A DNA stretch of 62,493 nt from a virus. The stretch is taken from the IMG/VR virus record IMGVR_UViG_3300044617_002031, positions 1 to 62,493 of that record; one strand, written 5' to 3'. The position numbers were made by a program, and so were the translations under genes. This document shows positions 1-62,493 of this stretch, one piece after another. Within the stretch, counting starts at the first letter, position 1. The number at the start of each line of letters is the position of its first letter. The notes below the pieces were generated by a model that ran no database searches, was not told the DNA's origin, and saw only the letters and a list, made by a program, of their open reading frames with translations.

Positions 1-1210
1 CTTTCTTTTCGCCTAACACTTCACACTTAACCCTTCCATGTCCTGCGGATACCATACCAATTGCTTCTGCTGCGGCTTTACTTAAATCTATGATGCGATC
101 GCCCGCATAAGGGCCTCTATCATTGATCGTGACAACAACCGATTTCCCACTGGTGATATAGGTTACTCGAACCCTTGTTCCAAAAGCCAATTCTTTGTGG
201 GCGGCAGTCATTTTAGTCGCATCAAAAATTTCCCCGTTGGCGGTTTGCCCACCGTCGAACCCATCCCCTCCCCCATAAAAAGAAGCCTCACCCTCAAAGG
301 TTTGAACAACGGTTTCCCCGTCTGCGGTTTGGGGGTTGGCATTTACTACCCCCGTTTGTTGGACAGTTTGAGTCGGGGCTGCCATTTTTGCGGCATTATC
401 TACACACAGAACAATAGTGCCATCGGGAAGCTTTCGCCCGACATCATAGATTACGCCCTTGAACTTATTAACCTTAAATCCATTATTGAAACCGCACTCA
501 ATCTCAATGGATTGGTGTTTTAGGATTCGCTTAAACAATTCCCCATCGGGGTCGGAAACAATAAATTCAGCTTGATTGTGTTGGTAACTATCAAAGGAAA
601 TCCAGGGGTATCCCAGAATATCCCCGTTATTAGAGTCAAGCAACAATTCCCCAACGGGTTCCCCTGGGCTGTCAGTAGTTTTATTTGCAATCTGGCTCCA
701 ATCCTTGTTAGGCTTGGCTTTTTTATCCTTTGGGCTGTCAGTAGTTTTATTTGCAATCTGGCTCCAATCCTTGTTAGGCTTGGCTTTTTTATCCTTGGGT
801 TTGATTTCCCCATCCTTGGCATCGACTTCTTCTTTATGATCCTTCTCCGGTTCCTTTTTCTTCTCGTCAGCAATTATCGTTTTACCAGACTCCACTAATT
901 TTTTCTTTTCAGGATCAACGGTCTGAGCTAATACTGAGGCAGAACTCCCCCCTAACTTCTGACCAAGTTTGGTGATATCTTCCCATTGTTCCTGGGTCGC
1001 TGCATCTGCCTCGGCAACCGTCTTTTCCTGTTTAGTTCCCGAAACCCCTCCAATTTTGACCCTGAAAAACCAATTCAATCGCTCATCGGGTTCCTGTTTA
1101 TCTTTACCCGATTTACTCTCATCCATCGGGGGGAGGGTACTCCAATCCTTATTAGCCTTGGGTTTGTCCTTACCAGGTTTAGTTAGTTCCTTGGGTTTCT
1201 TGTCTATCAT
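1..1210 (-). CDS. tail hub-like protein with RlpA-like DPBB domain (C-terminus cut by window edge)
   Basis: Reading down from ATG at 1210 the frame stays open for 403 codons to base 1, so the 3' end lies outside the window. Residues 1-180 are Lys/Asp/Pro-rich and hold two copies of a 22-residue repeat (KDWSQIANKTTDS core). About residues 185-275 look like the N-terminal half of a gpD-type baseplate hub (IEIECGFNNGFKVNKFKGV, then PDGTIVLCVDNAAKMAAP). From about 305 onward lies a double-psi beta-barrel of the RlpA family: GEASFYGGGDGF, QTANGEIFDATKMTAAH, VVVTINDRGPY and RIIDLSKAAAEAIGM. The Glu, Asp, His and Asp expected of RlpA lytic transglycosylases are in place. Inferred role: hub or spike component that opens peptidoglycan during infection. 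No Shine-Dalgarno sequence precedes the ATG; an inverted-repeat element sits 10 bases upstream. Confidence 0.8.
   Translation of the reverse strand, partial: MIDKKPKELTKPGKDKPKANKDWSTLPPMDESKSGKDKQEPDERLNWFFRVKIGGVSGTKQEKTVAEADAATQEQWEDITKLGQKLGGSSASVLAQTVDPEKKKLVESGKTIIADEKKKEPEKDHKEEVDAKDGEIKPKDKKAKPNKDWSQIANKTTDSPKDKKAKPNKDWSQIANKTTDSPGEPVGELLLDSNNGDILGYPWISFDSYQHNQAEFIVSDPDGELFKRILKHQSIEIECGFNNGFKVNKFKGVIYDVGRKLPDGTIVLCVDNAAKMAAPTQTVQQTGVVNANPQTADGETVVQTFEGEASFYGGGDGFDGGQTANGEIFDATKMTAAHKELAFGTRVRVTYITSGKSVVVTINDRGPYAGDRIIDLSKAAAEAIGMVSAGHGRVKCEVLGEKK
666..796 (-). repeat. two tandem 66-bp repeats coding for a 22-residue unit
   Basis: The 66-base unit starting at 666 is repeated almost perfectly from 732. 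It stays in frame with the hub-like gene and gives two copies of a Lys-rich unit containing KPNKDWSQIANKTTDS. A degenerate third relative (KANKDWSTLPP) lies nearer the N-terminus. It looks like a flexible linker that grows by slippage. Confidence 0.9.
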
Positions 1211-1219
1211 AAAAAATAT

Positions 1220-1233
1220 TCCGTACCTACGGA
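1220..1233. repeat. inverted-repeat element TCCGTA-CC-TACGGA, copy 1
   Basis: A 6-base inverted repeat around CC/GG. Read on the minus strand the context is TTTCGC, element, ATATTTTTT, then the ATG of the hub-like gene. Copies at 36441-36454 and 53787-53800 have the same flanks in the opposite orientation. Confidence 0.7.
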
Positions 1234-1302
1234 GCGAAAGTTGGTTAGCGATCGCAAAATCTCTATCTGGGAATGCGATCGCATTTACCCATATTAACAA
1301 TC

Positions 1303-1331
1303 TTGACTCATGGGGTTAATTGGGGTAAGAT
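1303..1331 (+). promoter_or_regulatory. sigma70-type promoter for the gene at 1359
   Basis: TTGACT at 1303-1308, a 17-base spacer and TAAGAT at 1326-1331. The start codon follows 27 bases after the -10 box. The same spacing recurs at the neighbouring small genes, but here GTACTA takes the place of their GTTGAG. Confidence 0.65.
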
Positions 1332-1358
1332 AATCTTGTACTATTTGATAACGAAAAA

Positions 1359-1718
1359 ATGAGTGGTATTTTTTCAGATTATTTAACTGTCAAACCTGGT
1401 GACATTCTGTGGTTAGTACCCGAATCCCGCGATTCAACTGATTCTTGTGCAGGAATAAATAAATCAGAATTTGCGGTTTTAATAAAATCAGTCCACTTTT
1501 CTCCGTGCAAAAAAAAAGCTGAGAACATTACGCTAAATTTTGACGAAACCGAGATCGAAACACCAGGCGATGATGACGATATTTTTATTAGCAGTGTTTC
1601 TATATACGAATACCAAAGCACTTTAAGGGTTAATTCTTCGACGAGAATAGAGTCCCGTAACGAACCAACGTATTACGGGGATTTAAAATATTCTTCTGTT
1701 GTTGTAGAAAAAAGATAG
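1359..1718 (+). CDS. small protein of unknown function
   Basis: 119 residues, not recognised. The start at 1359 is supported by a well-spaced promoter just upstream; no Shine-Dalgarno sequence is visible. The N-terminal third contains KPGDILWLVPES, which resembles a small beta-domain, and there is an acidic patch (PGDDDDIF) near residue 70. No signal peptide or membrane segment. It is monocistronic, with a terminator at 1745-1779, and is the first of six similarly organised small genes. It is not clearly related to the paralogous trio downstream. Function unknown; early or accessory expression is inferred from the host-type promoter. Confidence 0.6.
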   Translation: MSGIFSDYLTVKPGDILWLVPESRDSTDSCAGINKSEFAVLIKSVHFSPCKKKAENITLNFDETEIETPGDDDDIFISSVSIYEYQSTLRVNSSTRIESRNEPTYYGDLKYSSVVVEKR

Positions 1719-1744
1719 ATTGCTAATGCGATCGCAACCAACCC

Positions 1745-1779
1745 AAAAGCATCTATTATTTCTAGTAGGTGCTTTTTTA
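1745..1779 (+). terminator. intrinsic terminator
   Basis: AAAAGCATCTA pairs imperfectly with TAGTAGGTGCTTTT, followed by a T run. A near-identical hairpin follows the gene at 1833 (2285-2319). Confidence 0.75.
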
Positions 1780-1820
1780 TTTACATTAATTCAAAAATAA
1801 GGTAAAATACCTGTGTTGAG
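1780..1820 (+). promoter_or_regulatory. promoter/leader module with GTTGAG, copy 1
   Basis: TTTACA at 1780-1785, 17-base spacer, TAAAAT at 1803-1808 inside the inverted repeat GGTAAAATACC, exactly 6 bases, then GTTGAG at 1815-1820 and ATG 12 bases later. The G of GTTGAG is at the expected +1. No Shine-Dalgarno sequence. Confidence 0.75.
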
Positions 1821-1832
1821 TAAAGTAAAACT

Positions 1833-2249
1833 ATGGCAAAATTGACACTCGAATTAACCAAGACAACATTCTATCCCGACATGGGAACATACATTGGCGG
1901 AGATAAGTTAACTTCTACGACGATTCTTATTTTCTTTGACATCGAGAAAGAAGAATTTCATGAAGTATTGGAGATGCAATTCTATCGTATAAGCTCCAAA
2001 CGGGTAGCTTGTGCAGTGTGGGTACGGTTCGGAGAATATGATCTTCGAGGAGAAGGTTTTTGTGAATCAATCCAACATTCTAACAGGCTAAGAATAGTTC
2101 AAAAAGCATTCGACGAAATGGGTATAAAAACCTCTTTTGATTTATCGAGTTCATCTTTGTCTAATCTTGGATTTGAGGAGACTGTTGCAAACGCGATCGC
2201 GGACACATTCAAACTCAATCTCAAACATTGTAAAGTAATTACAACTTAG
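1833..2249 (+). CDS. small phage protein, paralogue family A, member 1
   Basis: 138 residues, family not recognised. It is homologous to the proteins at 2385 and 3228. Shared features are an N-terminal beta-rich segment with a Thr-rich strand (LTSTTILIFF), a central V-x-FGEYDLRGEG motif (GEYNL and GEISL in the paralogues), a helix ending in VQKAFDEMGIKTS, a DLSS-type linker, and a C-terminal helix IADTFKLNL. All three are soluble and lack cysteine clusters or obvious catalytic motifs. The gene has its own promoter with the GTTGAG leader and its own terminator. The duplication suggests an interaction or anti-host role, but nothing in the sequence proves that. Confidence 0.7.
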   Translation: MAKLTLELTKTTFYPDMGTYIGGDKLTSTTILIFFDIEKEEFHEVLEMQFYRISSKRVACAVWVRFGEYDLRGEGFCESIQHSNRLRIVQKAFDEMGIKTSFDLSSSSLSNLGFEETVANAIADTFKLNLKHCKVITT

Positions 2250-2284
2250 TTTGATTAATGCGATCGCGCGATCGCAATCAACCC

Positions 2285-2319
2285 AAAAGCATCTACTAGA
2301 AATAATAGGTGCTTTTTTA
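2285..2319 (+). terminator. intrinsic terminator
   Basis: Hairpin AAAAGCATCTA / TAATAGGTGCTTTT followed by a T run, nearly the same sequence as at 1745-1779. Confidence 0.75.
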
Positions 2320-2328
2320 TTTTAAACA

Positions 2329-2369
2329 TTGACTAATAGATGTTGATAAGTTAAAATAGTTTCGTTGAG
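2329..2369 (+). promoter_or_regulatory. promoter/leader module with GTTGAG, copy 2
   Basis: TTGACT at 2329-2334, 17-base spacer, TAAAAT at 2352-2357, 6 bases, GTTGAG at 2364-2369, ATG 15 bases later at 2385. The leader is A-rich and has no Shine-Dalgarno sequence. Confidence 0.75.
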
Positions 2370-2384
2370 CTAATTAAAAAAAAC

Positions 2385-2810
2385 ATGAGTTATTTCACAG
2401 CAACACTCAAGCAAACAAATGTCCACATGGATAAAAGAAAAATCATAAAAGGTTCTTTCTTTTCCGAGACAACTTTGGTATATCTTGATGAATTTGGGAA
2501 ATTTCATAACCCAATCTCAATTAAATTAAGTAAAACAAAAAATGGAATTTATTGTGTCTTAAAAGTTGTGTATGGAGAATATAATCTTCTGTCTGGAGGC
2601 TGTCGCTCACTGGAATGCTCTTTAGCAAAACAAGTTGCGATACAAGAAGCACTGGATAATGCAAAGATAGAAATATCTCCTGATTTATCCTCTGGCTTGC
2701 CGGGAATCAATTTTGGTTCTGAATGCGAGGAAAAGATTGCGATCGCGATCGCTCACGCTTTGGGATTAAACTCTGAACGATGGACATTCGTTAACTCCAG
2801 TTGGGAATAA
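2385..2810 (+). CDS. small phage protein, paralogue family A, member 2
   Basis: 141 residues, paralogue of the proteins at 1833 and 3228. It has the TTLVYLD strand, the VVYGEYNLLSGG core, the helix VAIQEALDNAKIEISPDLSS and the C-terminal helix KIAIAIAHALGLN. Of the three it is closest to the 3228 protein in the GG and A-x-QxAL parts. No known domain, membrane segment or signal peptide. Monocistronic, with the GTTGAG promoter upstream and a strong terminator downstream. The HIP1-like sequence GCGATCGCGATCGC codes for its IAIAIA stretch. Confidence 0.7.
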   Translation: MSYFTATLKQTNVHMDKRKIIKGSFFSETTLVYLDEFGKFHNPISIKLSKTKNGIYCVLKVVYGEYNLLSGGCRSLECSLAKQVAIQEALDNAKIEISPDLSSGLPGINFGSECEEKIAIAIAHALGLNSERWTFVNSSWE

Positions 2811-2828
2811 ATTCTACTTTTAACCATG

Positions 2829-2859
2829 AAGTCACTAAATAATTTTAGTGACTTTTTTG
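2829..2859 (+). terminator. intrinsic terminator
   Basis: GTCACTAAA / TTTAGTGAC stem followed by TTTTTTG. The terminator at 3132-3163 is the same except for a compensated base pair (GCCACTAAA / TTTAGTGGC). Confidence 0.85.
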
Positions 2860-2900
2860 TTTACATTAATCCAAAAATACGGTAAAATACCTATGTTGAG
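2860..2900 (+). promoter_or_regulatory. promoter/leader module with GTTGAG, copy 3
   Basis: TTTACA at 2860-2865, 17-base spacer, TAAAAT at 2883-2888 within GGTAAAATACC, 6 bases, GTTGAG at 2895-2900, ATG 13 bases on. About 40 bases are nearly identical to copy 1. A weak AGGAA precedes the ATG. Confidence 0.75.
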
Positions 2901-2913
2901 TCAATAGGAAACT

Positions 2914-3114
2914 ATGGAAAAATTAATTGAGAGCATTCGCACTTTTGATTCTGATACATTTTCTGCATCTAGTCAGAATTGGACAGAGGAGCAGGTAAAA
3001 GCGATCGCGGACAAACTAATAGAGACTTGGATTGTCAATAAAATTGACGGTCACGATCTATCGGAAGTCAGTGGAGAGTTAGGATTCCTTAATTCCGACG
3101 ACAATGATGAATAG
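2914..3114 (+). CDS. small acidic helical protein of unknown function
   Basis: 66 residues: MEKLIESIRTFDSDTF, then two probable helices (NWTEEQVKAIADKLIETWIV and SEVSGELGFL) and an acidic tail NSDDNDE. No recognised family. The promoter is nearly a copy of that at the 1833 gene, and a strong terminator follows, so it is an autonomous unit. Two other genes with the same promoter class (33484 and 51323) also encode small proteins with Asp-rich tracts, which may be a functional link. Confidence 0.65.
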   Translation: MEKLIESIRTFDSDTFSASSQNWTEEQVKAIADKLIETWIVNKIDGHDLSEVSGELGFLNSDDNDE

Positions 3115-3131
3115 TCTCTAAATATCTTAAT

Positions 3132-3163
3132 GAAGCCACTAAATAATTTTAGTGGCTTTTTTG
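3132..3163 (+). terminator. intrinsic terminator
   Basis: GCCACTAAA / TTTTAGTGGC stem with TTTTTTG. It is homologous to the terminator at 2829-2859 with a compensatory change, which supports the pairing. Confidence 0.85.
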
Positions 3164-3172
3164 TTTCAAATC

Positions 3173-3213
3173 TTGCTATTTTCTCTGAAAAGGTTTACAA
3201 TAAACAGGTTGAG
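3173..3213 (+). promoter_or_regulatory. promoter/leader module with GTTGAG, copy 4
   Basis: TTGCTA at 3173-3178, 17-base spacer, TACAAT at 3196-3201 inside GTTTACAATAAAC, 6 bases, GTTGAG at 3208-3213, ATG 14 bases on. No Shine-Dalgarno sequence. Confidence 0.7.
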
Positions 3214-3227
3214 TTTCACTTAGAATT

Positions 3228-3644
3228 ATGATACTACAGTTTACGCAGACTTATCACCAACAAACAGGTTTTGACAAATTCTGCAAAGAAAAAGATTTTG
3301 CGAGAGCTACAATTCTTGTAAATTACAGCAATGGAAAAATTTCGTATCCCGCTAAAGTAAAAGGATATATAACCAACAAAATGTTCTATTGTTTGGTTTC
3401 TGTTTCGGCGGCTTCTGAATTACATGGAGAAATTTCTTTGATATCGGGAGGTAAGTGTGAGGTTTCTGAAGAAAACTTTAAGCATTGGGCAATTCAAGAT
3501 GCCCTAACCAAAGCAGGAATTACATTATCTTGTTCGTTGCCAGATAGCAACATCGACATGAGTGATATTGAGCGAGATGTATTGAAAGCGATCGCGCGAT
3601 CGCTAAACCTAGAGAACTACGATATTCTCACCGTTCTCCCCTAA
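3228..3644 (+). CDS. small phage protein, paralogue family A, member 3
   Basis: 138 residues. Third copy of the family at 1833 and 2385: RATILVNY strand, ELHGEISLISGG core, helix WAIQDALTKAGITLS, SLPDSNID linker and C-terminal IARSLNLENYDILTVLP. The N-terminal 25 residues are not conserved with the paralogues. No known domain. It has its own promoter with the GTTGAG leader and its own terminator (3654-3680). The family is clear from the shared motif order; the function is unknown. Confidence 0.7.
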   Translation: MILQFTQTYHQQTGFDKFCKEKDFARATILVNYSNGKISYPAKVKGYITNKMFYCLVSVSAASELHGEISLISGGKCEVSEENFKHWAIQDALTKAGITLSCSLPDSNIDMSDIERDVLKAIARSLNLENYDILTVLP

Positions 3645-3653
3645 ATTAATTTA

Positions 3654-3680
3654 GCGCACCTTTCATGGGTGCGTTTTTTG
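3654..3680 (+). terminator. intrinsic terminator
   Basis: GCGCACC / GGGTGCG stem followed by TTTTTTG, directly after the gene at 3228. Confidence 0.85.
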
Positions 3681-3689
3681 TTTTTGGGG

Positions 3690-3695
3690 TAAAAT
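3690..3695 (+). promoter_or_regulatory. -10 box (TAAAAT) for the gene at 3730
   Basis: TAAAAT lies 10 bases after the preceding terminator and 34 bases before the chosen ATG. No -35 box is evident because that region is the terminator stem. The position is consistent with the neighbouring promoters. Confidence 0.45.
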
Positions 3696-3729
3696 ATTTA
3701 TGTCAAATATCAACAAGAAGGAAGCGACA

Positions 3730-4110
3730 ATGTTAAAACAAAAAGCAATTGAGATTTTAGAATTAAAAGGCTTTGAACAATATTACGGTGAAAACCAATT
3801 CACCGTTGATTACATCAAATGTAACAGTGAGGATATTTCTGACGATTACAATATCAAAATATCTTTAATCGAATGCCAAGTTTCGAGTAGCCTTATTGTT
3901 GAAATAATTATGGATAATGAAGGTATCGGAGCCGTAACCTTAAAAACTCTTGATGAAGTTCAGTCTCTGATTCCTTTATTTGCTGAAATAGCAATCCGAC
4001 ATCACCGACAAATTGTAGCAATAGAATCAGAAAACGAGGTAGATGAGTTCGCGGAATCAATGAGAGCGCATTATCTCGACAAAGCCAAAAAACATCTATC
4101 AACACATTAA
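3730..4110 (+). CDS. small protein of unknown function
   Basis: 126 residues from ATG 3730, chosen because AAGGAAG lies 5-12 bases upstream and because the in-frame ATG at 3700 is too close to the -10 box at 3690-3695 to leave a leader. Sequence: MLKQKAIEILELKGFEQYYGEN, a beta-rich middle (YNIKISLIECQVSSSLIVEII), then a helical end (LIPLFAEIAIRHHRQIVA). Not recognised and not clearly related to the paralogous trio. Unlike its neighbours it has a good Shine-Dalgarno sequence. A terminator whose T run touches the next start codon follows at 4142-4184. Confidence 0.6.
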   Translation: MLKQKAIEILELKGFEQYYGENQFTVDYIKCNSEDISDDYNIKISLIECQVSSSLIVEIIMDNEGIGAVTLKTLDEVQSLIPLFAEIAIRHHRQIVAIESENEVDEFAESMRAHYLDKAKKHLSTH

Positions 4111-4141
4111 GAGCGATCGCACCTGCTAAAATAAAATCAAT

Positions 4142-4184
4142 CCCCAACTCAGGGCAAACAGTACACCGAGTTGGGGATTTTTTT
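4142..4184 (+). terminator. intrinsic terminator abutting the start codon at 4185
   Basis: CCCCAACTC (4142-4150) pairs perfectly with GAGTTGGGG (4168-4176), followed by ATTTTTTT and then ATG at 4185. The only G-rich sequence that could serve as a ribosome site (TTGGGGA) is inside the stem. It terminates the preceding gene and probably attenuates the next. Confidence 0.8.
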
Positions 4185-6704
4185 ATGTCTGATCTCACTA
4201 TTCCGGCATTGGTTTTAGAATTTCAAATGCGATCGCTCTATGTACAACAGCTTCTCCAAGCAGAAGCCGGAATTAAAGAATATGATGCAAGTTGGCTAAA
4301 GAACACTGGGGAAGTAATGCGGGACGCGACCGGGAAGTTTGCTAAGAAGGGAGCAACCGTTGATACCCCACAACCGCAGGCGGGAGTTATGCCCGGAACG
4401 ATGCAGATGCCAGGTTTAGGTCAGGCGCAACAAATGACCTGGACGGCAATGGATATGTTGGAAAATGGTTCTGAGATTACTGGTGATTTAATTCAAGGAT
4501 TAGTTCAAGATCCTGGTTTCCGACAACGGGCGGGACTTGTTGCGGGATTGGCGGGGGCAAAGGCATTAGAGAAAATTTTAGAGAAAAGCAAAATTGATCC
4601 TCGGCTTGAAGCTAAATTAAATGATTTTATTGCGGAAGCGACTCAAAAATTAGCGGATGAATATGGGGACGATAAAGACCCGTTTGCTCAAGCTATTCGG
4701 ACTGCGGGAACAGATGAGCCACCGCAGGGAGTTCCCTTTCAACAACGGATGGAGTATGACCTCGCTAAATACCAGGCTTATACTGAAGCGTTAAAAAATC
4801 CCAAGAAATATGACAAGAAGAAGGAATTGATGGGGAAAGCGGTTAAAGCATCAATCCCCGTTGTGGCTTATTTGGGATTAACATTGGGGCCAGAGGTCAT
4901 AATTGGTTTGGTTATGAAGGAATCGCTTGAGGCTATTTTAGTCTCGGCTGCGGTCGGGCAGGCGGTTTCCTTTGGCGCGAACAAGGCAATGGATAAAGCC
5001 AATATTGAAAATCAATGGGTTCGCGCAGGGGTTGATCTGGCTGTGGGGATTGCTGCGGGTGGTTTGTTGGCTTCTAACAAGCATTTCAAGGTTCTGAGTA
5101 AAGCTGATCAAGCATCTCGGACGGGTAAAAAAGTTGCGGAAACCGCGATTAAGGCTACTGAGCAAGGGACTTTTTACGACAAACTTTCTAAACCCGTTAA
5201 AGAGTTCATGGATGCCCGTTCTAAGGATATTCTGGATTCTGTTAAACCGTTACAGGATATCAAACCCACTGGAATTAAACTTCCAGAGATGAAGGATATA
5301 GGATGGATTTCTAAGGGTAAATTCTTTCCAGATAGTGTGCTGTCTATTCCTAAAGAATTGCGATCGCTTCCCCCGAATTTCAGCAAGAATTTATTACTTA
5401 AAGGAACCGATTGGAATAACTTAAAAAGCGCATCTCCTAATTTTATTGATAACATCTTATTTGACGGGGCGGAAATCCTTCAATCCATCAGCAAAGGAAA
5501 AAATCAAGTCATGTCAGCCGTAGTTGACGGTGTTAAACGGAACATTCTAGTCGCCAAGGGTAAGGCTTCTAGGGGAATTAATGCTGCGGGTGAAGCAATT
5601 GAAGATGCTTTTTTGTGGTTGTTACCGAAAGGGATGGATGCTTTGGATGCGTCAGCTACTTGGGTTGATGATGTGGCTAGAAGAATGGATGATATTTATG
5701 AAAATAAAATAAAAACTTTTCGACCCAAGGTTGAACAGGATATTGATAATTTACAACGATCTATATCCGATGGGATTGAGAATCTTAAAATTGATGTCAG
5801 CATGAAAGTTGGCGAGATTGGTCAATCTTTTAATGATGGTTTGGATAGTGCTAAAAAAGCAGGGCAAAAATGGGTTGACGATACAGTTGAAACTCTTGAG
5901 AAGAAAACACAGGTAAACAAGCAATTTGTAAAAGAAGCTGAAGAAAAGGCAGAAAAACGTATTGAGGATATGTTCGATTCGTTAGAAGATTTGTACAAAA
6001 ACAAAATCCAAACTATTAAACCCCGTATCAAGCAAGAGATGGATGACTTAGCAGAACATCTTTCTCAAGAAATTGATAAGTTGAAAATGCCTGATTTGAC
6101 TGCTAAGTTTAAGGGTAAAAAGGCGATCGCGGATCAATGGGCTAAGGATGTTTCCGAGTCTATGGAAACTTTCTATAATAATGAAATTAACAACCTCAAG
6201 TCGAATATCAAGAAGCAAGTCGAGGATTTACAAAAAATTGCTTCCGAGGGAGTTGGTAGTGCAAAAACCAAGGTGCAAGATTACCAAAAGGTTACTAAAC
6301 AATGGTCTGATGATGCTTCTAAAGCTCTTAAAGAGTTATATGAAAATGAAGTTAAGAATTTTCAACCCAATCTTCAAAAAGAAATGGCGGAGTTGAAGTC
6401 TTTGGTGTCTAAACAGGTTGGGAAATTAAAAAAATCAACTTCTTTGACTGCCGAGAATGTCGGTAAATGGGTTGACGATGTTTCGGGTACTCTCAAGAAG
6501 TTGTATAAAGAAAAATCTGCATCCTTAATGCAAGAAGTTAATACAAAAGCCGAGAAATTTAAAAAGGATTTCTCTGACAAATTGAACAAATTCAATACTG
6601 AATTAAATCAAAAAATCGAATCGGTAAAAGATTTAAGTTCACAAGCTCAAGATAAGATATTGTCTGAGTTCGTAAATACCTATATCAATTCGCTTATATT
6701 CTAG
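4185..6704 (+). CDS. putative capsid-packed effector-family protein with coiled-coil repeats
   Basis: 839 residues. Residues 1-27 form an amphipathic helix ending LLQAE, followed by AGIKEYDASWL and RDATGKFAKKG, the family N-terminus. A Pro/Gln/Met linker follows, then a helical region with YGDDKDPFAQAIR (about 165-177) and a hydrophobic region (about 222-300) containing AMDKANIENQWVRAGVDLAVG. The C-terminal half has about five degenerate repeats of about 55 residues starting with W-x-DDV...LYENEIKNF (near residues 492, 595, 651, 706 and 761). It looks like an apolipoprotein or colicin-type amphipathic coiled coil rather than an enzyme. Five more family members follow on the opposite strand. 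Inferred to be virion-internal; the repeats could be a membrane-active or structural module. Confidence 0.7.
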   Translation: MSDLTIPALVLEFQMRSLYVQQLLQAEAGIKEYDASWLKNTGEVMRDATGKFAKKGATVDTPQPQAGVMPGTMQMPGLGQAQQMTWTAMDMLENGSEITGDLIQGLVQDPGFRQRAGLVAGLAGAKALEKILEKSKIDPRLEAKLNDFIAEATQKLADEYGDDKDPFAQAIRTAGTDEPPQGVPFQQRMEYDLAKYQAYTEALKNPKKYDKKKELMGKAVKASIPVVAYLGLTLGPEVIIGLVMKESLEAILVSAAVGQAVSFGANKAMDKANIENQWVRAGVDLAVGIAAGGLLASNKHFKVLSKADQASRTGKKVAETAIKATEQGTFYDKLSKPVKEFMDARSKDILDSVKPLQDIKPTGIKLPEMKDIGWISKGKFFPDSVLSIPKELRSLPPNFSKNLLLKGTDWNNLKSASPNFIDNILFDGAEILQSISKGKNQVMSAVVDGVKRNILVAKGKASRGINAAGEAIEDAFLWLLPKGMDALDASATWVDDVARRMDDIYENKIKTFRPKVEQDIDNLQRSISDGIENLKIDVSMKVGEIGQSFNDGLDSAKKAGQKWVDDTVETLEKKTQVNKQFVKEAEEKAEKRIEDMFDSLEDLYKNKIQTIKPRIKQEMDDLAEHLSQEIDKLKMPDLTAKFKGKKAIADQWAKDVSESMETFYNNEINNLKSNIKKQVEDLQKIASEGVGSAKTKVQDYQKVTKQWSDDASKALKELYENEVKNFQPNLQKEMAELKSLVSKQVGKLKKSTSLTAENVGKWVDDVSGTLKKLYKEKSASLMQEVNTKAEKFKKDFSDKLNKFNTELNQKIESVKDLSSQAQDKILSEFVNTYINSLIF

Positions 6705-6733
6705 TTTGAACTAACTTTTTGCATTATGATTTT

Positions 6734-9184
6734 CTATTTTCTCTTGATCTTGCTCTCTGCGTTCTTTATAGCAAGATCAAGATTATACTCCTTGATCGCC
6801 AAACTCTTTTTAAGTTTATTTTTCGTATAGGTCGCAAAACTCAAAGAAGATTCTTCTCCTTGATCGGATATGATATCTTCTATTTTTTTAAGATAATCCT
6901 TTATTGATTGTATTTCTTGTTTGTGATTGTCAATATTCTGTTTTCCCAATACTGAGTCTAAATCAACCTCTTTAATATTGTTTTTTAATAATACTTGAAT
7001 ATCTAATCCGAGATATCTTTCTCTGTATATATTCGCCAAAAAAGTATCTATACCTTCTTCATAATTCTTTCTTAGTTTTAAAAATAAAGATAACACTTCT
7101 TTGTCGGATTCTTGGTTTTTCATTAGTTCGTATTCCATTTCGTTTAAACCTATTTTTACCTGCTCTCTTTTTTTGTAAATATCAACAGATTCTCCGTCCA
7201 TTTTTTTAACTATTTCAATGTAATCATCGGAATTGATTTTCCTTTGTTTTTTAAAGAAATTCAATCCAACTTCTTTTAAGTCATCAAACGCTAGGTTGAA
7301 TTTTTTATAGATATATCCTGTACTCATTTCTTCTGTGATTTTTGTAAATTCATTGTATAATTTAAGATCTTTTGTTTCTACATTTTGATCACCCAATATT
7401 CTTGCTAACATCTTTTTTAAAAATGGATCTTCAAAATATTCCATGTGATCTGTAACAGTGTTTAAATACAAATTATTTCTTGGTCTAAGGAAGTTTAGGT
7501 AAACATCATTTTCGGAAAGTATATTCGTAAAATCTTGGGCGGATGTCATTCCAGCAAAAGGACTCGCAATGGTTATATTATTTTTTGTTTTCACTCCCAT
7601 TATTTTTAATATTTCACTGGCTTCTCTTGCTATTAATCCTCCGCCACAATACCCCATTAATGTCACTTCTTTTTCTGGATATTTTTTCTTTAAAGCAGCA
7701 ACTTGAACGGCAAGCGAAATAGCATCCTCGTTATGGAAGTTCTTCATGGTTGCTTTAAAATATTCCCTTCCGGCTTTACCTAGTGCTATCAATTCTGTAT
7801 CTTCTTTGGTTAAATCAGGTGCGAAAATTTTTCTATCGACAAAAGGAAAGAATACCGTCTTTTCAATTTCTTGGTCTTTGCTTCTATTTAATGTTAAAGC
7901 AATTAACTTGGACTGAGCTTTGTCTGTGTCTCCTGCCCCGCCAAGTGTAAATACAATATGATTGGATTCATCTAAATCTCTTAATACGTTGTTTTTTTTC
8001 AACTCTATTTTTTCAATTGCTTTACCACTAACAATATTTTCTCTCACATAATTATCAAAATTCGCAATAAAATCATCAACCCGTGATTCAGCTATTTTCG
8101 CAGATCTGTGAAATCCCAGTCTATAAATACCCCGAACATCCAAAGCTCCCGAAGTTGCTGCGGTTCCCACCAATAAATCAACTCCAATTCTTGCAATTGG
8201 ATTATCAACTTCCGCTTTATCCATTACCTTATTTGCTGCAAAACTCCAGAATTGTCCTACCGCAGCATTGGTTAAAATAATTGCTAAATTATCACCCATA
8301 AACATCCCTATCCCAATTTCCGGTGCTAAAGTTGCCCCCAAAAACATAGCAATGGGAATCGTCATTGCCGCAGCTTTTCCCATCACCTGAACGAACGGAG
8401 GTTTGTCGGGCATATTATTCAGGTCATCTAACATTTTGTTATAATCGTACCCAACTTTATTAAATGCCCGAAGCAAATCCTTCCCTAATTCCTTGGGATC
8501 TCCCCCTCGCAAATTCATTAAATCTTCAGCCAGTTCCTTGTAAGGGTCTGGCTTAATTGCGTTAGGTAGTTCGGGGTGAAGTTCTTCCCACATATCGGCA
8601 AGCCTATCCCTAGCTTCTTGAGCATCAACCCCAAACATCAAATCAAGAAGTTTGTCGGTAAATTCGGGATTTGTTTCAACCAATTTATCCAATCCTTTAG
8701 AAGCCAATTCAACTAATTCACTAGAAACCTCAAGTTTCTTCTCGGCAATATCAGTTTTAACGTCCTCAACCTTTTGCTCAACCGCTTTTTGAACATTTTC
8801 CTTAACCTGTTCAGGATTCTGTGCTTGCTCCCTAATCGCCAATAACTTATTGACAATTTCCCGCTTCAAATCCTGAGCTTCCTGATCAACATTCTGGGTT
8901 ACATTTTGAACCTGTTGTTGAATTTGCTGCGGTTGAGGAATAGAAACTTGAGGAACTTGTAATTGTGGCATTTGCATCCCTGGCTGTACAGGAACAGGCT
9001 GTTGCGGAACATCTACCGTTGTCCCTTTCTTGGCAAACTTCCCGGTCGCGTCCCGCATCACCTGTTTGGCTTCCGGCAACCAATCCGCCTCGTATTCCTT
9101 AATTCCGGCTTCTGCTGCAATTCGGACTCGCAGTAATTGAGCTTGGGCTTGTAATAATTCGCATAATCTAGCTGTGTCTGACAT
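6734..9184 (-). CDS. putative capsid-packed effector with alpha/beta-hydrolase domain
   Basis: 816 residues. Family N-terminus: MSDTARLCELLQAQ, RIAAE at 21-25, AGIKEYEADWL and RDATGKFAKKG. A Gln-rich linker and a long charged helical insert precede the hydrophobic region (about 267-350), which contains VMDKAEVDNPIARIGVDLLVG. The C-terminal domain starts near 395 with HIVFTLGGAGD, the first strand of an alpha/beta hydrolase. VTLMGYCGGGLIAREA puts a nucleophile elbow G-x-C-x-G at 511-515 with Cys513 in place of the usual Ser. DHMEYF downstream could give the His. Likely a lipase, esterase or thioesterase; the substrate is unknown. A charged coiled coil ends the protein. Leader AAGGATTAAAATCAATG, shared with the next upstream gene. 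Confidence 0.75.
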   Translation of the reverse strand: MSDTARLCELLQAQAQLLRVRIAAEAGIKEYEADWLPEAKQVMRDATGKFAKKGTTVDVPQQPVPVQPGMQMPQLQVPQVSIPQPQQIQQQVQNVTQNVDQEAQDLKREIVNKLLAIREQAQNPEQVKENVQKAVEQKVEDVKTDIAEKKLEVSSELVELASKGLDKLVETNPEFTDKLLDLMFGVDAQEARDRLADMWEELHPELPNAIKPDPYKELAEDLMNLRGGDPKELGKDLLRAFNKVGYDYNKMLDDLNNMPDKPPFVQVMGKAAAMTIPIAMFLGATLAPEIGIGMFMGDNLAIILTNAAVGQFWSFAANKVMDKAEVDNPIARIGVDLLVGTAATSGALDVRGIYRLGFHRSAKIAESRVDDFIANFDNYVRENIVSGKAIEKIELKKNNVLRDLDESNHIVFTLGGAGDTDKAQSKLIALTLNRSKDQEIEKTVFFPFVDRKIFAPDLTKEDTELIALGKAGREYFKATMKNFHNEDAISLAVQVAALKKKYPEKEVTLMGYCGGGLIAREASEILKIMGVKTKNNITIASPFAGMTSAQDFTNILSENDVYLNFLRPRNNLYLNTVTDHMEYFEDPFLKKMLARILGDQNVETKDLKLYNEFTKITEEMSTGYIYKKFNLAFDDLKEVGLNFFKKQRKINSDDYIEIVKKMDGESVDIYKKREQVKIGLNEMEYELMKNQESDKEVLSLFLKLRKNYEEGIDTFLANIYRERYLGLDIQVLLKNNIKEVDLDSVLGKQNIDNHKQEIQSIKDYLKKIEDIISDQGEESSLSFATYTKNKLKKSLAIKEYNLDLAIKNAESKIKRK

Positions 9185-9217
9185 TGATTTTAATCCTTGT
9201 TTTGGAAATACAAATTA

Positions 9218-10972
9218 TTATTTATGATTTTTCTTTTTCAAATCTTCCTTCATTTGTTTTTCTGTTTGTTTGAGTGACTTTAGAATTTCTTCTTGTTCTT
9301 TTTTCTCCTGAATTTCAAATTCTTTTTTGCGTATTCTGGATTTTTGAATGTTATCGGGCGTTACATCGTCAACATATTTAATCGTTTTAGAATCAATATC
9401 CAAATGATATCTATTCATTAACATTGCGGCTTCACGATAGGATTCTTCTATACCGTCAAAAATTTCCCCCCATCCTTTGCTGTAAAAATCAGAGAGACTT
9501 TGACTAACCTCGTCAAATATTTTATCTCTCTCACTGGTTATCTGTGACAATTCTTTTTTTTCTAAATCCTTTAAGTAATTCAACCCTTTTTTTCTTGACT
9601 TCATTTTCCCTAGTCTTTCTATAGACTCTTTTTTTGCCACCTCTCGTAAGCTAGTGTCCACATCATCCATACTTTTCTTGAATTTTTTAAACTGATCGCC
9701 ATGAGTTAGATTTTGTATGTGTTTTTCTTTTGCCTCTAGTTTTTTGTAAACTGAATTAATTTTTTCCACTACAGGATTAAATTCGGTTTTAGGATCACGT
9801 TCTATAGCTCTAATTACATTACGAAGTTCTTCTTTTGCTAAGGAAATGTGAGATATAGCCATCTGTCCAGTACCTTCGGTCAACTTATAATACAGAAGAC
9901 TCATTTTATTGGTATCAGAGGCAGCTTCAAATGTTTGCCCTATAACTGTTGATATCGACATAGGGCCTAACTTCTCTTGTTCTTTTAATACATCAGGATT
10001 AACGAAACGTAACCATCCATCTTTTACTTCTTCGACACTTACAGAAGCAAGATCCTTGGCTTTTTTAGCTCGAACAGTCTTGAATCCCATTACAGCCGTT
10101 CCGCCCGTTAAAGCACCAACAGCAAGCCCAATTCCCAGTCTAGCAACAGGATTATCAACTTCTAATTTATCCATTGCTTTATCCGCAGCAAATACCCCCG
10201 CTTCACCCGCAGCAAAGGCAATCAATGATTCCGTCAAAGAAAAAGCCGCACCTGCAAAAATCGCTTCTGGAATAATCGTAATACCGAGTCCTATAGCAAT
10301 TGGAACGGATGCAGCAATAACCTTCTGAGCAAGTGACTCAACTGACGCAGGTTCTTCTTTTTCATAAACTTCGGGACTACCTAAAGCATCTTCATAAGCC
10401 TTGTATTTAGCAACCTGTAGCTCCAAACGTTGTTGCAAATTATCACCAGGGGGAAGATTACCGTGCTTACGAATAGCCTGAGCCATTGCACCCCCGTCAT
10501 CCCCATATTCCTTAATTAAATCCTGATTAAATTTATTAATGTAGCTATCTAGTTTCTTAGTAAATTCAGGATTAACCTTTGCGGCTTCAGCTAATCGTTT
10601 AATTGCTTGCGCTCCGGTTTGACCCACTTCTAATCCCGCCCGTCTACGGAAATCCTTGTCTGTCAGCAATTTCTTCAGCATCTCAACAGAAACTTCACCC
10701 CCTTCCAATAACAGGGAAGTGACTTTTTTTGTATCTGAAATTGCTTGACCTACTTTTTCCTGCACCGTTGGGGGTTGCCCTGGTGTTGAGGTTTCTGATG
10801 TTGCTGATGAAGTCCCTTTCTTGGCAAACTTCCCACTTCCATCCCGAACTACGGTATCGGTATTCTTTAGCCAATCCGCCTTATATTCTTTCGTCCCTTC
10901 TGCTGCAATTCGGATTCGCAACAGTTGAGCATGGGCTTGTAGCAATTCACATAATCTAGCTGTGTCTGACAT
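9218..10972 (-). CDS. putative capsid-packed effector-family protein, unknown helical C-terminus
   Basis: 584 residues. Standard family N-terminus (RIAAE/GTKEYKADWL, RDGSGKFAKKG), helical region with YGDDGGAMAQAIRKHG, and a hydrophobic region at about 215-297 with AMDKLEVDNPVARLGIGLAVG. Residues 20 to about 200 are almost identical, also at DNA level, to the 13308 gene. The middle differs, and the two proteins converge again near the end (RYHLDIDSK-T/S-IKY). The C-terminal 280 residues are charged and helical with no recognised catalytic motif, so they may be an uncharacterised effector or a structural rod. It lies 33 bases upstream of the hydrolase member and shares its leader sequence. Confidence 0.7.
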   Translation of the reverse strand: MSDTARLCELLQAHAQLLRIRIAAEGTKEYKADWLKNTDTVVRDGSGKFAKKGTSSATSETSTPGQPPTVQEKVGQAISDTKKVTSLLLEGGEVSVEMLKKLLTDKDFRRRAGLEVGQTGAQAIKRLAEAAKVNPEFTKKLDSYINKFNQDLIKEYGDDGGAMAQAIRKHGNLPPGDNLQQRLELQVAKYKAYEDALGSPEVYEKEEPASVESLAQKVIAASVPIAIGLGITIIPEAIFAGAAFSLTESLIAFAAGEAGVFAADKAMDKLEVDNPVARLGIGLAVGALTGGTAVMGFKTVRAKKAKDLASVSVEEVKDGWLRFVNPDVLKEQEKLGPMSISTVIGQTFEAASDTNKMSLLYYKLTEGTGQMAISHISLAKEELRNVIRAIERDPKTEFNPVVEKINSVYKKLEAKEKHIQNLTHGDQFKKFKKSMDDVDTSLREVAKKESIERLGKMKSRKKGLNYLKDLEKKELSQITSERDKIFDEVSQSLSDFYSKGWGEIFDGIEESYREAAMLMNRYHLDIDSKTIKYVDDVTPDNIQKSRIRKKEFEIQEKKEQEEILKSLKQTEKQMKEDLKKKNHK

Positions 10973-10976
10973 TTGT

Positions 10977-13304
10977 TTAAACCTTTGTTTTGGAAATAAA
11001 ATTTAACTTGCTTTGTTCAGTCGAGATTCGCTGAACATTACCCTCCTCCTTAACCATCTTCTCCTCAGATTGGGAGAGGATTTTTTTATAGTTATTGGGT
11101 AACTCGACCTCAGACCGAAACACCATAACTTTACTAACAAAATCAAATTGGTTTTCTGCCCCGATCGCACTCCTAATCTTCGGCATCAACCATCCCAACT
11201 TATCCCTCAATTGAGGATACTTAACTTGATAAGGTTTAGGCGCAACATCAATCACCGTCCCAAAAGCCCGATTCTGAACACAGGTTTTACCCCGATTCAA
11301 AATAATAATTGTATTGTCTTGGGGAACCGCGATCGCATCATAACCCAACAAACTAGCCAACCGACCCGGATCTTCCAACACTAACTTAATATCTTTAGGA
11401 ATATCTTTTTCCTTAAAGTGCTTCATCAACGACTCATGGTAAGTCGTCAACTTCTCAAGAGTAATATTTTTAGCATCCTGAGCTAAACTCATTCGCATCA
11501 CACAAGACCCTAAAAACACTCGGTCTACCGCTAAAAAGATGCTTCTCTCTTTGTAGTAATTGATAGATGCTCCCGCCGATGCAGCAACTTCCGGTTTCCC
11601 TTTCCCTACTACCCCATAACAACCATTCCCAAATATTCCAGCATCCGTAATAAAGAAGCCATTTTTATATTGTTCAAACAATTCAATTCCCGTATATTCG
11701 GTTTGACTCCGTTTTCTGGGATTGAACCAATTCTTAAACCCTTTTAATATTTCAGTTTCCTTAGACTTTATCCTTTGATCTAATTCTTCCTGAGAAACAA
11801 TCGTTGGCAACTCATTGAGTCCCATGATCCGATTCATGGCATCCTGCAAGTAATCACTCTGCTTGAAAAACTTAGAGTCAACGTTTTCATCTTCCTTGGA
11901 TAGAAGTTGGGAAAATTCGTTAATCTCTTTGCTGAATTTTAATAATTTATTCTGGTCTAACTTTTCAAAGAAAGGAACAATTTTATCTTTTTCTGGATTA
12001 AAGGACTTAAATTGATCTAATAAATCTTTGTATTTTTTAGCGACATCCTTAGCAAACAAATTCAGGGTTTCATTTAATCCGAATACCTGTGACTTGTATT
12101 CATCAATTTTCTCGTAAATCTCCAATTCCAAATCACTCAAAAATTCCTCGAACTGCTTAACTTGCTTCTCCTGACGGGATACCTGTTGGTTAACCCGCTC
12201 CCGCATCTTTTGGTTAGCTTGAGCGATCGCAATTCTTTTCTCTGTCTCCTCAGATTCCTTCTGATCCTGTTCAGTAATAATCCGTTGAGCTTCCTTTTTT
12301 AAGTCCTCATGGGATTGTTTGGCTACCTTTTTGGCATTGGCGGGAACAGGAATGGGGGCTTCTACCTGAGTGAGACTGGAAATATCATTACGAATTTGAC
12401 CAAATAAGGAAGGGTCTAACCCTAGTATTTTCCCCATCTTTTGATCGGACAAAGTTTTATCTTTATCGGTAAAATCCTTACTCAATTTGACATTGCCAAC
12501 ATGGGCAACAATTCCCCCCGCCAGAAATCCCACCACTAATTTAGAAGCATCCCGTACTGTTGGGTCTGATACCTGCACTACTTCACTGGACTCATGTTCG
12601 AGGGTATCAACTGCTTCCGCAATTACAGACGAGTCCACAATCCCATCCCACCGAACCCCCTTTTCATAAATCAAGGGAATTAGGGTTTCGGGGGGAAGTG
12701 CGATCGCTAATCCAACACCAACAGGAACAGCAGAAGCCATTGTTTGACCAAGTAGCCGTTGCTTGTTTTCATAAAATTCAGATTGTTGAATTGCTTGGCA
12801 ATAGGCGTAATAACGTGCGATCGCAAATTCAAGTTTTTGGTCTAACGGTGCGGTAGTAGGTAATACGACAACTCCCTTACGAATAGCTTGAGCAATAGGA
12901 TTAGTAGTATCCCCGTATTGGTCAGACAATTCCTTAGTTTCTATATCCAACCAATCATCAAACGCTTGAGTTAGCTCAGGGTTATCGCCTACCGACAACA
13001 TAACCCGTTTGATTAATTTCGCCATCGGTTGATTTTCTTCTAATTTGCAGCGATCGCAGAACATCGGGTCAGCAACCAATTTCCGCAACGATTCAGTAGT
13101 AATTTCTTCCCCTTGTTGAATCAGGGTATCGAAATCGTTAACCTGTTGCATCTGGGCTTGTTGCTGTTGTTGTATCTGCGCTTGCTGCGGGTCAACAGGT
13201 GGCATTCCTGGTTGTGGGGGTGCGGGGGGTGGTGGCATCATCGCGTTCGCCAGTATTAACAGGTGCGATTGGAATTTAGCGATTAATAGGAGTTGTTCGT
13301 TCAT
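10977..13304 (-). CDS. putative capsid-packed effector with ADP-ribosyltransferase-like domain
   Basis: 775 residues. The N-terminus (MNEQLLLIAKFQSH) is a divergent helix without the KEY-x-ADW module, followed by a Pro/Gln-rich linker. The family core is present: QYGDTTNPIAQAIR at about 130-145 and a hydrophobic region at 188-268 ending in VGFLAGGIVAH. A charged coiled coil spans about 330-480. The C-terminal part has the build of a PARP-like ADP-ribosyltransferase: GIFGNGCYGVVG near residue 560, a Tyr-Tyr pair (SINYYKERS), and LASLLGYDAIAV followed by IIILNRGKTCVQN near 640-670. That last segment is typical of transferase domains at the ends of phage head proteins. Catalytic residues cannot be assigned with certainty. 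It sits between two other family members, 3-4 bases from each. Confidence 0.7.
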   Translation of the reverse strand: MNEQLLLIAKFQSHLLILANAMMPPPPAPPQPGMPPVDPQQAQIQQQQQAQMQQVNDFDTLIQQGEEITTESLRKLVADPMFCDRCKLEENQPMAKLIKRVMLSVGDNPELTQAFDDWLDIETKELSDQYGDTTNPIAQAIRKGVVVLPTTAPLDQKLEFAIARYYAYCQAIQQSEFYENKQRLLGQTMASAVPVGVGLAIALPPETLIPLIYEKGVRWDGIVDSSVIAEAVDTLEHESSEVVQVSDPTVRDASKLVVGFLAGGIVAHVGNVKLSKDFTDKDKTLSDQKMGKILGLDPSLFGQIRNDISSLTQVEAPIPVPANAKKVAKQSHEDLKKEAQRIITEQDQKESEETEKRIAIAQANQKMRERVNQQVSRQEKQVKQFEEFLSDLELEIYEKIDEYKSQVFGLNETLNLFAKDVAKKYKDLLDQFKSFNPEKDKIVPFFEKLDQNKLLKFSKEINEFSQLLSKEDENVDSKFFKQSDYLQDAMNRIMGLNELPTIVSQEELDQRIKSKETEILKGFKNWFNPRKRSQTEYTGIELFEQYKNGFFITDAGIFGNGCYGVVGKGKPEVAASAGASINYYKERSIFLAVDRVFLGSCVMRMSLAQDAKNITLEKLTTYHESLMKHFKEKDIPKDIKLVLEDPGRLASLLGYDAIAVPQDNTIIILNRGKTCVQNRAFGTVIDVAPKPYQVKYPQLRDKLGWLMPKIRSAIGAENQFDFVSKVMVFRSEVELPNNYKKILSQSEEKMVKEEGNVQRISTEQSKLNFISKTKV

Positions 13305-13307
13305 AAT

Positions 13308-14903
13308 TTAAAGTCCCAAGGTTTTATTAAATGCTTCATTAAGTTGTTCGTTAAATTGCTGATTTCGTTTTGTGCGTTCTAACCCCACAACTTCATCGCT
13401 ATATTTTATAGATTTAGAGTCAATATCTAAGTGATATCTATTTAAAGTCATTGCTGATTCACGGTAAGTATCTTCTAATTCTTTATATAAATCACCCCAT
13501 CCTTTATAATATTCTGATATTTCACTTTTTGCTTTCTTCGCAAACTCATTATCTATTTCTCCCAAAGAAATAGCTTTATTTAATTTTTCTAAATCTTTTG
13601 TATCTGAACTCCAACTATTAAATGCGTCAATCCAATCATCGTTAGTTTTTTTAGCTCCCTGATAAAGATCGGTTGTAATATTAGTTAGCCTATCTTTTTT
13701 TTCGGTTAGTTTTTTTATAGTTGCTTCAATTTTGGGTGCAGCAGAGCTAAAGCGGAGAGAATATTCACCCGGATTCTTTGATAAAGTTTTGATTTCATTA
13801 AGATTGGATTCTAATCCCTTTATCGTATTCTCAATATCTTCTATTTGCCTGGAATAAGCTGCCATACCATTCTCTATCTCGTAAGATAATTTTCTGGCGC
13901 TATGTATGCTTTTTCTGTCAAGGTTGTAAAAATCACTATCTATATCCACAAAAGCCTTGAAAAACTTAGTATTTTCGGTGGCAATATCTTTAGCTTTTTT
14001 AATCCGTTTAAATTGAAAAATTGCAGCAGGAGTTCCCCCCGCCAAAGCTCCTACAGCGAGACTTATACCCAATTTAGCCATAGGATCGATATCTAATTTG
14101 TCTACCGCTTTACTAGCAGCCCAACTAGCAGCTTCACCCGTAGCAGCAGCAATTAGGCATTCTGTCAAAGAAAACGCTGCACCTGCAAAAATTATTTCCG
14201 GTGCGATCGCAGCACCAATACTAATAGCTAAAGGAATAGCCGCAGATATAAGTTGTTGTTGTACTGACTGAACGGGTTTAGGATCTTCCTTTTCGTAAAC
14301 TTCAGGACTTTCTAGGGCATCTTCTAAAGCCTTGTATTTAGCGACATGAAGTTCCAATCTTTCTTTGAGATCCTTACCAGGGGGAAGATTACCGTGCTTA
14401 CGAATAGCCTGAGCCATTGCGCCCCCGTCATCCCCATATTCCTTAATTAAATCCTGATTAAATTTATTAATATAACTATCTAATTTTTTAGTAAATTCAG
14501 GATTAACTTTTGCGGCTTCAGCTAATCGTTTAATTGCTTGCGCTCCGGTTTGACCCACTTCTAATCCCGCCCGTCTACGGAAATCCTTGTCTGTCAGCAA
14601 TTTCTTCAGCATCTCAACAGAAACTTCACCCCCTTCCAATAACAGGGAAGTGACTTTTTTTGTATCTGAAATTGCTTGACCTACTTTTTCCTGCACCGTT
14701 GGGGGTTGCCCTGGTGTTGGGGTTTCTGATGTTGCTGATGAAGTCCCTTTCTTGGCAAACTTCCCACTCCCATCCCGAACTACGGTATCGGTATTCTTTA
14801 GCCAATCCGCCTTATATTCTTTCGTCCCTTCTGCTGCAATTCGGACTCGCAGTAATTGAGCTTGGGCTTGTAATAATTCACATAATCTGGCTGTATCTGA
14901 CAT
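13308..14903 (-). CDS. putative capsid-packed effector-family protein, unknown helical C-terminus
   Basis: 531 residues. N-terminus RIAAE/GTKEYKADWL and RDGSGKFAKKG, then the same stem as the 9218 protein with only scattered changes up to about residue 200. Hydrophobic region about 211-300 (KAVDKLDIDPMAKLGISLAVG). The middle (about 310-470) is unrelated to the 9218 protein, but the last 60 residues (YYKGWGDLY, RYHLDIDSKSIKY) match it. Mostly helical; no catalytic motif seen. GGAG lies 9 bases before the ATG, and the start region overlaps the end of the upstream gene's spacing, consistent with one operon running from 15817 to 6734. Confidence 0.7.
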   Translation of the reverse strand: MSDTARLCELLQAQAQLLRVRIAAEGTKEYKADWLKNTDTVVRDGSGKFAKKGTSSATSETPTPGQPPTVQEKVGQAISDTKKVTSLLLEGGEVSVEMLKKLLTDKDFRRRAGLEVGQTGAQAIKRLAEAAKVNPEFTKKLDSYINKFNQDLIKEYGDDGGAMAQAIRKHGNLPPGKDLKERLELHVAKYKALEDALESPEVYEKEDPKPVQSVQQQLISAAIPLAISIGAAIAPEIIFAGAAFSLTECLIAAATGEAASWAASKAVDKLDIDPMAKLGISLAVGALAGGTPAAIFQFKRIKKAKDIATENTKFFKAFVDIDSDFYNLDRKSIHSARKLSYEIENGMAAYSRQIEDIENTIKGLESNLNEIKTLSKNPGEYSLRFSSAAPKIEATIKKLTEKKDRLTNITTDLYQGAKKTNDDWIDAFNSWSSDTKDLEKLNKAISLGEIDNEFAKKAKSEISEYYKGWGDLYKELEDTYRESAMTLNRYHLDIDSKSIKYSDEVVGLERTKRNQQFNEQLNEAFNKTLGL

Positions 14904-14905
14904 TT

Positions 14906-15817
14906 TTATACTCCATGATTGATTCGAGAAATTTCTTTTAACATTTCCTGTATAGTTTTTACCGAGTCATTCCACGCTGCGGTGATTAGTTGTTGTTTTT
15001 GGAGTTGATTTGGAGTTAGAGTTGTTTTTAATTCATCGGCTAACGATAAATACATTTTATCAAACTCTCGAATAACATCATCTAGCTCAGCTTTAGACAG
15101 TTTGTTTAAATCAGAAGGCAACTGCTGAACGAGATGTCCAAAACTATCGGAAAACATTTTGTTGTATTTCAGCGCAGGAACCGCAACTTCCTCAACAACC
15201 CCACTGCTATATCGAGCATAAACAACAGTTTTTGCTAAATTTGCTGATATAGCTGCGATCGCAATTTCCGACAACAAATAAGTTAACAATGCCCAAAACA
15301 GAAATTCTGCAACCTCACCCGGATGGGATTTAACGTAATCCGTTGCAACCTTAGCGGTATTAGCAATATTTCCAACTGGATCTTTAATAAAATCAGTAAA
15401 CAGGTTAACCATGTCATCAGTGAACTTTCCGCTATCTGGGCCAAATACCTTACGGATCATATCCCCTAACGCGGTCTTTTTGGGTTCAACCTGTAACCAA
15501 AATTGATTGTTGAGTTTCTTCTTTTCTGTTGGGGTTAAATTATCAACCCAGGATTGAATTGTCGCAAAAGCATTAGTAGTAATTGATTGTCGAGGAGTTG
15601 ATTCAGTAGGAGTTTCCGCCCCTTTTTTAGCAAACTTCCCCGTCGCATCCCTCATCACCTTTTTGGCTTCCGACAACCAATCTGCTTCGTACTCTTTTAC
15701 CCCTGATTCCGCAAGAATTTGAATCCTCAATATTTGGGATTGCGCTTGCATGATTCGACATAAATAGGGAAGGTTTGTAGGCATATTAAAATTACTAACG
15801 CCAGGTTTCCCTGGCAT
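14906..15817 (-). CDS. short member of the capsid-packed effector family
   Basis: 303 residues from ATG 15817. An in-frame ATG at 15784 aligns better with the family N-terminus and would remove 11 residues. The targeting-like segment is intact: LCRIMQAQSQ, QILAE, SGVKEYEADWL, RDATGKFAKKG. The rest is short: a helical stretch, one clear hydrophobic segment (FLFWALLTYLLSEIAIAAIS, about 168-187), then a helical tail (KAELDDVIREFDKMYLSL). It lacks the MDKxE signature and any effector domain. It may be a chaperone or pore component, or a degenerate member. A small inverted repeat (CCAGGGAAACCTGG) overlaps the first possible start. Confidence 0.65.
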   Translation of the reverse strand: MPGKPGVSNFNMPTNLPYLCRIMQAQSQILRIQILAESGVKEYEADWLSEAKKVMRDATGKFAKKGAETPTESTPRQSITTNAFATIQSWVDNLTPTEKKKLNNQFWLQVEPKKTALGDMIRKVFGPDSGKFTDDMVNLFTDFIKDPVGNIANTAKVATDYVKSHPGEVAEFLFWALLTYLLSEIAIAAISANLAKTVVYARYSSGVVEEVAVPALKYNKMFSDSFGHLVQQLPSDLNKLSKAELDDVIREFDKMYLSLADELKTTLTPNQLQKQQLITAAWNDSVKTIQEMLKEISRINHGV

Positions 15818-15823
15818 TAGATT

Positions 15824-16288
15824 TTACTTTCCCGTCCACTTAATCAATGCTTCCAGTTGCTTATCACTCAACGATCTTTGAACAACAGACCAATCAAGAG
15901 GGCGCATCGCCTTTAATTCTTCAGCTAATTTAATTGGAATTAACCGAATTTGATTGTTGATTTCCTTGGGTTCAGAATCATTCAGCAACTTTAAAATAAT
16001 CTCTTGCTGTTCTGGTGTCGCAGTTAATATGCTTAAAGCAGGTTCCAATTCCAGAACATTTCCAGAGACAACCGCTTTACGTTCTACAACTGGATTCTCA
16101 GCTTGAGGAACATTGGGACTGTAGTATTCACAATAACCATTTGAAATCAACCAATCTGCAACGGATTGAGAATTAACAACGAGCATTCCAGTAACTCGCT
16201 GTACCCAACCGTAGTTCGGGATATAAACAGTAGTCTCATCAGAATTTCTCCATCGATCCGTGATGGATAAACCAAGAGTTTTAGGCAT
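15824..16288 (-). CDS. small head-locus protein with YGWVQR motif
   Basis: 154 residues. The N-terminal 50 residues (RWRNSDETTVYIPNYGWVQR, WLISNGYCEYY) are homologous to the 55-residue protein encoded just upstream, so the pair arose by duplication. The C-terminal 100 residues are extra: PEQQEIILKLLN, then RPLDWSVVQRSLSDKQLEALIKW, a helical end. No known family. Immediately downstream of the major capsid gene, which suggests a head-completion, decoration or vertex protein. It ends 6 bases before the effector-family operon. Confidence 0.65.
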   Translation of the reverse strand: MPKTLGLSITDRWRNSDETTVYIPNYGWVQRVTGMLVVNSQSVADWLISNGYCEYYSPNVPQAENPVVERKAVVSGNVLELEPALSILTATPEQQEIILKLLNDSEPKEINNQIRLIPIKLAEELKAMRPLDWSVVQRSLSDKQLEALIKWTGK

Positions 16289-16297
16289 TTTTTTAAC

Positions 16298-16465
16298 TTA
16301 AATTGATCGACAGTATCCGTGCGATCGCAACCAATTTGCTGCACGGGAAGAATAGACAACAACTTTATTTCCACTTCTTTGTACCCAGCCGTAGCCAGGT
16401 ACAGGAAGATAGAACGGCCCAGCTTGTCGCCAACGGGGAGTTACAGCTAAAGAAATAGGAACCAT
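16298..16465 (-). CDS. very small head-locus protein with YGWVQR motif
   Basis: 55 residues. The start at 16465 was chosen because TAAGGA lies 5-10 bases upstream; longer forms would run back into the capsid gene. MVPISLAVTPRWRQAGP then VPGYGWVQRSGNKVVVYSS and WLRSHGYC matches the N-terminal domain of the next gene. The spacing of Tyr, Trp, Gly-Tyr-Cys suggests a compact beta-domain. It lies 11 bases after the major capsid stop codon. Candidate decoration or head-stabilising protein by position only. Confidence 0.6.
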   Translation of the reverse strand: MVPISLAVTPRWRQAGPFYLPVPGYGWVQRSGNKVVVYSSRAANWLRSHGYCRSI

Positions 16466-16476
16466 AAAAATCCTTA

Positions 16477-17556
16477 TTAGATCATGGTCGGCGGTACAAT
16501 TGCTGTTCCAGGGGGTGCGGTGACACGCAAGCGGTAAACACACTGACCTCGGTTACGAATCCAAGGTGTACCATAAAGCAAGATCATCCGCTTGGCTAAT
16601 CCGGGTAAGCCATTGATAACGTAGGACAAGTCAAAGATTTGTGGGTCAAAAGTTCTTGCACCACCATGAGGATAAACCCCACGCCATTCAATCTTGGACA
16701 TATCGCAAATCCAATATTCAATCACGTCATTCGATGTCCCACCACCATACTGATCCTCAAGGAAAGGAGTAGGAACAATATCAACTTGATCGTTATTGGT
16801 CGTCAGAATCGACGGGACAATTACCCCCGGTGTAATCCGAGAAGTATTTTGCCACATCTGTAATCGGCGCATCTCATTCCCTAACAACCTCGCCCCAGCG
16901 CCAGAACAGAAAATCACGTTCGGCATAGAGATGAAGTTGGGGTTCATGGAAGCCCGAACACAAATTCTATCAATCTCATCGTGGAGAATGTCGGGCGGAT
17001 CAGTTGTTACATCTGCCGTAAATACATTTTCCGCAGGAATTTGAGCGCCCAAACCATTGAAAGACAGAGGATCAAGAGCAGCTTGACCTTGAAACAATTG
17101 GCGTTCGAGGAAGATCAAGGTTGCCTTGATCATGTCATCTGTTAGAGCAGCCTCTTGTTCCCCATAAATCCGTCCCTGTTGTTGGTACATGGACATCGCA
17201 AAGTGATCGATGTCAAAACTTGCCACGATCGCTTTAACTTCTTGCCCAGGGTCACTCAAGTCGGGAGCATAGGAACCGGGCGGGTTACTGGGGTTAGTAG
17301 TTAAGTTACCCCGGTTCGCAAAAGACACGGTTGGCCAGTTTAACCGACGAATCTCTTGGACAACGGGAGATTCCGCAGGATAACGATTATTTTTTAATCG
17401 ATCCCAAAATTTGGTTAACTTTTGGCGATAGTCATTAATTACAGGTAGGAAATCTTGGCGGATGATCATCCCCCCATTTAGCCCCGCACCCGCTTGTAAC
17501 AAATCCTTTTGGATAGTATCAATATCCTGAAACGAAAGCGAAAATTGATTAGACAT
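16477..17556 (-). CDS. major capsid protein
   Basis: 359 residues, the usual size for an HK97-fold capsid subunit. It follows the protease/scaffold with a TAATG overlap and precedes small head genes, the standard order portal, protease, capsid. Beta-rich sequence with VVQEIRRLNWPTVSFANRG, an ALTDDMIKATLIFLERQLFQG helix and a C-terminal LPGLAKRMILLYGTPWIRNRGQC. The N-terminus holds DLLQAGAGLNGG, close to the LQAE/A sites inferred for the protease and cargo proteins, so it may also be processed. The assignment rests on position, length and overall character rather than a signature motif. Confidence 0.8.
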   Translation of the reverse strand: MSNQFSLSFQDIDTIQKDLLQAGAGLNGGMIIRQDFLPVINDYRQKLTKFWDRLKNNRYPAESPVVQEIRRLNWPTVSFANRGNLTTNPSNPPGSYAPDLSDPGQEVKAIVASFDIDHFAMSMYQQQGRIYGEQEAALTDDMIKATLIFLERQLFQGQAALDPLSFNGLGAQIPAENVFTADVTTDPPDILHDEIDRICVRASMNPNFISMPNVIFCSGAGARLLGNEMRRLQMWQNTSRITPGVIVPSILTTNNDQVDIVPTPFLEDQYGGGTSNDVIEYWICDMSKIEWRGVYPHGGARTFDPQIFDLSYVINGLPGLAKRMILLYGTPWIRNRGQCVYRLRVTAPPGTAIVPPTMI

Positions 17557-19226
17557 TAGTAAACACCTAGTTGATTTTTCAGGAAGGAAACCTCATCGGT
17601 CAAAGCAATTCGACCTGGGCCAGTAATGCCTTGTTCTTCCATTAAGGACAGTCTGGCTTCTGCTGCAATCAATTTCTTCTGAAGATCGTTGGGGCCAGGA
17701 GTTTGACCTTGAGCAGCGATCGCGGTTGGAGCCATAGAAATCGGGGGAACTGCGCGACGAGGATTGATTGCATCCTTAACTTTGGTGTCAATCACTTGGC
17801 CAATCTTTTCGAGGAACTCTTTTTGTGACATTTCTTCGTTTTCACGACGACGACTCGCTTCAATCTCAGCATCCTTTTCTCGCCGTTCGGCTTGAATCGT
17901 TTGCATAACTTGAGTCAATTCATCGATCCGCGAAGAATCGCGCTGAGAAGTTGCCGCGATCTGATTCAGGATCGTGTTCATCGTATTCAGTTGTGCTTCC
18001 ATTTCGGTGTTGCCCATAACCATAGCCTGTTCCTCGTTAGTGGATGAAGAAGCTGCAATTTGCGCTTCAAAATTAGTTTTTTGATAAGTGGCTCGATCTT
18101 TAAATAGAACGTTTGCACCCAATAATTCGAGGTCACGGATCTCGAAGACTTTGCGCCCACCTCTGTCAATTACTGCCCCGTTTGCCAAAGCGTTCATAGA
18201 CATTCCCAGATGTCTTTGATTCGCTAAAATCAAGCCCACCTTTTCTTTCTGACTCCACGGGAATAAGTGGCCGTGAACAACAAAGTTACTGCCTTGAATT
18301 TCCGCATTGGTCATCACCCCAGCAATATTGGGGTTGGAATGTTTAGAGAGGGTGTCATCAACATCAATAGGTAGTCCGCCCGATGATGCGATCGCTTGTA
18401 TTAAAGGTTCAGCAACAGTTCGGGAAATAAATAGGGGATAGTCCGACCCTTTAGATGGGGATGATTCAGAGGGTTCATCCATTCTGAACAGAATCCCAGT
18501 AAACGGGATTTTATTTGCCCTGCGTTCGGCTTCAACCTCAACCAAAGATTCATCTTCTTCTAAGGAGGCAGCGATCAGGCTTTCACAATCAATTCCCCAG
18601 TCAAAACTAAGATCAATTAATTGCTCCTGAGATTCCGCTTCAACTTGAACTGTCTCGGTTGAATCAAATTCAAACTCAGGAATTTCTATTGGGTCGGAGA
18701 TTGCGATCGCTTCTTCTGGTTCTTCGCTAGAAGATAAGTAATAAGGATCTACTGCGTAAGGCTCTAAGACGTGATCGGGATTATAAGCTCCGGGTTTTTC
18801 TGGTTTTGGAACAGTTGACATCTCTTGAGCTAGTCCCAACAGAATTTCATGCAAAGAACGAACTTCTGTTTGAATTTGCTCAGAGGGACTTTCGCTGTCG
18901 TCACAACACTGGATACACCAATGCGCTCGTTGCTTGAACAACGCCAAAGCACTATGCAAGCGCAACTTCCAACTTTCAGTGGCATACACATCTAAAAGTG
19001 GAGCCATCCCTCGCATTCCCGATGCCTCAACTTCCTCTACTTCTTCCTCCTCCAGAGCTTCCTGTAAGTCATCTTGAATCGACTCAGGAATTAACTTTTT
19101 TAAATCCTGAGCAGTGATGACATTAGAATCGGTCAAAATCGATCCAATCTCAGAAAATAGGGATTTCAGTCGGCTGGCATTGCGTTGAGAAAGAATCTTT
19201 CCTTCCGCTTGTAAAGTTTTTGACAT
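17556..19226 (-). CDS. prohead protease fused to scaffold
   Basis: 556 residues from ATG 19226; an in-frame GTG at 19250 lies within a terminator hairpin and is less likely. The N-terminus MSKTLQAE/GKIL looks like a short targeting peptide. The long acidic stretch (about 50-230) is scaffold-like. The protease domain spans about 235-400, with candidate His in LSKHSNPNIAGV or VVHGHLF and Ser in LGMSMNA, as in S78/gp21-type prohead proteases. The C-terminal third is a coiled coil (MEAQLNTMNTILNQI, RREKDAEIEASRRRENEEMS) ending LKNQLGVY, typical of a scaffold core. It carries a second IAAE/A site near the end. Encoded between portal and capsid genes. Confidence 0.8.
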   Translation of the reverse strand: MSKTLQAEGKILSQRNASRLKSLFSEIGSILTDSNVITAQDLKKLIPESIQDDLQEALEEEEVEEVEASGMRGMAPLLDVYATESWKLRLHSALALFKQRAHWCIQCCDDSESPSEQIQTEVRSLHEILLGLAQEMSTVPKPEKPGAYNPDHVLEPYAVDPYYLSSSEEPEEAIAISDPIEIPEFEFDSTETVQVEAESQEQLIDLSFDWGIDCESLIAASLEEDESLVEVEAERRANKIPFTGILFRMDEPSESSPSKGSDYPLFISRTVAEPLIQAIASSGGLPIDVDDTLSKHSNPNIAGVMTNAEIQGSNFVVHGHLFPWSQKEKVGLILANQRHLGMSMNALANGAVIDRGGRKVFEIRDLELLGANVLFKDRATYQKTNFEAQIAASSSTNEEQAMVMGNTEMEAQLNTMNTILNQIAATSQRDSSRIDELTQVMQTIQAERREKDAEIEASRRRENEEMSQKEFLEKIGQVIDTKVKDAINPRRAVPPISMAPTAIAAQGQTPGPNDLQKKLIAAEARLSLMEEQGITGPGRIALTDEVSFLKNQLGVY

Positions 19227-19235
19227 ATTCAATGC

Positions 19236-19277
19236 AAAAAGCGGGGCCACTAAGATTAATTAGTAGCCCCGCTTTTT
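19236..19277 (-). terminator. strong bidirectional hairpin between portal and protease genes
   Basis: AAAAAGCGGGGC pairs with GCCCCGCTTTTT, extended by TACTAA/TTAGTG. Read on the minus strand, the T run ends 10 bases before the protease ATG. It would cut portal from protease transcription unless readthrough occurs. Confidence 0.85.
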
Positions 19278-19311
19278 GGGATAAAGTTATTTGTGTTTAT
19301 TATATATCATT

Positions 19312-20637
19312 TTAAGTTGGTTGTTGCGGATCGTTTTTTCCATCCATTGACTTACCATCAGCAAATTTATTCCCAACTTCAGGTGGTAATGGATTTTCTT
19401 TAACCCTGCGTCTAGCCTCATCCTTGGTAATAATATTTTCTTTAAATAGGTCACGGGCAACAGAAGCCTCCTCGGATTCTTTGCGGGGTTCGGTGTCACT
19501 GATTTTAATAGCATATCCTGGTTGGTAATAGTTAACCAGGTTTGTACTCAATGCCTTGAGGTAAAGAGTGCTGACAGGGAGAATGGATTCTTGGAAAGTG
19601 CGATCGCTTGCCGTATCTAGTGTTGCCCGATTATCGTGAGGATCAACCCCAAAATCTCGCTTGTCAATATTGAAACACAGGGCAATGATATTGGCTAGAT
19701 AATTCGTAAACTCTAACATCAAATCATCAACGGTTTTTGCCCCTAATTTTTTAATATCAATATCACCCGAAACAATTTCATGCTTGCCTGTTCCCGTAAC
19801 ATTGTTTCTCCAGTGAGATCTAAATAATTCAAGTTCTTCTTGAGTCCCATCTTTTAAACAAATCAAATAATCCCTAACAGGGTTAGAAGCCACTCGATTC
19901 TGATAATTCCTGGCTTCAGACCACTCGCACATTTCCTTGTAAGCCAACTTAGCAGGAGACATCGCTGACAGACTACCGTTACTTACCCTGTGCTGAATCA
20001 TGAAAATATTTTCCGAGAAATAAGCACGGGATTTTTCGTAAATCACTTTCCCCCACTGATTTTGGGGATAATAATAAAACTGTGGGATTAACCCTTCGAT
20101 ATGTGGCTCCCACTCAGGATTAAAGACTAAATCTTCTGCGGGCAGAGAATACCAACTAAATGAATTGGCTTTAGGATCATTACTTATACCAGGCTGACGT
20201 TCAATAAAAGTTGTCCCAAAAATCAACAAATCCTTAATAGCTTTTTTAGTCGTTTCAAAATAAGTTCCTTGAGGAAAAAAGTTTGGACTTTCAATTGATG
20301 CCTCAATTCGGATGATTTTCTCGTCAACCACATCCGAATCATCTTTATTCTTGTGATCGTAAACCGTCCAAGGCAACAAAGCTACGCCGTCACTAACTTT
20401 CTCTAATGCCTTTGCAAACAAAGGTTGCTGCTCACACCATTGTCGAAACTGCTTAGGGGTAAAATCCTCAACTCGCTCTGGGTTCCTTTTTCTTGCAAAA
20501 CTCGCGTTAAAATTATCGTTATAAATATCAATCTTATTAGGGCGATCCCACCCAACTAAATTTGTAAGTCGGTAATCGGGAAGTCCTGGGGTTGTTTCTT
20601 CGGGTAAATTATAATCGTAATTGGATGGGTATGTCAT
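19312..20637 (-). CDS. portal protein, HK97 type
   Basis: 441 residues, typical for this portal family. Recognisable segments: FAKALEKVSDGVALLPWTVYD near the N-terminus, FFPQGTYFETTKKAIKDLLIFGTTFIER, the SLPAEDLVFNPEW strand, SPAKLAYKEMCEWSEARNYQNR (the long portal helix), and FTNYLANIIALCFNIDKRDFGV with the later TASDRTFQESILPVSTLYLKAL stem helix. It forms the dodecameric DNA channel at the head vertex. First gene of the head block on this strand. Its ATG overlaps the ATG of a divergent gene in a shared CATG, so its promoter must lie inside that neighbour. Confidence 0.9.
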   Translation of the reverse strand: MTYPSNYDYNLPEETTPGLPDYRLTNLVGWDRPNKIDIYNDNFNASFARKRNPERVEDFTPKQFRQWCEQQPLFAKALEKVSDGVALLPWTVYDHKNKDDSDVVDEKIIRIEASIESPNFFPQGTYFETTKKAIKDLLIFGTTFIERQPGISNDPKANSFSWYSLPAEDLVFNPEWEPHIEGLIPQFYYYPQNQWGKVIYEKSRAYFSENIFMIQHRVSNGSLSAMSPAKLAYKEMCEWSEARNYQNRVASNPVRDYLICLKDGTQEELELFRSHWRNNVTGTGKHEIVSGDIDIKKLGAKTVDDLMLEFTNYLANIIALCFNIDKRDFGVDPHDNRATLDTASDRTFQESILPVSTLYLKALSTNLVNYYQPGYAIKISDTEPRKESEEASVARDLFKENIITKDEARRRVKENPLPPEVGNKFADGKSMDGKNDPQQPT

Positions 20638-20908
20638 GAGTTTAGAAGAATTGCAGAAACGCAGAATGAATCGACCATCCGCCCCTGTGATTTATGGGAG
20701 GGATATTTCAAGGATACCTCATGAAACTACAGTTTATGACGGTAGACCCCTCCCAGTTTTCCTTTTGGACAATGACGGAAACCCTGACAAATTCCGCCAA
20801 TTCCTTTGGAATAACCGAGTGGGGTCTGTTTACGACGATCTAAAGGCAGGTCAAGAAGTGAAAATATTAAATCAATCCAATTCCTTCTCGAAATATATAG
20901 AAAATTAA
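20636..20908 (+). CDS. small protein divergent from the portal gene
   Basis: 90 residues from ATG 20636, which shares CATG with the portal start; a TTG at 20621 would add five residues. MSLEELQKRRMNRPSAPVIYGRD, then RPLPVFLLDNDGNPDKFRQFLWNN and YDDLKAGQEVKI. The composition is protein-like, with a short beta-domain appearance (DGRPLPVFLLDNDG). GGATGGG upstream could act as a ribosome site. It ends exactly where the convergent membrane gene ends, with no terminator between. Not recognised. Confidence 0.55.
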   Translation: MSLEELQKRRMNRPSAPVIYGRDISRIPHETTVYDGRPLPVFLLDNDGNPDKFRQFLWNNRVGSVYDDLKAGQEVKILNQSNSFSKYIEN

Positions 20909-21373
20909 TTATTTTGACTTCGGCTGATTATTTTCAATCAGTGTAATAATTGAAGTCAGTTGATTTTTGATTTGTTCCAGATTGTCTTCTCTCAAAGAAA
21001 TTTGAATTATTGTTGAGATATGGCTAAAAAGTAAGTTGCGATTACTGATTTCGGATTTTAAGTCAATAATTTGTTCCTTGAGAACTGCTATTGTATCGTT
21101 CGCCGATATAATCCTAATTTCATTTTCTGAGATTTTTTGATCTTTTTGCTGATTTTGAAGACTAATTTCTTCTAGTCGCATTTTGTTGTTTACAATAGCG
21201 GTTTTGGTTGTATCTTGATTTAATCTTACAAACTGAGCAATAATCAACGGAATTGTTGAAATAAAAATAGATGCTAAAGCTATTAGTTCATTGTTGAAAT
21301 CACGATTATAAATATCTACCGGAGCGCGATCGCCTGTAGAAGAAGGTGTTACTTGACTCAACGTAAAAGGCAT
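20909..21373 (-). CDS. single-pass membrane protein with coiled coil (lysis-cassette candidate)
   Basis: 154 residues from ATG 21373, chosen because it overlaps the upstream stop as TAATG; the frame extends further up but would overlap the upstream gene by 170 bases. An extended start (MPFTLSQVTPSSTGDRAPVD) precedes one hydrophobic helix (LIALASIFISTIPLIIAQFV, about 31-50), then a long coiled coil (KMRLEEISLQNQQKDQKISE ... LKSEISNRNLLF). The topology is like an inner-membrane spanin or a cytoplasmic-tail holin partner. Together with two upstream membrane genes it forms a coupled three-gene cassette. Function inferred from topology and context only. Confidence 0.6.
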   Translation of the reverse strand: MPFTLSQVTPSSTGDRAPVDIYNRDFNNELIALASIFISTIPLIIAQFVRLNQDTTKTAIVNNKMRLEEISLQNQQKDQKISENEIRIISANDTIAVLKEQIIDLKSEISNRNLLFSHISTIIQISLREDNLEQIKNQLTSIITLIENNQPKSK

Positions 21374-21897
21374 TAATAATATTCCTTGAGATATTTTACC
21401 CACCGATGGCGAAAAGTATAACCAGAGATTAAGCAAAAAGTTATCAAAAGCATCTGCAACTTTGATCCAAGAATAATTGCTATTGGCAATCTTACGAATA
21501 AAAGAAATAAAGTGCAAACGAAAGAAAATAATAGATACCATCTCATTTTATCTCCATCAGGGGGAATAATATACAAACCAATAGCACCTCCTCCTAGCCC
21601 TAACATAAAGCCCCTGAAAAGACTAACATTCTGACTCAAGAAAACAAAAACCCCTACAAATATTTGGTGGTTTTGAATGGATTCATTGGTTTTGATATAC
21701 GCAAAAATTTCATCTCCCATACTAAAAGAGTTCCAAAACAATGCTGTAACAAACATTAAAAATGCTTCAGGATTGTTGGCAATATGCTTAACCACAGTGG
21801 AGACGCAAACAAAAATCGTTGCGTATTCTTTTCCCAGAAGAACCCTTCTGGTTGTATTCCATCTTGACATACCAGTTTCCTTAATCATTTTTTCCAT
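21373..21897 (-). CDS. multi-pass membrane protein (holin-like candidate)
   Basis: 174 residues with four or so hydrophobic segments: AFLMFVTALFWNSFSM, FVGVFVFLSQNVSLFRGFML with GLGGGAIGLYII, WYLLFSFVCTLFLLFV, and LQMLLITFCLISGYTF. A basic N-terminus (SRWNTTRRVLLGK) and C-terminus (RHRWVKYLKEYY) fit a membrane protein with cytoplasmic ends. The start overlaps the end of the upstream gene by 17 bases and the stop overlaps the next start. Not recognised by family; a role in lysis or superinfection control is inferred. Confidence 0.55.
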   Translation of the reverse strand: MEKMIKETGMSRWNTTRRVLLGKEYATIFVCVSTVVKHIANNPEAFLMFVTALFWNSFSMGDEIFAYIKTNESIQNHQIFVGVFVFLSQNVSLFRGFMLGLGGGAIGLYIIPPDGDKMRWYLLFSFVCTLFLLFVRLPIAIILGSKLQMLLITFCLISGYTFRHRWVKYLKEYY

Positions 21898-22147
21898 AGA
21901 TAATCGCTTTCAATTCGGCAATAAGCTGAATACAGAAGAATAAATTAAAAAACGTTGTTGCCACTAAAATAATCTCAAAAATATCCCGATTTACAGTAGA
22001 TATAATTGCATCGCAAGACTGAATACCTAAACCAATCAGCAAGGGGCTGAGTTGCCTAGACAACGTTCGTTTATCTTGCTTCAGTATAACTCCAATAGAT
22101 ATTACGAGTAAGCCGTGAATCAATAGGAGAAAAAAGATGATAATCAT
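21881..22147 (-). CDS. small membrane protein
   Basis: 88 residues, two or three hydrophobic segments: MIIIFFLLLIHGLLVISIGVI at the very start, SPLLIGLGIQSCDAIIS, and IFEIILVATTFFNLFFCIQLI. Size and topology fit a class I or II holin, but no signature was recognised. First gene of the membrane cassette; it starts 2 bases after the stop of the small cap-domain protein and overlaps the next gene by 17 bases. Confidence 0.55.
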   Translation of the reverse strand: MIIIFFLLLIHGLLVISIGVILKQDKRTLSRQLSPLLIGLGIQSCDAIISTVNRDIFEIILVATTFFNLFFCIQLIAELKAIIYGKND

Positions 22148-22149
22148 GT

Positions 22150-22452
22150 TTATTTCTTTATAAGTATTAACTTATATTTGCCAACGGTAGGTGGTACAGA
22201 AAAAATGATTGTCAACTGTTCTTTCTCTGGGTAAAAGTCCGCTTCCACTTGTTCACCTGATTCGTTATCAATAACCCACCAATTTATAATCTCAAATCCG
22301 GTTTTAACTACAAAAGTCTTGCTTGAACCGTTGCCTAGATTTAATCTTACGATCTCAGATTCGCGCTCACAGTGCAAATCAAATAAATGATTTGCACAAT
22401 TTTGATGTAAAGGCAAGTTAGATATCGGAGCAACAGATACAGATATTGCCAT
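22150..22452 (-). CDS. stand-alone tail-fibre cap domain
   Basis: 100 residues. The C-terminal 65 residues (GNGSSKTFVVKTGFEIINWW, then QLTIIFSVPPTVGKYKLILIKK) match the last domain of the fibres at 25389 (GNGVDTTYTVTHNL ... APTSNAYKLVMVAV) and 26310 (GDGIETSFLFQHNL ... APPALNSIAVSIL). It is therefore a free version of the module that ends those fibres. Directly downstream of the 22454 fibre, which lacks such an end, so it may cap that fibre in trans or act as a fibre chaperone. Confidence 0.6.
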   Translation of the reverse strand: MAISVSVAPISNLPLHQNCANHLFDLHCERESEIVRLNLGNGSSKTFVVKTGFEIINWWVIDNESGEQVEADFYPEKEQLTIIFSVPPTVGKYKLILIKK

Positions 22453-22453
22453 A

Positions 22454-23416
22454 TTAAACTCCTAAGATTCCGAGTGATATCAAGTCATCAATCAAGGCTT
22501 TTAGCCTTTCTGCGACTTGAGTTGTTGTGGCAGTTGATGTTGCGATCGCTGATCTTGTAGCAGTTCCAGTTGAAGCTGTCCATCCAGTTCTTGATGGATT
22601 AGAACCTGCGATCGCTCGACCATAGGCATCAACCTGAACCGAACGATAGGTTCCTGCAACAACTCCTGTTGTTGCTAAGTCAATACTGTCAGGATTAACT
22701 ACAATCCGAGAACTGGAAGCAGTCACAACATCTACTACATCACCAGTGCGAGTCAATCCGGCTCCCCCAGCAACTTGTCCTGCTGCGGTAACTTGGGTAA
22801 ACGTCAAGGCAGTGGTATCTAAAGTAATAGGATTAGCTGTAATTAATACAAATCCTCGATTTGCATTAACAGTCCCTTCCGACACAAAAGCATAAATTCC
22901 ATTAACAACCTCTGCACTTGTATCAGCATCCGTTGTGCGAGTTAAAACCCATGCGACCGATCCCGAACCCACCGTTGTTACGGTATAAATCCCATTTTGG
23001 GTTCCAGTTGTTTGATTTTTAACTAATACTCGATTACCAACAGCTAAAGCCACTCCATCAATTGATAAAGCCGACAAGGCTCCTGTATTGGTTAGGGTTT
23101 TGTTTGTACCATTATAGGAAGAAGTTAAGTTGGCAGTTGTCGCAACTCGAACTGACACTAAAACCTTTAACCCTGAAATTAAGGTGTCAACGGTATTTTC
23201 TAACTCAAAGATTCGGCTTTGGAGGGCAATGATTGCACTTGAATTTGATAGTACGGTTTCAGTGACTTCCTCTTTAGCTAAGGAAAATCCTCCCAATTGA
23301 ATACCATCATGTATTCTGGCTGTTTTTCTTTCTAAATCAATAGTTAATTCACCCTCCGATCCCATATATACGTTGTTTTTGGCTGTCGTCCCCCTTTTGT
23401 GTTTTACAGTTGGCAT
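22454..23416 (-). CDS. tail fibre with Mtd-type N-terminal domain
   Basis: 320 residues. The N-terminus KHKRGTTAKNNVYMGSEGEL with ARIHDGIQLGG is the small domain found at the start of phage tropism-determinant and tail fibre proteins (Mtd_N type). It is followed by a short coiled coil and a beta-module (VRVATTANLTSSY, RVLVKNQTTGTQNGIYTVT, TRTTDADTSAEVVNGIYAFV) shared with the 23416 and 25389 proteins. The end contains DSIDLATTGVVAGTYRSVQV, seen three times in the larger neighbour. Receptor-binding role inferred. Its start overlaps the stop of the upstream fibre by one base. Confidence 0.75.
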   Translation of the reverse strand: MPTVKHKRGTTAKNNVYMGSEGELTIDLERKTARIHDGIQLGGFSLAKEEVTETVLSNSSAIIALQSRIFELENTVDTLISGLKVLVSVRVATTANLTSSYNGTNKTLTNTGALSALSIDGVALAVGNRVLVKNQTTGTQNGIYTVTTVGSGSVAWVLTRTTDADTSAEVVNGIYAFVSEGTVNANRGFVLITANPITLDTTALTFTQVTAAGQVAGGAGLTRTGDVVDVVTASSSRIVVNPDSIDLATTGVVAGTYRSVQVDAYGRAIAGSNPSRTGWTASTGTATRSAIATSTATTTQVAERLKALIDDLISLGILGV

Positions 23417-25095
23417 TACAACATCACACCCCCATCAATAACAGCCAAAGCAGTCATCACAAAAGCTGTTGTTGCTAATTGAGTCGTACTTGTCTCGGCA
23501 GCAGCAGTAGGGGCAGTTGGAGTTCCTGTTAATGCGGGGGATGCTAATGGTGCGGCATCCGTAATCCCATATCCAGCTAATGTTGTGGGGTTGGTTCCTG
23601 CCGTTGCTCGACCATAGGTATCAATAGTTAAAGAGCGATAGGTTCCTCCTGCAATCCCAGTTGTTGCTAAATCAATATTGTCAGCATTAATTACAATTCG
23701 GCCCGTGGAAGCCGTACCAACATCAATTGAGTTTCCGGTCTTAGTTAAACCCGTACCCGCAGTGATTTGTCCTACTGCTGATTGAACAAAAGCCGTTGTT
23801 GCTAATTGAGTCGTATTTGTCGCTACAGTGGCAGTAGGGGCGGTTGGAGTTCCTGTTAATGCGGGGGATGCCAATGGTGCGGCATCGGTAATCCCGTATC
23901 CGGCTAATGTCGTGGGGTTGGTTCCTGCTGTCGCTCGACCATAGGTATCAATAGTTAAAGAGCGATAGGTTCCTCCTACAATCCCAGTTGTAGCTAGATC
24001 GATATTATCAGGATTAACTACAATTCGGCCCGTGGAAGCTGTACCAACATCAATTGAGTTTCCGGTCTTAGTTAAACCTGTACCCGCAGTGATTTGTCCG
24101 GCCCCACTAAATTGAGTCCAAGCTAAAGCGGTGGTATCAAGAGTAATTGGAGCATTTGTCGCTAAAACAAATCCCGCATCTGCATTAGTAGTCCCTTCTG
24201 AGACAAAAACAAAAGTTCCCGTAGGTAATTCACTGCTTAAATTCGCGTCAGTAGCGCGAGTCAAAGTCCAAGCAACCGCTCCTGAACCCACTGCTGTTAC
24301 AGTATAAATTCCATTCTGACTAGCAGTGGTTTGATCTTTAACTAAAACTCGATCATTAAGAGCTAAAGTTACACCATCCAAAACGAGAGCAACTAAGGTT
24401 CCCGTATTCGTAAGAATCTGAGAAGCGTAAGATGCAGTTAAATTAGCAGTTGTAGCAACTCTAGTCGCATCTTTTACATTCAATCCCTGTCGAGCAGCGT
24501 CAGTCGCGGCTTGGACAAAAGCCGTTGTTGCTAATTGAGTTGTATTTGTCCCGGCAGTAGCAGTAGGGGCAGTTGGAGTTCCTGTTAATGCGGGGGATGC
24601 TAAGGGTGCAGCATTCGTAATACCATATCCAGCTAATGTCGTGGGCTTACTTGCTACTTCCGCAAATGCAACATCTCCCCAGGTAATTGATCCTGCTGTT
24701 GCGCCAGCCTTTAGAACCTTGAGGTTATTACCTGTTCCTGTCGCTGGGACATGGAGACTACCATCTGCTGTTGGGTGAATGTAATTGTTAGCATTCGCTT
24801 CAATTCCATCAATTTTTGATTTATCGGAAGCAGATAAAAATCCTGACAATCCCGTTGTTGCATCACTGTGAGAGTGAATTGCATCAGCCTTACCAGCTAA
24901 AGAAACTGTCAAGTTAGAAACATCTGCGATCGCGTGAACGTGGGTGGCTTTTGCTAAAGCTGTCCCACCTGGAGTTGTCCCATCGTGTACGCGAACATTT
25001 TTAACATCTGTGTCAACAGTAATTTCTCCCGATTGACCCGTGTAAACATCATTTTTTGCGGTCGTACCACGCTTCAAAAGAATTGTATTCGGCAT
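23416..25095 (-). CDS. repeat-containing tail fibre with Mtd-type N-terminal domain
   Basis: 559 residues. N-terminal domain LLKRGTTAKNDVYTGQSGEI, VRVHDGTTPGG; then a His-containing linker (HSHSDATTGLSGFL). The unit TLAGYGITDAAPLASPALTG followed by TTQLATTAFV occurs three times, and the longer block NSIDVGTASTGRIV ... GTYRSLTIDTYGRATAG twice. The two long repeats are 327 bases apart and nearly identical in DNA. Typical trimeric fibre shaft composition (Ala, Thr, Gly rich, no Cys). The last residues (AVIDGGVML) resemble the end of the 25098 peptide (TLDGGLL). Host-attachment role inferred. Confidence 0.8.
   Translation of the reverse strand: MPNTILLKRGTTAKNDVYTGQSGEITVDTDVKNVRVHDGTTPGGTALAKATHVHAIADVSNLTVSLAGKADAIHSHSDATTGLSGFLSASDKSKIDGIEANANNYIHPTADGSLHVPATGTGNNLKVLKAGATAGSITWGDVAFAEVASKPTTLAGYGITNAAPLASPALTGTPTAPTATAGTNTTQLATTAFVQAATDAARQGLNVKDATRVATTANLTASYASQILTNTGTLVALVLDGVTLALNDRVLVKDQTTASQNGIYTVTAVGSGAVAWTLTRATDANLSSELPTGTFVFVSEGTTNADAGFVLATNAPITLDTTALAWTQFSGAGQITAGTGLTKTGNSIDVGTASTGRIVVNPDNIDLATTGIVGGTYRSLTIDTYGRATAGTNPTTLAGYGITDAAPLASPALTGTPTAPTATVATNTTQLATTAFVQSAVGQITAGTGLTKTGNSIDVGTASTGRIVINADNIDLATTGIAGGTYRSLTIDTYGRATAGTNPTTLAGYGITDAAPLASPALTGTPTAPTAAAETSTTQLATTAFVMTALAVIDGGVML
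23461..24102 (-). repeat. two 327-bp tandem repeats in a fibre gene
   Basis: The sequence from 23461 recurs from 23788 with few changes; a third, shorter copy of the first 140 bases starts near 24517. In frame (109 residues), so copy number could change fibre length by recombination. Confidence 0.85.
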
Positions 25096-25097
25096 GA

Positions 25098-25310
25098 CTA
25101 AAGTAATCCTCCATCTAGTGTTTGGTGTGTTAAATAAAACTCAATATTATTTATGTCTCCAATTTCATGATCGTGAATAATATCAGCTTTTTTGTTCAAT
25201 TCTTCCTGCAATTTAGCGATTATTACTACGTTGCTTGGATCATTCCCTTGGGAGACGTTGAGAATTGTATTTTGACTTAAATCTAGGTTCGATAAAACTC
25301 TAATTGACAT
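25098..25310 (-). CDS. short fibre N-terminal-module protein
   Basis: 70 residues. MSIRVLSNLDLSQNTILNVS, then GNDPSNVVIIAKLQEELNKK matches the attachment module that begins the 25389 (VDMSSNPIVGVVDSIDPTSA) and 26310 (LDANSNRISNLAIASAPADA) fibres. It ends with HQTLDGGLL and has no shaft or tip. It may be a fibre adaptor or a truncated fibre. It lies 2 bases upstream of the repeat fibre and downstream of a hairpin (25325-25378). Confidence 0.6.
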   Translation of the reverse strand: MSIRVLSNLDLSQNTILNVSQGNDPSNVVIIAKLQEELNKKADIIHDHEIGDINNIEFYLTHQTLDGGLL

Positions 25311-25324
25311 AAGATTACTACCTG

Positions 25325-25378
25325 TTTACAAAAAAATATGGCTAAATGATTAGCACAGTTAACCATATTTTTCAAACC
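25325..25378 (-). terminator. hairpin between fibre genes
   Basis: On the minus strand AAAAATATGGTTAA pairs with TTAGCCATATTTTTTTG after a short loop. It follows the 25389 fibre stop and precedes the 25310 start. Confidence 0.7.
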
Positions 25379-25388
25379 TTAATCTTAA

Positions 25389-26294
25389 TTACGCTGCTTT
25401 GTTAACAGCGACCATCACAAGTTTGTATGCGTTAGAGGTAGGAGCAGAACCAAAGGTTACTGAAACTGCATTAGCAGACACTCGTTTGATTTGTGCTTGA
25501 GCAAACTCACCGTCAGACACGCGAATCAGGGCTGGCATAGCAGCTAAATCGGTGTTTAAGTTGTGAGTGACTGTATAAGTAGTGTCCACGCCATTACCAA
25601 CTAAAGCGGTAAATTCTTCCGCAGCACCCAAGGTTTTACGAGCTTGAGCAACACTGGCGTACTGAAGAACTCCTCCTCCAGTTAATTCCAGTCCCGTCGA
25701 ACTAGCAACGGATAAATCGTGGATCGAACGAAACTTCTGAAAGGTTAATGCAGTGGTTCCAAGGGAAATTGCATCTGCTGTGATCAGCATCCAAATAACT
25801 TGGTTTAACAGATCGCCACCCGTAACACCAACCAACATCCCGTTGGTCATTTCGGCATCGGCATTGGCATCTGCGGAACGTTGTAAACCAACCCCGGCCA
25901 CAACCTCATAAATACCATTCTGAGATGCGTCAGTTTGGGCAGTTAACAGAACCCGAATTCCAGCACTCAAGGTAACACCTTGAATAGCAGTTCCGATCAG
26001 TGCCACGCCGGAAGCTAAGTTCACGTCAGTAGTCGCAGCAACTTGAACAGAGTCTTTGAAGTCGCGGTTATTAACAGCAGCTTGAACTTGTGCTTCTAAG
26101 GTTGCGATCGCGCTAGACAGGTTGGTTTCAACGGTATCAACACGACCATCAACAGTGTCAATACCAGTTTGAAGGATACCAGTTTCAGTGTCTAATTTTG
26201 TTTTGGTGATCGCAGAAGTAGGATCGATGGAATCAACAACCCCCACAATGGGGTTACTAGACATATCAACACTGTTCTGAAATAAAATAGCCAT
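25389..26294 (-). CDS. tail fibre protein
   Basis: 301 residues. An N-terminal attachment module (VDMSSNPIVGVVDSIDPTSA), a coiled coil with heptads (DTVDGRVDTVETNLSSAIAT), the beta-module VQVAATTDVNLASG, RVLLTAQTDASQNGIYEVV, QRSADANADAEM shared with three other fibres, and a C-terminal cap (GNGVDTTYTVTHNL ... SAPTSNAYKLVMVAV). This is the complete modular form from which the 25098 and 22150 proteins look derived. Trimeric fibre architecture and host attachment are inferred. Confidence 0.75.
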   Translation of the reverse strand: MAILFQNSVDMSSNPIVGVVDSIDPTSAITKTKLDTETGILQTGIDTVDGRVDTVETNLSSAIATLEAQVQAAVNNRDFKDSVQVAATTDVNLASGVALIGTAIQGVTLSAGIRVLLTAQTDASQNGIYEVVAGVGLQRSADANADAEMTNGMLVGVTGGDLLNQVIWMLITADAISLGTTALTFQKFRSIHDLSVASSTGLELTGGGVLQYASVAQARKTLGAAEEFTALVGNGVDTTYTVTHNLNTDLAAMPALIRVSDGEFAQAQIKRVSANAVSVTFGSAPTSNAYKLVMVAVNKAA

Positions 26295-26309
26295 ATATCT
26301 TCCTTAAAC

Positions 26310-27170
26310 TTAGGTAAAACAATTGTTGTAGGATGGACTTACTGCTCCTAAAATCGAAACTGCAATTGAGTTAAGAGCAGGAGGAGCAGAAAATTCAACT
26401 CGGATAGTATTTTCATCAACCGGATACTCCTCAGCAAAAATTGTTGACTGGGGATGAGTCCGATCAAAGACCTTAACGAATGGATATAATTGACCGAGAT
26501 TGTGTTGAAAAAGGAAAGATGTTTCGATCCCGTCCCCAACATAATCAAAAGAAATTTGTTCCACACATCCGAGATTTTTACGAGCAGTTCTTGGGTTGTC
26601 AGCGCCCGTCCCACCCTTACAAATCGGAAGAATTGCAAAGGTGCTGCTCACTCGTTCATAGGTGAGAATACTCTCCCCTAAAACAATCGGGTTGGGCGCA
26701 CTGATTAGTTTCCAGATACCGGGATAATCGCCTTCTAAAACCTCAATTTCCATCCCTGGAAATTCAGATGCTTCATTAGCGTCAATAGATCGTTGCCAAG
26801 CTCCGCTTCCTACGACAAAGATGCCATTATTAACTCCATTTGCTGTCAATAAAACGCGATCGCCTGCCACCAATCCCACACCTTGAACAGCGATTTGCCC
26901 ACCTGTTTGAATGTTGACGGGTTCTGTTATCGCCAGAGCAACAGGGACTTTCTTGTTCTGTGAGGAAATAGTTGCTTTTAAAGCCTGGAGTTCCTGGTTA
27001 ACAGCGTTTAAAAGTTGGGCGTAATTCAAGAGTTGAATTTGTGCCGATTCCAAACGAGATTCTATGGCTGTTATGTAATCTAATCGGACTGCATCGGCAG
27101 GAGCAGATGCGATCGCAAGATTAGAAATCCGGTTACTGTTGGCATCTAAGTCAGAAGCGAGACGTGGCAT
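26310..27170 (-). CDS. tail fibre protein, paralogue of the 25389 fibre
   Basis: 286 residues with the same module order: LDANSNRISNLAIASAPADA at the start, a coiled coil (ESRLESAQIQLLNYAQLLNAVNQEL region), beta-module with DRVLLTANGVNNGIFVV and QRSIDANEASEFPGMEIEV, a GGTGADNPRTARKNLG hinge, and a cap with GDGIETSFLFQHNL and FSAPPALNSIAVSIL. Sequence identity to the neighbour is low, so the duplication is old. Located 15 bases upstream of that gene on the same strand. Confidence 0.75.
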   Translation of the reverse strand: MPRLASDLDANSNRISNLAIASAPADAVRLDYITAIESRLESAQIQLLNYAQLLNAVNQELQALKATISSQNKKVPVALAITEPVNIQTGGQIAVQGVGLVAGDRVLLTANGVNNGIFVVGSGAWQRSIDANEASEFPGMEIEVLEGDYPGIWKLISAPNPIVLGESILTYERVSSTFAILPICKGGTGADNPRTARKNLGCVEQISFDYVGDGIETSFLFQHNLGQLYPFVKVFDRTHPQSTIFAEEYPVDENTIRVEFSAPPALNSIAVSILGAVSPSYNNCFT

Positions 27171-27182
27171 TATTCATTACCT

Positions 27183-27446
27183 CTAAGATGTAATTGGCAA
27201 CAGATCCAGAACATCTGAAGATAAAAGACCTTCATCAATATGAGCCTGTAAGCTATTGCGAACGTCAATTATCGGAGTTTCTTCTGGTAACTCACTCAAA
27301 GGAGGGTAATAACACAAAAGGTCATCACGCAAACACAATACAAGGGGACTTGTAGCATCTAAAACTCCAACACTGGTGTTGTAGGATGCTTTTTCGATAA
27401 TAGCTACATACCCACGATCATTGATGGTATAAATCAGTTTTCCCAT
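27183..27446 (-). CDS. small protein in the fibre locus
   Basis: 87 residues: MGKLIYTINDRGYVAIIEKAS, then SPLVLCLRDDLLCYYPPLSELPEE and SLQAHIDEGLLSSDVLDLLP. Beta-rich first half, helical end. No family recognised. Between the beta-helix tail spike and a fibre, so it may be a fibre adaptor or assembly factor. Confidence 0.5.
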   Translation of the reverse strand: MGKLIYTINDRGYVAIIEKASYNTSVGVLDATSPLVLCLRDDLLCYYPPLSELPEETPIIDVRNSLQAHIDEGLLSSDVLDLLPITS

Positions 27447-27482
27447 GACTTTATTGTTAATAAAATAAACAGCAATTAAAAG

Positions 27483-28637
27483 CTAAACAGAGACACCAAC
27501 AACAAAACCTTGTTGATTATTGTTTTCTAGTTTCTTACCCAAAATGTTGCCTGTAGTTGCTGCATCTGAACCAACAACTTTGATTAATCCTCCGTCAGAC
27601 CTGTAACCATACTGACTATTATTTTGAGAGACACAATTGGGTGCTGTAATTTCCCCGTATACGCTATAAAAACCACACCCCCCATTCGAGACAGCAATCA
27701 ACGCAATTGAGCTTATTAAATTACCCGCATATAAATACAAACCATGCCCACTATTACCATAAGAACGTATGGATGCCAATGAATAAATAGAACCCATTAC
27801 GGAATACAGTCCATAACTTACGTTCCCAGATAAATAAACAACAGAACCAGTGGATGTATTGATTACAGACCCGTAATTAAGTAGCCCCTGATTGCTTGCA
27901 GAAAGCAAAACAATTCCGTCCAACAATAAGTGATTGGTGTATGCCGAGATAGCATTATTGAAGTACATAAATGCACTGTCTCGGATAACGCATCTAGCCC
28001 CTCTAAACAGTGCTATACCATCTTTATTTAACGAGGTTTTGTTTTGAGCATAAACTAAACAATAAAATAAGCAAAAATTAGTATTGTCAAGGATAATGGA
28101 ACCTCCATCCGCAATAACAATACTACTTTGAAATATTGATTGTAGGTGATTAAATAGATTGGCGTTACTCCCCGTAGTGGAACTACTACTCGATCTATTT
28201 GAGCTTGTCGTTTGAGATACGATACTTGCAACCCCGCTAAAATCGGGGGCTGAAGCCCCCTCAATTTTTATGTCACAAGAATGTTTTATATTTATAGTGC
28301 CACTAACTATATGATCTCCAGCACTTAGCTTGATGGTTGTATAATCACCAGCCCAATAATAATTAGAAAGAAATGCAACTGCATTTGCGATCGTATTAAA
28401 TGGGGCTGAAATGTTGTCAATAGGATTCGTTGGGTTACTCGATCCACTACTGGGATTGACATAAACAGTAAACCCCGAACTCCTTACTTTTGTAGTTACA
28501 ATTGTTTCAAGAGATGCTAAGGTTGATGTTTTGAAAGTCGTATTTTCCGATCTAACCAACCCTAATTCTCCGTTAACAACATCAGTTAACTCTGTTGTTG
28601 CAGACACTAAATTTGCAACTTGTTGCTCTAAAGTCAT
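27483..28637 (-). CDS. tail spike with parallel beta-helix
   Basis: 384 residues. N-terminal helix (EQQVANLVSATTELTDVVNG) as in phage spike adaptors, then SGFTVYVNPSSGSSNPTNPI and PFNTIANAVAFLSNYYWAGD, the start of a right-handed parallel beta-helix. This continues as short turns of 20-25 residues rich in Gly, Asn and Ser (GIALFRGARCVIRDSAFMYF, ASIRSYGNSGHGLYLYAGNL). The end (QSGF-type VVGVSV) is hydrophobic. Such spikes bind or cut surface polysaccharide; no catalytic pair could be assigned. The start overlaps the stop of the upstream gene by 4 bases. Confidence 0.7.
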   Translation of the reverse strand: MTLEQQVANLVSATTELTDVVNGELGLVRSENTTFKTSTLASLETIVTTKVRSSGFTVYVNPSSGSSNPTNPIDNISAPFNTIANAVAFLSNYYWAGDYTTIKLSAGDHIVSGTINIKHSCDIKIEGASAPDFSGVASIVSQTTSSNRSSSSSTTGSNANLFNHLQSIFQSSIVIADGGSIILDNTNFCLFYCLVYAQNKTSLNKDGIALFRGARCVIRDSAFMYFNNAISAYTNHLLLDGIVLLSASNQGLLNYGSVINTSTGSVVYLSGNVSYGLYSVMGSIYSLASIRSYGNSGHGLYLYAGNLISSIALIAVSNGGCGFYSVYGEITAPNCVSQNNSQYGYRSDGGLIKVVGSDAATTGNILGKKLENNNQQGFVVGVSV

Positions 28638-29008
28638 AGTAAATTTTGTGTATTATTTTGGACTTGCAATTCGATTCGATGTCTTGATAGTAATATTTGT
28701 GTTTGACTAGCAATAATTGAAGTGGCAAATTGGCAAATTATTTCTTGCCGCCTTGTGGCTTCAATATCAATCATTACTTGTTTGTCAAATAAATATTTAA
28801 CTTTTTGAGTTTGCTCCTTGATTAAAGAAGTTGCTAATTGAATTGCCAACCCGCGTACCTGAACAAATTCACACTTCAGTTCCCCAATTTCCTGTCGAAC
28901 TTCTAACAGGGTAGATGTGACCTGTGCTGAAAGAGCCGCGATCGCACCTGGTAAAGAAACTGGATTACTAGATGAGCCAGAAAGAGGTAATTCGCAAGGT
29001 AAAGGCAT
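28634..29008 (-). CDS. helical protein upstream of tail spike
   Basis: 124 residues from ATG 29008, chosen for GGAG 5 bases upstream; a longer frame to 29029 would start in a hairpin. MPLPCELPLSGSSSNPVSLP, then a long helix (AALSAQVTSTLLEVRQEIGELKC...) with QLATSLIKEQTQKVKYLFDK and a repeat-like second half (QFATSIIASQTQILLS). The paired ATS-I-xxQTQ motifs suggest an internal duplication. Probable coiled-coil connector or chaperone of the spike; translationally coupled by an ATGA-type overlap. Confidence 0.55.
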   Translation of the reverse strand: MPLPCELPLSGSSSNPVSLPGAIAALSAQVTSTLLEVRQEIGELKCEFVQVRGLAIQLATSLIKEQTQKVKYLFDKQVMIDIEATRRQEIICQFATSIIASQTQILLSRHRIELQVQNNTQNLL

Positions 29009-29028
29009 AAATCTCCTCTTGAACAACA

Positions 29029-29063
29029 AAACCCCTGGAAAATTGATTTTCCAGGGGTTTTGG
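29029..29063 (-). terminator. perfect hairpin upstream of the spike operon
   Basis: CCCCTGGAAAAT and ATTTTCCAGGGG pair around two bases, followed on the minus strand by TTTTG and, 13 bases later, the GGAG site of the 29008 gene. It follows the gene at 29136. Confidence 0.85.
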
Positions 29064-29135
29064 GTCAGGTATTAAAATACTTCAGTTGTCTAAATCATAG
29101 CACCTCAAAAATAAAATGACAAGTCCAGTTTTTTG

Positions 29136-29516
29136 TTAGTCGCTACAAGGCGCAACTACACTATTCGGGACTACAGGCTCTAACGTTGCCGACTGCCAAG
29201 ATTGAATGTGGGCAGCTAGGCAGGTCAGACTTGCTAGTAACTCATTGTATTGTGCCATTGTAACCAATTCCGTCCCAGACAGCAACTCGTCAACACTAAT
29301 CGCAGTTAGTGGGGATGGTAGTCGATCTAGTTTGATCAAATTGGTGTTAGCAGCCGCAATCAAGGCTTTTTCGGCTTTTTGTTGGGCTGCAAGGAATTGA
29401 AGCTGAGTATCCGACCAACGTTCCTCTAGGTGACTAAGAAGATCAGAAGGATCGGGAGCTAAATTTTCTTGGGGAAAATCTAAGGGATAATAAACCGGAT
29501 TAGAGTAAGAAGTCAT
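29136..29516 (-). CDS. small helical protein, tail fibre operon
   Basis: 126 residues. MTSYSNPVYYPLDFPQENLA, then helical LLSHLEERWSDTQLQFLAAQ and QKAEKALIAAANTNLIKLDR, ending with SLTCLAAHIQSW and a Pro/Val tail. The start overlaps the upstream lectin-like gene stop by 4 bases. Position suggests a tail fibre assembly protein; no family recognised. Confidence 0.55.
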   Translation of the reverse strand: MTSYSNPVYYPLDFPQENLAPDPSDLLSHLEERWSDTQLQFLAAQQKAEKALIAAANTNLIKLDRLPSPLTAISVDELLSGTELVTMAQYNELLASLTCLAAHIQSWQSATLEPVVPNSVVAPCSD

Positions 29517-31192
29517 AAAACTACCACTAACATAGGGACAACAGTTACAGGATGGGGATTATTGTTTCTCAAGGCAATCCCATCCGTTGCAAGAAGGAAC
29601 ACCTTAACCCCAGGAACGGGGTGCAAAAATTCCACTCGATAATTATCAGTTGGAATCAGGGTTTCGCCAGAAGGTGTTGACTGGGCAATAATCATCCCGA
29701 CTTCCAGTAATTCCAGGGTGTTTAGGTAGATCAATTTGTTGACGGGGTTAATCCCTGCAACGCTAACTGTCCGAATATTTCTACCATCAGGCGATCGCAC
29801 ATAAGCACTCCCTTCAATGAAAGAAATGCTTGAGGTTACTCGAATCGCGTTACTTGCTGGGATTAATTCTTCGATGACAACTGGATCTATAGCACGGAAC
29901 GGAAATCGAACTTCTGCATACCCAGGGGCAACCATTCCCGTCACCGAATCTACTTGGGAGGCAGGAATTTTAACTGAATCTGTTACGAATTTTTGAGGAG
30001 CAGAAGTTAGGAGTTCGGGAGGGATAAAAAACTTGGTAAATATATCCCCGACTTCTCGTAGGGCAACTTGACCAACATCAATTAAGCCGTCTTCAAGGTA
30101 GGCATTGGTTGTGGCAATCAAGTTGTAAACCCTGACTCCCTTTGTAGTTAAGAGCATTGGCCCTGGAGCTAACCGATATGTTCCGGTTCCGAGCGATCGC
30201 TTCCAAACTAAAATCCCGTCAATATAAACATTGATTGACTGGGTTTCGGTGGCAATCTGAACAAAACAGGCGAATTTTTGAGGTAAGTCTTGTTCTATTA
30301 CATAACGCTCATTCCCTTTAGTAATGACCAATTGACTTGACTCAAGAGAAATTTTAATATCCCCAGACTGAACAATATTGCCATCACCTCGCCAATTAAC
30401 CAATCGAAAGAAAATCCCAAAACTCCCTAACCCTTCAATTGGAGATTGTTGGTAATAGAGAATTGATTCCGCTACCTTCTTGATCTCGTTATCTTGGTAG
30501 ACAAAGAGGCTTCTGAAATTGCGCTTTTCTAGTTGTAAACCAGTAATGTACACCGTGCAGGAATTCTCTATATACCATTCAAGGTGAATTTCAATAGGTT
30601 GCCCAGTCGATACCAAGTCGGTAGGTAAACTGAATTGAACGTCAACAGGATTATTTTGATTGAGAACCAATTTAGATTCCAGGTTACACGAAGCTAAAAT
30701 AGAGCCATCTGCTAGGGCAACTCGAAAAACGTCATTTGCACCCAACACCCCATCACCCAATCTCAGTAGAGTCCATGCGGTATAGGTTGAGTTATTGTGG
30801 GGGATGCTAATTACCCGCCGAAAGATTTGCCCTTTTTTATTTCCAGATTGTCGCGCACCCACAATAATTGCATCAGCTTCTTGACGTAGTTCTACTGAAC
30901 CCTTGTCAATATTGCTTCTTACAAAGACATTAGACCCTCTAACCCATCCCTCTGTATTTAAGCGATCGCTATTTGGGATTAAGTTTTCAATCTCAGGAGC
31001 AAGCGCAAAACTACCATCAGGGTAAATAGCGGGGTCGTTAGAAGATATGGGAATTAAATCTATTGAGTTGTTGTTGTCGCGCTCAATAAAAATTGGGGTT
31101 GGGCGGATAAATGTTGGGAACAAAGTTCCTGAACCCCGACTATAAAGGTTTCTGAGCGTTCCCTTTATTGCAAAGTTGATTTTGTTGCTCAT
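29513..31192 (-). CDS. tail fibre-associated protein with lectin-like domain
   Basis: 559 residues, beta-rich throughout. Residues 60-230 (PEIENLIPNSDRLNTEGWVR ... PIEIHLEWYIENSCTVYITG) read as a carbohydrate-binding jelly roll. Residues 240-370 read as a concanavalin-type fold: SFGIFFRLVNWRGDGNIVQS, CFVQIATETQSINVYIDGIL. The last part contains DNYRVEFLHPVPGVKVFLLA. Likely surface-glycan binding at the tail tip. Its ATG overlaps the upstream stop by 4 bases. Confidence 0.6.
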   Translation of the reverse strand: MSNKINFAIKGTLRNLYSRGSGTLFPTFIRPTPIFIERDNNNSIDLIPISSNDPAIYPDGSFALAPEIENLIPNSDRLNTEGWVRGSNVFVRSNIDKGSVELRQEADAIIVGARQSGNKKGQIFRRVISIPHNNSTYTAWTLLRLGDGVLGANDVFRVALADGSILASCNLESKLVLNQNNPVDVQFSLPTDLVSTGQPIEIHLEWYIENSCTVYITGLQLEKRNFRSLFVYQDNEIKKVAESILYYQQSPIEGLGSFGIFFRLVNWRGDGNIVQSGDIKISLESSQLVITKGNERYVIEQDLPQKFACFVQIATETQSINVYIDGILVWKRSLGTGTYRLAPGPMLLTTKGVRVYNLIATTNAYLEDGLIDVGQVALREVGDIFTKFFIPPELLTSAPQKFVTDSVKIPASQVDSVTGMVAPGYAEVRFPFRAIDPVVIEELIPASNAIRVTSSISFIEGSAYVRSPDGRNIRTVSVAGINPVNKLIYLNTLELLEVGMIIAQSTPSGETLIPTDNYRVEFLHPVPGVKVFLLATDGIALRNNNPHPVTVVPMLVVVL

Positions 31193-33393
31193 GTTAAGTC
31201 AAAGAGATCGAATGCGGTGGATTTACTAGAATCGCAGGTAGCAATTGCGCCTCCGTGTGCGTTATGGGCGGCAATAAACAAGCGAATTTTATCTTCATGC
31301 TTAATCAGGAATGAAATTACTCCCTGACAAGGAGACTGGTGAGACAGGTGAGGAATACGCCAACCCAAGGGTTTATCGTTCACCATCACGGTTCCACGAA
31401 TAGAGCGATCGCTAAAGAAGTGATGTTCTACCCCAATAAATAGACTAAGTTTCTGTCCAACCATAGGTTGCACCATCATGGAAGCAGGGGAAACAGGGAC
31501 ACGCAACGCAGTAATAGGGCCTGGGTAGGGTTCATTAATTAAATGAATTGGCCCCTTTAGTTCCCAAGAAGGGATTTGAAACCGTCCGCCCAATGATGGC
31601 AGGTATTTGGCAATAGGAGAAAAACGTAATGATTCTTCCCCACGAAAAACTAGATTCCCACCCCCTTGTGTGTGAATAAAAAATATTGGGTCTGAGATGA
31701 TTTCGGCATCTGTGATCAAGTCCGCTTCACCCGTTCCTAAATATCTTGGGTAATTCAAAAGGAATTGCCAGTATTCTTCGGGAATTGGGGGGTGGTAACA
31801 AAGGGTTCGGTAACTGGTGTTGGGGCGTAACCCTGTAACTACAGGAGCATTGATTCGACCAGAAACACCCTCAATAAAAGCAAATACCCCGTTAGATTCG
31901 GTGGGGACTGCTAAAATCCCTTCAGAAGATGAAGTTAGGATAATTTCTTGGTAAATATAAAGAACCCCTGAGCGTTCCCGTGCTGTAATTACGATAAACG
32001 GAATATTGCCAGCAGGTGATTCATATTGTTGAATGTCATTCTGTCCCCCTTCCCGAATATTTACCTTGGGAAGTTCTTGACCACGAATGAAAATCTTCTC
32101 ACAGGATCTAAAAGGAATCTTGAATCCAGATCCACCGGGATAAACAATTGACGGTTGCAAGTAACATTCGTCGCCTGGTTTAATTGTTGAGCCTTCGGAA
32201 CCAACCCAAGCAATCACACTTCCCTGTAATCGAGTGAAACGACCTAAGTTAGTTTGGTTTTGACCTTTTAGATCAAAAATCCTGTGACCTCCTTCTGAGA
32301 ATTGGGTTCCAAATGGGAGGTTGGGGCGCAAGGTCAGGCTAACTAGAGGCCGATCGCCTTCTGTATTTTCGGCTCTAACTTTAAAAGCGGAAAAGGTATC
32401 TGCAATTTCCTGGTCAAAGAAAATCATCCGTTGACCGTTGGCAACCATGTTACTGTCATTGGTTGCGATCGCGGCTTCACCAGGCATTGCCGGATTAATT
32501 GAAAAACTTCCCAGTCCCAAATTCAGGGCTGCTTTTTTGTAGGCTTGATCAAAACCCGTAAAAATATCAATTAATTTCTTCCAAACAACCACATCTAAAT
32601 CATCTTTGGTTAGACTGCCTTGAAGGATTAAATCAACGATATCAACGCCTGTATCAATTATCCCTCCGCTATTTGAGTTAAGAGTTCGTCTAATCTTACA
32701 AATAGGGAGGGGATCGGTATATTCGGGATAAATTATATAAGACTTACCCTGCTTCCAATTAATGTCCATCGGCCAAAGATGGTATGACCCCAATGGGAAT
32801 CCATCAATACCTAATTTTGTAATTGTGATCCGATACTGTTCAGTGGTTGCAGGAATAGAAAAAATCGCATTAACATCTTCTTTTGTTAATGTCTCCGGTG
32901 TCAAAATCGCAAAAACGTAACTTCTCAGCCGACGAGAGTTTTCCCCCGTCATTTGTTTAATCTCAATTTCTTGAGTTGTTTCGTTGCGCTCCCTGTATTG
33001 AAAGGATAGTTGCCCCAATACCGGATCTTGTTCAGCACCGACCTCTACACCAACACCGATCAGGTACAAATAATCTTCCCGATCAATACTGCTACTTGAG
33101 CTTCCTTTTAGTAAAGGGATATTGACCTGAAAATCAAGCTGTAGATTATTAACGGGGAAAACAGGCAAGTAAGCCTGACCCCGAACGTCAAAAATATTGG
33201 TATCAGCTTGGCGAATTACTTCAGGGGGTTTCACCCAGGCGGGTTCCCCTCTGGAGATATAGGTGTAATAGGCGCTCGATTCCGTCTGGAGTCGTTGTTC
33301 TTCAGCCAACACAACGCTAATCTTTTCTGCGCCGTCAGGCGTTTGAGGTAAAACACCAAGATCGTTCATTGTTCGTTGCAAAGGATCTGTCAT
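31189..33393 (-). CDS. large tail/baseplate-associated protein of unknown function
   Basis: 734 residues. Begins MTDPLQRTMNDLGVLPQTPD and soon contains DVRGQAYLPVFPVNNLQLDF. Helical segment near 270-310 (DLILQGSLTKDDLDVVVWKK), otherwise beta-rich. No domain recognised. It heads the coupled cluster 33393 to 29136, so a baseplate-to-fibre connector is plausible. The end (KHEDKIRLFIAAHNAHGGAI) resembles a beta-sandwich strand pair. Confidence 0.55.
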   Translation of the reverse strand: MTDPLQRTMNDLGVLPQTPDGAEKISVVLAEEQRLQTESSAYYTYISRGEPAWVKPPEVIRQADTNIFDVRGQAYLPVFPVNNLQLDFQVNIPLLKGSSSSSIDREDYLYLIGVGVEVGAEQDPVLGQLSFQYRERNETTQEIEIKQMTGENSRRLRSYVFAILTPETLTKEDVNAIFSIPATTEQYRITITKLGIDGFPLGSYHLWPMDINWKQGKSYIIYPEYTDPLPICKIRRTLNSNSGGIIDTGVDIVDLILQGSLTKDDLDVVVWKKLIDIFTGFDQAYKKAALNLGLGSFSINPAMPGEAAIATNDSNMVANGQRMIFFDQEIADTFSAFKVRAENTEGDRPLVSLTLRPNLPFGTQFSEGGHRIFDLKGQNQTNLGRFTRLQGSVIAWVGSEGSTIKPGDECYLQPSIVYPGGSGFKIPFRSCEKIFIRGQELPKVNIREGGQNDIQQYESPAGNIPFIVITARERSGVLYIYQEIILTSSSEGILAVPTESNGVFAFIEGVSGRINAPVVTGLRPNTSYRTLCYHPPIPEEYWQFLLNYPRYLGTGEADLITDAEIISDPIFFIHTQGGGNLVFRGEESLRFSPIAKYLPSLGGRFQIPSWELKGPIHLINEPYPGPITALRVPVSPASMMVQPMVGQKLSLFIGVEHHFFSDRSIRGTVMVNDKPLGWRIPHLSHQSPCQGVISFLIKHEDKIRLFIAAHNAHGGAIATCDSSKSTAFDLFDLT

Positions 33394-33404
33394 TTTTCTT
33401 TACA

Positions 33405-33455
33405 AAAATAAACGGGACACAACACCCGTAGGTATTGCGTCCCGTTTTAGGAATA
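33405..33455 (-). terminator. hairpin in the leader of the 33393 gene
   Basis: AAAACGGGAC and GTCCCGTTT pair on the minus strand around a loop of about 20 bases; T-rich sequence and the ATG at 33393 follow. It also serves as terminator of the 33484 gene. Confidence 0.75.
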
Positions 33456-33483
33456 TTGTCTTTATACTATCACAGAGAATTTG

Positions 33484-33735
33484 TTAATCATCGCCATCTC
33501 CATCGTCATCATCTTCTTCTTTGGTGAAGTCACTTAATTTTAAACCGTTTAGACAATGATCAACTTCATTAATGGCGATAATTAAACAAACTTTTTGTGA
33601 ATCTTCACAAGTATCACCTTTATATGGAAGTGTACTTGTCATGGCCAGCATTTTATCTACCAATACCACCATTTGTTTTTTGTATTTTTCCATTTGTCTT
33701 GTGTATTTTTCTTGCTGTCTTTTTGTAAGTTTCAT
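33484..33735 (-). CDS. small acidic-tail protein of the GTTGAG regulon
   Basis: 83 residues. Basic helical start (KLTKRQQEKYTRQMEKYKKQ), then VVLVDKMLAMTSTL, a middle with two Cys (KGDTCEDSQKVCLIIAINEV) and an acidic end EEDDDDGDGDD. The charge split resembles DNA-mimic or nucleic-acid-interacting small phage proteins, which is inference. The promoter belongs to the same class as at 1833, and the 51323 protein has a similar Asp tract and the same promoter. Confidence 0.6.
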   Translation of the reverse strand: MKLTKRQQEKYTRQMEKYKKQMVVLVDKMLAMTSTLPYKGDTCEDSQKVCLIIAINEVDHCLNGLKLSDFTKEEDDDDGDGDD

Positions 33736-33750
33736 TTTTGTTTTTAATTA

Positions 33751-33791
33751 CTCAACATTGATATTTAACCACTTTTAAACAATAAAGTCAA
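33751..33791 (-). promoter_or_regulatory. promoter/leader module with GTTGAG, copy 5
   Basis: On the minus strand TTGACT (33791-33786), 17 bases, TTAAAT (33768-33763), 6 bases, GTTGAG (33756-33751), then 15 bases to ATG. Same geometry as the modules at 1780-3213. Confidence 0.75.
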
Positions 33792-34111
33792 TCATTACTC
33801 CAAACTACACCAATATCTCTAGCCTTAACCCCTCTATCTTTTAGTCGCTCCCAAGTTCCTGCGTACCAAATAATAGGGTTGCCTAGGATAGAATTAGGAC
33901 GAAAAATACTATTCAAATAGTCATCCATCGCCGTCAAAGGAATACGGTGCTTGACACACAATTTTCCAAAATCATAAGCTGTAAAAAGCCCTGTTGTTTT
34001 CTTAACTTCTAGCACATCTTCCTTGATTACGTCTTTGAGTTCTTCATAGAGTTGTTTATATTTAACAACGTAGGCTTTTCCTCTTAATCCATATAATTGA
34101 TGTTGTGGCAT
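33788..34111 (-). CDS. small protein of unknown function
   Basis: 107 residues. Basic start (HQLYGLRGKAYVVKYKQLYE), helices EELKDVIKEDVLEVKK and AYDFGKLCVKHRIPLTAMDDYL, then IIWYAGTWERLKDRGVKARD. Could be a winged-helix or other small helical domain, but no family was recognised. The end overlaps the -35 box of the next promoter. TATTAT lies 36-41 bases before the start codon, but no -35 box was found. Confidence 0.55.
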   Translation of the reverse strand: MPQHQLYGLRGKAYVVKYKQLYEELKDVIKEDVLEVKKTTGLFTAYDFGKLCVKHRIPLTAMDDYLNSIFRPNSILGNPIIWYAGTWERLKDRGVKARDIGVVWSND

Positions 34112-34144
34112 AAGATTATTTGCGATCGCTTTAAATTAAATAAT

Positions 34145-34183
34145 ACCACCAAAAAAGCACCCTGTAAAAAACAAGATGCTCAA
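34145..34183 (-). terminator. terminator after the methyltransferase gene
   Basis: On the minus strand AGCATCTTGT and ACAGGGTGCT pair, followed by TTTTTTGG. Confidence 0.75.
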
Positions 34184-34221
34184 AATCGCGTCAAGTTCAA
34201 AAAACAGTAGGTTCTGTAAGT

Positions 34222-35028
34222 TTACCCATTCAGTATATCAAAAATTGTTGGTTGTATCTGAGTATTTGGAGATATCCACAATATCTCGATAGAATTTGCC
34301 CCACCATTTTTCTTTGTAGCTACCTGTTTCTTTGTCCATCCTTTATATAATTCATTGTATAAAGGGTGTTCATATCCCGAAACAATGACCATGCCCTTGA
34401 TCGAGTTTAGATATTCTGCCAATTCAATATGATCTTCTTTTTTTAATTCAAAAGCATATAGAGTGTTTGAAGTTCGGGTTTCGTTAAGGTACGGGGGATC
34501 GACATAGAACAGTGTTTCTTTAGTATCAACTCGCTTGATTAATTCCAAAGCAGGGCGGTTCTCGATTTGGACTTGTTTTAATCGTTGCGCGATCGCATAC
34601 AAATGACTAATACTATTCCAATCCTGAGCAAAGGATTGAGAGCGATTACTTTTGAAAGAATTTCGCCAACCACTTAATCGGGATGGGTTGTGAGATTGCC
34701 AGGAACGAACGTAAAAGCGTCGAGCTTTTTCTAGTGGATCAATAGTTGGTTTGTAGGATAGTTCATATTCTTCCCGGCTGTATGGAGTTAGGTCTATTTT
34801 TTGGATTAGTTCAGATTCGTTTTCTCGCAAAACCCGAAAAAAGTTTACAACATCGGAATCCAGGTCATTGTAAAATTCGTGGGGAGACAAAGGTTTCTGT
34901 AACAGAACCGACGCTGCACCTCCAAATGGTTCGACGTAGCAGATGTGGTGTGGGAAGAAGCTAACAATCCAATTGGCTAGATTCCATTTGCCGCCGTAGT
35001 ATTTTAGTGCTGGGCGAGATACTTGCAT
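34222..35028 (-). CDS. D12-class DNA adenine methyltransferase (Dam-like)
   Basis: 268 residues from ATG 35028, chosen for GGAG upstream and because the family motif follows directly. RPALKYYGGKWNLANWIVSF is the N-terminal motif; CYVEPFGGAASVLLQKP is the S-adenosylmethionine site; FYNDLDSDVVNFFRVLRE and FYVDPPYLNET (DPPY catalytic motif near 175) complete the set. These enzymes methylate N6 of adenine, often in GATC. GATC is the centre of HIP1, so the gene may protect HIP1-rich phage DNA or match host methylation; that link is inference. No restriction partner is seen. Confidence 0.9.
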   Translation of the reverse strand: MQVSRPALKYYGGKWNLANWIVSFFPHHICYVEPFGGAASVLLQKPLSPHEFYNDLDSDVVNFFRVLRENESELIQKIDLTPYSREEYELSYKPTIDPLEKARRFYVRSWQSHNPSRLSGWRNSFKSNRSQSFAQDWNSISHLYAIAQRLKQVQIENRPALELIKRVDTKETLFYVDPPYLNETRTSNTLYAFELKKEDHIELAEYLNSIKGMVIVSGYEHPLYNELYKGWTKKQVATKKNGGANSIEILWISPNTQIQPTIFDILNG

Positions 35029-35168
35029 TATATTTCTCCATCCGCTAAGATGAAGGAGTTGTTGGACAGCGTACATTGTTTTAGTTTGCTGATATCTCTC
35101 AACTCCTTCTTGTTTATTACTAATTGACGCGATCGCTATCTTCAAAAAAAAAGCGATCGCGTTTTTTG

Positions 35169-35330
35169 TTATGCCAAATAAATTGAGATTACCAACAAGA
35201 ATGACAAGCTGACGATAACCACAGGAGGCATTATGCTTGACAGGTAAGTTAGCAAGAGCAATGGACAAAAGAGTAGGAATCCAGACACAAATTGTCGGAA
35301 TTGCCGAGAAGCACCGTATTTCAGTTTCAT
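35169..35330 (-). CDS. very small membrane protein
   Basis: 53 residues from ATG 35330, four bases after the upstream stop. A basic start (MKLKYGASRQFRQF), then two hydrophobic helices (SGFLLFCPLLLLTYLSSI and VVIVSLSFLLVISIYLA). Unknown role; a small holin-like or membrane-stress protein is possible. A HIP1-built hairpin with a T run on the plus strand lies downstream, near 35125-35170. Confidence 0.45.
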   Translation of the reverse strand: MKLKYGASRQFRQFVSGFLLFCPLLLLTYLSSIMPPVVIVSLSFLLVISIYLA

Positions 35331-35334
35331 AATT

Positions 35335-36381
35335 TTATGCTGCGAGGGATGAATTAAAGTTTTCGCTTTCGTAGACAGAACGTTGAGCATCAATCATTGT
35401 GATGATTTCCGATGACATACTGGGATCGTCATTCTCAAACATTTGGTTGATCTTTGATGCGATTTCCAGGTAATTTTCCCCCATCACCCCTTCAATAATT
35501 TCAAGGGATCTTAGAGTCTCTTTAATTTCCCCAACATCTTTCAGTATTTTTTTGCTTACCGAATGGAAGCTATTTTTTTCTTGAATTGTTTGCAAGTGAA
35601 TGTATATATTTTTGATGGCATTGTTTCTGATCTCCGAGATTTTCTCTAGGATTCCATCTTTCACTTGTTCAACTTGTCCGGCGACATCCCAATACTTATT
35701 GATTTGGGCGATCTTTACCTTTTCCAGTTGAGCCTCACGAATGACTGTTTTCAACCGAAAATCAAATGCTGCTGCATCGTGGATACTGGGCATTTGATAA
35801 GGCCCATCCATGACGGGGCCGAAACACTTCTCGATGTTTTGAAGTGATGGAAACTGTTTCTCGTATTGGCGCAGTTTTTGATCTGAAACTATAGATTTTT
35901 GTGACAAGATATCGTGAATATCTCTCAAGTATTCTTGTAGTCGTTTTTGATAGATTCCTTTGATTCGGTTTAATTCCCGTTGAGCCGTACCAACAACTTT
36001 TTCCTTGTATTCCGCCAGAAATACTTCTAAATTACTTCCTGGGATGACATTGGTATATACCCCGAAGTTAATTGCGTATTTGGTATATAAAGCCTCTTTT
36101 TGGGTGACAACTCTATTATATGAAATTTTTAAATCTCCAAAGACTTGCGCTTCTGGAGATTTGCGTTTTGGAAACTTTTCATTCCAAAGTTTTATACTTT
36201 TTTTGTCGAGAATATCTTCCAATTTGATAGTAACATCGGAACTTCCTCCCATCCGAATAGTAATCCGACAAGAGTAGAGCGTACTATCAAGGATCTTGAG
36301 GTCTTTGATTAATTTATTGGTTAATTCTTTCATAACTTGGTGATTTGGTAGTTGTGTTTTCTTGGTCGATTTTTTGCCCAT
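35335..36381 (-). CDS. helical protein of unknown function
   Basis: 348 residues from ATG 36381 (TTG at 36390 in frame). A basic N-terminus (MGKKSTKKTQLPNHQVMK), a short beta region (YSCRITIRMGGSSDVTIKLE), KFPKRKSPEAQVFGDLKISY, then long helices (AQRELNRIKGIYQKRLQEYL, VKDGILEKISEIRNNAIKNI). No catalytic motif. It is transcribed from one of the best sigma70-type promoters in the window (TTGACA-17-TATTAT), suggesting strong or host-driven expression. Family not recognised. Confidence 0.6.
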   Translation of the reverse strand: MGKKSTKKTQLPNHQVMKELTNKLIKDLKILDSTLYSCRITIRMGGSSDVTIKLEDILDKKSIKLWNEKFPKRKSPEAQVFGDLKISYNRVVTQKEALYTKYAINFGVYTNVIPGSNLEVFLAEYKEKVVGTAQRELNRIKGIYQKRLQEYLRDIHDILSQKSIVSDQKLRQYEKQFPSLQNIEKCFGPVMDGPYQMPSIHDAAAFDFRLKTVIREAQLEKVKIAQINKYWDVAGQVEQVKDGILEKISEIRNNAIKNIYIHLQTIQEKNSFHSVSKKILKDVGEIKETLRSLEIIEGVMGENYLEIASKINQMFENDDPSMSSEIITMIDAQRSVYESENFNSSLAA

Positions 36382-36402
36382 GACAGCCAACCAATGAAAC
36401 CT

Positions 36403-36431
36403 ATAATAAATCTCAGGAAAACAATTGTCAA
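36403..36431 (-). promoter_or_regulatory. strong sigma70-type promoter
   Basis: On the minus strand TTGACA (36431-36426), 17-base spacer, TATTAT (36408-36403), with the ATG at 36381. The inverted-repeat element at 36441-36454 lies immediately upstream of the -35 box. Confidence 0.8.
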
Positions 36432-36440
36432 GTATTTCGC

Positions 36441-36454
36441 TCCGTACCTACGGA
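36441..36454. repeat. inverted-repeat element TCCGTA-CC-TACGGA, copy 2
   Basis: Plus-strand context TATTTCGC, element, AGATTTTTT. It lies between the gpI-like gene stop and the -35 box of the promoter at 36403-36431. Confidence 0.7.
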
Positions 36455-36461
36455 AGATTTT

Positions 36462-38396
36462 TTACAGGAAACTCAAGGGGATGATAGCGCGAACCCCGAA
36501 ATGACTGAATAATGGGACTTCCAAGGACTTAGCGTAACTGTCCTGAACAAATAATCGACTTTGGTTTTGTAACGAAATCGCAACAATCTTGGTATCGACA
36601 GGGAAACGGGAGACAAATTCAATCAGAAGGTATGGGTGCTTTTTGGATATCCGAGTTGAACGGGATGCCGATTTCCATTCAGGGGAAGATAAAGCCATGA
36701 TAGTCGTAGGGGGAAGTTTGACAATTCCCATACTGGAATAGATTAGAAGTTCCCAGTTTTGGCTATCTGCGATCGCATTCAATTCAGGATACTGCTTAAA
36801 CAGAGGAGGTTGACCAACTTCGACAACTTGCCTTTTTGTGACCGTGCGGGTACTGAATCGGTGTTGTAGATTGCAAAGCTGAACCTGCTTAACGGATTCA
36901 GATGAATTGGTTAATTTTCGTGAGAACAGGGCGAAGTATTGGGATGGGTAGCGAGAACCGTAAAATGGGTCTATTTTTTTTGTGTAAGGAATTTTGGTTG
37001 TGGGGTTGTTGATGCTAGGAGGGGGAGAAATAACGGGATAAGGAGATCCCCAGGAATTGTCTACAAAAGAAAACACAGGCTGTGAGACAAGATCCGCCGA
37101 GACATCCTCAACAACCTGTGAATTGACACCATAAGAGATTACATCAGCTATTGATTCTATCGTGTTTTGAGATTTTTGATAAAAGTCAAGTAATATTCCT
37201 GGTTGGCAAACGCCTGTTTGTGTAATTCTAATTTCTTTAGATAACAAAATCCCTGCCCCGTAGTATCTGTAACTAGGAGCAGGGCTATTTGTAGGAGAAA
37301 TGATCCACCCATGACTTGAACCGTATTCTACACCAAAAGAAGTAGTTGGCAATATTTTTTTTTCTTTTCTGATAAAACCTAGATCGGAAGCAGACCCATA
37401 CAAATCTCCATAATGGCAAAACAGGTCGGGATACATTGCCCAATTCTTTTTCTCTACAACGATCTCCTCTTTAATTGTTTTTGTTGTTCGGACGGGGTAG
37501 ACATCTCCATAATGGTGTCCATCCAGGTCGTAAATAGTCTTATAGGTTGGTTTCTGATCAGGAGCAGGAATTAAGTTGAATCCATCATTATTTAGTGGAA
37601 CCCACCCTACAACCGTAGGAATTACGCCGACTTCCCAAATTTCTTGATTTAATTCCATGACTTCGGGGAAGATACGATGCCATTCTTCTTCTGTTAAGTC
37701 ATGGAAGTGCATCCAGGGTCTTAAAACCCCCATTCGAGATAAGTCTCCTCGAATGGGGGGATCGGGTTGCGAATCGTAGGCTAAGTTGCGATCGCAATAT
37801 TTACTCCCATAAAAGCGATCGCTCAATGGAAGCAAGGTTTTCTGACGAGAGGGAAATCCCTGAAGACTAGGATAATCCCCAAATCCTACTTTTTGGATTT
37901 GAGTGAAGGGTTGAGTTCTATAGGAGTCATAGCGATCGCCGTAACCAATCCATCCAGGGAATTGTTCTCGAATTAAACGCCCAATAGGATATTTAATTTC
38001 AAAATATTGGCGATCGTAAGCCTTGTCAAATAGCAACCAAAGTAAAACCGCTTCCCTAACTCCAGTTTCAGTTCCTTTGAATTGCCAGTATTTCCAAACC
38101 CGTTTAATGATTTGACGCTTCGCCCACACAGGCCAATCAGGATTAATCCCAATTCCTAGATAGTGTCTCCCAACGATCCCTAAGCCAACAAATTGTCCCA
38201 GCCAATCTAAATTAGGAATTGCGATCGGGCTGTCTACGTCGAAGTAGCGCGATCGGGTGGCAACGGTGTTATGCAGTTCATCTAAGGGGGGTTGAACTCC
38301 AATATCACAGAAATGTTGCAGCAAACCAATTTCATCTGCCAAACGTGAATAGATTGGCAAATTATCGTAGAATCGGCGGAACAATTGTTGGGTCAT
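36462..38396 (-). CDS. baseplate protein, P2 gpI-like
   Basis: 644 residues; the gpI family is usually shorter. The N-terminal 150 residues carry the family pattern: LFRRFYDNLPIYSRLADEIG, LDWLGQFVGLG, WAKRQIIKRVWKYWQFKGTE then TGVREAVLLWLL. Repeated GDxY patterns follow (FPGWIGYGDRYDSYR, HHYGDVYP, CHYGDLYGSA), suggesting a beta-rich extension for fibre or wedge contacts. It would sit at the baseplate edge of a contractile tail. Encoded 3 bases after the 62-residue gene, in the sheath-to-baseplate direction. Confidence 0.8.
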   Translation of the reverse strand: MTQQLFRRFYDNLPIYSRLADEIGLLQHFCDIGVQPPLDELHNTVATRSRYFDVDSPIAIPNLDWLGQFVGLGIVGRHYLGIGINPDWPVWAKRQIIKRVWKYWQFKGTETGVREAVLLWLLFDKAYDRQYFEIKYPIGRLIREQFPGWIGYGDRYDSYRTQPFTQIQKVGFGDYPSLQGFPSRQKTLLPLSDRFYGSKYCDRNLAYDSQPDPPIRGDLSRMGVLRPWMHFHDLTEEEWHRIFPEVMELNQEIWEVGVIPTVVGWVPLNNDGFNLIPAPDQKPTYKTIYDLDGHHYGDVYPVRTTKTIKEEIVVEKKNWAMYPDLFCHYGDLYGSASDLGFIRKEKKILPTTSFGVEYGSSHGWIISPTNSPAPSYRYYGAGILLSKEIRITQTGVCQPGILLDFYQKSQNTIESIADVISYGVNSQVVEDVSADLVSQPVFSFVDNSWGSPYPVISPPPSINNPTTKIPYTKKIDPFYGSRYPSQYFALFSRKLTNSSESVKQVQLCNLQHRFSTRTVTKRQVVEVGQPPLFKQYPELNAIADSQNWELLIYSSMGIVKLPPTTIMALSSPEWKSASRSTRISKKHPYLLIEFVSRFPVDTKIVAISLQNQSRLFVQDSYAKSLEVPLFSHFGVRAIIPLSFL

Positions 38397-38398
38397 TC

Positions 38399-38587
38399 TC
38401 AGGGTTTAGTTTCTTCTGGATTTTCGGTTATTTTTTGTTTTTGACTTTGCTTGTCAATTTGAGATCGATCTTTGAAGATTAATTTCCCAGAAGCATCCCT
38501 GTAAAATGCAAGATCTTCTTCTTGAGACAAACTACCATCTTCATTAAAAAATGCAGGGCTGTCACCGCGATCCGAAATACTACTCAT
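38399..38587 (-). CDS. small protein coupled to the ADP-ribosyltransferase-type effector
   Basis: 62 residues, hydrophilic: MSSISDRGDSPAFFNEDGSL, DLAFYRDASGKLIFKDRSQI, then a Lys/Glu/Pro tail. The RDASGK segment resembles the RDATGKFAKKG segment of the effector family. ATGA overlaps the upstream effector stop codon, so the two are translated together. Candidate adaptor, chaperone or antidote of that effector; only context supports this. Confidence 0.5.
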   Translation of the reverse strand: MSSISDRGDSPAFFNEDGSLSQEEDLAFYRDASGKLIFKDRSQIDKQSQKQKITENPEETKP

Positions 38588-40650
38588 GTTGCACTATGCT
38601 CCTTCAATTCAACGATAAGAGTTTCTTTCATTATATCTTTATTTGTTAAATGCTTTAATTTTTGGGTGTATATTTTTACCACTTCAAATTTTGTTGCAGG
38701 TCGAAATAAAACTTCCGTCTCTCTCATTTCATTAAATTGTGTAATATCCCTACCTAAAGATTTTTCCGAAGGATGAATTAAATATTTTAATTCTCTAGCT
38801 CCATCAGCAAATCCTCCCGTCCCCCATGATTCAGGAGTTGTCGATAAAAATCCTCTATTGCATATAATTTTTCCTTCTTGCAGCCTATCCAATGGATTTT
38901 GTTTGTGACCATAAGTAGATTCGTATCTAGCCAAAGGTCGATCAGGGGAGTATCGAGGTATTTTATTTAAGGCAGAAATTAATATATTAATGTACTCATC
39001 AACATCTTTTATATGTTCCATTCCTATGTTTAATTCAGGTTTAAAATTTTCATCAAGATAATCTTTTGTTATTAAACGCCTTAAATATTCGTTCGCAAAA
39101 CCACATATCCTTGAGTCGGTATAACGGGCAATTGCCGTTCTCTCAATATCGCTGATTTGTATTATTTGCTCTCTACCCAAGAAGTCTTTATATAGAAATT
39201 CTGCATTTTCATTTGTGTAAGTGTAACTAGGATAATCAGGAACAGCTATTGTTTTTGGTATAAAACGGAAAGAAGCATTCTCATTTTTTTTGTACATCAG
39301 GTGATGAAATTTCTCGAAGTATTGCTTTTCGTCTTCAATAATTTCTTGTAAAGGATAACCGGATTTCCCCGACCACTTACTAGCTAGTCGTTCAGTTTCT
39401 TCCTTGAAATCCTGCTTAACTTTTTCCCGTGCTTGGCGCTCGGCTTCGTTTTTGAGTTTTCCTACCGCTTGATTCTCGGCTTGCATTTTAGCCAACTGTT
39501 CTGTTTTTTCTTTAATTAGTTTCTCCGCTTTTTCCTTGGCTTCTTGTTTTGCTTTTTCCTTTGCCAATTGTGCTGCTTCTTGTTTTTTTATATATTTAGC
39601 TTCTTCTAGTGCTTCTTTTTTAGCTTTTTCATCGGCTAATTGTTTAGCCTTTTCCTTTGCTTGATACTCAGCTTCTTCTTTTGCTAACTTCTCTTTTGCT
39701 AACCGCTCAATTTCTTCCTTAGCTAATCGCTCGGCTTCTTCATCTGCTAACCGTTTAGCTTCTTCCTTGGCTAATCGTTCAACTTCCAACCGTTCAATAT
39801 TCTTGATTTTATTATTAACACCTGTCACCAATCCCCCCGCTAAAATCCCAGCAACTATACTGGCTCCAATACGAAGTGCCGGATTATTAATCTCAAGTTT
39901 ATCCATGCCCTTCTGAACCGCGAAATCCGCAGCTTCCCCAAGCGCAACAGAACTTAATACAGTAGCCCAATTTACGCTTTGCGCTAGAAAGAGGGGAATA
40001 GCAACTTCAAATCCCAGGGCAATTGCCAAACTGACACCAATAGGAATTGAAGCAGCAGCGGCTTTGCCGATTATTTCATCTCGTTTACTGAAATCTTCGG
40101 GATTTTTTAATGCTTCCTGATATGCAGTATATTGAGCAACCCTAAATTCCATCTTTTCGTTGAAACTAGCATCTTTGGGGGGTTGTGCTAATTTATTGTT
40201 ACGAATTGCCTGTGCCATCGGGTTTTTATCATCGCCGTATTGATCGGCAAATTCCTTGGTCGCGTTAGCAATCCATTCATCCAATTTCTCGGTTAATTTA
40301 GGATTCAATCTGGCTTGGGTTGCCAGATTACTAATTAATTTCGCCATCGGTAAACCCGCAGCAAGTCCCGCCCGTTTTCTGAACTCAGGATCTTTAATTA
40401 GGGATTGAATTGTATCGCCTGTTAAGTCAAATCCTTGTTTCAAGATAGCAGTTGTATCTTGAACAGATTGCTTAATAGACGAACCTTTTGATGCAAACCG
40501 TCCCGTCGTATCCCTGGTGACAACTTTGGCATTTTTTAACCAATCTGCTTCGTATTCCTTGGCAGCTTCCGCCTGTAACAATCTCTGGACAATTAAACTT
40601 CGGGACTGGAACTCTAGGATTAAACACAATAATTCGGTATTATTTTGCAT
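38584..40650 (-). CDS. putative capsid-packed effector with ADP-ribosyltransferase domain
   Basis: 688 residues. N-terminus MQNNTELLCLILEFQS, LLQAE (24-28), AAKEYEADWL, RDTTGRFASKG. Helical region with QYGDDKNPMAQAIR, hydrophobic region about 197-280 (GMDKLEINNPALRIGASIVAG), then a charged Ala/Lys/Glu helix (LAKEEAKRLADEEAERLAKE type, about 290-420). The C-terminal 260 residues match R-S-E-class ADP-ribosyltransferases: Arg575 (LARYEST), Ser603 in GFLSTTPE, and E-T-E at 644-646 in RETEVLFRPATKFEV. The stem is almost identical to the zincin protein at 46363. Transfer of ADP-ribose to a host protein, as by T4 Alt, is inferred. It sits downstream of the tube gene, after a terminator. Confidence 0.8.
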   Translation of the reverse strand: MQNNTELLCLILEFQSRSLIVQRLLQAEAAKEYEADWLKNAKVVTRDTTGRFASKGSSIKQSVQDTTAILKQGFDLTGDTIQSLIKDPEFRKRAGLAAGLPMAKLISNLATQARLNPKLTEKLDEWIANATKEFADQYGDDKNPMAQAIRNNKLAQPPKDASFNEKMEFRVAQYTAYQEALKNPEDFSKRDEIIGKAAAASIPIGVSLAIALGFEVAIPLFLAQSVNWATVLSSVALGEAADFAVQKGMDKLEINNPALRIGASIVAGILAGGLVTGVNNKIKNIERLEVERLAKEEAKRLADEEAERLAKEEIERLAKEKLAKEEAEYQAKEKAKQLADEKAKKEALEEAKYIKKQEAAQLAKEKAKQEAKEKAEKLIKEKTEQLAKMQAENQAVGKLKNEAERQAREKVKQDFKEETERLASKWSGKSGYPLQEIIEDEKQYFEKFHHLMYKKNENASFRFIPKTIAVPDYPSYTYTNENAEFLYKDFLGREQIIQISDIERTAIARYTDSRICGFANEYLRRLITKDYLDENFKPELNIGMEHIKDVDEYINILISALNKIPRYSPDRPLARYESTYGHKQNPLDRLQEGKIICNRGFLSTTPESWGTGGFADGARELKYLIHPSEKSLGRDITQFNEMRETEVLFRPATKFEVVKIYTQKLKHLTNKDIMKETLIVELKEHSAT

Positions 40651-40671
40651 GGATTTTTAAGTAATCAAAAA

Positions 40672-40692
40672 AACCCCGAAAAATTCGAGGTT
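40672..40692 (-). terminator. hairpin between tail tube and effector genes
   Basis: On the minus strand AACCTCGAA and TTCGGGGTT pair (one G-T), followed by TTTTT, 22 bases before the effector ATG. Confidence 0.75.
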
Positions 40693-40736
40693 TTGACAAT
40701 ATATAGGTGTACAAATCTAACCTCTACACTAACACA

Positions 40737-41318
40737 TTAGAAGCGATCTTGTATGTATGTAGTTATGGCAGTAGCCTGTACAATTTCAGCATCATCATAA
40801 CTGATCGACATCTCAAGAGTTGCCATGTCTTCCCCGTCCATGTCGAAGTCAGGTGCAGTTAGCGACTTAGGAAAACAGCCCGCTAATTTAAGTTTAACAG
40901 GTAGAACACCTATCTCTTGAAATAACCGATGGTACACGATTACTGCATTTTTTTTGTAATCGGGATCAATCCCTATGATTAGACCTGCGGTTGTTGCGTC
41001 ACCCTGTAAAACACCTGTCAAACCACCTTGGCCCGAGATTGCTGATACAGATGTTGTAGTTGCTCTGTCAATACATCTTTGAAACCAATTAATGTATTCA
41101 TAGCGAGTGTCGTTATCGGCAAAGTCAAGGGTGATATTAAATTCACCACTATTAACTCGACCAATCGGAATAACAGTTTTGTCGGGTCGCTCTGCGGTAT
41201 TGATCTCAATCGTAATATTATCGCGGGTGATAATATTTGCAGAATTTGTCATTCCTTCAACAATAAACCGTTGCTTATTTTGAGGGAAAGGATTTTTTGA
41301 AAGTGTTGCTTTTCTCAT
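40737..41318 (-). CDS. contractile tail tube protein
   Basis: 193 residues, normal for a tube subunit. Directly downstream (13 bases) of the sheath gene, the conserved order. RFIVEGMTNSANIITRDNIT opens a beta-barrel; FNITLDFADNDTRYEYINWF and KKNAVIVYHRLFQEIGVLPV, then ATLEMSISYDDAEIV complete it. The paired ITLDFADN and LEMSISYDDAEI strands are the type seen in T4 gp19-like tubes. It stacks as hexamers inside the sheath. Confidence 0.8.
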   Translation of the reverse strand: MRKATLSKNPFPQNKQRFIVEGMTNSANIITRDNITIEINTAERPDKTVIPIGRVNSGEFNITLDFADNDTRYEYINWFQRCIDRATTTSVSAISGQGGLTGVLQGDATTAGLIIGIDPDYKKNAVIVYHRLFQEIGVLPVKLKLAGCFPKSLTAPDFDMDGEDMATLEMSISYDDAEIVQATAITTYIQDRF

Positions 41319-41331
41319 GTCAATAACCCAC

Positions 41332-44322
41332 CTAAGTTGTTACAGAAGAACCAAACCGAGAAACCAAAGATTCGGGGCCAATTTCTAATTCAAGCCTTTC
41401 TAAGATTCCAGTTGGGAACCAGGAATAAAAAAGCTTCAATTTTCCATTGACGATTTGAAGAAATACATCAACTCCCTCTTGGCCCACAGAAGGGACTGTG
41501 GCAAATCTTACAGCTTGATCAAATGTCAAATATCGACTGTAGACTCCTTTTTGGTATTCTTCCTTAGCAAATCCCTCTAACGCCAGCAATAACCGATCCG
41601 ACAACTCAGGTTGATTGGGTCGGAATAATTGTTGCAATAAAGGTTGGGCTTCCAAAAAAATTCTGACGTAGTTACTCTGCGTTCTTCGGACATGAAGAAA
41701 GGTATAAATTGAATTTAGAGCAGGGCAACGACTACCAAAAATAATCACTCGCCCACTAAAATATTTAATCGGTTGAATCCCTGCTAAATTCAAAATTCCT
41801 TCTTCCCTGGGATTGGGAGTGAAAGGTAATTTAGAAATTCGCCCTAATGTCGCGCTCAAACCAGCGGCAACATAATGATATCCCCGATATTGAGAAGCCA
41901 TGGCACTTTCCAATCCCATGATGTCTCCAGATATGGAGATCATGCGATCGCCTCTGGAACGAGGGTTGGGAATAAAGGCGTAGCTAGGGAAGGCAACGGA
42001 AAGGTGATCACTGCGCCCTAAATCTAAATTGATATAGGATTCAGCAACGGCGACATTATTAATCAAGGCAGGAATTTCAGCCCGGAACTCGAATGCAACG
42101 GATTCAGCATAAGCAATCCCCGCTTTCTGCACGGATAAATCATTAACGCCAGGAATTGCGAAGCGAACCAAGCCCACGTTCAACCCATAAACAGCTTGCT
42201 CAAGGAAATTGAGGTCTAAGTCAAGGTATCGCGTGAAGTTATAGGGCTGCATCATCGAGGAGTCGCCGTCGTATCCTCCTTCAAAATACTGAGGGAAAGA
42301 AACGATAAAGCGATCGCCTTGACTGGCATAACGAGTTAAATCAATCCCCGAATCAAAAGAAAGATAACCTGATTTGGTGAGCTTACTTCCAGCAGTTAGA
42401 TTGATAGAGAATCCTTGAGTCAAGGACAGTTCAGCATCACTGATGACCTGACGAACAGTTCGGATTTCACCAGCAGGAGAAACAACCAAATCCCCAGCAG
42501 CAACAACAGAACGAAAAGCAGTCCCCGATCCTGTTACAACAGACCCCGTGGTAGAAACGGTTCCCGCTAGAATAACAGGGGATTTAGCTTGCTTAACTCG
42601 GAAGGCGTTTCTGGCATAGCGATAGGGATTGGGATAGATGTAATTCCCAACACTGGCTTGATAATCAAAATCCCCAACGGTATAAATACGTTGTTGGGTT
42701 AAGGATAAAATAGTCCCACTGCCATTAGTAGGTCGGACATCATTTGACATCGCGGTTGTGTAGCTTGCCGTACTCCCATTCCACAATGATTTAGCTCGAA
42801 CCCAAGACAAGTAATTCTCGGTTCCCGTTCGGTAGGCAACATTGGTATTGTTAACCAGGGTTTCAACAAATAAAGAATCGCTGGGATCTAAAGAAGCATC
42901 TGCAATAGATACGACGAGAGAGTTATTGAACCGGATTTGTAGACTAAAATGGGTTTCGGGATAGGCCGTACCCTGCCCAATTTCTACACTTAACCCAGTC
43001 TTGTCGGGAGGAATCAGGGAAATTTTAGCTACTTGGCTTTGTTTGGCTAGTTCAGCATCAGCGAAACCACCATAAAAAGGTTTGGCAATTTTAAATTGAT
43101 CTGCCTGAACTTCGGTAACAATTGCCCCATCTCCACGACGATTGGGGTCAATAATTTTTTCCCCTGGCAAAAGTTCATCTAACAAATCACCGTCAACAAC
43201 ATCTACCCAGTAATTGTCTAAGTAAGCAACCGTTCCAACACTGATATCGGACTCAAACCCAGACTCCAGTAACAAGGAAGTGTCACTAACCACACTAGCT
43301 ACTGTTCGGACAACTTCGATTCCATTTACCAAACAGTAAAGTTTGTCACCTGGAGCAACTTCCACTAGGAAGGTAGTATTATTTCCAGCAACTTCTAAAT
43401 TATCTTTTTCCAGAATTGTTGCTGTAACACTATCAATGATAAATGGTGATTCAATCGTTAGAGATGTATTAGAAGTAATTGAGGTAACTCGCCGAGATTC
43501 ACCCGCGTAGTAGACTGGATCTCCAATTTTCAGTTCACTAGAAAATTGAGTTCCAACCCCAACAATTATAGTCCCGTTGATTGTTACAGTTCCCAATAAG
43601 GAAATCAATCTTTGGAATCCAATTGTCCCCGCCAGGTTTTTATGACGAGAATAAGTTGCCAATCCAGACAGGGTTAATGGCCCAGACACACCATCTGCGA
43701 ATAGATCGTATTGGGAACCAATCGTAAAAACAACTTCTCCGCTTATCGGGTTTGAAGCGGTGTTAGCGATCACCTGATAAGTTTTATTGCTTCCCGAAAA
43801 TTCGATATTTGCATCGACTAATTCGTTGGCAAAAATACCTGGTGCAACAATCGTAAAAGTTTTCGCTGTCGCAACAACAACAGTCGAAAAAGGCACGATT
43901 TTACGATACCCACCCCATCGACCTTGGTTCGCGGCTTCCAACTCTAAAATTTCCGTCCCTAACCGATTTTTGACAACGATTTTAGCAGGACGAGCATTTT
44001 CTAGCTCAACCCGCGTAATCCATGTCATAGCACCGCTTCCAGCACTATTAAAAAATCCATCAATTGCATCAGGACAAAGATGACTGGCATCAGGATATAA
44101 ATGCCACGATGAATCTTTTGGATCTCCCGCAATTTGTAAATACTGCTCTTTAGAAAGATAGGGAATTGCGACCCCCATAGGGCCACGCTTCTGAACTCCA
44201 AAAAAAGCTGTTGTGCCGTATCTCGAATCAATTACGATTTGATTCCCTGAACGTTCGATAACAGCCAGGCCTGCCGCACCAGCAGGAGGGCCAAATACAC
44301 GCACAGATTGTAAATCTGCCAT
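41332..44322 (-). CDS. contractile tail sheath protein
   Basis: 996 residues, larger than most sheaths because of inserted beta-domains. The N-terminus (RYGTTAFFGVQKRGPMGVAI) and NQGRWGGYRKIVPFS match the sheath start. Repeated short beta units in the middle (GTVTINGTIIVGVGTQFSSE, GTVSTTGSVVTGSGTAFRSV) are surface insertions. The C-terminal sheath domain is clear: IKYFSGRVIIFGSRC, IYTFLHVRRTQSNYVRIFLE, then FAKEEYQKGVYSRYLTF. Defines this virus as contractile. AGGAG upstream of the ATG; a strong hairpin separates it from the upstream neck genes. Confidence 0.9.
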   Translation of the reverse strand: MADLQSVRVFGPPAGAAGLAVIERSGNQIVIDSRYGTTAFFGVQKRGPMGVAIPYLSKEQYLQIAGDPKDSSWHLYPDASHLCPDAIDGFFNSAGSGAMTWITRVELENARPAKIVVKNRLGTEILELEAANQGRWGGYRKIVPFSTVVVATAKTFTIVAPGIFANELVDANIEFSGSNKTYQVIANTASNPISGEVVFTIGSQYDLFADGVSGPLTLSGLATYSRHKNLAGTIGFQRLISLLGTVTINGTIIVGVGTQFSSELKIGDPVYYAGESRRVTSITSNTSLTIESPFIIDSVTATILEKDNLEVAGNNTTFLVEVAPGDKLYCLVNGIEVVRTVASVVSDTSLLLESGFESDISVGTVAYLDNYWVDVVDGDLLDELLPGEKIIDPNRRGDGAIVTEVQADQFKIAKPFYGGFADAELAKQSQVAKISLIPPDKTGLSVEIGQGTAYPETHFSLQIRFNNSLVVSIADASLDPSDSLFVETLVNNTNVAYRTGTENYLSWVRAKSLWNGSTASYTTAMSNDVRPTNGSGTILSLTQQRIYTVGDFDYQASVGNYIYPNPYRYARNAFRVKQAKSPVILAGTVSTTGSVVTGSGTAFRSVVAAGDLVVSPAGEIRTVRQVISDAELSLTQGFSINLTAGSKLTKSGYLSFDSGIDLTRYASQGDRFIVSFPQYFEGGYDGDSSMMQPYNFTRYLDLDLNFLEQAVYGLNVGLVRFAIPGVNDLSVQKAGIAYAESVAFEFRAEIPALINNVAVAESYINLDLGRSDHLSVAFPSYAFIPNPRSRGDRMISISGDIMGLESAMASQYRGYHYVAAGLSATLGRISKLPFTPNPREEGILNLAGIQPIKYFSGRVIIFGSRCPALNSIYTFLHVRRTQSNYVRIFLEAQPLLQQLFRPNQPELSDRLLLALEGFAKEEYQKGVYSRYLTFDQAVRFATVPSVGQEGVDVFLQIVNGKLKLFYSWFPTGILERLELEIGPESLVSRFGSSVTT

Positions 44323-44337
44323 TGATATCTCCTAAGT

Positions 44338-44378
44338 AAAAAAACGGGTTCCCCGAAATAAAGGAAACCCGTTTTAGG
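44338..44378 (-). terminator. hairpin upstream of the sheath gene
   Basis: On the minus strand AAAACGGGTTTCC pairs with GGGAACCCGTTTT around TTTATTTCG, followed by TTTACTT and the AGGAG site. Confidence 0.85.
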
Positions 44379-44405
44379 TTTGAATTAAATTAATGGAATT
44401 AAGAT

Positions 44406-44813
44406 TTATGCGGAATGAAGTCGTGGCACTCCAGTCCCAAAATATCCCCGTTCTCGAATCAACAAAACACGCTGTTGAATTGAGGGTCTACCTCCCTTTG
44501 TCGGAATTTTAGCTGTTGAAAACAAGTAGTTTTCCGACTCAATTTTGTCCAGTTGTTCGTGGGTACATTTCAAGAGTGGATCATCGGAGTCAATTATTAC
44601 ACATCCGGTCAGAACCAAGGATTGATCGTAGTTCAATCCTTTGACATACTCCTGAATTAATTTAACCTCATCATCGCTCAAAAAACGAGGCTCGGTCGAA
44701 ATAAAAATAGAAGTATCATCGGGATTGTTCGATGACTTAATCCCCAGAAAATCATGGGGGTAGGGAACCTGTAAAGGCTCTCTCGCATTTTTGAGTTGAG
44801 CTTGTCTAAGCAT
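44406..44813 (-). CDS. neck or tail-completion protein candidate
   Basis: 135 residues. AREPLQVPYPHDFLGIKSSN, then STEPRFLSDDEVKLIQEYVK and YDQSLVLTGCVIIDSDDPLL, ending with a basic segment (KGGRPSIQQRVLLIRERGYF). No family recognised. Overlaps the upstream gene by 8 bases and precedes the sheath, the usual site of tail terminator and head-tail joining genes. Confidence 0.55.
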   Translation of the reverse strand: MLRQAQLKNAREPLQVPYPHDFLGIKSSNNPDDTSIFISTEPRFLSDDEVKLIQEYVKGLNYDQSLVLTGCVIIDSDDPLLKCTHEQLDKIESENYLFSTAKIPTKGGRPSIQQRVLLIRERGYFGTGVPRLHSA

Positions 44814-45135
44814 AGGATAGGGTGACTAGATTTTCGGGAGTCATGAATTTAGCAGTTGCCGCAGCATAAACCCATAATCCGGGTGCTTTCAAAGCCAAAA
44901 AGGGTTCTTGCTGGGTTTGATATAACAATTTACAAAATTGACGATGCTGTTCTTCTGCACCACTAATAAAGAATAGGTAATGACCTGTGGTATAGCCGTC
45001 AATCGGGGCTGTAGCATTGATCGCATGGTTATCCACACGATGAATCAACGTAACCGCCAAGTCAACCCCAATTTGCAGAAAGTTATCTTTGTGATCCTGG
45101 GACAAGGTGATCTGGACTGGTGCTACTGCTGGCAT
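44806..45135 (-). CDS. small structural-locus protein, paralogue of the 45229 protein
   Basis: 109 residues. IDGYTTGHYLFFISGAEEQH, LWVYAAATAKFMTPENLVTL aligns with the upstream neighbour (IDGYSNGHFVFFIEGTMSEH, LTIYASPTGKFVKPENKVTI), so they are tandem duplicates. GGAG 8 bases before the ATG. The start region and the first six codons are duplicated once more upstream (45178-45234). Position suggests a head decoration or neck protein. Confidence 0.6.
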   Translation of the reverse strand: MPAVAPVQITLSQDHKDNFLQIGVDLAVTLIHRVDNHAINATAPIDGYTTGHYLFFISGAEEQHRQFCKLLYQTQQEPFLALKAPGLWVYAAATAKFMTPENLVTLSYA

Positions 45136-45234
45136 AGCTGGTTATCTCCCATCAATAATAATGTTTTCAAATTCTGAACTGGTGCTACTGCTGGCATAGC
45201 TGGTTATCTCCTATCAATAATAATGTTTTCAAAT
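45116..45234 (-). repeat. two tandem copies (period 62) of a translation start region
   Basis: About 57 bases including GGAGATAACC, the ATG and the first six codons of the 44806 gene occur twice with one or two changes. The upstream copy has its own ATG at 45197 and gives a 24-codon frame ending inside the real gene. Confidence 0.9.
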
Positions 45235-45579
45235 GTAGTCTATCGGTGCTGAAGCCAATATCGCTTCAATGGTGACTTTGTTTTCAGGCTTCACGAATTT
45301 TCCGGTTGGACTCGCGTAAATCGTTAACCCCCTGAATCGAGAGGGAATAACTGCGCTATAGCCGTCACCAAACAAATATTTCAGAAAGATCAGATGTTCG
45401 CTCATAGTTCCTTCGATAAAGAAAACGAAGTGACCATTACTATATCCATCAATCCGACAAGCTGTATGGTGTAGTGTGTCCCCGGAAATCCTGTAAACAT
45501 CGTCAGAACGAATACCTTGTTCTGACAATACTTCTAACTGCTTCTCATTTAGTCGCAAACGACTATCAATGCTGGGCAT
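45229..45579 (-). CDS. small structural-locus protein, paralogue of the 44806 protein
   Basis: 116 residues from ATG 45579, chosen because AGGGGA lies 7-12 bases upstream; a longer frame reaches 45600. MPSIDSRLRLNEKQLEVLSE, then the shared domain with IDGYSNGHFVFFIEGTMSEH and YASPTGKFVKPENKVTI. Head decoration or neck role inferred from position next to the connector and sheath genes. A hairpin forms in its leader (45601-45636). Confidence 0.6.
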   Translation of the reverse strand: MPSIDSRLRLNEKQLEVLSEQGIRSDDVYRISGDTLHHTACRIDGYSNGHFVFFIEGTMSEHLIFLKYLFGDGYSAVIPSRFRGLTIYASPTGKFVKPENKVTIEAILASAPIDYI

Positions 45580-45600
45580 TTGGTTGTCCCCTAGACGCAA

Positions 45601-45636
45601 AAAACGGAGCAGAGAATAAATCTCCGCCCCGTTTTA
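45601..45636 (-). terminator. terminator-like hairpin in the leader of a divergent gene
   Basis: AAAACGGGGCGGAGA and TCTCTGCTCCGTTTT pair on the minus strand. There is no gene upstream on this strand for it to terminate (the neighbour at 45682 is divergent), so it is likely a leader structure or attenuator. Confidence 0.7.
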
Positions 45637-45681
45637 GGATTTCTTTTTGTTATGCTCTATTGTACACGATATTAAAGTCAA

Positions 45682-46302
45682 ATGTCATACATCACCCCCG
45701 AAGCTGTTCAAAAACGATTAATCTCTCTAGGCGATCGCACTCCCGAAACAGTCCCATCATTCGACGCGATCCAAATTATGATTGATGATATCGAATATCG
45801 GATCGATACCTGGCTGGGTTATTCGCCGTTACCTAGAGAGTACCTCAGTACGATCATTCCGAACCATATAGGATATTTGAATATCAATAGCCAAGCCCCT
45901 CCTATAAAGGTTTTGGAGGTTAAACGGATTCATCCTGTATTTGGGGGAACGATTTTAACCAATGCCTACTGGACTTGGGATGGTAAGCGCACCATTGAGG
46001 TAATTTATGTAATGGGAATAAGTTCATCGGGATTAAACTACGAAGTCCGTTACATCGCGGGATTGAAAGAAATCCCCCCTATTTTTGAGAATGTCGCATT
46101 TCACCTATTACGTTATTCTGTTAAGAATGATTGCGATACTTTCTCTTTGGAAGAACCGACACGGGATTTAACCAGTGTAAATTTACCGGGAGGCATGAGT
46201 CAGCAATTTAAACTAGGGGAAAATAAAAATGCTTCACTGGGAACTTGGTTTGAGCGTTTTGTTCAGCCATTGAGTCGTTATAAACACAGGATTAAGGTTT
46301 AG
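45682..46302 (+). CDS. head-tail connector (adaptor) protein
   Basis: 206 residues. MSYITPEAVQKRLISLGDRT, then IQIMIDDIEYRIDTWLGYSP is the N-terminal helical pattern of gp6/gp15-type connectors. VIYVMGISSSGLNYEVRYIA and VAFHLLRYSVKNDCDTFSLE continue the fold, and the basic tail (RYKHRIKV) fits DNA or portal contact. First gene of the plus-strand structural block; followed by a terminator and the zincin effector gene. Confidence 0.65.
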   Translation: MSYITPEAVQKRLISLGDRTPETVPSFDAIQIMIDDIEYRIDTWLGYSPLPREYLSTIIPNHIGYLNINSQAPPIKVLEVKRIHPVFGGTILTNAYWTWDGKRTIEVIYVMGISSSGLNYEVRYIAGLKEIPPIFENVAFHLLRYSVKNDCDTFSLEEPTRDLTSVNLPGGMSQQFKLGENKNASLGTWFERFVQPLSRYKHRIKV

Positions 46303-46317
46303 AATTAAACCAACTCG

Positions 46318-46350
46318 AACCAGAGGCATAAATTTATGTCTCTGGTTTTT
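46318..46350 (+). terminator. near-perfect inverted repeat with T run, touching the next start codon
   Basis: AACCAGAG-G-CATAAA meets TTTATG-T-CTCTGGTT with a single mismatch and no loop, followed by TTT and ATG at 46351, with the family-aligned ATG at 46363. Same arrangement as at 4142-4184. Confidence 0.8.
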
Positions 46351-46362
46351 ATGCAAAAATCT

Positions 46363-48684
46363 ATGCAAAATAATACCGAACTGTTGTGTTTGATTTTGGA
46401 ATTTCAGTCTCGAAGCTTGATTGTACAAGGATTGTTACAAGCGGAAGCTGCTAAAGAGTACAAGGCGGATTGGCTAAAAAATGCTGATACCGTTGTCAGG
46501 GACAGGGGTGGGAAGTTCGCTAAAAAAGGAATGTCCATCGCTCAACCAATTCAAGATGCAACTGCTATTTTAAAGCAAGGGTTTGATCTAACGGGTGATA
46601 CGATTCAATCTCTAGTCAAAGATCCTGAGTTCAGAAAGAGGGCGGGACTTGCTGCGGGTTTGCCTATGGCGAAACTGATTTCTAATTTGGCAACCCAAGC
46701 CAGATTGAATCCTAAATTAACCGAGAAATTGGATGAATGGATTGCCAATGCCACCAAAGAATTTGCCGATCAATATGGCGATGATAAAAACCCGATGGCA
46801 CAGGCAATTCGTAACAATAAGTTAGCACAACCCCCCAAAGATGCTAGTTTCAACGAAAAGATGGAATTTAGGGTTGCTCAATATACTGCATATCAGGAGG
46901 CATTAAAAAATCCCGAAGATTTCAGTAAGCGCGATGAAATTATAGGGAAAGCCGCTGCTGCTGCGATTCCTATTGGTGTCAGTTTGGCAATTGCATTAGG
47001 GTTTGAAGTTGCTATTCCCCTGTTTTTAGCGCAAAGTGTGAACTGGGCCACTGTATTAAGTTCTGTTGCACTTGGGGAAGCTGCTGATTTTGCTGTACAA
47101 AAGGGCATGGATAAATTAGAAATTAATAATCCGGCACTTCGTATTGGAGCCAGTATGGTTGCTGGGATTTTAGCGGGGGGACTGGTTACAGGTGTTAATA
47201 ATAAAATCAAGAATATTGAACGACTGGAAGTTGAGCGATTAGCAAATGAAGAAGCTAAACGGTTGGCCGATGAAGAAGCCGAGCGATTAACTAAAGAGAG
47301 GGTGGAGAAACTAGCTAAAGAGAAAATTGAACATGAATCCAAAAAAGAATATGAGAGATTGATCAAAGAAGAATCCGATCGAATAGAAAAAGAGTATGAA
47401 GAATTGTTCAAGAAAAAAGTACCTACTCCAAAAAGCACTCAAGAATTACTTGAGGATAAAGCCGAGCGATTAGCTAAATTACAAAAACCATCATTATCGG
47501 TTCAAAAGGTATTGAATGATATGGGTTTAGATTTTCCAGAAATCTTAAAGGCTATTCACAACATTAATCACTCTCAAGATGCACGGAATACTTTACTTGT
47601 AGATATAGAAAAAACTCTTGAAAACATACATCAATTACAAAAAGATATAGAATCATTAGATATTTCCGCAGACATTCACAACATACAAAAAGAAAGGTAC
47701 AGAGAATTAATGAAGAATAAAGAGAAATTGTTAGAAAAAAAAGCGCAACTAAGAATTGCAGAAGGAAAAGGGTACTCTCCAGAGAAAAGATTACTCGAAG
47801 CGTCTGAAATCATGGAAAAAGAGGGGATAGATTCACCGCGATACCTGTGGCGTAAAGCTGTGTTACAAGCAGAAGTGAAATATGGTAAGTATTTGGACGA
47901 AATTCAAAATGGAGTAGAAAATGGGTACGCTAAATTAATGAAATCCTTAAAAAAAGATCATAACTATAATGCTGAATGTATTTTTGTTGAAAACGATCCC
48001 GGTACACAAAATATCATGGCTCTTGAATTATCTATAGATGTAAAAAACAGTATTAATGATATAGTGAGTGATTTTCAGGATATAGTTAGTATTCCATTGA
48101 AAATCCATATTGGATCGCGTGATCTTGGTATATATGCGATACAGGGTAAAAGAGCTACGTCAAACATCACCAATCATTATTTTGATAATATAAATATATT
48201 AAAAGATTTTCCTTTTTTAGAAGAAGAAAGTAATGGTTTTGTTCATGTAGGTGGTGTTTTTCGTCGCAATCCTAATGAAGTGTATTATAGTAGTGGTTAC
48301 AATGTCCTCTGCGATCCAGATACCCAGATCAAAGAATCGTTATGGCATGAGATGGGGCATCTTGTTGAGGCAAGTATTTTAAAATCCCAAAAAACAGCGC
48401 AATCTTTTTTGAAAGATAGAGAATCAGAATCTTGGTTAATTGGTGATATAGATGAACTAGAAGAATCTACTTTTTTTAGTGGTAACATCATAAAAGCAAT
48501 TGATCATTTCTTTGATGGTTACATGGGGACTCAGTATATGGATAATGGAAGTAATACAGTATTATTGACGGAGTTGATATCTAGTGGTTTTGAAGGTTTA
48601 TCTTCTCCTTGGATGGCAAAATCTATGACGATTCGAGATAGAGAAAGTTTATTATATGCAATAGCCGTATCGGAGATGAAATAA
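46363..48684 (+). CDS. putative capsid-packed effector with zinc metallopeptidase domain
   Basis: 773 residues from ATG 46363, which matches the start of its sister protein at 40650. Targeting-like N-terminus (LLQAE/AAKEYKADWL, RDRGGKFAKKG), QYGDDKNPMAQAIR, hydrophobic region about 200-280 (GMDKLEINNPALRIGASMVAG), then a charged helix. Up to about residue 320 it is nearly identical to the ADP-ribosyltransferase sister. The C-terminus is different: HEMGH at 662-666 (LWHEMGHLVEA) and Glu737 in TELISSGFE form a zincin-type zinc site. Likely a protease acting on a host protein. It is followed after one base by a 105-residue gene that could be its antidote. Confidence 0.8.
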   Translation: MQNNTELLCLILEFQSRSLIVQGLLQAEAAKEYKADWLKNADTVVRDRGGKFAKKGMSIAQPIQDATAILKQGFDLTGDTIQSLVKDPEFRKRAGLAAGLPMAKLISNLATQARLNPKLTEKLDEWIANATKEFADQYGDDKNPMAQAIRNNKLAQPPKDASFNEKMEFRVAQYTAYQEALKNPEDFSKRDEIIGKAAAAAIPIGVSLAIALGFEVAIPLFLAQSVNWATVLSSVALGEAADFAVQKGMDKLEINNPALRIGASMVAGILAGGLVTGVNNKIKNIERLEVERLANEEAKRLADEEAERLTKERVEKLAKEKIEHESKKEYERLIKEESDRIEKEYEELFKKKVPTPKSTQELLEDKAERLAKLQKPSLSVQKVLNDMGLDFPEILKAIHNINHSQDARNTLLVDIEKTLENIHQLQKDIESLDISADIHNIQKERYRELMKNKEKLLEKKAQLRIAEGKGYSPEKRLLEASEIMEKEGIDSPRYLWRKAVLQAEVKYGKYLDEIQNGVENGYAKLMKSLKKDHNYNAECIFVENDPGTQNIMALELSIDVKNSINDIVSDFQDIVSIPLKIHIGSRDLGIYAIQGKRATSNITNHYFDNINILKDFPFLEEESNGFVHVGGVFRRNPNEVYYSSGYNVLCDPDTQIKESLWHEMGHLVEASILKSQKTAQSFLKDRESESWLIGDIDELEESTFFSGNIIKAIDHFFDGYMGTQYMDNGSNTVLLTELISSGFEGLSSPWMAKSMTIRDRESLLYAIAVSEMK

Positions 48685-48685
48685 C

Positions 48686-49003
48686 ATGGGAATTATTGAA
48701 CTTTATTTTTCTAGTAATTTAATGGCGACGATCAAGTTGTCTGTTATAACTAAAAGTGAACGGAGAGCCATAGAAGTTAAAGTCGAAGAAAATTATAAAT
48801 CAATATTTGAGGTGTTTAAAGAACAATTCCTAAGAACAAATGGATTGTATTTTACTCCATTAGCGGGTGGTATAGGAAGTTGGGATGAATTAATCTATGT
48901 TTTAGATCGATGTTGTGATGATTTTTCACCCGTATCCTATAAGGTTATTGAAGCACCTGTCATACAAGGAAAATCTAGTATTCCAGAAGGGGGGATAAAT
49001 TAA
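48686..49003 (+). CDS. small protein downstream of the metallopeptidase effector (immunity or head protein candidate)
   Basis: 105 residues from ATG 48686, one base after the effector stop; ATG 48722 (MATIKLSV) is an alternative. Sequence: IKLSVITKSERRAIEVKVEE, NYKSIFEVFKEQFLRTNGLY, SWDELIYVLDRCCDDFSPVS. A compact alpha/beta protein, mildly acidic. Two explanations compete: an immunity protein to the adjacent peptidase, or a head-tail joining protein, since the next gene also looks structural. Not recognised. Confidence 0.5.
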   Translation: MGIIELYFSSNLMATIKLSVITKSERRAIEVKVEENYKSIFEVFKEQFLRTNGLYFTPLAGGIGSWDELIYVLDRCCDDFSPVSYKVIEAPVIQGKSSIPEGGIN

Positions 49004-49408
49004 ATGACAAGTGCTTGGTTTGATATTGAGGCAATGCGACAAGTTTGCAAAGAACAAGGTAATCTATTAAAACTTTGTCACCGCAAAGTTGTTCAACCTG
49101 CTCAACCGCAATACAATCTACCCGAACAAGTTAATTGGGTCTGTACTCCGGTGACGGGTTATGCTTATCAACAGAAGTTTACCGCGATCGCAACCTCAGT
49201 CGGAAGTGTAGAAAACAACAATTGGAATATCTGCTTAATTCCTGGCCCTGACTTCAATGAGTCAATGATTACCCCTGAAACCATGATTGAATTTCAGGGG
49301 GTAAAGTATTATCTGGAAATGAAGGATATTATTATCAGTCGAGGTCAGAAAATTTTGTACAAATACCTTATCAAAAATGAGGCTCCGACAATTGTTTCGT
49401 TGAAATAA
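49004..49408 (+). CDS. neck or tail-completion protein candidate
   Basis: 134 residues, ATG directly after the preceding TAA. WFDIEAMRQVCKEQGNLLKL, then TPVTGYAYQQKFTAIATSVG, WNICLIPGPDFNESMITPET and MIEFQGVKYYLEMKDIIISR, where the beta-barrel pattern (FQGVKYYLEMKDII) resembles head-tail stopper proteins. Location between connector and lysin genes agrees. Family not proven. Confidence 0.55.
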   Translation: MTSAWFDIEAMRQVCKEQGNLLKLCHRKVVQPAQPQYNLPEQVNWVCTPVTGYAYQQKFTAIATSVGSVENNNWNICLIPGPDFNESMITPETMIEFQGVKYYLEMKDIIISRGQKILYKYLIKNEAPTIVSLK

Positions 49409-49808
49409 AAAAGCGATCGCACTCAATTCAAGAATGCGATCGCTTAATTAACAGTCGAGGTGTGGACAAATTTTATCTTCCGAACAAATTAGGTAAATAT
49501 CTCAAATTCCATGTTATACTTTCCTTGGATTTGGTTCGTGAAGAAAATTTGGTGGAAATAATAGTAGGGGCGATCGCACATTTTAGATATGCGATCGCTT
49601 TTTGTTTTAAAGTCGAGAGAAATTCGTCATTCTTTTTTTGCTGTATGCGATAATAAAAAGAGAGAAGAAACATTAAGTCACCCCAAGACAACTTGGGGTT
49701 TTGTCAATATTCGCTATAAATCAAAACCAAAAAAGGGGTCACTAGGACTCCTTTTTTGGTTATTGAATTGGATCGTGTGGCCGACTCGTTCATTTTACTG
49801 CAAAAACT
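49409..49808. other. 400-bp non-coding stretch with four hairpins
   Basis: Four terminator-like hairpins on the plus strand: 49411-49445 (AAGCGATCGCA / TGCGATCGCTT), 49570-49603 (GCGATCGCA / TGCGATCGC, T run), 49681-49702 (CCCCAAG / CTTGGGG, TTTTG), and 49727-49759 (CCAAAAAAGGGGTC / GGACTCCTTTTTTGG). The first two are built from HIP1 sites. Short frames here overlap the hairpins on both strands and do not look coding. Confidence 0.7.
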
Positions 49809-51272
49809 ATGGTTGACAACCCTATAAAGCCAACAAATACTACAACAACTCCTACGCCAAATCAAGCAACGGATGGTAAAAAAGCAGAGGATAAACAACA
49901 AAGTTCTGGGTTGAATGTTGTTCAACAAGTTGCGGAAGTATTTCCTGAATTTAAAGACAATATTGTTAAATATTTTCCTTATATCGCAAAAGAAGCCGCT
50001 CAGAATCAGATGACCAGTGTTAACCATTTGATTGCTATATGTGCAACATTGGTCGCAGAATGTGGGTTCTTCCCCAAAAAAGAAGAAGGGGTAATAGATA
50101 ATGTAACTTACGGCCCAGGTGAGATTGCAGGGAGAGGATTCATTCAGTTAACTTGGACATCAGCTTTTGAAATAGCTAGAGATCAGTTCAAAGTTGATTG
50201 TGTCAATAATCCCGATTTGCTTTTAGAACCTACATTATCAGCCAAAGTCTTTTGCTGGTATTGGTGTGCGTCTCCTAAACCTTCTGCAAGTACCTACGAT
50301 ATGCGCCCTTACGCAGAGAAAGGGGATTGGAATAATGTTAGAAGTATTGTTAACGCTGGGCATCCTGATTTAATTCATGAAGCTACACCTAGTCCTCAAT
50401 TTTTTGAAGCAATCGAACGAGGGAAGGCGGGGTTTAAGTTTGGAATTGACCCTAGTGCTATTCCCCTTCCTGGTACTTATGGTGCTAGTGATTTTGATAC
50501 GGGTGGTGCTGCTCACAAGACGATGATTCAGCAAAATCCGACTTCCCAATTGTCTGCTTTGGAATATGCGTTGGGATTGTATGCGGCAGAAGCTCATAAG
50601 TCGATTCGGGCTGATTTGGTTTTGGATTTGGCGGGGCAACCGGATATCTTGAATTTAGATGCTCAAACTACTTTTAAGATGAAGGGTTTGGGTCAGGATT
50701 TAGATGATACCTATACAGTGGAATCGGTATTATTCATCTTTGGATATACTGCGGAGGCTCATGTAAAGGCTTATAAACCCGATCCTAAAATGGGAACTCC
50801 TCAGATTTTAAAAGGGGATGCCAATAAACCTGATGTTTCACAGGGAACTAATCAAAGACCTGATTTAACGGGGTTGAATCAGAAGATTTATGATGCTGCC
50901 ATTGCAGCCAAGGGACGTTCTTCTGCTGAGGGGCCAAGAGGGATGAATGTTGCCTGTGCTTGGGCTGTTAATTTATTCGTGATTCAAGTTATTGGGCTAC
51001 CTATGTTGGGGGGAGAAGCGGGGATGGCTTCTGTGGTTTCCTGTGTTCAGGATATGGAGGGGGGTCGGGCGCAGAAGGTTCCTAGAGATCAGGCGATCGC
51101 GGGTGATATTTGGGTTGGTTTTGATATGGCACATATTGGAATAATGATGGACAAAACTACTGTTCTATCTAATTCTTCATCGAAAGCATCCTTCACTTGG
51201 GAGGATAATATTGATTCAGTTAATGGTTTTTACGGTGGTTCTGAGCATGGAATTTACCGTTTGAATAAATAA
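49809..51272 (+). CDS. three-domain lysin: GH19-like, hub C-terminal-like and Cys/His peptidase-like
   Basis: 487 residues. Residues 1-35 are a Thr/Pro/Gln linker. About 40-210 match a GH19-type muramidase or chitinase fold: LIAICATLVAECGFFPKKEE with likely catalytic Glu, GEIAGRGFIQLTWTSAFEIA, and VRSIVNAGHPD. About 245-335 resemble the C-terminal half of a gpD-type hub (GQPDILNLDAQTTFKMKGLG, DDTYTVESVLFIFGY). About 370-487 look like a CHAP or NlpC/P60 peptidase: MNVACAWAVNLF with candidate Cys, GDIWVGFDMAHIGIMMD with His, and NSSSKASFTW. It could be a tail-associated lysin rather than a free endolysin. No Shine-Dalgarno sequence was seen before the ATG. Confidence 0.75.
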   Translation: MVDNPIKPTNTTTTPTPNQATDGKKAEDKQQSSGLNVVQQVAEVFPEFKDNIVKYFPYIAKEAAQNQMTSVNHLIAICATLVAECGFFPKKEEGVIDNVTYGPGEIAGRGFIQLTWTSAFEIARDQFKVDCVNNPDLLLEPTLSAKVFCWYWCASPKPSASTYDMRPYAEKGDWNNVRSIVNAGHPDLIHEATPSPQFFEAIERGKAGFKFGIDPSAIPLPGTYGASDFDTGGAAHKTMIQQNPTSQLSALEYALGLYAAEAHKSIRADLVLDLAGQPDILNLDAQTTFKMKGLGQDLDDTYTVESVLFIFGYTAEAHVKAYKPDPKMGTPQILKGDANKPDVSQGTNQRPDLTGLNQKIYDAAIAAKGRSSAEGPRGMNVACAWAVNLFVIQVIGLPMLGGEAGMASVVSCVQDMEGGRAQKVPRDQAIAGDIWVGFDMAHIGIMMDKTTVLSNSSSKASFTWEDNIDSVNGFYGGSEHGIYRLNK

Positions 51273-51278
51273 AAAAAG

Positions 51279-51311
51279 ACCCGCTAAATTATAGCGGGTC
51301 TGTCTTTTCGA
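51279..51311. terminator. bidirectional terminator between lysin and poly-Asp genes
   Basis: GACCCGCTA and TAGCGGGTC pair around five bases, with an A run on the left and T-rich DNA on the right, between convergent genes. Confidence 0.8.
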
Positions 51312-51322
51312 TCTCTTTTTAT

Positions 51323-51628
51323 TTACTCATTTTCTTCAGCAAAATTTTCTTCGACAATATCGACCATATAGTCAATATCACCATTAAGTTCGTTTAGCGA
51401 ACAACAAATATCATACGCCAAACGAAACGTTCTGGAAAAATGTTTTCGGAGATCGTCATCATCATCGTCATCATCATCGTCATCATCATCATCATCATTC
51501 AACCCTGAAAATACTATGCAGTCTTCAATACTCTCTTGAATTTTTCGTACCTGGGAAATAATATCAGGTATACTTTTCTGTAGTTTTAGAATTTCAGAAA
51601 TGTCTTCTTGATAGACTTTTTTTGTCAT
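51323..51628 (-). CDS. poly-Asp protein of the GTTGAG regulon
   Basis: 101 residues. Helical start (ISEILKLQKSIPDIISQVRK), SIEDCIVFSGLN, an uninterrupted run of 15 Asp, then basic KHFSRTF and a helical acidic end (DYMVDIVEENFAEENE). The Asp run is coded by a GAT/GAC microsatellite at about 51454-51500. Promoter of the same class as at 1833; relation to the 33484 protein is by composition and promoter only. A DNA-mimic or cation-binding role is speculative. Confidence 0.6.
   Translation of the reverse strand: MTKKVYQEDISEILKLQKSIPDIISQVRKIQESIEDCIVFSGLNDDDDDDDDDDDDDDDLRKHFSRTFRLAYDICCSLNELNGDIDYMVDIVEENFAEENE
51454..51500 (-). repeat. GAT/GAC trinucleotide microsatellite
   Basis: About 15 consecutive Asp codons, mostly GAT with a few GAC. 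It is likely to vary in length between isolates by slippage without frameshift. Confidence 0.85.
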
Positions 51629-51642
51629 TTGATTTGTTTTAA

Positions 51643-51683
51643 CTCAACTATAGAATTTTACTATTAATAACATTAAAAGTCAA
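51643..51683 (-). promoter_or_regulatory. promoter/leader module with GTTGAG, copy 6
   Basis: Minus strand TTGACT (51683-51678), 17 bases, TAAAAT (51660-51655), 6 bases, GTTGAG (51648-51643), 14 bases to ATG at 51628. Matches the module geometry exactly. Confidence 0.75.
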
Positions 51684-51752
51684 CAGTTTTTAATCAATAA
51701 ATAATTAGCATTAAAAAACATTGATTTATTTAATAAAAATGTGATAAAATAC

Positions 51753-51781
51753 TTGACTTTTATGTGAGAATTTGATATATT
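51753..51781 (+). promoter_or_regulatory. sigma70-type promoter for the membrane-protein unit
   Basis: TTGACT at 51753-51758, 17-base spacer, TATATT at 51776-51781; a leader of about 75 bases ends in AAGGAG, 10 bases before the ATG at 51866. Confidence 0.75.
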
Positions 51782-51865
51782 AATGATATAGGAAAAGGAT
51801 AAATCCCTACAAAAATTTATTACTTCCTAATCAACAAATAATTAACAATAAGGAGAAATCCACAA

Positions 51866-52987
51866 ATGTTTAAATCAATTATCTCGAAGTTTCAAGACTT
51901 CGGTAAAGCAGTTGTCACCAAAATCGTTGGATTCATCGGTGGCGTGTTTGGAATCAAACCACAAATCGTGGAAATCCCAGCACCCCCTGAAATCTCTGAC
52001 GTACAAGCTAACAACAGCCCCGAAGTTTCTGAACCCAAAGAAGGCTTAATCAAAAAAGCCTGTACGACCGTCAAAAAAGCCGCATCTGCGGCAATAAAAA
52101 CGGCGCAAACCATCTTAAAAGTGATGGCACAAACTACTTATGTAGTGGTTCGCTACGGAACCCCGATCATTGCCTATTCCGCAGCATGGAATTACGTCCA
52201 AGCACAAGGAATTACCGCAATTTTCATGGGCTTATGGAATATGGGAACCCTCCCATACTTCATTCTCTGTATGGCAATTGTGATTGGGATTTTTGCAACG
52301 ATGACCATAGCAGAAATGCTGTGGAGCGCACTGCTTAACCCAATCCGTCGCTTCTTATTCCGTCCCGCACAAAAAACACAACCTGCAAAACAACCTGTAG
52401 AACAAAAAAAAGAAAGCATCACCACAAATGAAGCAATCACCATTATCTCTACGGTTGTCGCGCAACAATTCTCACAAGAGATTAAAAGTGTGAGTGATCG
52501 TTTAACCAACTTAGAAGCGATCGCAACACCTGAAGCGATTGTTGCCCCCGCAGCGATCGCAATCCCTACACCAGTTACAACAACTGAAATAGAAGTAGTT
52601 GTACCAACTGCGGTTGATTCTAGTCCCGCAGCGATCACAACACCCACATCAGTTACAACAACTGAAACAGAAGTTGTAACAGTCGAAATCAAAGAAGTTT
52701 TAGAAGTGGTTGAAAAAGCAGTTGATTCTAGTCCTGCTATAGATCACCCATTAACAAAACTCTTTGTCTTAGACGAAGAAAAGCTAATTGAAGAATTAGC
52801 AAAAACCAACATGGAAGATTTAAAGAAAATCATTGCATTTTTAAATTCCCATGTTAAAGCTCCTAAAAAAATCGGGAGCCACGTTCCCCAAAAGACCCCG
52901 AAAGGGGAAGGGAAAAACATCTTAATCAGCCGAATCAAACGGCAGATTCAAGAGATTCGGGCTAAAAACCAAGTGGTTACAGCCTAA
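51866..52987 (+). CDS. membrane protein heading a unit of tiny membrane proteins
   Basis: 373 residues. An amphipathic start (MFKSIISKFQDFGKAVVTKI VGFIGGVFG-like), a Pro-rich stretch, a Lys/Ala helix (KKACTTVKKAASAAIKTAQT), then two hydrophobic segments (TYVVVRYGTPIIAYSAAW and YFILCMAIVIGIFATMTIAE). The Ala/Thr/Val-rich middle has two near-copies of AAITTPTSVTTTETEVV (about 230-275). The C-terminus is helical and basic (KNILISRIKRQIQEIRAKNQ). Excellent promoter and Shine-Dalgarno signals point to strong expression. No family recognised. Confidence 0.65.
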   Translation: MFKSIISKFQDFGKAVVTKIVGFIGGVFGIKPQIVEIPAPPEISDVQANNSPEVSEPKEGLIKKACTTVKKAASAAIKTAQTILKVMAQTTYVVVRYGTPIIAYSAAWNYVQAQGITAIFMGLWNMGTLPYFILCMAIVIGIFATMTIAEMLWSALLNPIRRFLFRPAQKTQPAKQPVEQKKESITTNEAITIISTVVAQQFSQEIKSVSDRLTNLEAIATPEAIVAPAAIAIPTPVTTTEIEVVVPTAVDSSPAAITTPTSVTTTETEVVTVEIKEVLEVVEKAVDSSPAIDHPLTKLFVLDEEKLIEELAKTNMEDLKKIIAFLNSHVKAPKKIGSHVPQKTPKGEGKNILISRIKRQIQEIRAKNQVVTA

Positions 52988-53055
52988 AACAAATCCTGGT
53001 AATCCCTCGATTGCCAGGTACACCGCAAAATGCAAACCAATCAGGAGAAAAAACA
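52985..53055 (+). promoter_or_regulatory. leader hairpin repeat, copy 1
   Basis: CCTGGTAAT-CCCTCG-ATTGCCAGG hairpin followed by AGGAG and ATG 53056. A second copy with the same layout and much identical sequence is at 53305-53370. Possibly an RNA-processing or translation-control element. Confidence 0.65.
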
Positions 53056-53205
53056 ATGTTTTTAGCAGCAATGTTTGGAGCTATCGTAGCTGTGGCTTTC
53101 GAGCCAGAAATCAAGATCATCAAAATGATCTGTGTATTTACGATAGAAAAAATCGCTGAAAAAATATTCAACAAGAAACAAAAACGTTGGGCTATTGATA
53201 TCTAA
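53056..53205 (+). CDS. tiny membrane protein 1
   Basis: 49 residues. AGGAG 8 bases upstream of ATG 53056. MFLAAMFGAIVAVAF, a short hydrophobic helix, then EPEIKIIKMICVFTIEKIAE and a basic end (NKKQKRW). Single-pass or surface-bound. Part of the plus-strand unit that starts at 51866. The stop region is duplicated as two tandem copies of ATTGATATCTAAC (53194-53219). Unknown function. Confidence 0.6.
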   Translation: MFLAAMFGAIVAVAFEPEIKIIKMICVFTIEKIAEKIFNKKQKRWAIDI

Positions 53206-53220
53206 CATTGATATCTAACG

Positions 53221-53307
53221 ATGCAAGCCCTGATGTTTCTTGGTAACATCCTCGCCTTCGTAGGCTTGGTTGTTATCGGAGCGATCGCATACAACGCGAC
53301 TCGCTAA
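53221..53307 (+). CDS. tiny membrane protein 2
   Basis: 28 residues: MQALMFLGNILAFVGLVVIG followed by AIAYNATR. One transmembrane helix, like the small subunits of photosynthetic or respiratory complexes. No Shine-Dalgarno sequence; ATG 53233 is an alternative start. Reality supported by its place in the series and its hydrophobicity only. Confidence 0.4.
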   Translation: MQALMFLGNILAFVGLVVIGAIAYNATR

Positions 53308-53370
53308 ATCAAAAAAATCCTGGTAGCCCCTCGGTTGCCAGGTACATCACAAATCAAGAAGGAGAAAACA
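53305..53370 (+). promoter_or_regulatory. leader hairpin repeat, copy 2
   Basis: CCTGGTAGC-CCCTCG-GTTGCCAGG hairpin, then AAGGAG and ATG 53371. Homologous to 52985-53055 with the base changes mostly in loop or wobble positions. Confidence 0.65.
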
Positions 53371-53499
53371 ATGTTCTGGACAATCGTTGGAGCAACAATT
53401 CTAAGCCTACTAATCACAGACATCGTGATAGGCTTCACGGAAGGTTTCATAGAAGGTTTTACAAAAACCATTAAAGAGGCAAAAACAAAATGTTTCTAA
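53371..53499 (+). CDS. tiny membrane protein 3
   Basis: 42 residues. Strong AAGGAG 6-8 bases before ATG. MFWTIVGATILSLLITDIVI then GFTEGFIEGFTKTIKEAKTK CF: one hydrophobic helix followed by a Gly-Phe amphipathic segment with two GF-x-EG units. It overlaps the next gene by 10 bases. Confidence 0.6.
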   Translation: MFWTIVGATILSLLITDIVIGFTEGFIEGFTKTIKEAKTKCF

Positions 53500-53579
53500 C
53501 AGCACTTTTCGGAATAACGGTTGGCGTAGTCATTTACCGCGCAATCAACATAATTCTCACTCTGATATTCACCAAATAA
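53490..53579 (+). CDS. tiny membrane protein 4
   Basis: 29 residues: MFLTALFGITVGVVIYRAIN then IILTLIFTK. Starts inside the end of the preceding gene, so probably coupled. Start similar to tiny protein 1 (MFLAAMFGAIVAV), suggesting duplication. Confidence 0.5.
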   Translation: MFLTALFGITVGVVIYRAINIILTLIFTK

Positions 53580-53590
53580 GGACAAACATC

Positions 53591-53716
53591 ATGTTAACAG
53601 TAGCATTCATTTTTGCATTATCAGTTTTACAGGGAGTAGGGTTCGCTATCGGAATGATAGCAGGAGCATATAGCTTACTCGCAACCGCGTCTCTGTTCGT
53701 CAAGAAAAGCAAATAA
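53591..53716 (+). CDS. tiny membrane protein 5
   Basis: 41 residues. AAGGA 8 bases before ATG. MLTVAFIFALSVLQGVGFAI, GMIAGAYSLLATASLF and a basic end VKKSK: one long or two short hydrophobic helices. Last gene of the unit before the terminator at 53727-53769. Confidence 0.55.
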   Translation: MLTVAFIFALSVLQGVGFAIGMIAGAYSLLATASLFVKKSK

Positions 53717-53726
53717 ACCTTAAAAA

Positions 53727-53769
53727 ACCCCACTTAGCCAAAGCGCAACCCGGCTAGGTGGGGTTTTTG
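53727..53769 (+). terminator. intrinsic terminator of the tiny-membrane-protein unit
   Basis: CCCCAC-TTAGCC pairs with GGCTA-GGTGGGG, followed by TTTTTG. Confidence 0.9.
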
Positions 53770-53786
53770 TTTGTCTAAAATTTCCC

Positions 53787-53800
53787 TCCGTACCTACGGA
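53787..53800. repeat. inverted-repeat element TCCGTA-CC-TACGGA, copy 3
   Basis: Plus-strand context AATTTCCC, element, ATATTTTTAT, directly before the tape measure stop codon. Flanks match copies 1 and 2. Confidence 0.7.
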
Positions 53801-53806
53801 ATATTT

Positions 53807-56800
53807 TTATCTCATGCGTTCCACAAACTCCCGCATAATTTGACGGATCTCCATTTTCACTTGAGGCGATCGCAATTTATCAATAAAATCTCTCGCCAAA
53901 TCATCTCCACTATCACCATTAACGATAATATCCCCAAAGCTCAGATTAATATTAATTTCCTGTTCCCCCGCAGATTCAGATTGAGTGGGAGGGAAGAAAG
54001 GAATCGGAGCAAAGGCTGGTGATGTCACAATCTGAGGCGTTGGCATCATTCCTGCTCTGGCTGCATTAATTGAATGGAGTAGGGGAAGGTTTGCTTTAGT
54101 TGAGGAGGCATTTATTACATATTCTCCGTGTGAGAGTTTGGCATGAATGCGATCGCCTGTTCCCGTACCCGGCCCTTTAACTAGACCCCCAGTTGCATAA
54201 CCTGGGGGTTTTTCTGTTTTAGGTTGTCCTCCAAAGAAACTACCAACAAAAGGAATAGATGAAATCGAGTTAACAACAGAAGAAATTACCCACCAAATTC
54301 CTTCAAATATTTTCTTGATAACAAAAGCAACTCCAATAATTGCAGCACAAACACCTGAGATTAAGAGAATTATGGGAAGAACTGGAGCTAATGAGATAGC
54401 AACACCAACAACGGCACTTCCGATCATTGTTAGTACCGATGCAACCCCTGTAATCAAAAGGGGTGTAATAAGCATAACCCCCGAAACAATCCCACCAAAA
54501 ATTACACCAATAGAACCAACCAACCCAGCTATTGTTGCAAAGGCAGAAACAATCCCTGCCAAAACAACACCAAAATTCAGAACAGCAAAAATCCCGCCGA
54601 CAGTTGCACCAATGATTAAAATTGATTTTACGAGTTCCCAGACAAAAGGTAAAATCACCTTAATAATATCAACAGTAATAACCAACGATTTAACAAAAAT
54701 ATCCCAGATAACTTTAACGATAGGGGAAAATATCTGCCAAACCGCTTCAAAAATTTCTATAACTGAACTGATGTTACTCAAGGTTAAAAAGCCAAGCATG
54801 AAACCAGTTCTAGCCAGTAGTATCGCCGGATTAAATATCGAGATAATATCAACAACTAATTTAACCACCGAGAATATCTGCCAAAAAATAGTACCAACAC
54901 TTTCTACAACCCCAATAAATCCTAAAGCGGTATTTAAAATACCTGAAAATACATCTTGAATAAATGTCCCTATATTAGCTAATGCTTGCATAGGATTAGT
55001 AATGATATCCCAAATACCTTTGCCAATCGAAGAAATCACTTGGGAAATTCCTTCAAATATTTTCTCAACTTCAAAAGCAATTCCATTAACCTCAGCAGGG
55101 ATTGGGGTGTTATCAGTTATTTTTGTAACTTGAGGAGTTGATATCACACTTGCTTTATCTGTATTAATTGCGTCAAGTAAAGGAAGATTGGCTTTAGTTG
55201 AGGAGGCATTAATTACATACTCTCCAGGTGAGAGTTTTGCGTGAATACGATCTCCTGTACTTGTTCCCGATCCTTCTACTAACCCCCCAGTCGCATAACC
55301 TGGGGGTTTTTCTGTTTTAGGTTGTCCTCCAAATAAACCACCAATAATCGGAATATTAGATAGGAAGCCCAGTGGGTTACTGAGAAGGTTAAACAGGGAT
55401 GAAATTGAATAAACCAGAAGATTGACGGGAGCCATGATCCAACCAACAACTGTATTAATTCCCTGACCAATTTTGGAGAACAAATTCCCAATAAACGAAC
55501 CTGCTACCTTTAAACCGTCAACCAAACCTGTAATAGCATTTGAAATCCCTGAGAATACATCCTGAACAAATGTCACTATATCAGAAGTAATGATATACAA
55601 AATCCCCTTAGCAATAGAAGAAATTACCCACCAAATCCCTTCAAAGATTTTCTTGATTACAAAAGCAATTCCTAAAACTACAGCAATCCCCGCAATAATT
55701 GGAGCAAAAGCCACCGCAGCAGAAGCGATCGCACCTCCAATAACAGTTGCTATCCCTCCTAATCCCACAGCTAAAAATGGAACAATAAAAGTAATTCCGG
55801 TAATAATCCCACTAATAATCCCGCCGATAGTACCAATCAGACCTGCTACTGAAGCAGCAGCAGAAACAATCCCCGCCAGTAATGCCCCAAAATTCAGGAC
55901 TGCTACAATCCCGCCGATAGTTGCGCCGATAATTAGAATTGATTTTATGACTTCCCAGGTAAAGGATAAAATCGTTTTAATCACGTTGACAGTAAAAATC
56001 AACGATTTAACTATTAATTGGATTCCCCAGGAAATACTTGTAATTAAGAAGTTAAGGGATTTTACTAGAATCCGAATCGGGAACAGCAAGGCATTGACAA
56101 CTGCCGATAAAACATTAGATAGGCTTAAAACACTATTGTTGACATCAACATTAAACAGTTTCAGGATTGGGTCAAATATTGAAATAACAGTAGAAACCAA
56201 TTCCCCAAAGATAGAAGCGATCGCTCTTACTTCCCTGTCAATCGTAGTAAAAATACTACCAATCGCAGCAAAGAAGCCCCCAAACAAATCCCCAAAGAAT
56301 TTCTTAAATGCCCAACCTACGCCGTAAATTAAATCACGGATTCCTAAGAAGTTGGATTTAAAGGCTAAGTAGAATAATCCGACCGCAGCAATAACCCCTA
56401 AGATTATGGGCAAAAAGGGAAGTATGGGAACAAGTAAGGTTTTATAGGCTTTTAAAGCAGCAGCTTTGAGGATAGTAAAGGTTCCCGCAACGAATGAGTT
56501 AGAAGCCGCGATCGCATTTCCCCAAGCCAACATTCCCGCTTGTAGAGTTGGGAGCAAGGCTTTAATATCTACAAACGCATCAATAAAATCATTTAAGACA
56601 AACAAGGGAGTTGCCAACTGAGGAGCGAAGTTAGACAGCAGGGAACCGATGGAAATTAAACTTCCCCGCAATCCTCCCATCATGTTCTGTTGACCAGGTT
56701 GAACTTGTTGTGCCGATTGAATCTCCTGAAGTAATGCTGATTGTCGTTCAAGGGCTTGAATTTGCTGACGGTCTAATTTTGCTTGTCTTCCCTGAGCATT

Positions 56801-59800
56801 TCCCCTGGAAATATTACCCGCTTCAACTCTTTGATTTAGATTTTGTTGGGCTAAGGCAATCTCATTCAGTCTTGCTTGCTGTTTATCAAGTTGACTCAAG
56901 TGACGTGGAGAGACTAAATCCGATTGTTTTAGGCTTTCTATTAAAGTGGATTGTTCCTGTAATATTTGAGTCCGAGCGCGATCTAATTTCACCGTAGCTC
57001 GATTAGCAGCCCGACTAAATGGTTCAGATGAATCCGTTTTGCGACGTTGATTTATTTCATTTTGGAGACGGGCTACTTTACTAAGTTTTTCAGTAAGTTG
57101 ACTGTATTGCGAGATTTGATTAGCTAACGACAATTGCGGTGAGGCTGTCATCGCAGATTGGATTTGTTGACCCTGTTGTCTAGTAAAAGCCGTGAAGCCA
57201 CTTACTCGACCCTCAATCATATCCAACATCTCAAACCATTTCTTACGAATCATGTAAGTAGGGCCAGGAGGATCATTAGATAAGTGTTGTTCTTCTTTTT
57301 TTCCTTCGACTTTAGTTTTTCCAGTAAACCTTTCTAAACGGCTTGTAATCCCATCAAACATCCCTCTCCATTTACTTAAAATACCTTCAGTAACAGAACT
57401 TATTTTTTCAGATACCCAATCAAATGCCCCACCCATCAATAATCGAATTTCTTCTCCCGCCGATCTTGTTGCCTCAACAACAACCTTCCAGGCTTCTGAC
57501 GGTACAGATTTGATTACATCTCCTAATTTTTCAACCGTCTGGATTGGGTGAGCGATCGCATCTAATAAATCAGCAAAAACCGTAATAGCATTTTTAACAC
57601 CTCCAACAGCTAAATTAAGCGAATCAGCAAATATCGCACCTAATCCTTGACCTATCTTTTCCGTAAGAGTTATTCCACTAACAAATTCATCCACAGATGA
57701 AAGAATAGGGCGAAATACATCTAAAATCGCAGAAAAGGCTTGAGGAATATTATCTTTGGCAGACAAGAATATCTCTTTAAAACTTTTCGATATTCTCTCC
57801 AATGGTTCGTTAAACTCAGAGAAAGTTTGATTTATTTTTTCTAACTTAGTAGCGAATCCTTCTAGGAATCCAAAACTAAAGTCAAAGGATATTTTTGTTG
57901 AAACCGTAACCAAACTCTGTATTGCTTCTTTTGCAAGATCTATAATATCCAAAAATGGCTTCAAGCCTGGGACGGCATCCCTAATAGAATTTAACACCGA
58001 CAAAAATACTTGATCTAATTGTTTAAATGCAGAAACCAGATTCTCTCCAATAACAACAAATAAACTTCTCCAAATTGGAATTTGTTCGGGGATACTAAGC
58101 GACATGATCCCCATCGCATAATTCAAGGTTCCAATTACATCATTAAACAATTTCATTGGATTCAATAACTTCGGAAGTGTCTCGGCGATTAAATTAAAAA
58201 CAGAGACTATTCCTTGCCCTAACCCCTCAAGGATTTTAATTGGATTTACCAAATCAAAGATATTATCTTTAATTTCTTTGAAATTTCCAAAAAACTTATC
58301 GACATTCTCTTTCCCGACCAAGGCAGAGATTAACTGCTTACCAATATCTTTAGCGAAGTCTAGTAATCCCGATAATTTACCTTGGATAAACTCAACCGCT
58401 TTACGCCACGCTTCGGGGATTCTCTCAGTCGGATTATGGTTTAAGGCGTTAATTAATTTCTGAGCAATATCCAGGGCAAAATCAACAATTGGTTTGAGGA
58501 TGGTTTTGAAACTTGTCGTGAATCCTTCCCACGCTTGTTTAATTCGTTTAACCGTTGTCTCATTGGTTTCCAAGAAGGTATTCCAGCGTTGTTTTAAATT
58601 ACTGATAGTAGTAGACAGGTTATCAACAAATTCAATCAACAGAACAATACCATTACCTAAATGCACCAGTAATTGAGTTGAACGCAGGAAGTCAACTAAT
58701 GTATTCCAATGTCTACTGATGAATCCCGTGACCGCACTGAAGGCGTAGGATAAATTTTTCAACCCACCCAGAATATAACTAAACAATTCAGTTGTTCCAA
58801 GCCAAGTCGCAAATCCCTCCCATCGGGTTTCAATTCCTGTTAACACGCCTTGAAAGCGTTCCGAGAAAGCGAATAATTCAGTAAACAATCCTTGTAGCGT
58901 AGGGAGATGGAATCGGGTGGCGAAGTTCTCCCATTTCTCGGATAAGTTAACGACGCGATCGCTAAACCCTTTTAATCCATTCCTGAATGCTTCAAATACA
59001 GGTGCAAGGAATTGTGGCGAAGTCAGAATATAGGATTGAAACTCGCGCCATTTATTCTCGGCAAAATCTAGGGATGTTCCAAACAAACCAAATAATTTGC
59101 TAAAACCTTCCCAGACATGGGTTAAGGTTTTCCAGTTCAAGGTAGATATTTCATTCGCCAGCCAAGTCCAACTGGTTTCAATTTGAATTACCCCGGCTTT
59201 AAACAGCTTGGGAATTGCATTGATAAATTCAAATAACCGATAGAACATCGGTAGCGGGAGGTTAAACGCTAAAACCAACTTCACCCACTGCAATTCCATG
59301 TTGAATAAAAATTCACTGACTTTATCAGCCCCAAGTTTTAACTGATTAAAGAAGGGAGCTAACATTTCGGGGGTACGTCCAAACCAATCGGTAATGGTGC
59401 GGAACTGCGATCGCAACCATCCATAACCATCTAACAATCCTTGCCAAGTTTGTCGCGCAGTCGGCCATTTAGGATTCTCGAAGAATTTAACTAATTGATT
59501 CCATTTACCTTGAACGTTATCAATTAAATTATTGGCTTTAGTTTCTAGGGATGCGGTATCAATATCAAGTTTTAGTTTAGGGGCTTTATCGGTGACTTGA
59601 TTCCAAGTTCCAATTAAATTAGATAACCAGGAAGTAACTTGACCGACTTTTTCCCTGAGTTTGTCAAATGCGATCGCAACATCATCAACATAATTCAGAA
59701 TACTTAAAAAGGAGAAGTTAGACATAAAAGCGTCTACTTTTCCTTTTAATGTTGGTGCTTCTAAAACCGTTGACCAGAACTGATTCCAAAGTTGACCAAT

Positions 59801-62493
59801 GGAAGTAGCTAGAGATTTAAACCCTGACTTGAGAGTATTTCCAATATCTTCGGTAATCTGATTCCATTCTAGTTTCCCTGCATTAACAAAGAATTTTAAC
59901 CAGGCTTTTTCAATGGTTACAACAGTTGACTGGAAGCGTTGTACTAGACTATCTAAAAATTCAAAGAAAGGATATCCGATTGGTAGATCAAATCCCAGTG
60001 CTAATTTTACCCACTGCGCTCCTAGATTTACAATTGCATCTCGTAAACCCTGCGCTCCGTTCGAGAGTGTGTCAAATAAAGGGATTATGGATTGCCCCAA
60101 AGATTTCATCCATCCAGGGAATACCAGTTGGAGTTCTTCATTAATACGATCGCTAAACCCTTTAACAAATTGCGCGATCGCATTAAATCCATCTCGAATC
60201 GGGTTCAGTATCCGACTGAGGATTCCGTCCCCTGTACCTTGGAATAAAGTAGGAATTTTTTCTGCAACCCACTTAAATCCGTTTAACAAAGCGTTGGGAA
60301 TATCTTGGAGGAAACTAAAATCCAATCTGGCAATCTTGCGGAATACCTCAACAATCCAATCCTTAGCTTCCCAAAGCTGTAACTTGAACCAGACCATCAT
60401 CTTCTGCCAAGTGCTAATAACAGAAAGACGTAGGTTATTAAATGCTCGGAAGATATTTTTAACAAAGTCAATCAAAGCTTCAGCAGCCATCCGTCCTGCC
60501 CATTCGGGACTGAGGGCAAAGACTGACCAGAACTCATCAAACCATTGTTTTAAATCTTGAAGCGGTTGTTTTAGGAACGGGAAGATTTGAACTAAAGCAA
60601 TTTTCAATCCCTCTCCAATAGACAGGAATCCTTGCGCGATCGCTTTAAACTCTAATTTGAGTTGTTGACCCAGAACTTGAAACGCATCTTTAATTTCGGC
60701 AATCCCTTGTTTGATCAATTCGCTATCACCAAACAATCCTCTCAGGATTAAACTAAATCCTTTCAGGACTCGTCCGGCAGCCATAAATGTAAAGAATACT
60801 ATTTTCCCTGTGGCAACCAGAATTTGAATAATACCCTTCAGGATTGAACGAATCCCCAGGAAGTTCGCCAGAATTACCGCAGCCCCAAATGCGATCGCAC
60901 CAATTGTAATAATTGCCGGAGCCATGCCAGTGAGAACGGCTGCACCTGCTGCGATCGCGCTTAATCCCATACTATTAAATCCGGCAGTCAATCCTTTCAG
61001 GGCAAAGGCTAAGTTCCCACCAAAGTCTTTAGAAGCCTGAGCTAGTTCCCCAAAGTTCAAAGTTAATAAGGCATTGACTGATCGCTTGGCAAAATCAGCG
61101 ATATCTCCTCCCAGAAGTTGCAGGGCATCGGTAACTTGCGCTGCACCAGGTTCAAATAGTACCCCCAGATTTCCAAATCCTTGAGCTTCTAGGTAATCGT
61201 ATCGATCTTGAATTGAGATTATCCCCGCCTCAATGCTTTGAATAGCTTCGTTTTTAGTTGCTTCTGAGACAAAGGGGGTGATAGCGATCGCGGTTTCAAC
61301 AGTTCCCACTCCCATAGATTGAGCTAGGGAAATTCCGGTTTTAGCAGCACTATCCGCCAAGTCACCCATCCAATCGGTGACTTGATTAATGGTTTTCTTC
61401 CAATATTTACGAATATAGAAAGTAGGCCCTGGAGAACCTTCGGCTAATCCTTTTTGTAATTCATATCCCTGGTCGGGAGCCTGGGCAACTAATTTACCAA
61501 TCCCTTTTGAGACAGTGGAAGATGTAAGACCCCAAGATTTTCGGATAGATTTAAAGTTTTTCTCCCACCAAGATTCCTTGTTATCCCACTCGGTTTCTGC
61601 ATTAGTCATCAAGTCATCGACAACAGGTTTACTCTTGCGATGTTGTTGCCAACGCTGCGCCAATCCGCCAATAGCCTGTTGAGCCGCAGGAATTATTTGA
61701 CTTGCTTTTTGTTGGACGACGGGAATTAATTTACTGGTTTTTTCTTTGATAATCGGGTTAACAACATCGCCAACACTCTTGGGGCGATAAGGAACAATAT
61801 TATTTTTTAAATCTGGAATACTGGGTTCAGTAAGTTTTTGTGGGATTTTGTATGGAACCTTTGTTTTGGCATAATATCCATCAAAATAACTTGTAACTTT
61901 ACCCCATAAATCAGCTACAAAATTAGTTGAATTATCCCACCAACTTTGTTTGGGTTGGGGTTGAGATTGAGGCATGGATTGAATTGGTATTTCTACCAAA
62001 GGCTTGATTTCGTCAGGAATCTTAAATTCATTTAAGATATCGCTAAGTATTTTAGAGGTTTGGTCTATTGATTGAACAACACGGTCAATCTGAGGAGCTA
62101 TTTTTTCAGCTAAACTTTTTTCTTTTTCTGGTAATGCTTTGATTGCTTCTCGAATAATTGGCTGTCCCTGTAAGCCAATACCATAAACTTGATCTGCTGT
62201 TTTACCGGATTTCCCTGCGATTTGCTGTAGGTTTTCATTCGAGAAAGTTCCTTTGCGATCGCGGTATTCTGTGGCTAATTTTTTTTCTAGGTAAGTCTGA
62301 CCTTCTTGTGTTAGCTCCATTTTTCCATACTGCCCCCTGGTAATATATTTAGAAAATTCAGAACGCAAAGCCGAACTTTCAGAAATACTATTATTAGCCA
62401 TTTCATAAATTAACTGATTTTGACGTGCTGATACCTGTTGTGTTACCTTATCTCGAATTGATGCTTCACCCCCCTGGAATAAATCAAGTGTGC
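53807..62493 (-). CDS. tail tape measure protein (N-terminus beyond window)
   Basis: At least 2894 residues. The frame is open to the right edge: the 92 bases before the ATG at 62401 have no stop and read as protein (TLDLFQGGEASIRDKVTQQV...), so that ATG is internal. Long helical middle rich in Trp/Phe, hydrophobic segments, and near the C-terminus two copies of PPGYATGGLV ... LSPGEYVINASSTKANLPLL, the loop typical of tape measure ends. The second half carries a duplicated membrane region (LNFGALLAGIVSAAASVAGL and LNFGVVLAGIVSAFATIAGL; KKIFEGIWWVISS twice). It sets tail length and helps DNA cross the envelope. At about 0.15 nm per residue it predicts a tail longer than 430 nm. Confidence 0.9.
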   Translation of the reverse strand, partial: TLDLFQGGEASIRDKVTQQVSARQNQLIYEMANNSISESSALRSEFSKYITRGQYGKMELTQEGQTYLEKKLATEYRDRKGTFSNENLQQIAGKSGKTADQVYGIGLQGQPIIREAIKALPEKEKSLAEKIAPQIDRVVQSIDQTSKILSDILNEFKIPDEIKPLVEIPIQSMPQSQPQPKQSWWDNSTNFVADLWGKVTSYFDGYYAKTKVPYKIPQKLTEPSIPDLKNNIVPYRPKSVGDVVNPIIKEKTSKLIPVVQQKASQIIPAAQQAIGGLAQRWQQHRKSKPVVDDLMTNAETEWDNKESWWEKNFKSIRKSWGLTSSTVSKGIGKLVAQAPDQGYELQKGLAEGSPGPTFYIRKYWKKTINQVTDWMGDLADSAAKTGISLAQSMGVGTVETAIAITPFVSEATKNEAIQSIEAGIISIQDRYDYLEAQGFGNLGVLFEPGAAQVTDALQLLGGDIADFAKRSVNALLTLNFGELAQASKDFGGNLAFALKGLTAGFNSMGLSAIAAGAAVLTGMAPAIITIGAIAFGAAVILANFLGIRSILKGIIQILVATGKIVFFTFMAAGRVLKGFSLILRGLFGDSELIKQGIAEIKDAFQVLGQQLKLEFKAIAQGFLSIGEGLKIALVQIFPFLKQPLQDLKQWFDEFWSVFALSPEWAGRMAAEALIDFVKNIFRAFNNLRLSVISTWQKMMVWFKLQLWEAKDWIVEVFRKIARLDFSFLQDIPNALLNGFKWVAEKIPTLFQGTGDGILSRILNPIRDGFNAIAQFVKGFSDRINEELQLVFPGWMKSLGQSIIPLFDTLSNGAQGLRDAIVNLGAQWVKLALGFDLPIGYPFFEFLDSLVQRFQSTVVTIEKAWLKFFVNAGKLEWNQITEDIGNTLKSGFKSLATSIGQLWNQFWSTVLEAPTLKGKVDAFMSNFSFLSILNYVDDVAIAFDKLREKVGQVTSWLSNLIGTWNQVTDKAPKLKLDIDTASLETKANNLIDNVQGKWNQLVKFFENPKWPTARQTWQGLLDGYGWLRSQFRTITDWFGRTPEMLAPFFNQLKLGADKVSEFLFNMELQWVKLVLAFNLPLPMFYRLFEFINAIPKLFKAGVIQIETSWTWLANEISTLNWKTLTHVWEGFSKLFGLFGTSLDFAENKWREFQSYILTSPQFLAPVFEAFRNGLKGFSDRVVNLSEKWENFATRFHLPTLQGLFTELFAFSERFQGVLTGIETRWEGFATWLGTTELFSYILGGLKNLSYAFSAVTGFISRHWNTLVDFLRSTQLLVHLGNGIVLLIEFVDNLSTTISNLKQRWNTFLETNETTVKRIKQAWEGFTTSFKTILKPIVDFALDIAQKLINALNHNPTERIPEAWRKAVEFIQGKLSGLLDFAKDIGKQLISALVGKENVDKFFGNFKEIKDNIFDLVNPIKILEGLGQGIVSVFNLIAETLPKLLNPMKLFNDVIGTLNYAMGIMSLSIPEQIPIWRSLFVVIGENLVSAFKQLDQVFLSVLNSIRDAVPGLKPFLDIIDLAKEAIQSLVTVSTKISFDFSFGFLEGFATKLEKINQTFSEFNEPLERISKSFKEIFLSAKDNIPQAFSAILDVFRPILSSVDEFVSGITLTEKIGQGLGAIFADSLNLAVGGVKNAITVFADLLDAIAHPIQTVEKLGDVIKSVPSEAWKVVVEATRSAGEEIRLLMGGAFDWVSEKISSVTEGILSKWRGMFDGITSRLERFTGKTKVEGKKEEQHLSNDPPGPTYMIRKKWFEMLDMIEGRVSGFTAFTRQQGQQIQSAMTASPQLSLANQISQYSQLTEKLSKVARLQNEINQRRKTDSSEPFSRAANRATVKLDRARTQILQEQSTLIESLKQSDLVSPRHLSQLDKQQARLNEIALAQQNLNQRVEAGNISRGNAQGRQAKLDRQQIQALERQSALLQEIQSAQQVQPGQQNMMGGLRGSLISIGSLLSNFAPQLATPLFVLNDFIDAFVDIKALLPTLQAGMLAWGNAIAASNSFVAGTFTILKAAALKAYKTLLVPILPFLPIILGVIAAVGLFYLAFKSNFLGIRDLIYGVGWAFKKFFGDLFGGFFAAIGSIFTTIDREVRAIASIFGELVSTVISIFDPILKLFNVDVNNSVLSLSNVLSAVVNALLFPIRILVKSLNFLITSISWGIQLIVKSLIFTVNVIKTILSFTWEVIKSILIIGATIGGIVAVLNFGALLAGIVSAAASVAGLIGTIGGIISGIITGITFIVPFLAVGLGGIATVIGGAIASAAVAFAPIIAGIAVVLGIAFVIKKIFEGIWWVISSIAKGILYIITSDIVTFVQDVFSGISNAITGLVDGLKVAGSFIGNLFSKIGQGINTVVGWIMAPVNLLVYSISSLFNLLSNPLGFLSNIPIIGGLFGGQPKTEKPPGYATGGLVEGSGTSTGDRIHAKLSPGEYVINASSTKANLPLLDAINTDKASVISTPQVTKITDNTPIPAEVNGIAFEVEKIFEGISQVISSIGKGIWDIITNPMQALANIGTFIQDVFSGILNTALGFIGVVESVGTIFWQIFSVVKLVVDIISIFNPAILLARTGFMLGFLTLSNISSVIEIFEAVWQIFSPIVKVIWDIFVKSLVITVDIIKVILPFVWELVKSILIIGATVGGIFAVLNFGVVLAGIVSAFATIAGLVGSIGVIFGGIVSGVMLITPLLITGVASVLTMIGSAVVGVAISLAPVLPIILLISGVCAAIIGVAFVIKKIFEGIWWVISSVVNSISSIPFVGSFFGGQPKTEKPPGYATGGLVKGPGTGTGDRIHAKLSHGEYVINASSTKANLPLLHSINAARAGMMPTPQIVTSPAFAPIPFFPPTQSESAGEQEININLSFGDIIVNGDSGDDLARDFIDKLRSPQVKMEIRQIMREFVERMR

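Follow-up and report, generated by a model that had tools for sequence, protein, structure and literature searches.

Phage morons are single small genes with their own promoter and terminator that lie between conserved genes and diverge fast. We know of no description of a start hexamer shared across morons. Conserved bases at positions +1 to +6 are a property of promoters read by T7-type phage polymerases. In the case of the Microcystis phage Ma-LMM01, the early genes were reported to be without phage-specific motifs (PMC5780444). In cluster K mycobacteriophages, a short asymmetric element of unknown function (SAS/ESAS), sometimes accompanied by inverted repeats, precedes many unrelated small genes; the SAS is 13 bp long, GGGATAGGAGCCC, and is located immediately 5′ of the start codon (PMC3203893). 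At N25, a host-type promoter of phage T5, the bases after +1 were shown to be able to govern productive initiation (PMC12464699).

Here, we analyzed a virus record of 62,493 bases, referred to as the window, in which the hexamer GTTGAG recurs at the predicted transcription start of small genes. Genes for portal, tail, tape-measure, and endolysin-like proteins are present. Two related records were used for comparison, IMGVR_UViG_3300034109_001404 (G001) and IMGVR_UViG_3300035190_001906 (G002). A search for distant relatives with the portal, the 590-aa, and the cassette proteins gave matches only in these two close IMG/VR records. Among phage records, nothing past a 25%-identical portal was found as a relative of the window virus, and 292 cyanobacterial genomes contained no prophage relative, except for one marginal capsid match. 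The host was therefore inferred from the HIP1 octamer GCGATCGC, whose 76 copies in the window suggest that it is cyanobacterial. A very long ORF of 8,060 aa was observed in G002 (320-24502), and a 2,864-aa ORF of the window (53807-62401) aligns with its C-terminal part; the best database resemblance is a weak one to tape-measure proteins.

The promoters studied here are similar to sigma70/SigA phage early promoters, exemplified by those of Ma-LMM01, in their −35 and −10 elements, the 17-base spacing, and the presumed reading by the host polymerase. They differ in the invariant hexamer at the predicted start, whereas the Ma-LMM01 genome is not enriched in TANNNT-GTTGAG. The nearest descriptive precedent is the SAS, which is likewise a short asymmetric element repeated before many small phage genes. 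However, GTTGAG is phased to the −10 and is located 12-17 bases from the ATG, and direct reading of the GTTGAG leaders met neither the SAS nor a near match directly before the start codons. T5 N25 is a single promoter with an experimental effect, whereas here a conserved natural hexamer, known from sequence, is found at many. T7-type promoters are alike in their conserved +1 to +6 bases, but the GTTGAG promoters are otherwise of the host type, and no phage polymerase was found among the scanned proteins.

A preliminary description of this DNA had placed six such sites in the window, and rereading of the sequence confirmed all of their coordinates. On the plus strand GTTGAG starts at 1815, 2364, 2895, and 3208, and on the minus strand it occupies 33756-33751 and 51648-51643. 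The proposed geometry was also correct: the gap between the −10-like hexamer and GTTGAG is exactly 6 bases and the spacer between the −35-like and −10 hexamers exactly 17 bases at all six sites, and GTTGAG is followed by the ATG after 12, 15, 13, 14, 15, and 14 bases in copies 1-6, respectively. A −10-like hexamer is present in each copy, but that of the 33756 copy is TTAAAT and hence falls outside the TANNNT pattern. Copy 4 has a weak −35, TTGCTA. Copies 1 and 3 cannot be treated as independent because they are near-duplicates (91% over 53 nt). The elements, together with a contrast promoter, are as follows:

1303-1331, plus strand: contrast promoter without GTTGAG, TTGACT-N17-TAAGAT, before ORF 1359
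1780-1808, plus strand: promoter 1, TTTACA-N17-TAAAAT (promoter scan)
1815-1820, plus strand: GTTGAG copy 1, predicted +1 to +6, 100% kept in G001
2329-2357, plus strand: promoter 2, TTGACT-N17-TAAAAT (promoter scan)
2364-2369, plus strand: GTTGAG copy 2 (sequence; comparison with G001)
2860-2888, plus strand: promoter 3, TTTACA-N17-TAAAAT, 91% copy of the promoter 1 region
2895-2900, plus strand: GTTGAG copy 3 (sequence)
3173-3201, plus strand: promoter 4, TTGCTA-N17-TACAAT
3208-3213, plus strand: GTTGAG copy 4 (sequence)
33757-33791, minus strand: promoter 5, TTGACT-N17-TTAAAT and 6-base discriminator
33751-33756, minus strand: GTTGAG copy 5 (sequence)
51649-51683, minus strand: promoter 6, TTGACT-N17-TAAAAT and 6-base discriminator (promoter scan)
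51643-51648, minus strand: GTTGAG copy 6 (sequence)

The motif scan that had been proposed confirmed that the GTTGAG promoter pattern is real and far above chance. TANNNT-N6-GTTGAG was observed 5 times in the window versus 0.46 expected, and none of 100 shuffles reached 5. The hexamer might have been arranged in this way equally often away from genes, but the other 41 GTTGAGs of the window were without such an arrangement. When the region from −26 to −12 of 116 ORFs was examined in the window, G001, and G002, orthologues included, the top 6-mer was GTTGAG (15 observed, 0.41 expected). A blind promoter scan of the three records was also performed, in which consensus −35/−10 pairs located no more than 45 bases from a start codon were collected and GTTGAG was ignored. 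It returned 8 distinct intergenic promoters, with GTTGAG at +1 in 5 of them and GTTGAT in 1. Given the frequency of GTTGAG in the window, the probability of 5 in 8 is near 1e-14, a post hoc value in which 2 of the 5 (promoters 1 and 3) are recent copies. ORFs 1359, 33788, and 35335 of this virus are preceded by promoters that lack GTTGAG; thus, the hexamer is not required for transcription and marks a subset of promoters. Another type of promoter, whose spacer contains G-runs 5′ of the −10 (..ggggt..attgggg), was noticed at window 1303-1380 and at L027 10264-10320 and 11300-11356; such promoters are usually without GTTGAG, and one has GTTGAT.

The dispersed gene set with its promoter and short leader extends to both related records, where the gaps are less fixed than in the preliminary description, at 6-7 bases from the −10 and 12-17 bases to the ATG. 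Eleven distinct sites were collected with GTTGAG itself as the criterion. The five extra sites of the relatives (G001 15800 minus, 22423 plus, 24709 plus, and 26255 plus; G002 44508 plus) have unrelated upstream sequences. Over the eleven sites, the distance from the −10 is 6 bases at nine and 7 at two, and the distance to the start codon ranges from 12 to 17 bases. Because the former spacing is the tighter one, the hexamer appears to be tied to the transcription start. A T follows at +7 in 10 of the 11 sites. All eleven have a −10 close to TATAAT, as in sigma70/SigA promoters (TTAAAT in one), and at eight of them a −35 can be recognised, in each case with a spacer of exactly 17 bases; a clear −35 is missing at G001 15800, G001 22423, and G002 44508. 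Outside the promoter elements and GTTGAG, the median pairwise identity is 44%, against 34% expected from composition, so that most pairs are near background. Comparison of window 33756 with G002 44508 showed that the −10/GTTGAG block survives when the upstream half of the promoter is replaced. The G001 leaders at 15800 and 11832 are identical to each other.

The predicted leaders of the eleven sites are 18-23 nt long and A-rich. The statement that they mostly lack a Shine-Dalgarno sequence holds for five of the six window copies, which have no SD-like tetramer, and not for copy 3, which has AGGA. An AGGAGG-like match 4-12 bases before the ATG is present in 1 of the 6 window leaders versus 19 of 42 for comparison, which is not a significant depletion (p = 0.38). 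Pairing of GTTGAG as a Shine-Dalgarno or extended anti-Shine-Dalgarno element was rejected, since its distance is wrong and the depletion is not significant. Folding beyond that of shuffled sequences was not detected in the window leaders, which have no stable terminal hairpin (z 0.2 to 1.3). The inverted repeat over the −10 noted earlier is perfect in copies 1, 3, and 4, but it is not general (mean stem 3.7 versus 3.3 in shuffled sequences, p = 0.09), and an operator palindrome over the −10 was rejected as a general feature on these values. A search for a phage regulator had been suggested as well; among the proteins covered by the Pfam or PHROG scans, none could be identified, and all three records may be fragments. 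The same scan of these possibly incomplete records revealed no phage RNA polymerase or sigma factor.

The GTTGAG genes are small single-gene units, called cassettes here, most of which end at an intrinsic terminator. Between 1.7 and 3.7 kb, intrinsic terminators bound each gene, and the T-run often runs straight into the next −35. The genes and terminators of the window sites are:

1745-1776, plus strand: terminator-like stem before cassette 1 (sequence)
1833-2249, plus strand: 138-aa ORF, paralogue of 2385 and 3228, no Pfam/PHROG match
2285-2316, plus strand: terminator-like repeat after ORF 1833, related to 1745-1776
2385-2810, plus strand: 141-aa ORF, paralogue, fused to 2914 in G001
2801-2913, plus strand: terminator, promoter, and leader unit, 113 bp, missing in G001
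2828-2855, plus strand: intrinsic terminator-like stem
2914-3114, plus strand: 66-aa acidic ORF
3132-3159, plus strand: intrinsic terminator-like stem
3228-3644, plus strand: 138-aa ORF, paralogue, weak match to PHROG 7028 (a PHROG of unknown function)
3653-3675, plus strand: intrinsic terminator-like stem
33484-33735, minus strand: 83-aa ORF, 35% identical to its positional orthologue in G002
33411-33446, minus strand: GC-rich inverted repeat followed by a T-run after ORF 33484, terminator-like (read by eye)
51323-51628, minus strand: 101-aa acidic ORF, 41% identical to its G002 orthologue
51278-51300, minus strand: GACCCGCTA..TAGCGGGTC and a T-run after ORF 51323, terminator-like (read by eye)

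The products gave no Pfam match and no informative PHROG match. ORFs 1833, 2385, and 3228 are paralogues with about 30% identity, and the others encode short and acidic proteins; a larger GTTGAG gene (590 aa) is located in G001 at 22446 on the plus strand. Without the 2801-2913 unit, the flanking ORFs of G001 form one 201-aa ORF. Between the window and G002, the proteins of the GTTGAG genes are 35% and 41% identical and their neighbours 94%, while the promoter and GTTGAG are kept. Slow cases also occur: for ORFs 1833 and 3228, the identity to G001 is 99-100%. Each single gene has its own promoter and terminator, the terminators at 33.4 and 51.3 kb having been read by eye, and by their sequence features the cassettes are moron-like units with a conserved start region. 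Outside the GTTGAG set, the protein encoded at window 1359-1718 is only 44% identical to its G001 counterpart. The upstream promoter and the downstream terminator of this gene, in contrast, hardly differ between the two records, which looks like an exchange of gene bodies between conserved intergenic blocks. Several terminator stems of G001 are formed by HIP1 octamers; inverted pairs of the octamer were seen as terminator stems between cassettes at L027 10225-10262, 10632-10672, 12180-12214, and 1834-1867.

Beyond this virus, TTGA-N19-TANAAT-N6-GTTGAG was found 13 times in 386 cyanobacterial genomes and its permuted form with GAGTTG 11 times; therefore, the pattern is not a host rule. A host-wide rule was rejected with 10 genomes as well as with 386, the counts being equal to those of the controls. 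A looser promoter pattern gave 54 matches in cyanobacterial genomes versus 57 for its control, and with a looser pattern anchored at the ATG, the excess over the control comes mainly from a single conserved locus of Nostocales. At that locus (L205, L206, and L207), a cyclophilin-type lipoprotein gene carries a conserved block, TAAGATACTCTGGTTGAGTCAGTAACTGGCAATG, with the geometry of the phage sites. This block was seen in roughly 18 of the 386 genomes, and the sequence upstream of its −10 is not conserved among the three loci read.

In the viral collection, TTGAC-N18-TANAAT-N6-GTTGAG gave at least 121 matches versus 35 with a permuted hexamer. Grouping by sequence, stricter than single-linkage, yielded 32 non-coding families for GTTGAG and 7 for the permuted control among the matches listed. 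These come mainly from marine phages, several of them phages of cyanobacteria, and are isolated promoters, some before tRNA genes, structured leaders, or ORFs. The cultured Synechococcus phage S-RSM4 has TTGACA-N17-TAAAAT-N6-GTTGAG-N14-ATG before SRSM4_218. In six cultured marine cyanophages, GTTGAG is present at only 2 of 64 strong non-coding promoters, so a general cyanophage rule was rejected; a rule for T4, lambda, S-PM2, P-SSM2, and Ma-LMM01 was also discarded, as no enrichment was found in those genomes. The low cyanophage count and the lack of excess in the 386 cyanobacterial genomes do not support a general polymerase preference. A preference for GT at +1 in general may account for some of the excess seen in the viral collection. 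The window virus group is unusual in its density of GTTGAG promoters and not unique in their form. A literature search did not turn up GTTGAG or GUUGAG as a word in any paper that it listed.

The preliminary description had offered an operator, a start-site rule, or a translation signal. The start-site rule fits best because the hexamer is locked to the −10 more than to the start codon. With about an even degree of confidence, we read these elements as host-type promoters of small accessory one-gene cassettes in which GTTGAG would be a start-site-coupled element, either as initially transcribed sequence or as a 5′-end tag. The cassettes would be read by the host polymerase from strong SigA/sigma70-like promoters, with the RNA starting at the G of GTTGAG, 6 or sometimes 7 bases past the −10. 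The mRNAs would then begin with 5′-GUUGAG, which an unstructured, A-rich stretch of 12-17 bases would separate from the start codon. The hexamer could be read by the host machinery during or just after initiation, where its effect would be a fixed start site together with efficient escape or a stable 5′ end. A more specific form, in which the virus or an exploited host factor recognises GTTGAG at +1 to +6 as a phage-specific initiation code and so sets a co-regulated promoter class apart on the host polymerase, seems unlikely to us.

It is conceivable but doubtful that all of these genes are switched jointly by a phage regulator that binds +1 to +6 and perhaps the −10 as well. The restriction of GTTGAG to a promoter subset in this virus and its dispersal over both strands agree with such an operator, as do the dyads that copies 1, 3, and 4 have over the −10. 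However, a specific protein site would be expected to be longer than six bases without a palindrome, the dyads are not general, and an operator would not need the exact 6-7-base phasing that every copy shows; the scanned proteins of the three, possibly fragmentary, records included no recognisable regulator. We regard as similarly doubtful that GUUGAG acts in the 5′-UTR, serving SD-less ribosome recruitment or 5′-end protection. Uniformly short, A-rich leaders, mostly without a Shine-Dalgarno sequence, would suit this role, and several families from marine phages have a terminal hairpin whose 5′ strand is GUUGAG. Against it, the ATG distance varies more than the −10 distance, the SD depletion is not significant, and the window leaders have no stable terminal hairpin. 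A translation signal is unsupported because the hexamer does not match a Shine-Dalgarno sequence, the leaders are unstructured, and the same promoter-GTTGAG arrangement precedes tRNA genes elsewhere. GTTGAG is probably not a ribosome-binding element, and its position before tRNA genes, structured RNAs, and ORFs in other phages argues for a role at the level of transcription or the RNA 5′ end.

Several points agree with a spread by duplication: three ORFs are paralogues, promoters 1 and 3 are 91% alike, two G001 leaders are identical, and the window has a 113-bp terminator-promoter unit that G001 lacks. Yet shared descent alone, with GTTGAG as a passive relic of a duplicated terminator-promoter-leader unit, is improbable because the hexamer is conserved amid flanks that are mostly near background; passive relics would have decayed equally. 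Least credible, to a degree that we hardly consider it, is recognition by a phage polymerase or sigma factor at a T7-like start sequence or an N4-like hairpin promoter. The conserved +1 to +6 and the three sites without a clear −35 are the points in its favour, but eight of eleven sites have a host-type −35 at exactly 17 bases, an N4-type stem-loop is not found in every promoter, and neither protein was detected among those scanned. If the hexamer of the favoured start-site-coupled element is functional, selection on the first transcribed bases in phages is as strict as that on the −10 itself, and GTTGAG would be a cheap sequence tag for accessory, fast-evolving, possibly anti-defence genes. 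The set also turns the marking of one promoter class by phages that lack a polymerase or sigma factor of their own into a testable question.

Two further groups of GTTGAG-related starts were observed in other cyanophages. Transcripts predicted from TTGACA-N17-TATAAT-N6-GTTGAG of marine cyanophages share a conserved leader of ~67 nt, GUUGA-GAAA-UCAAC-UGCGG...GGCGGCGAUAGGAAC, mostly located directly before tRNA genes (L217, L226, L244, L246, L253, L269, L278, L287, L290, L317, and S-SKS1 NC_020851 at 49330, minus strand). Its second helix shows both-sided changes in 4 pairs, and a scan of three loci gave no Rfam match at gathering threshold there; it looks like an uncatalogued structured RNA. 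In S-SCSM1 (NC_070962, 59604, minus strand), a GTTGAG promoter is located between gp48 and the late sigma factor gene and reads antisense to gp48, with the sigma gene behind it. Starts related to it, TAGAAT...GTCAGGGTTGA, were seen repeatedly in further cyanophages (L266, L216, L280, and L283) and possibly represent an antisense RNA family.
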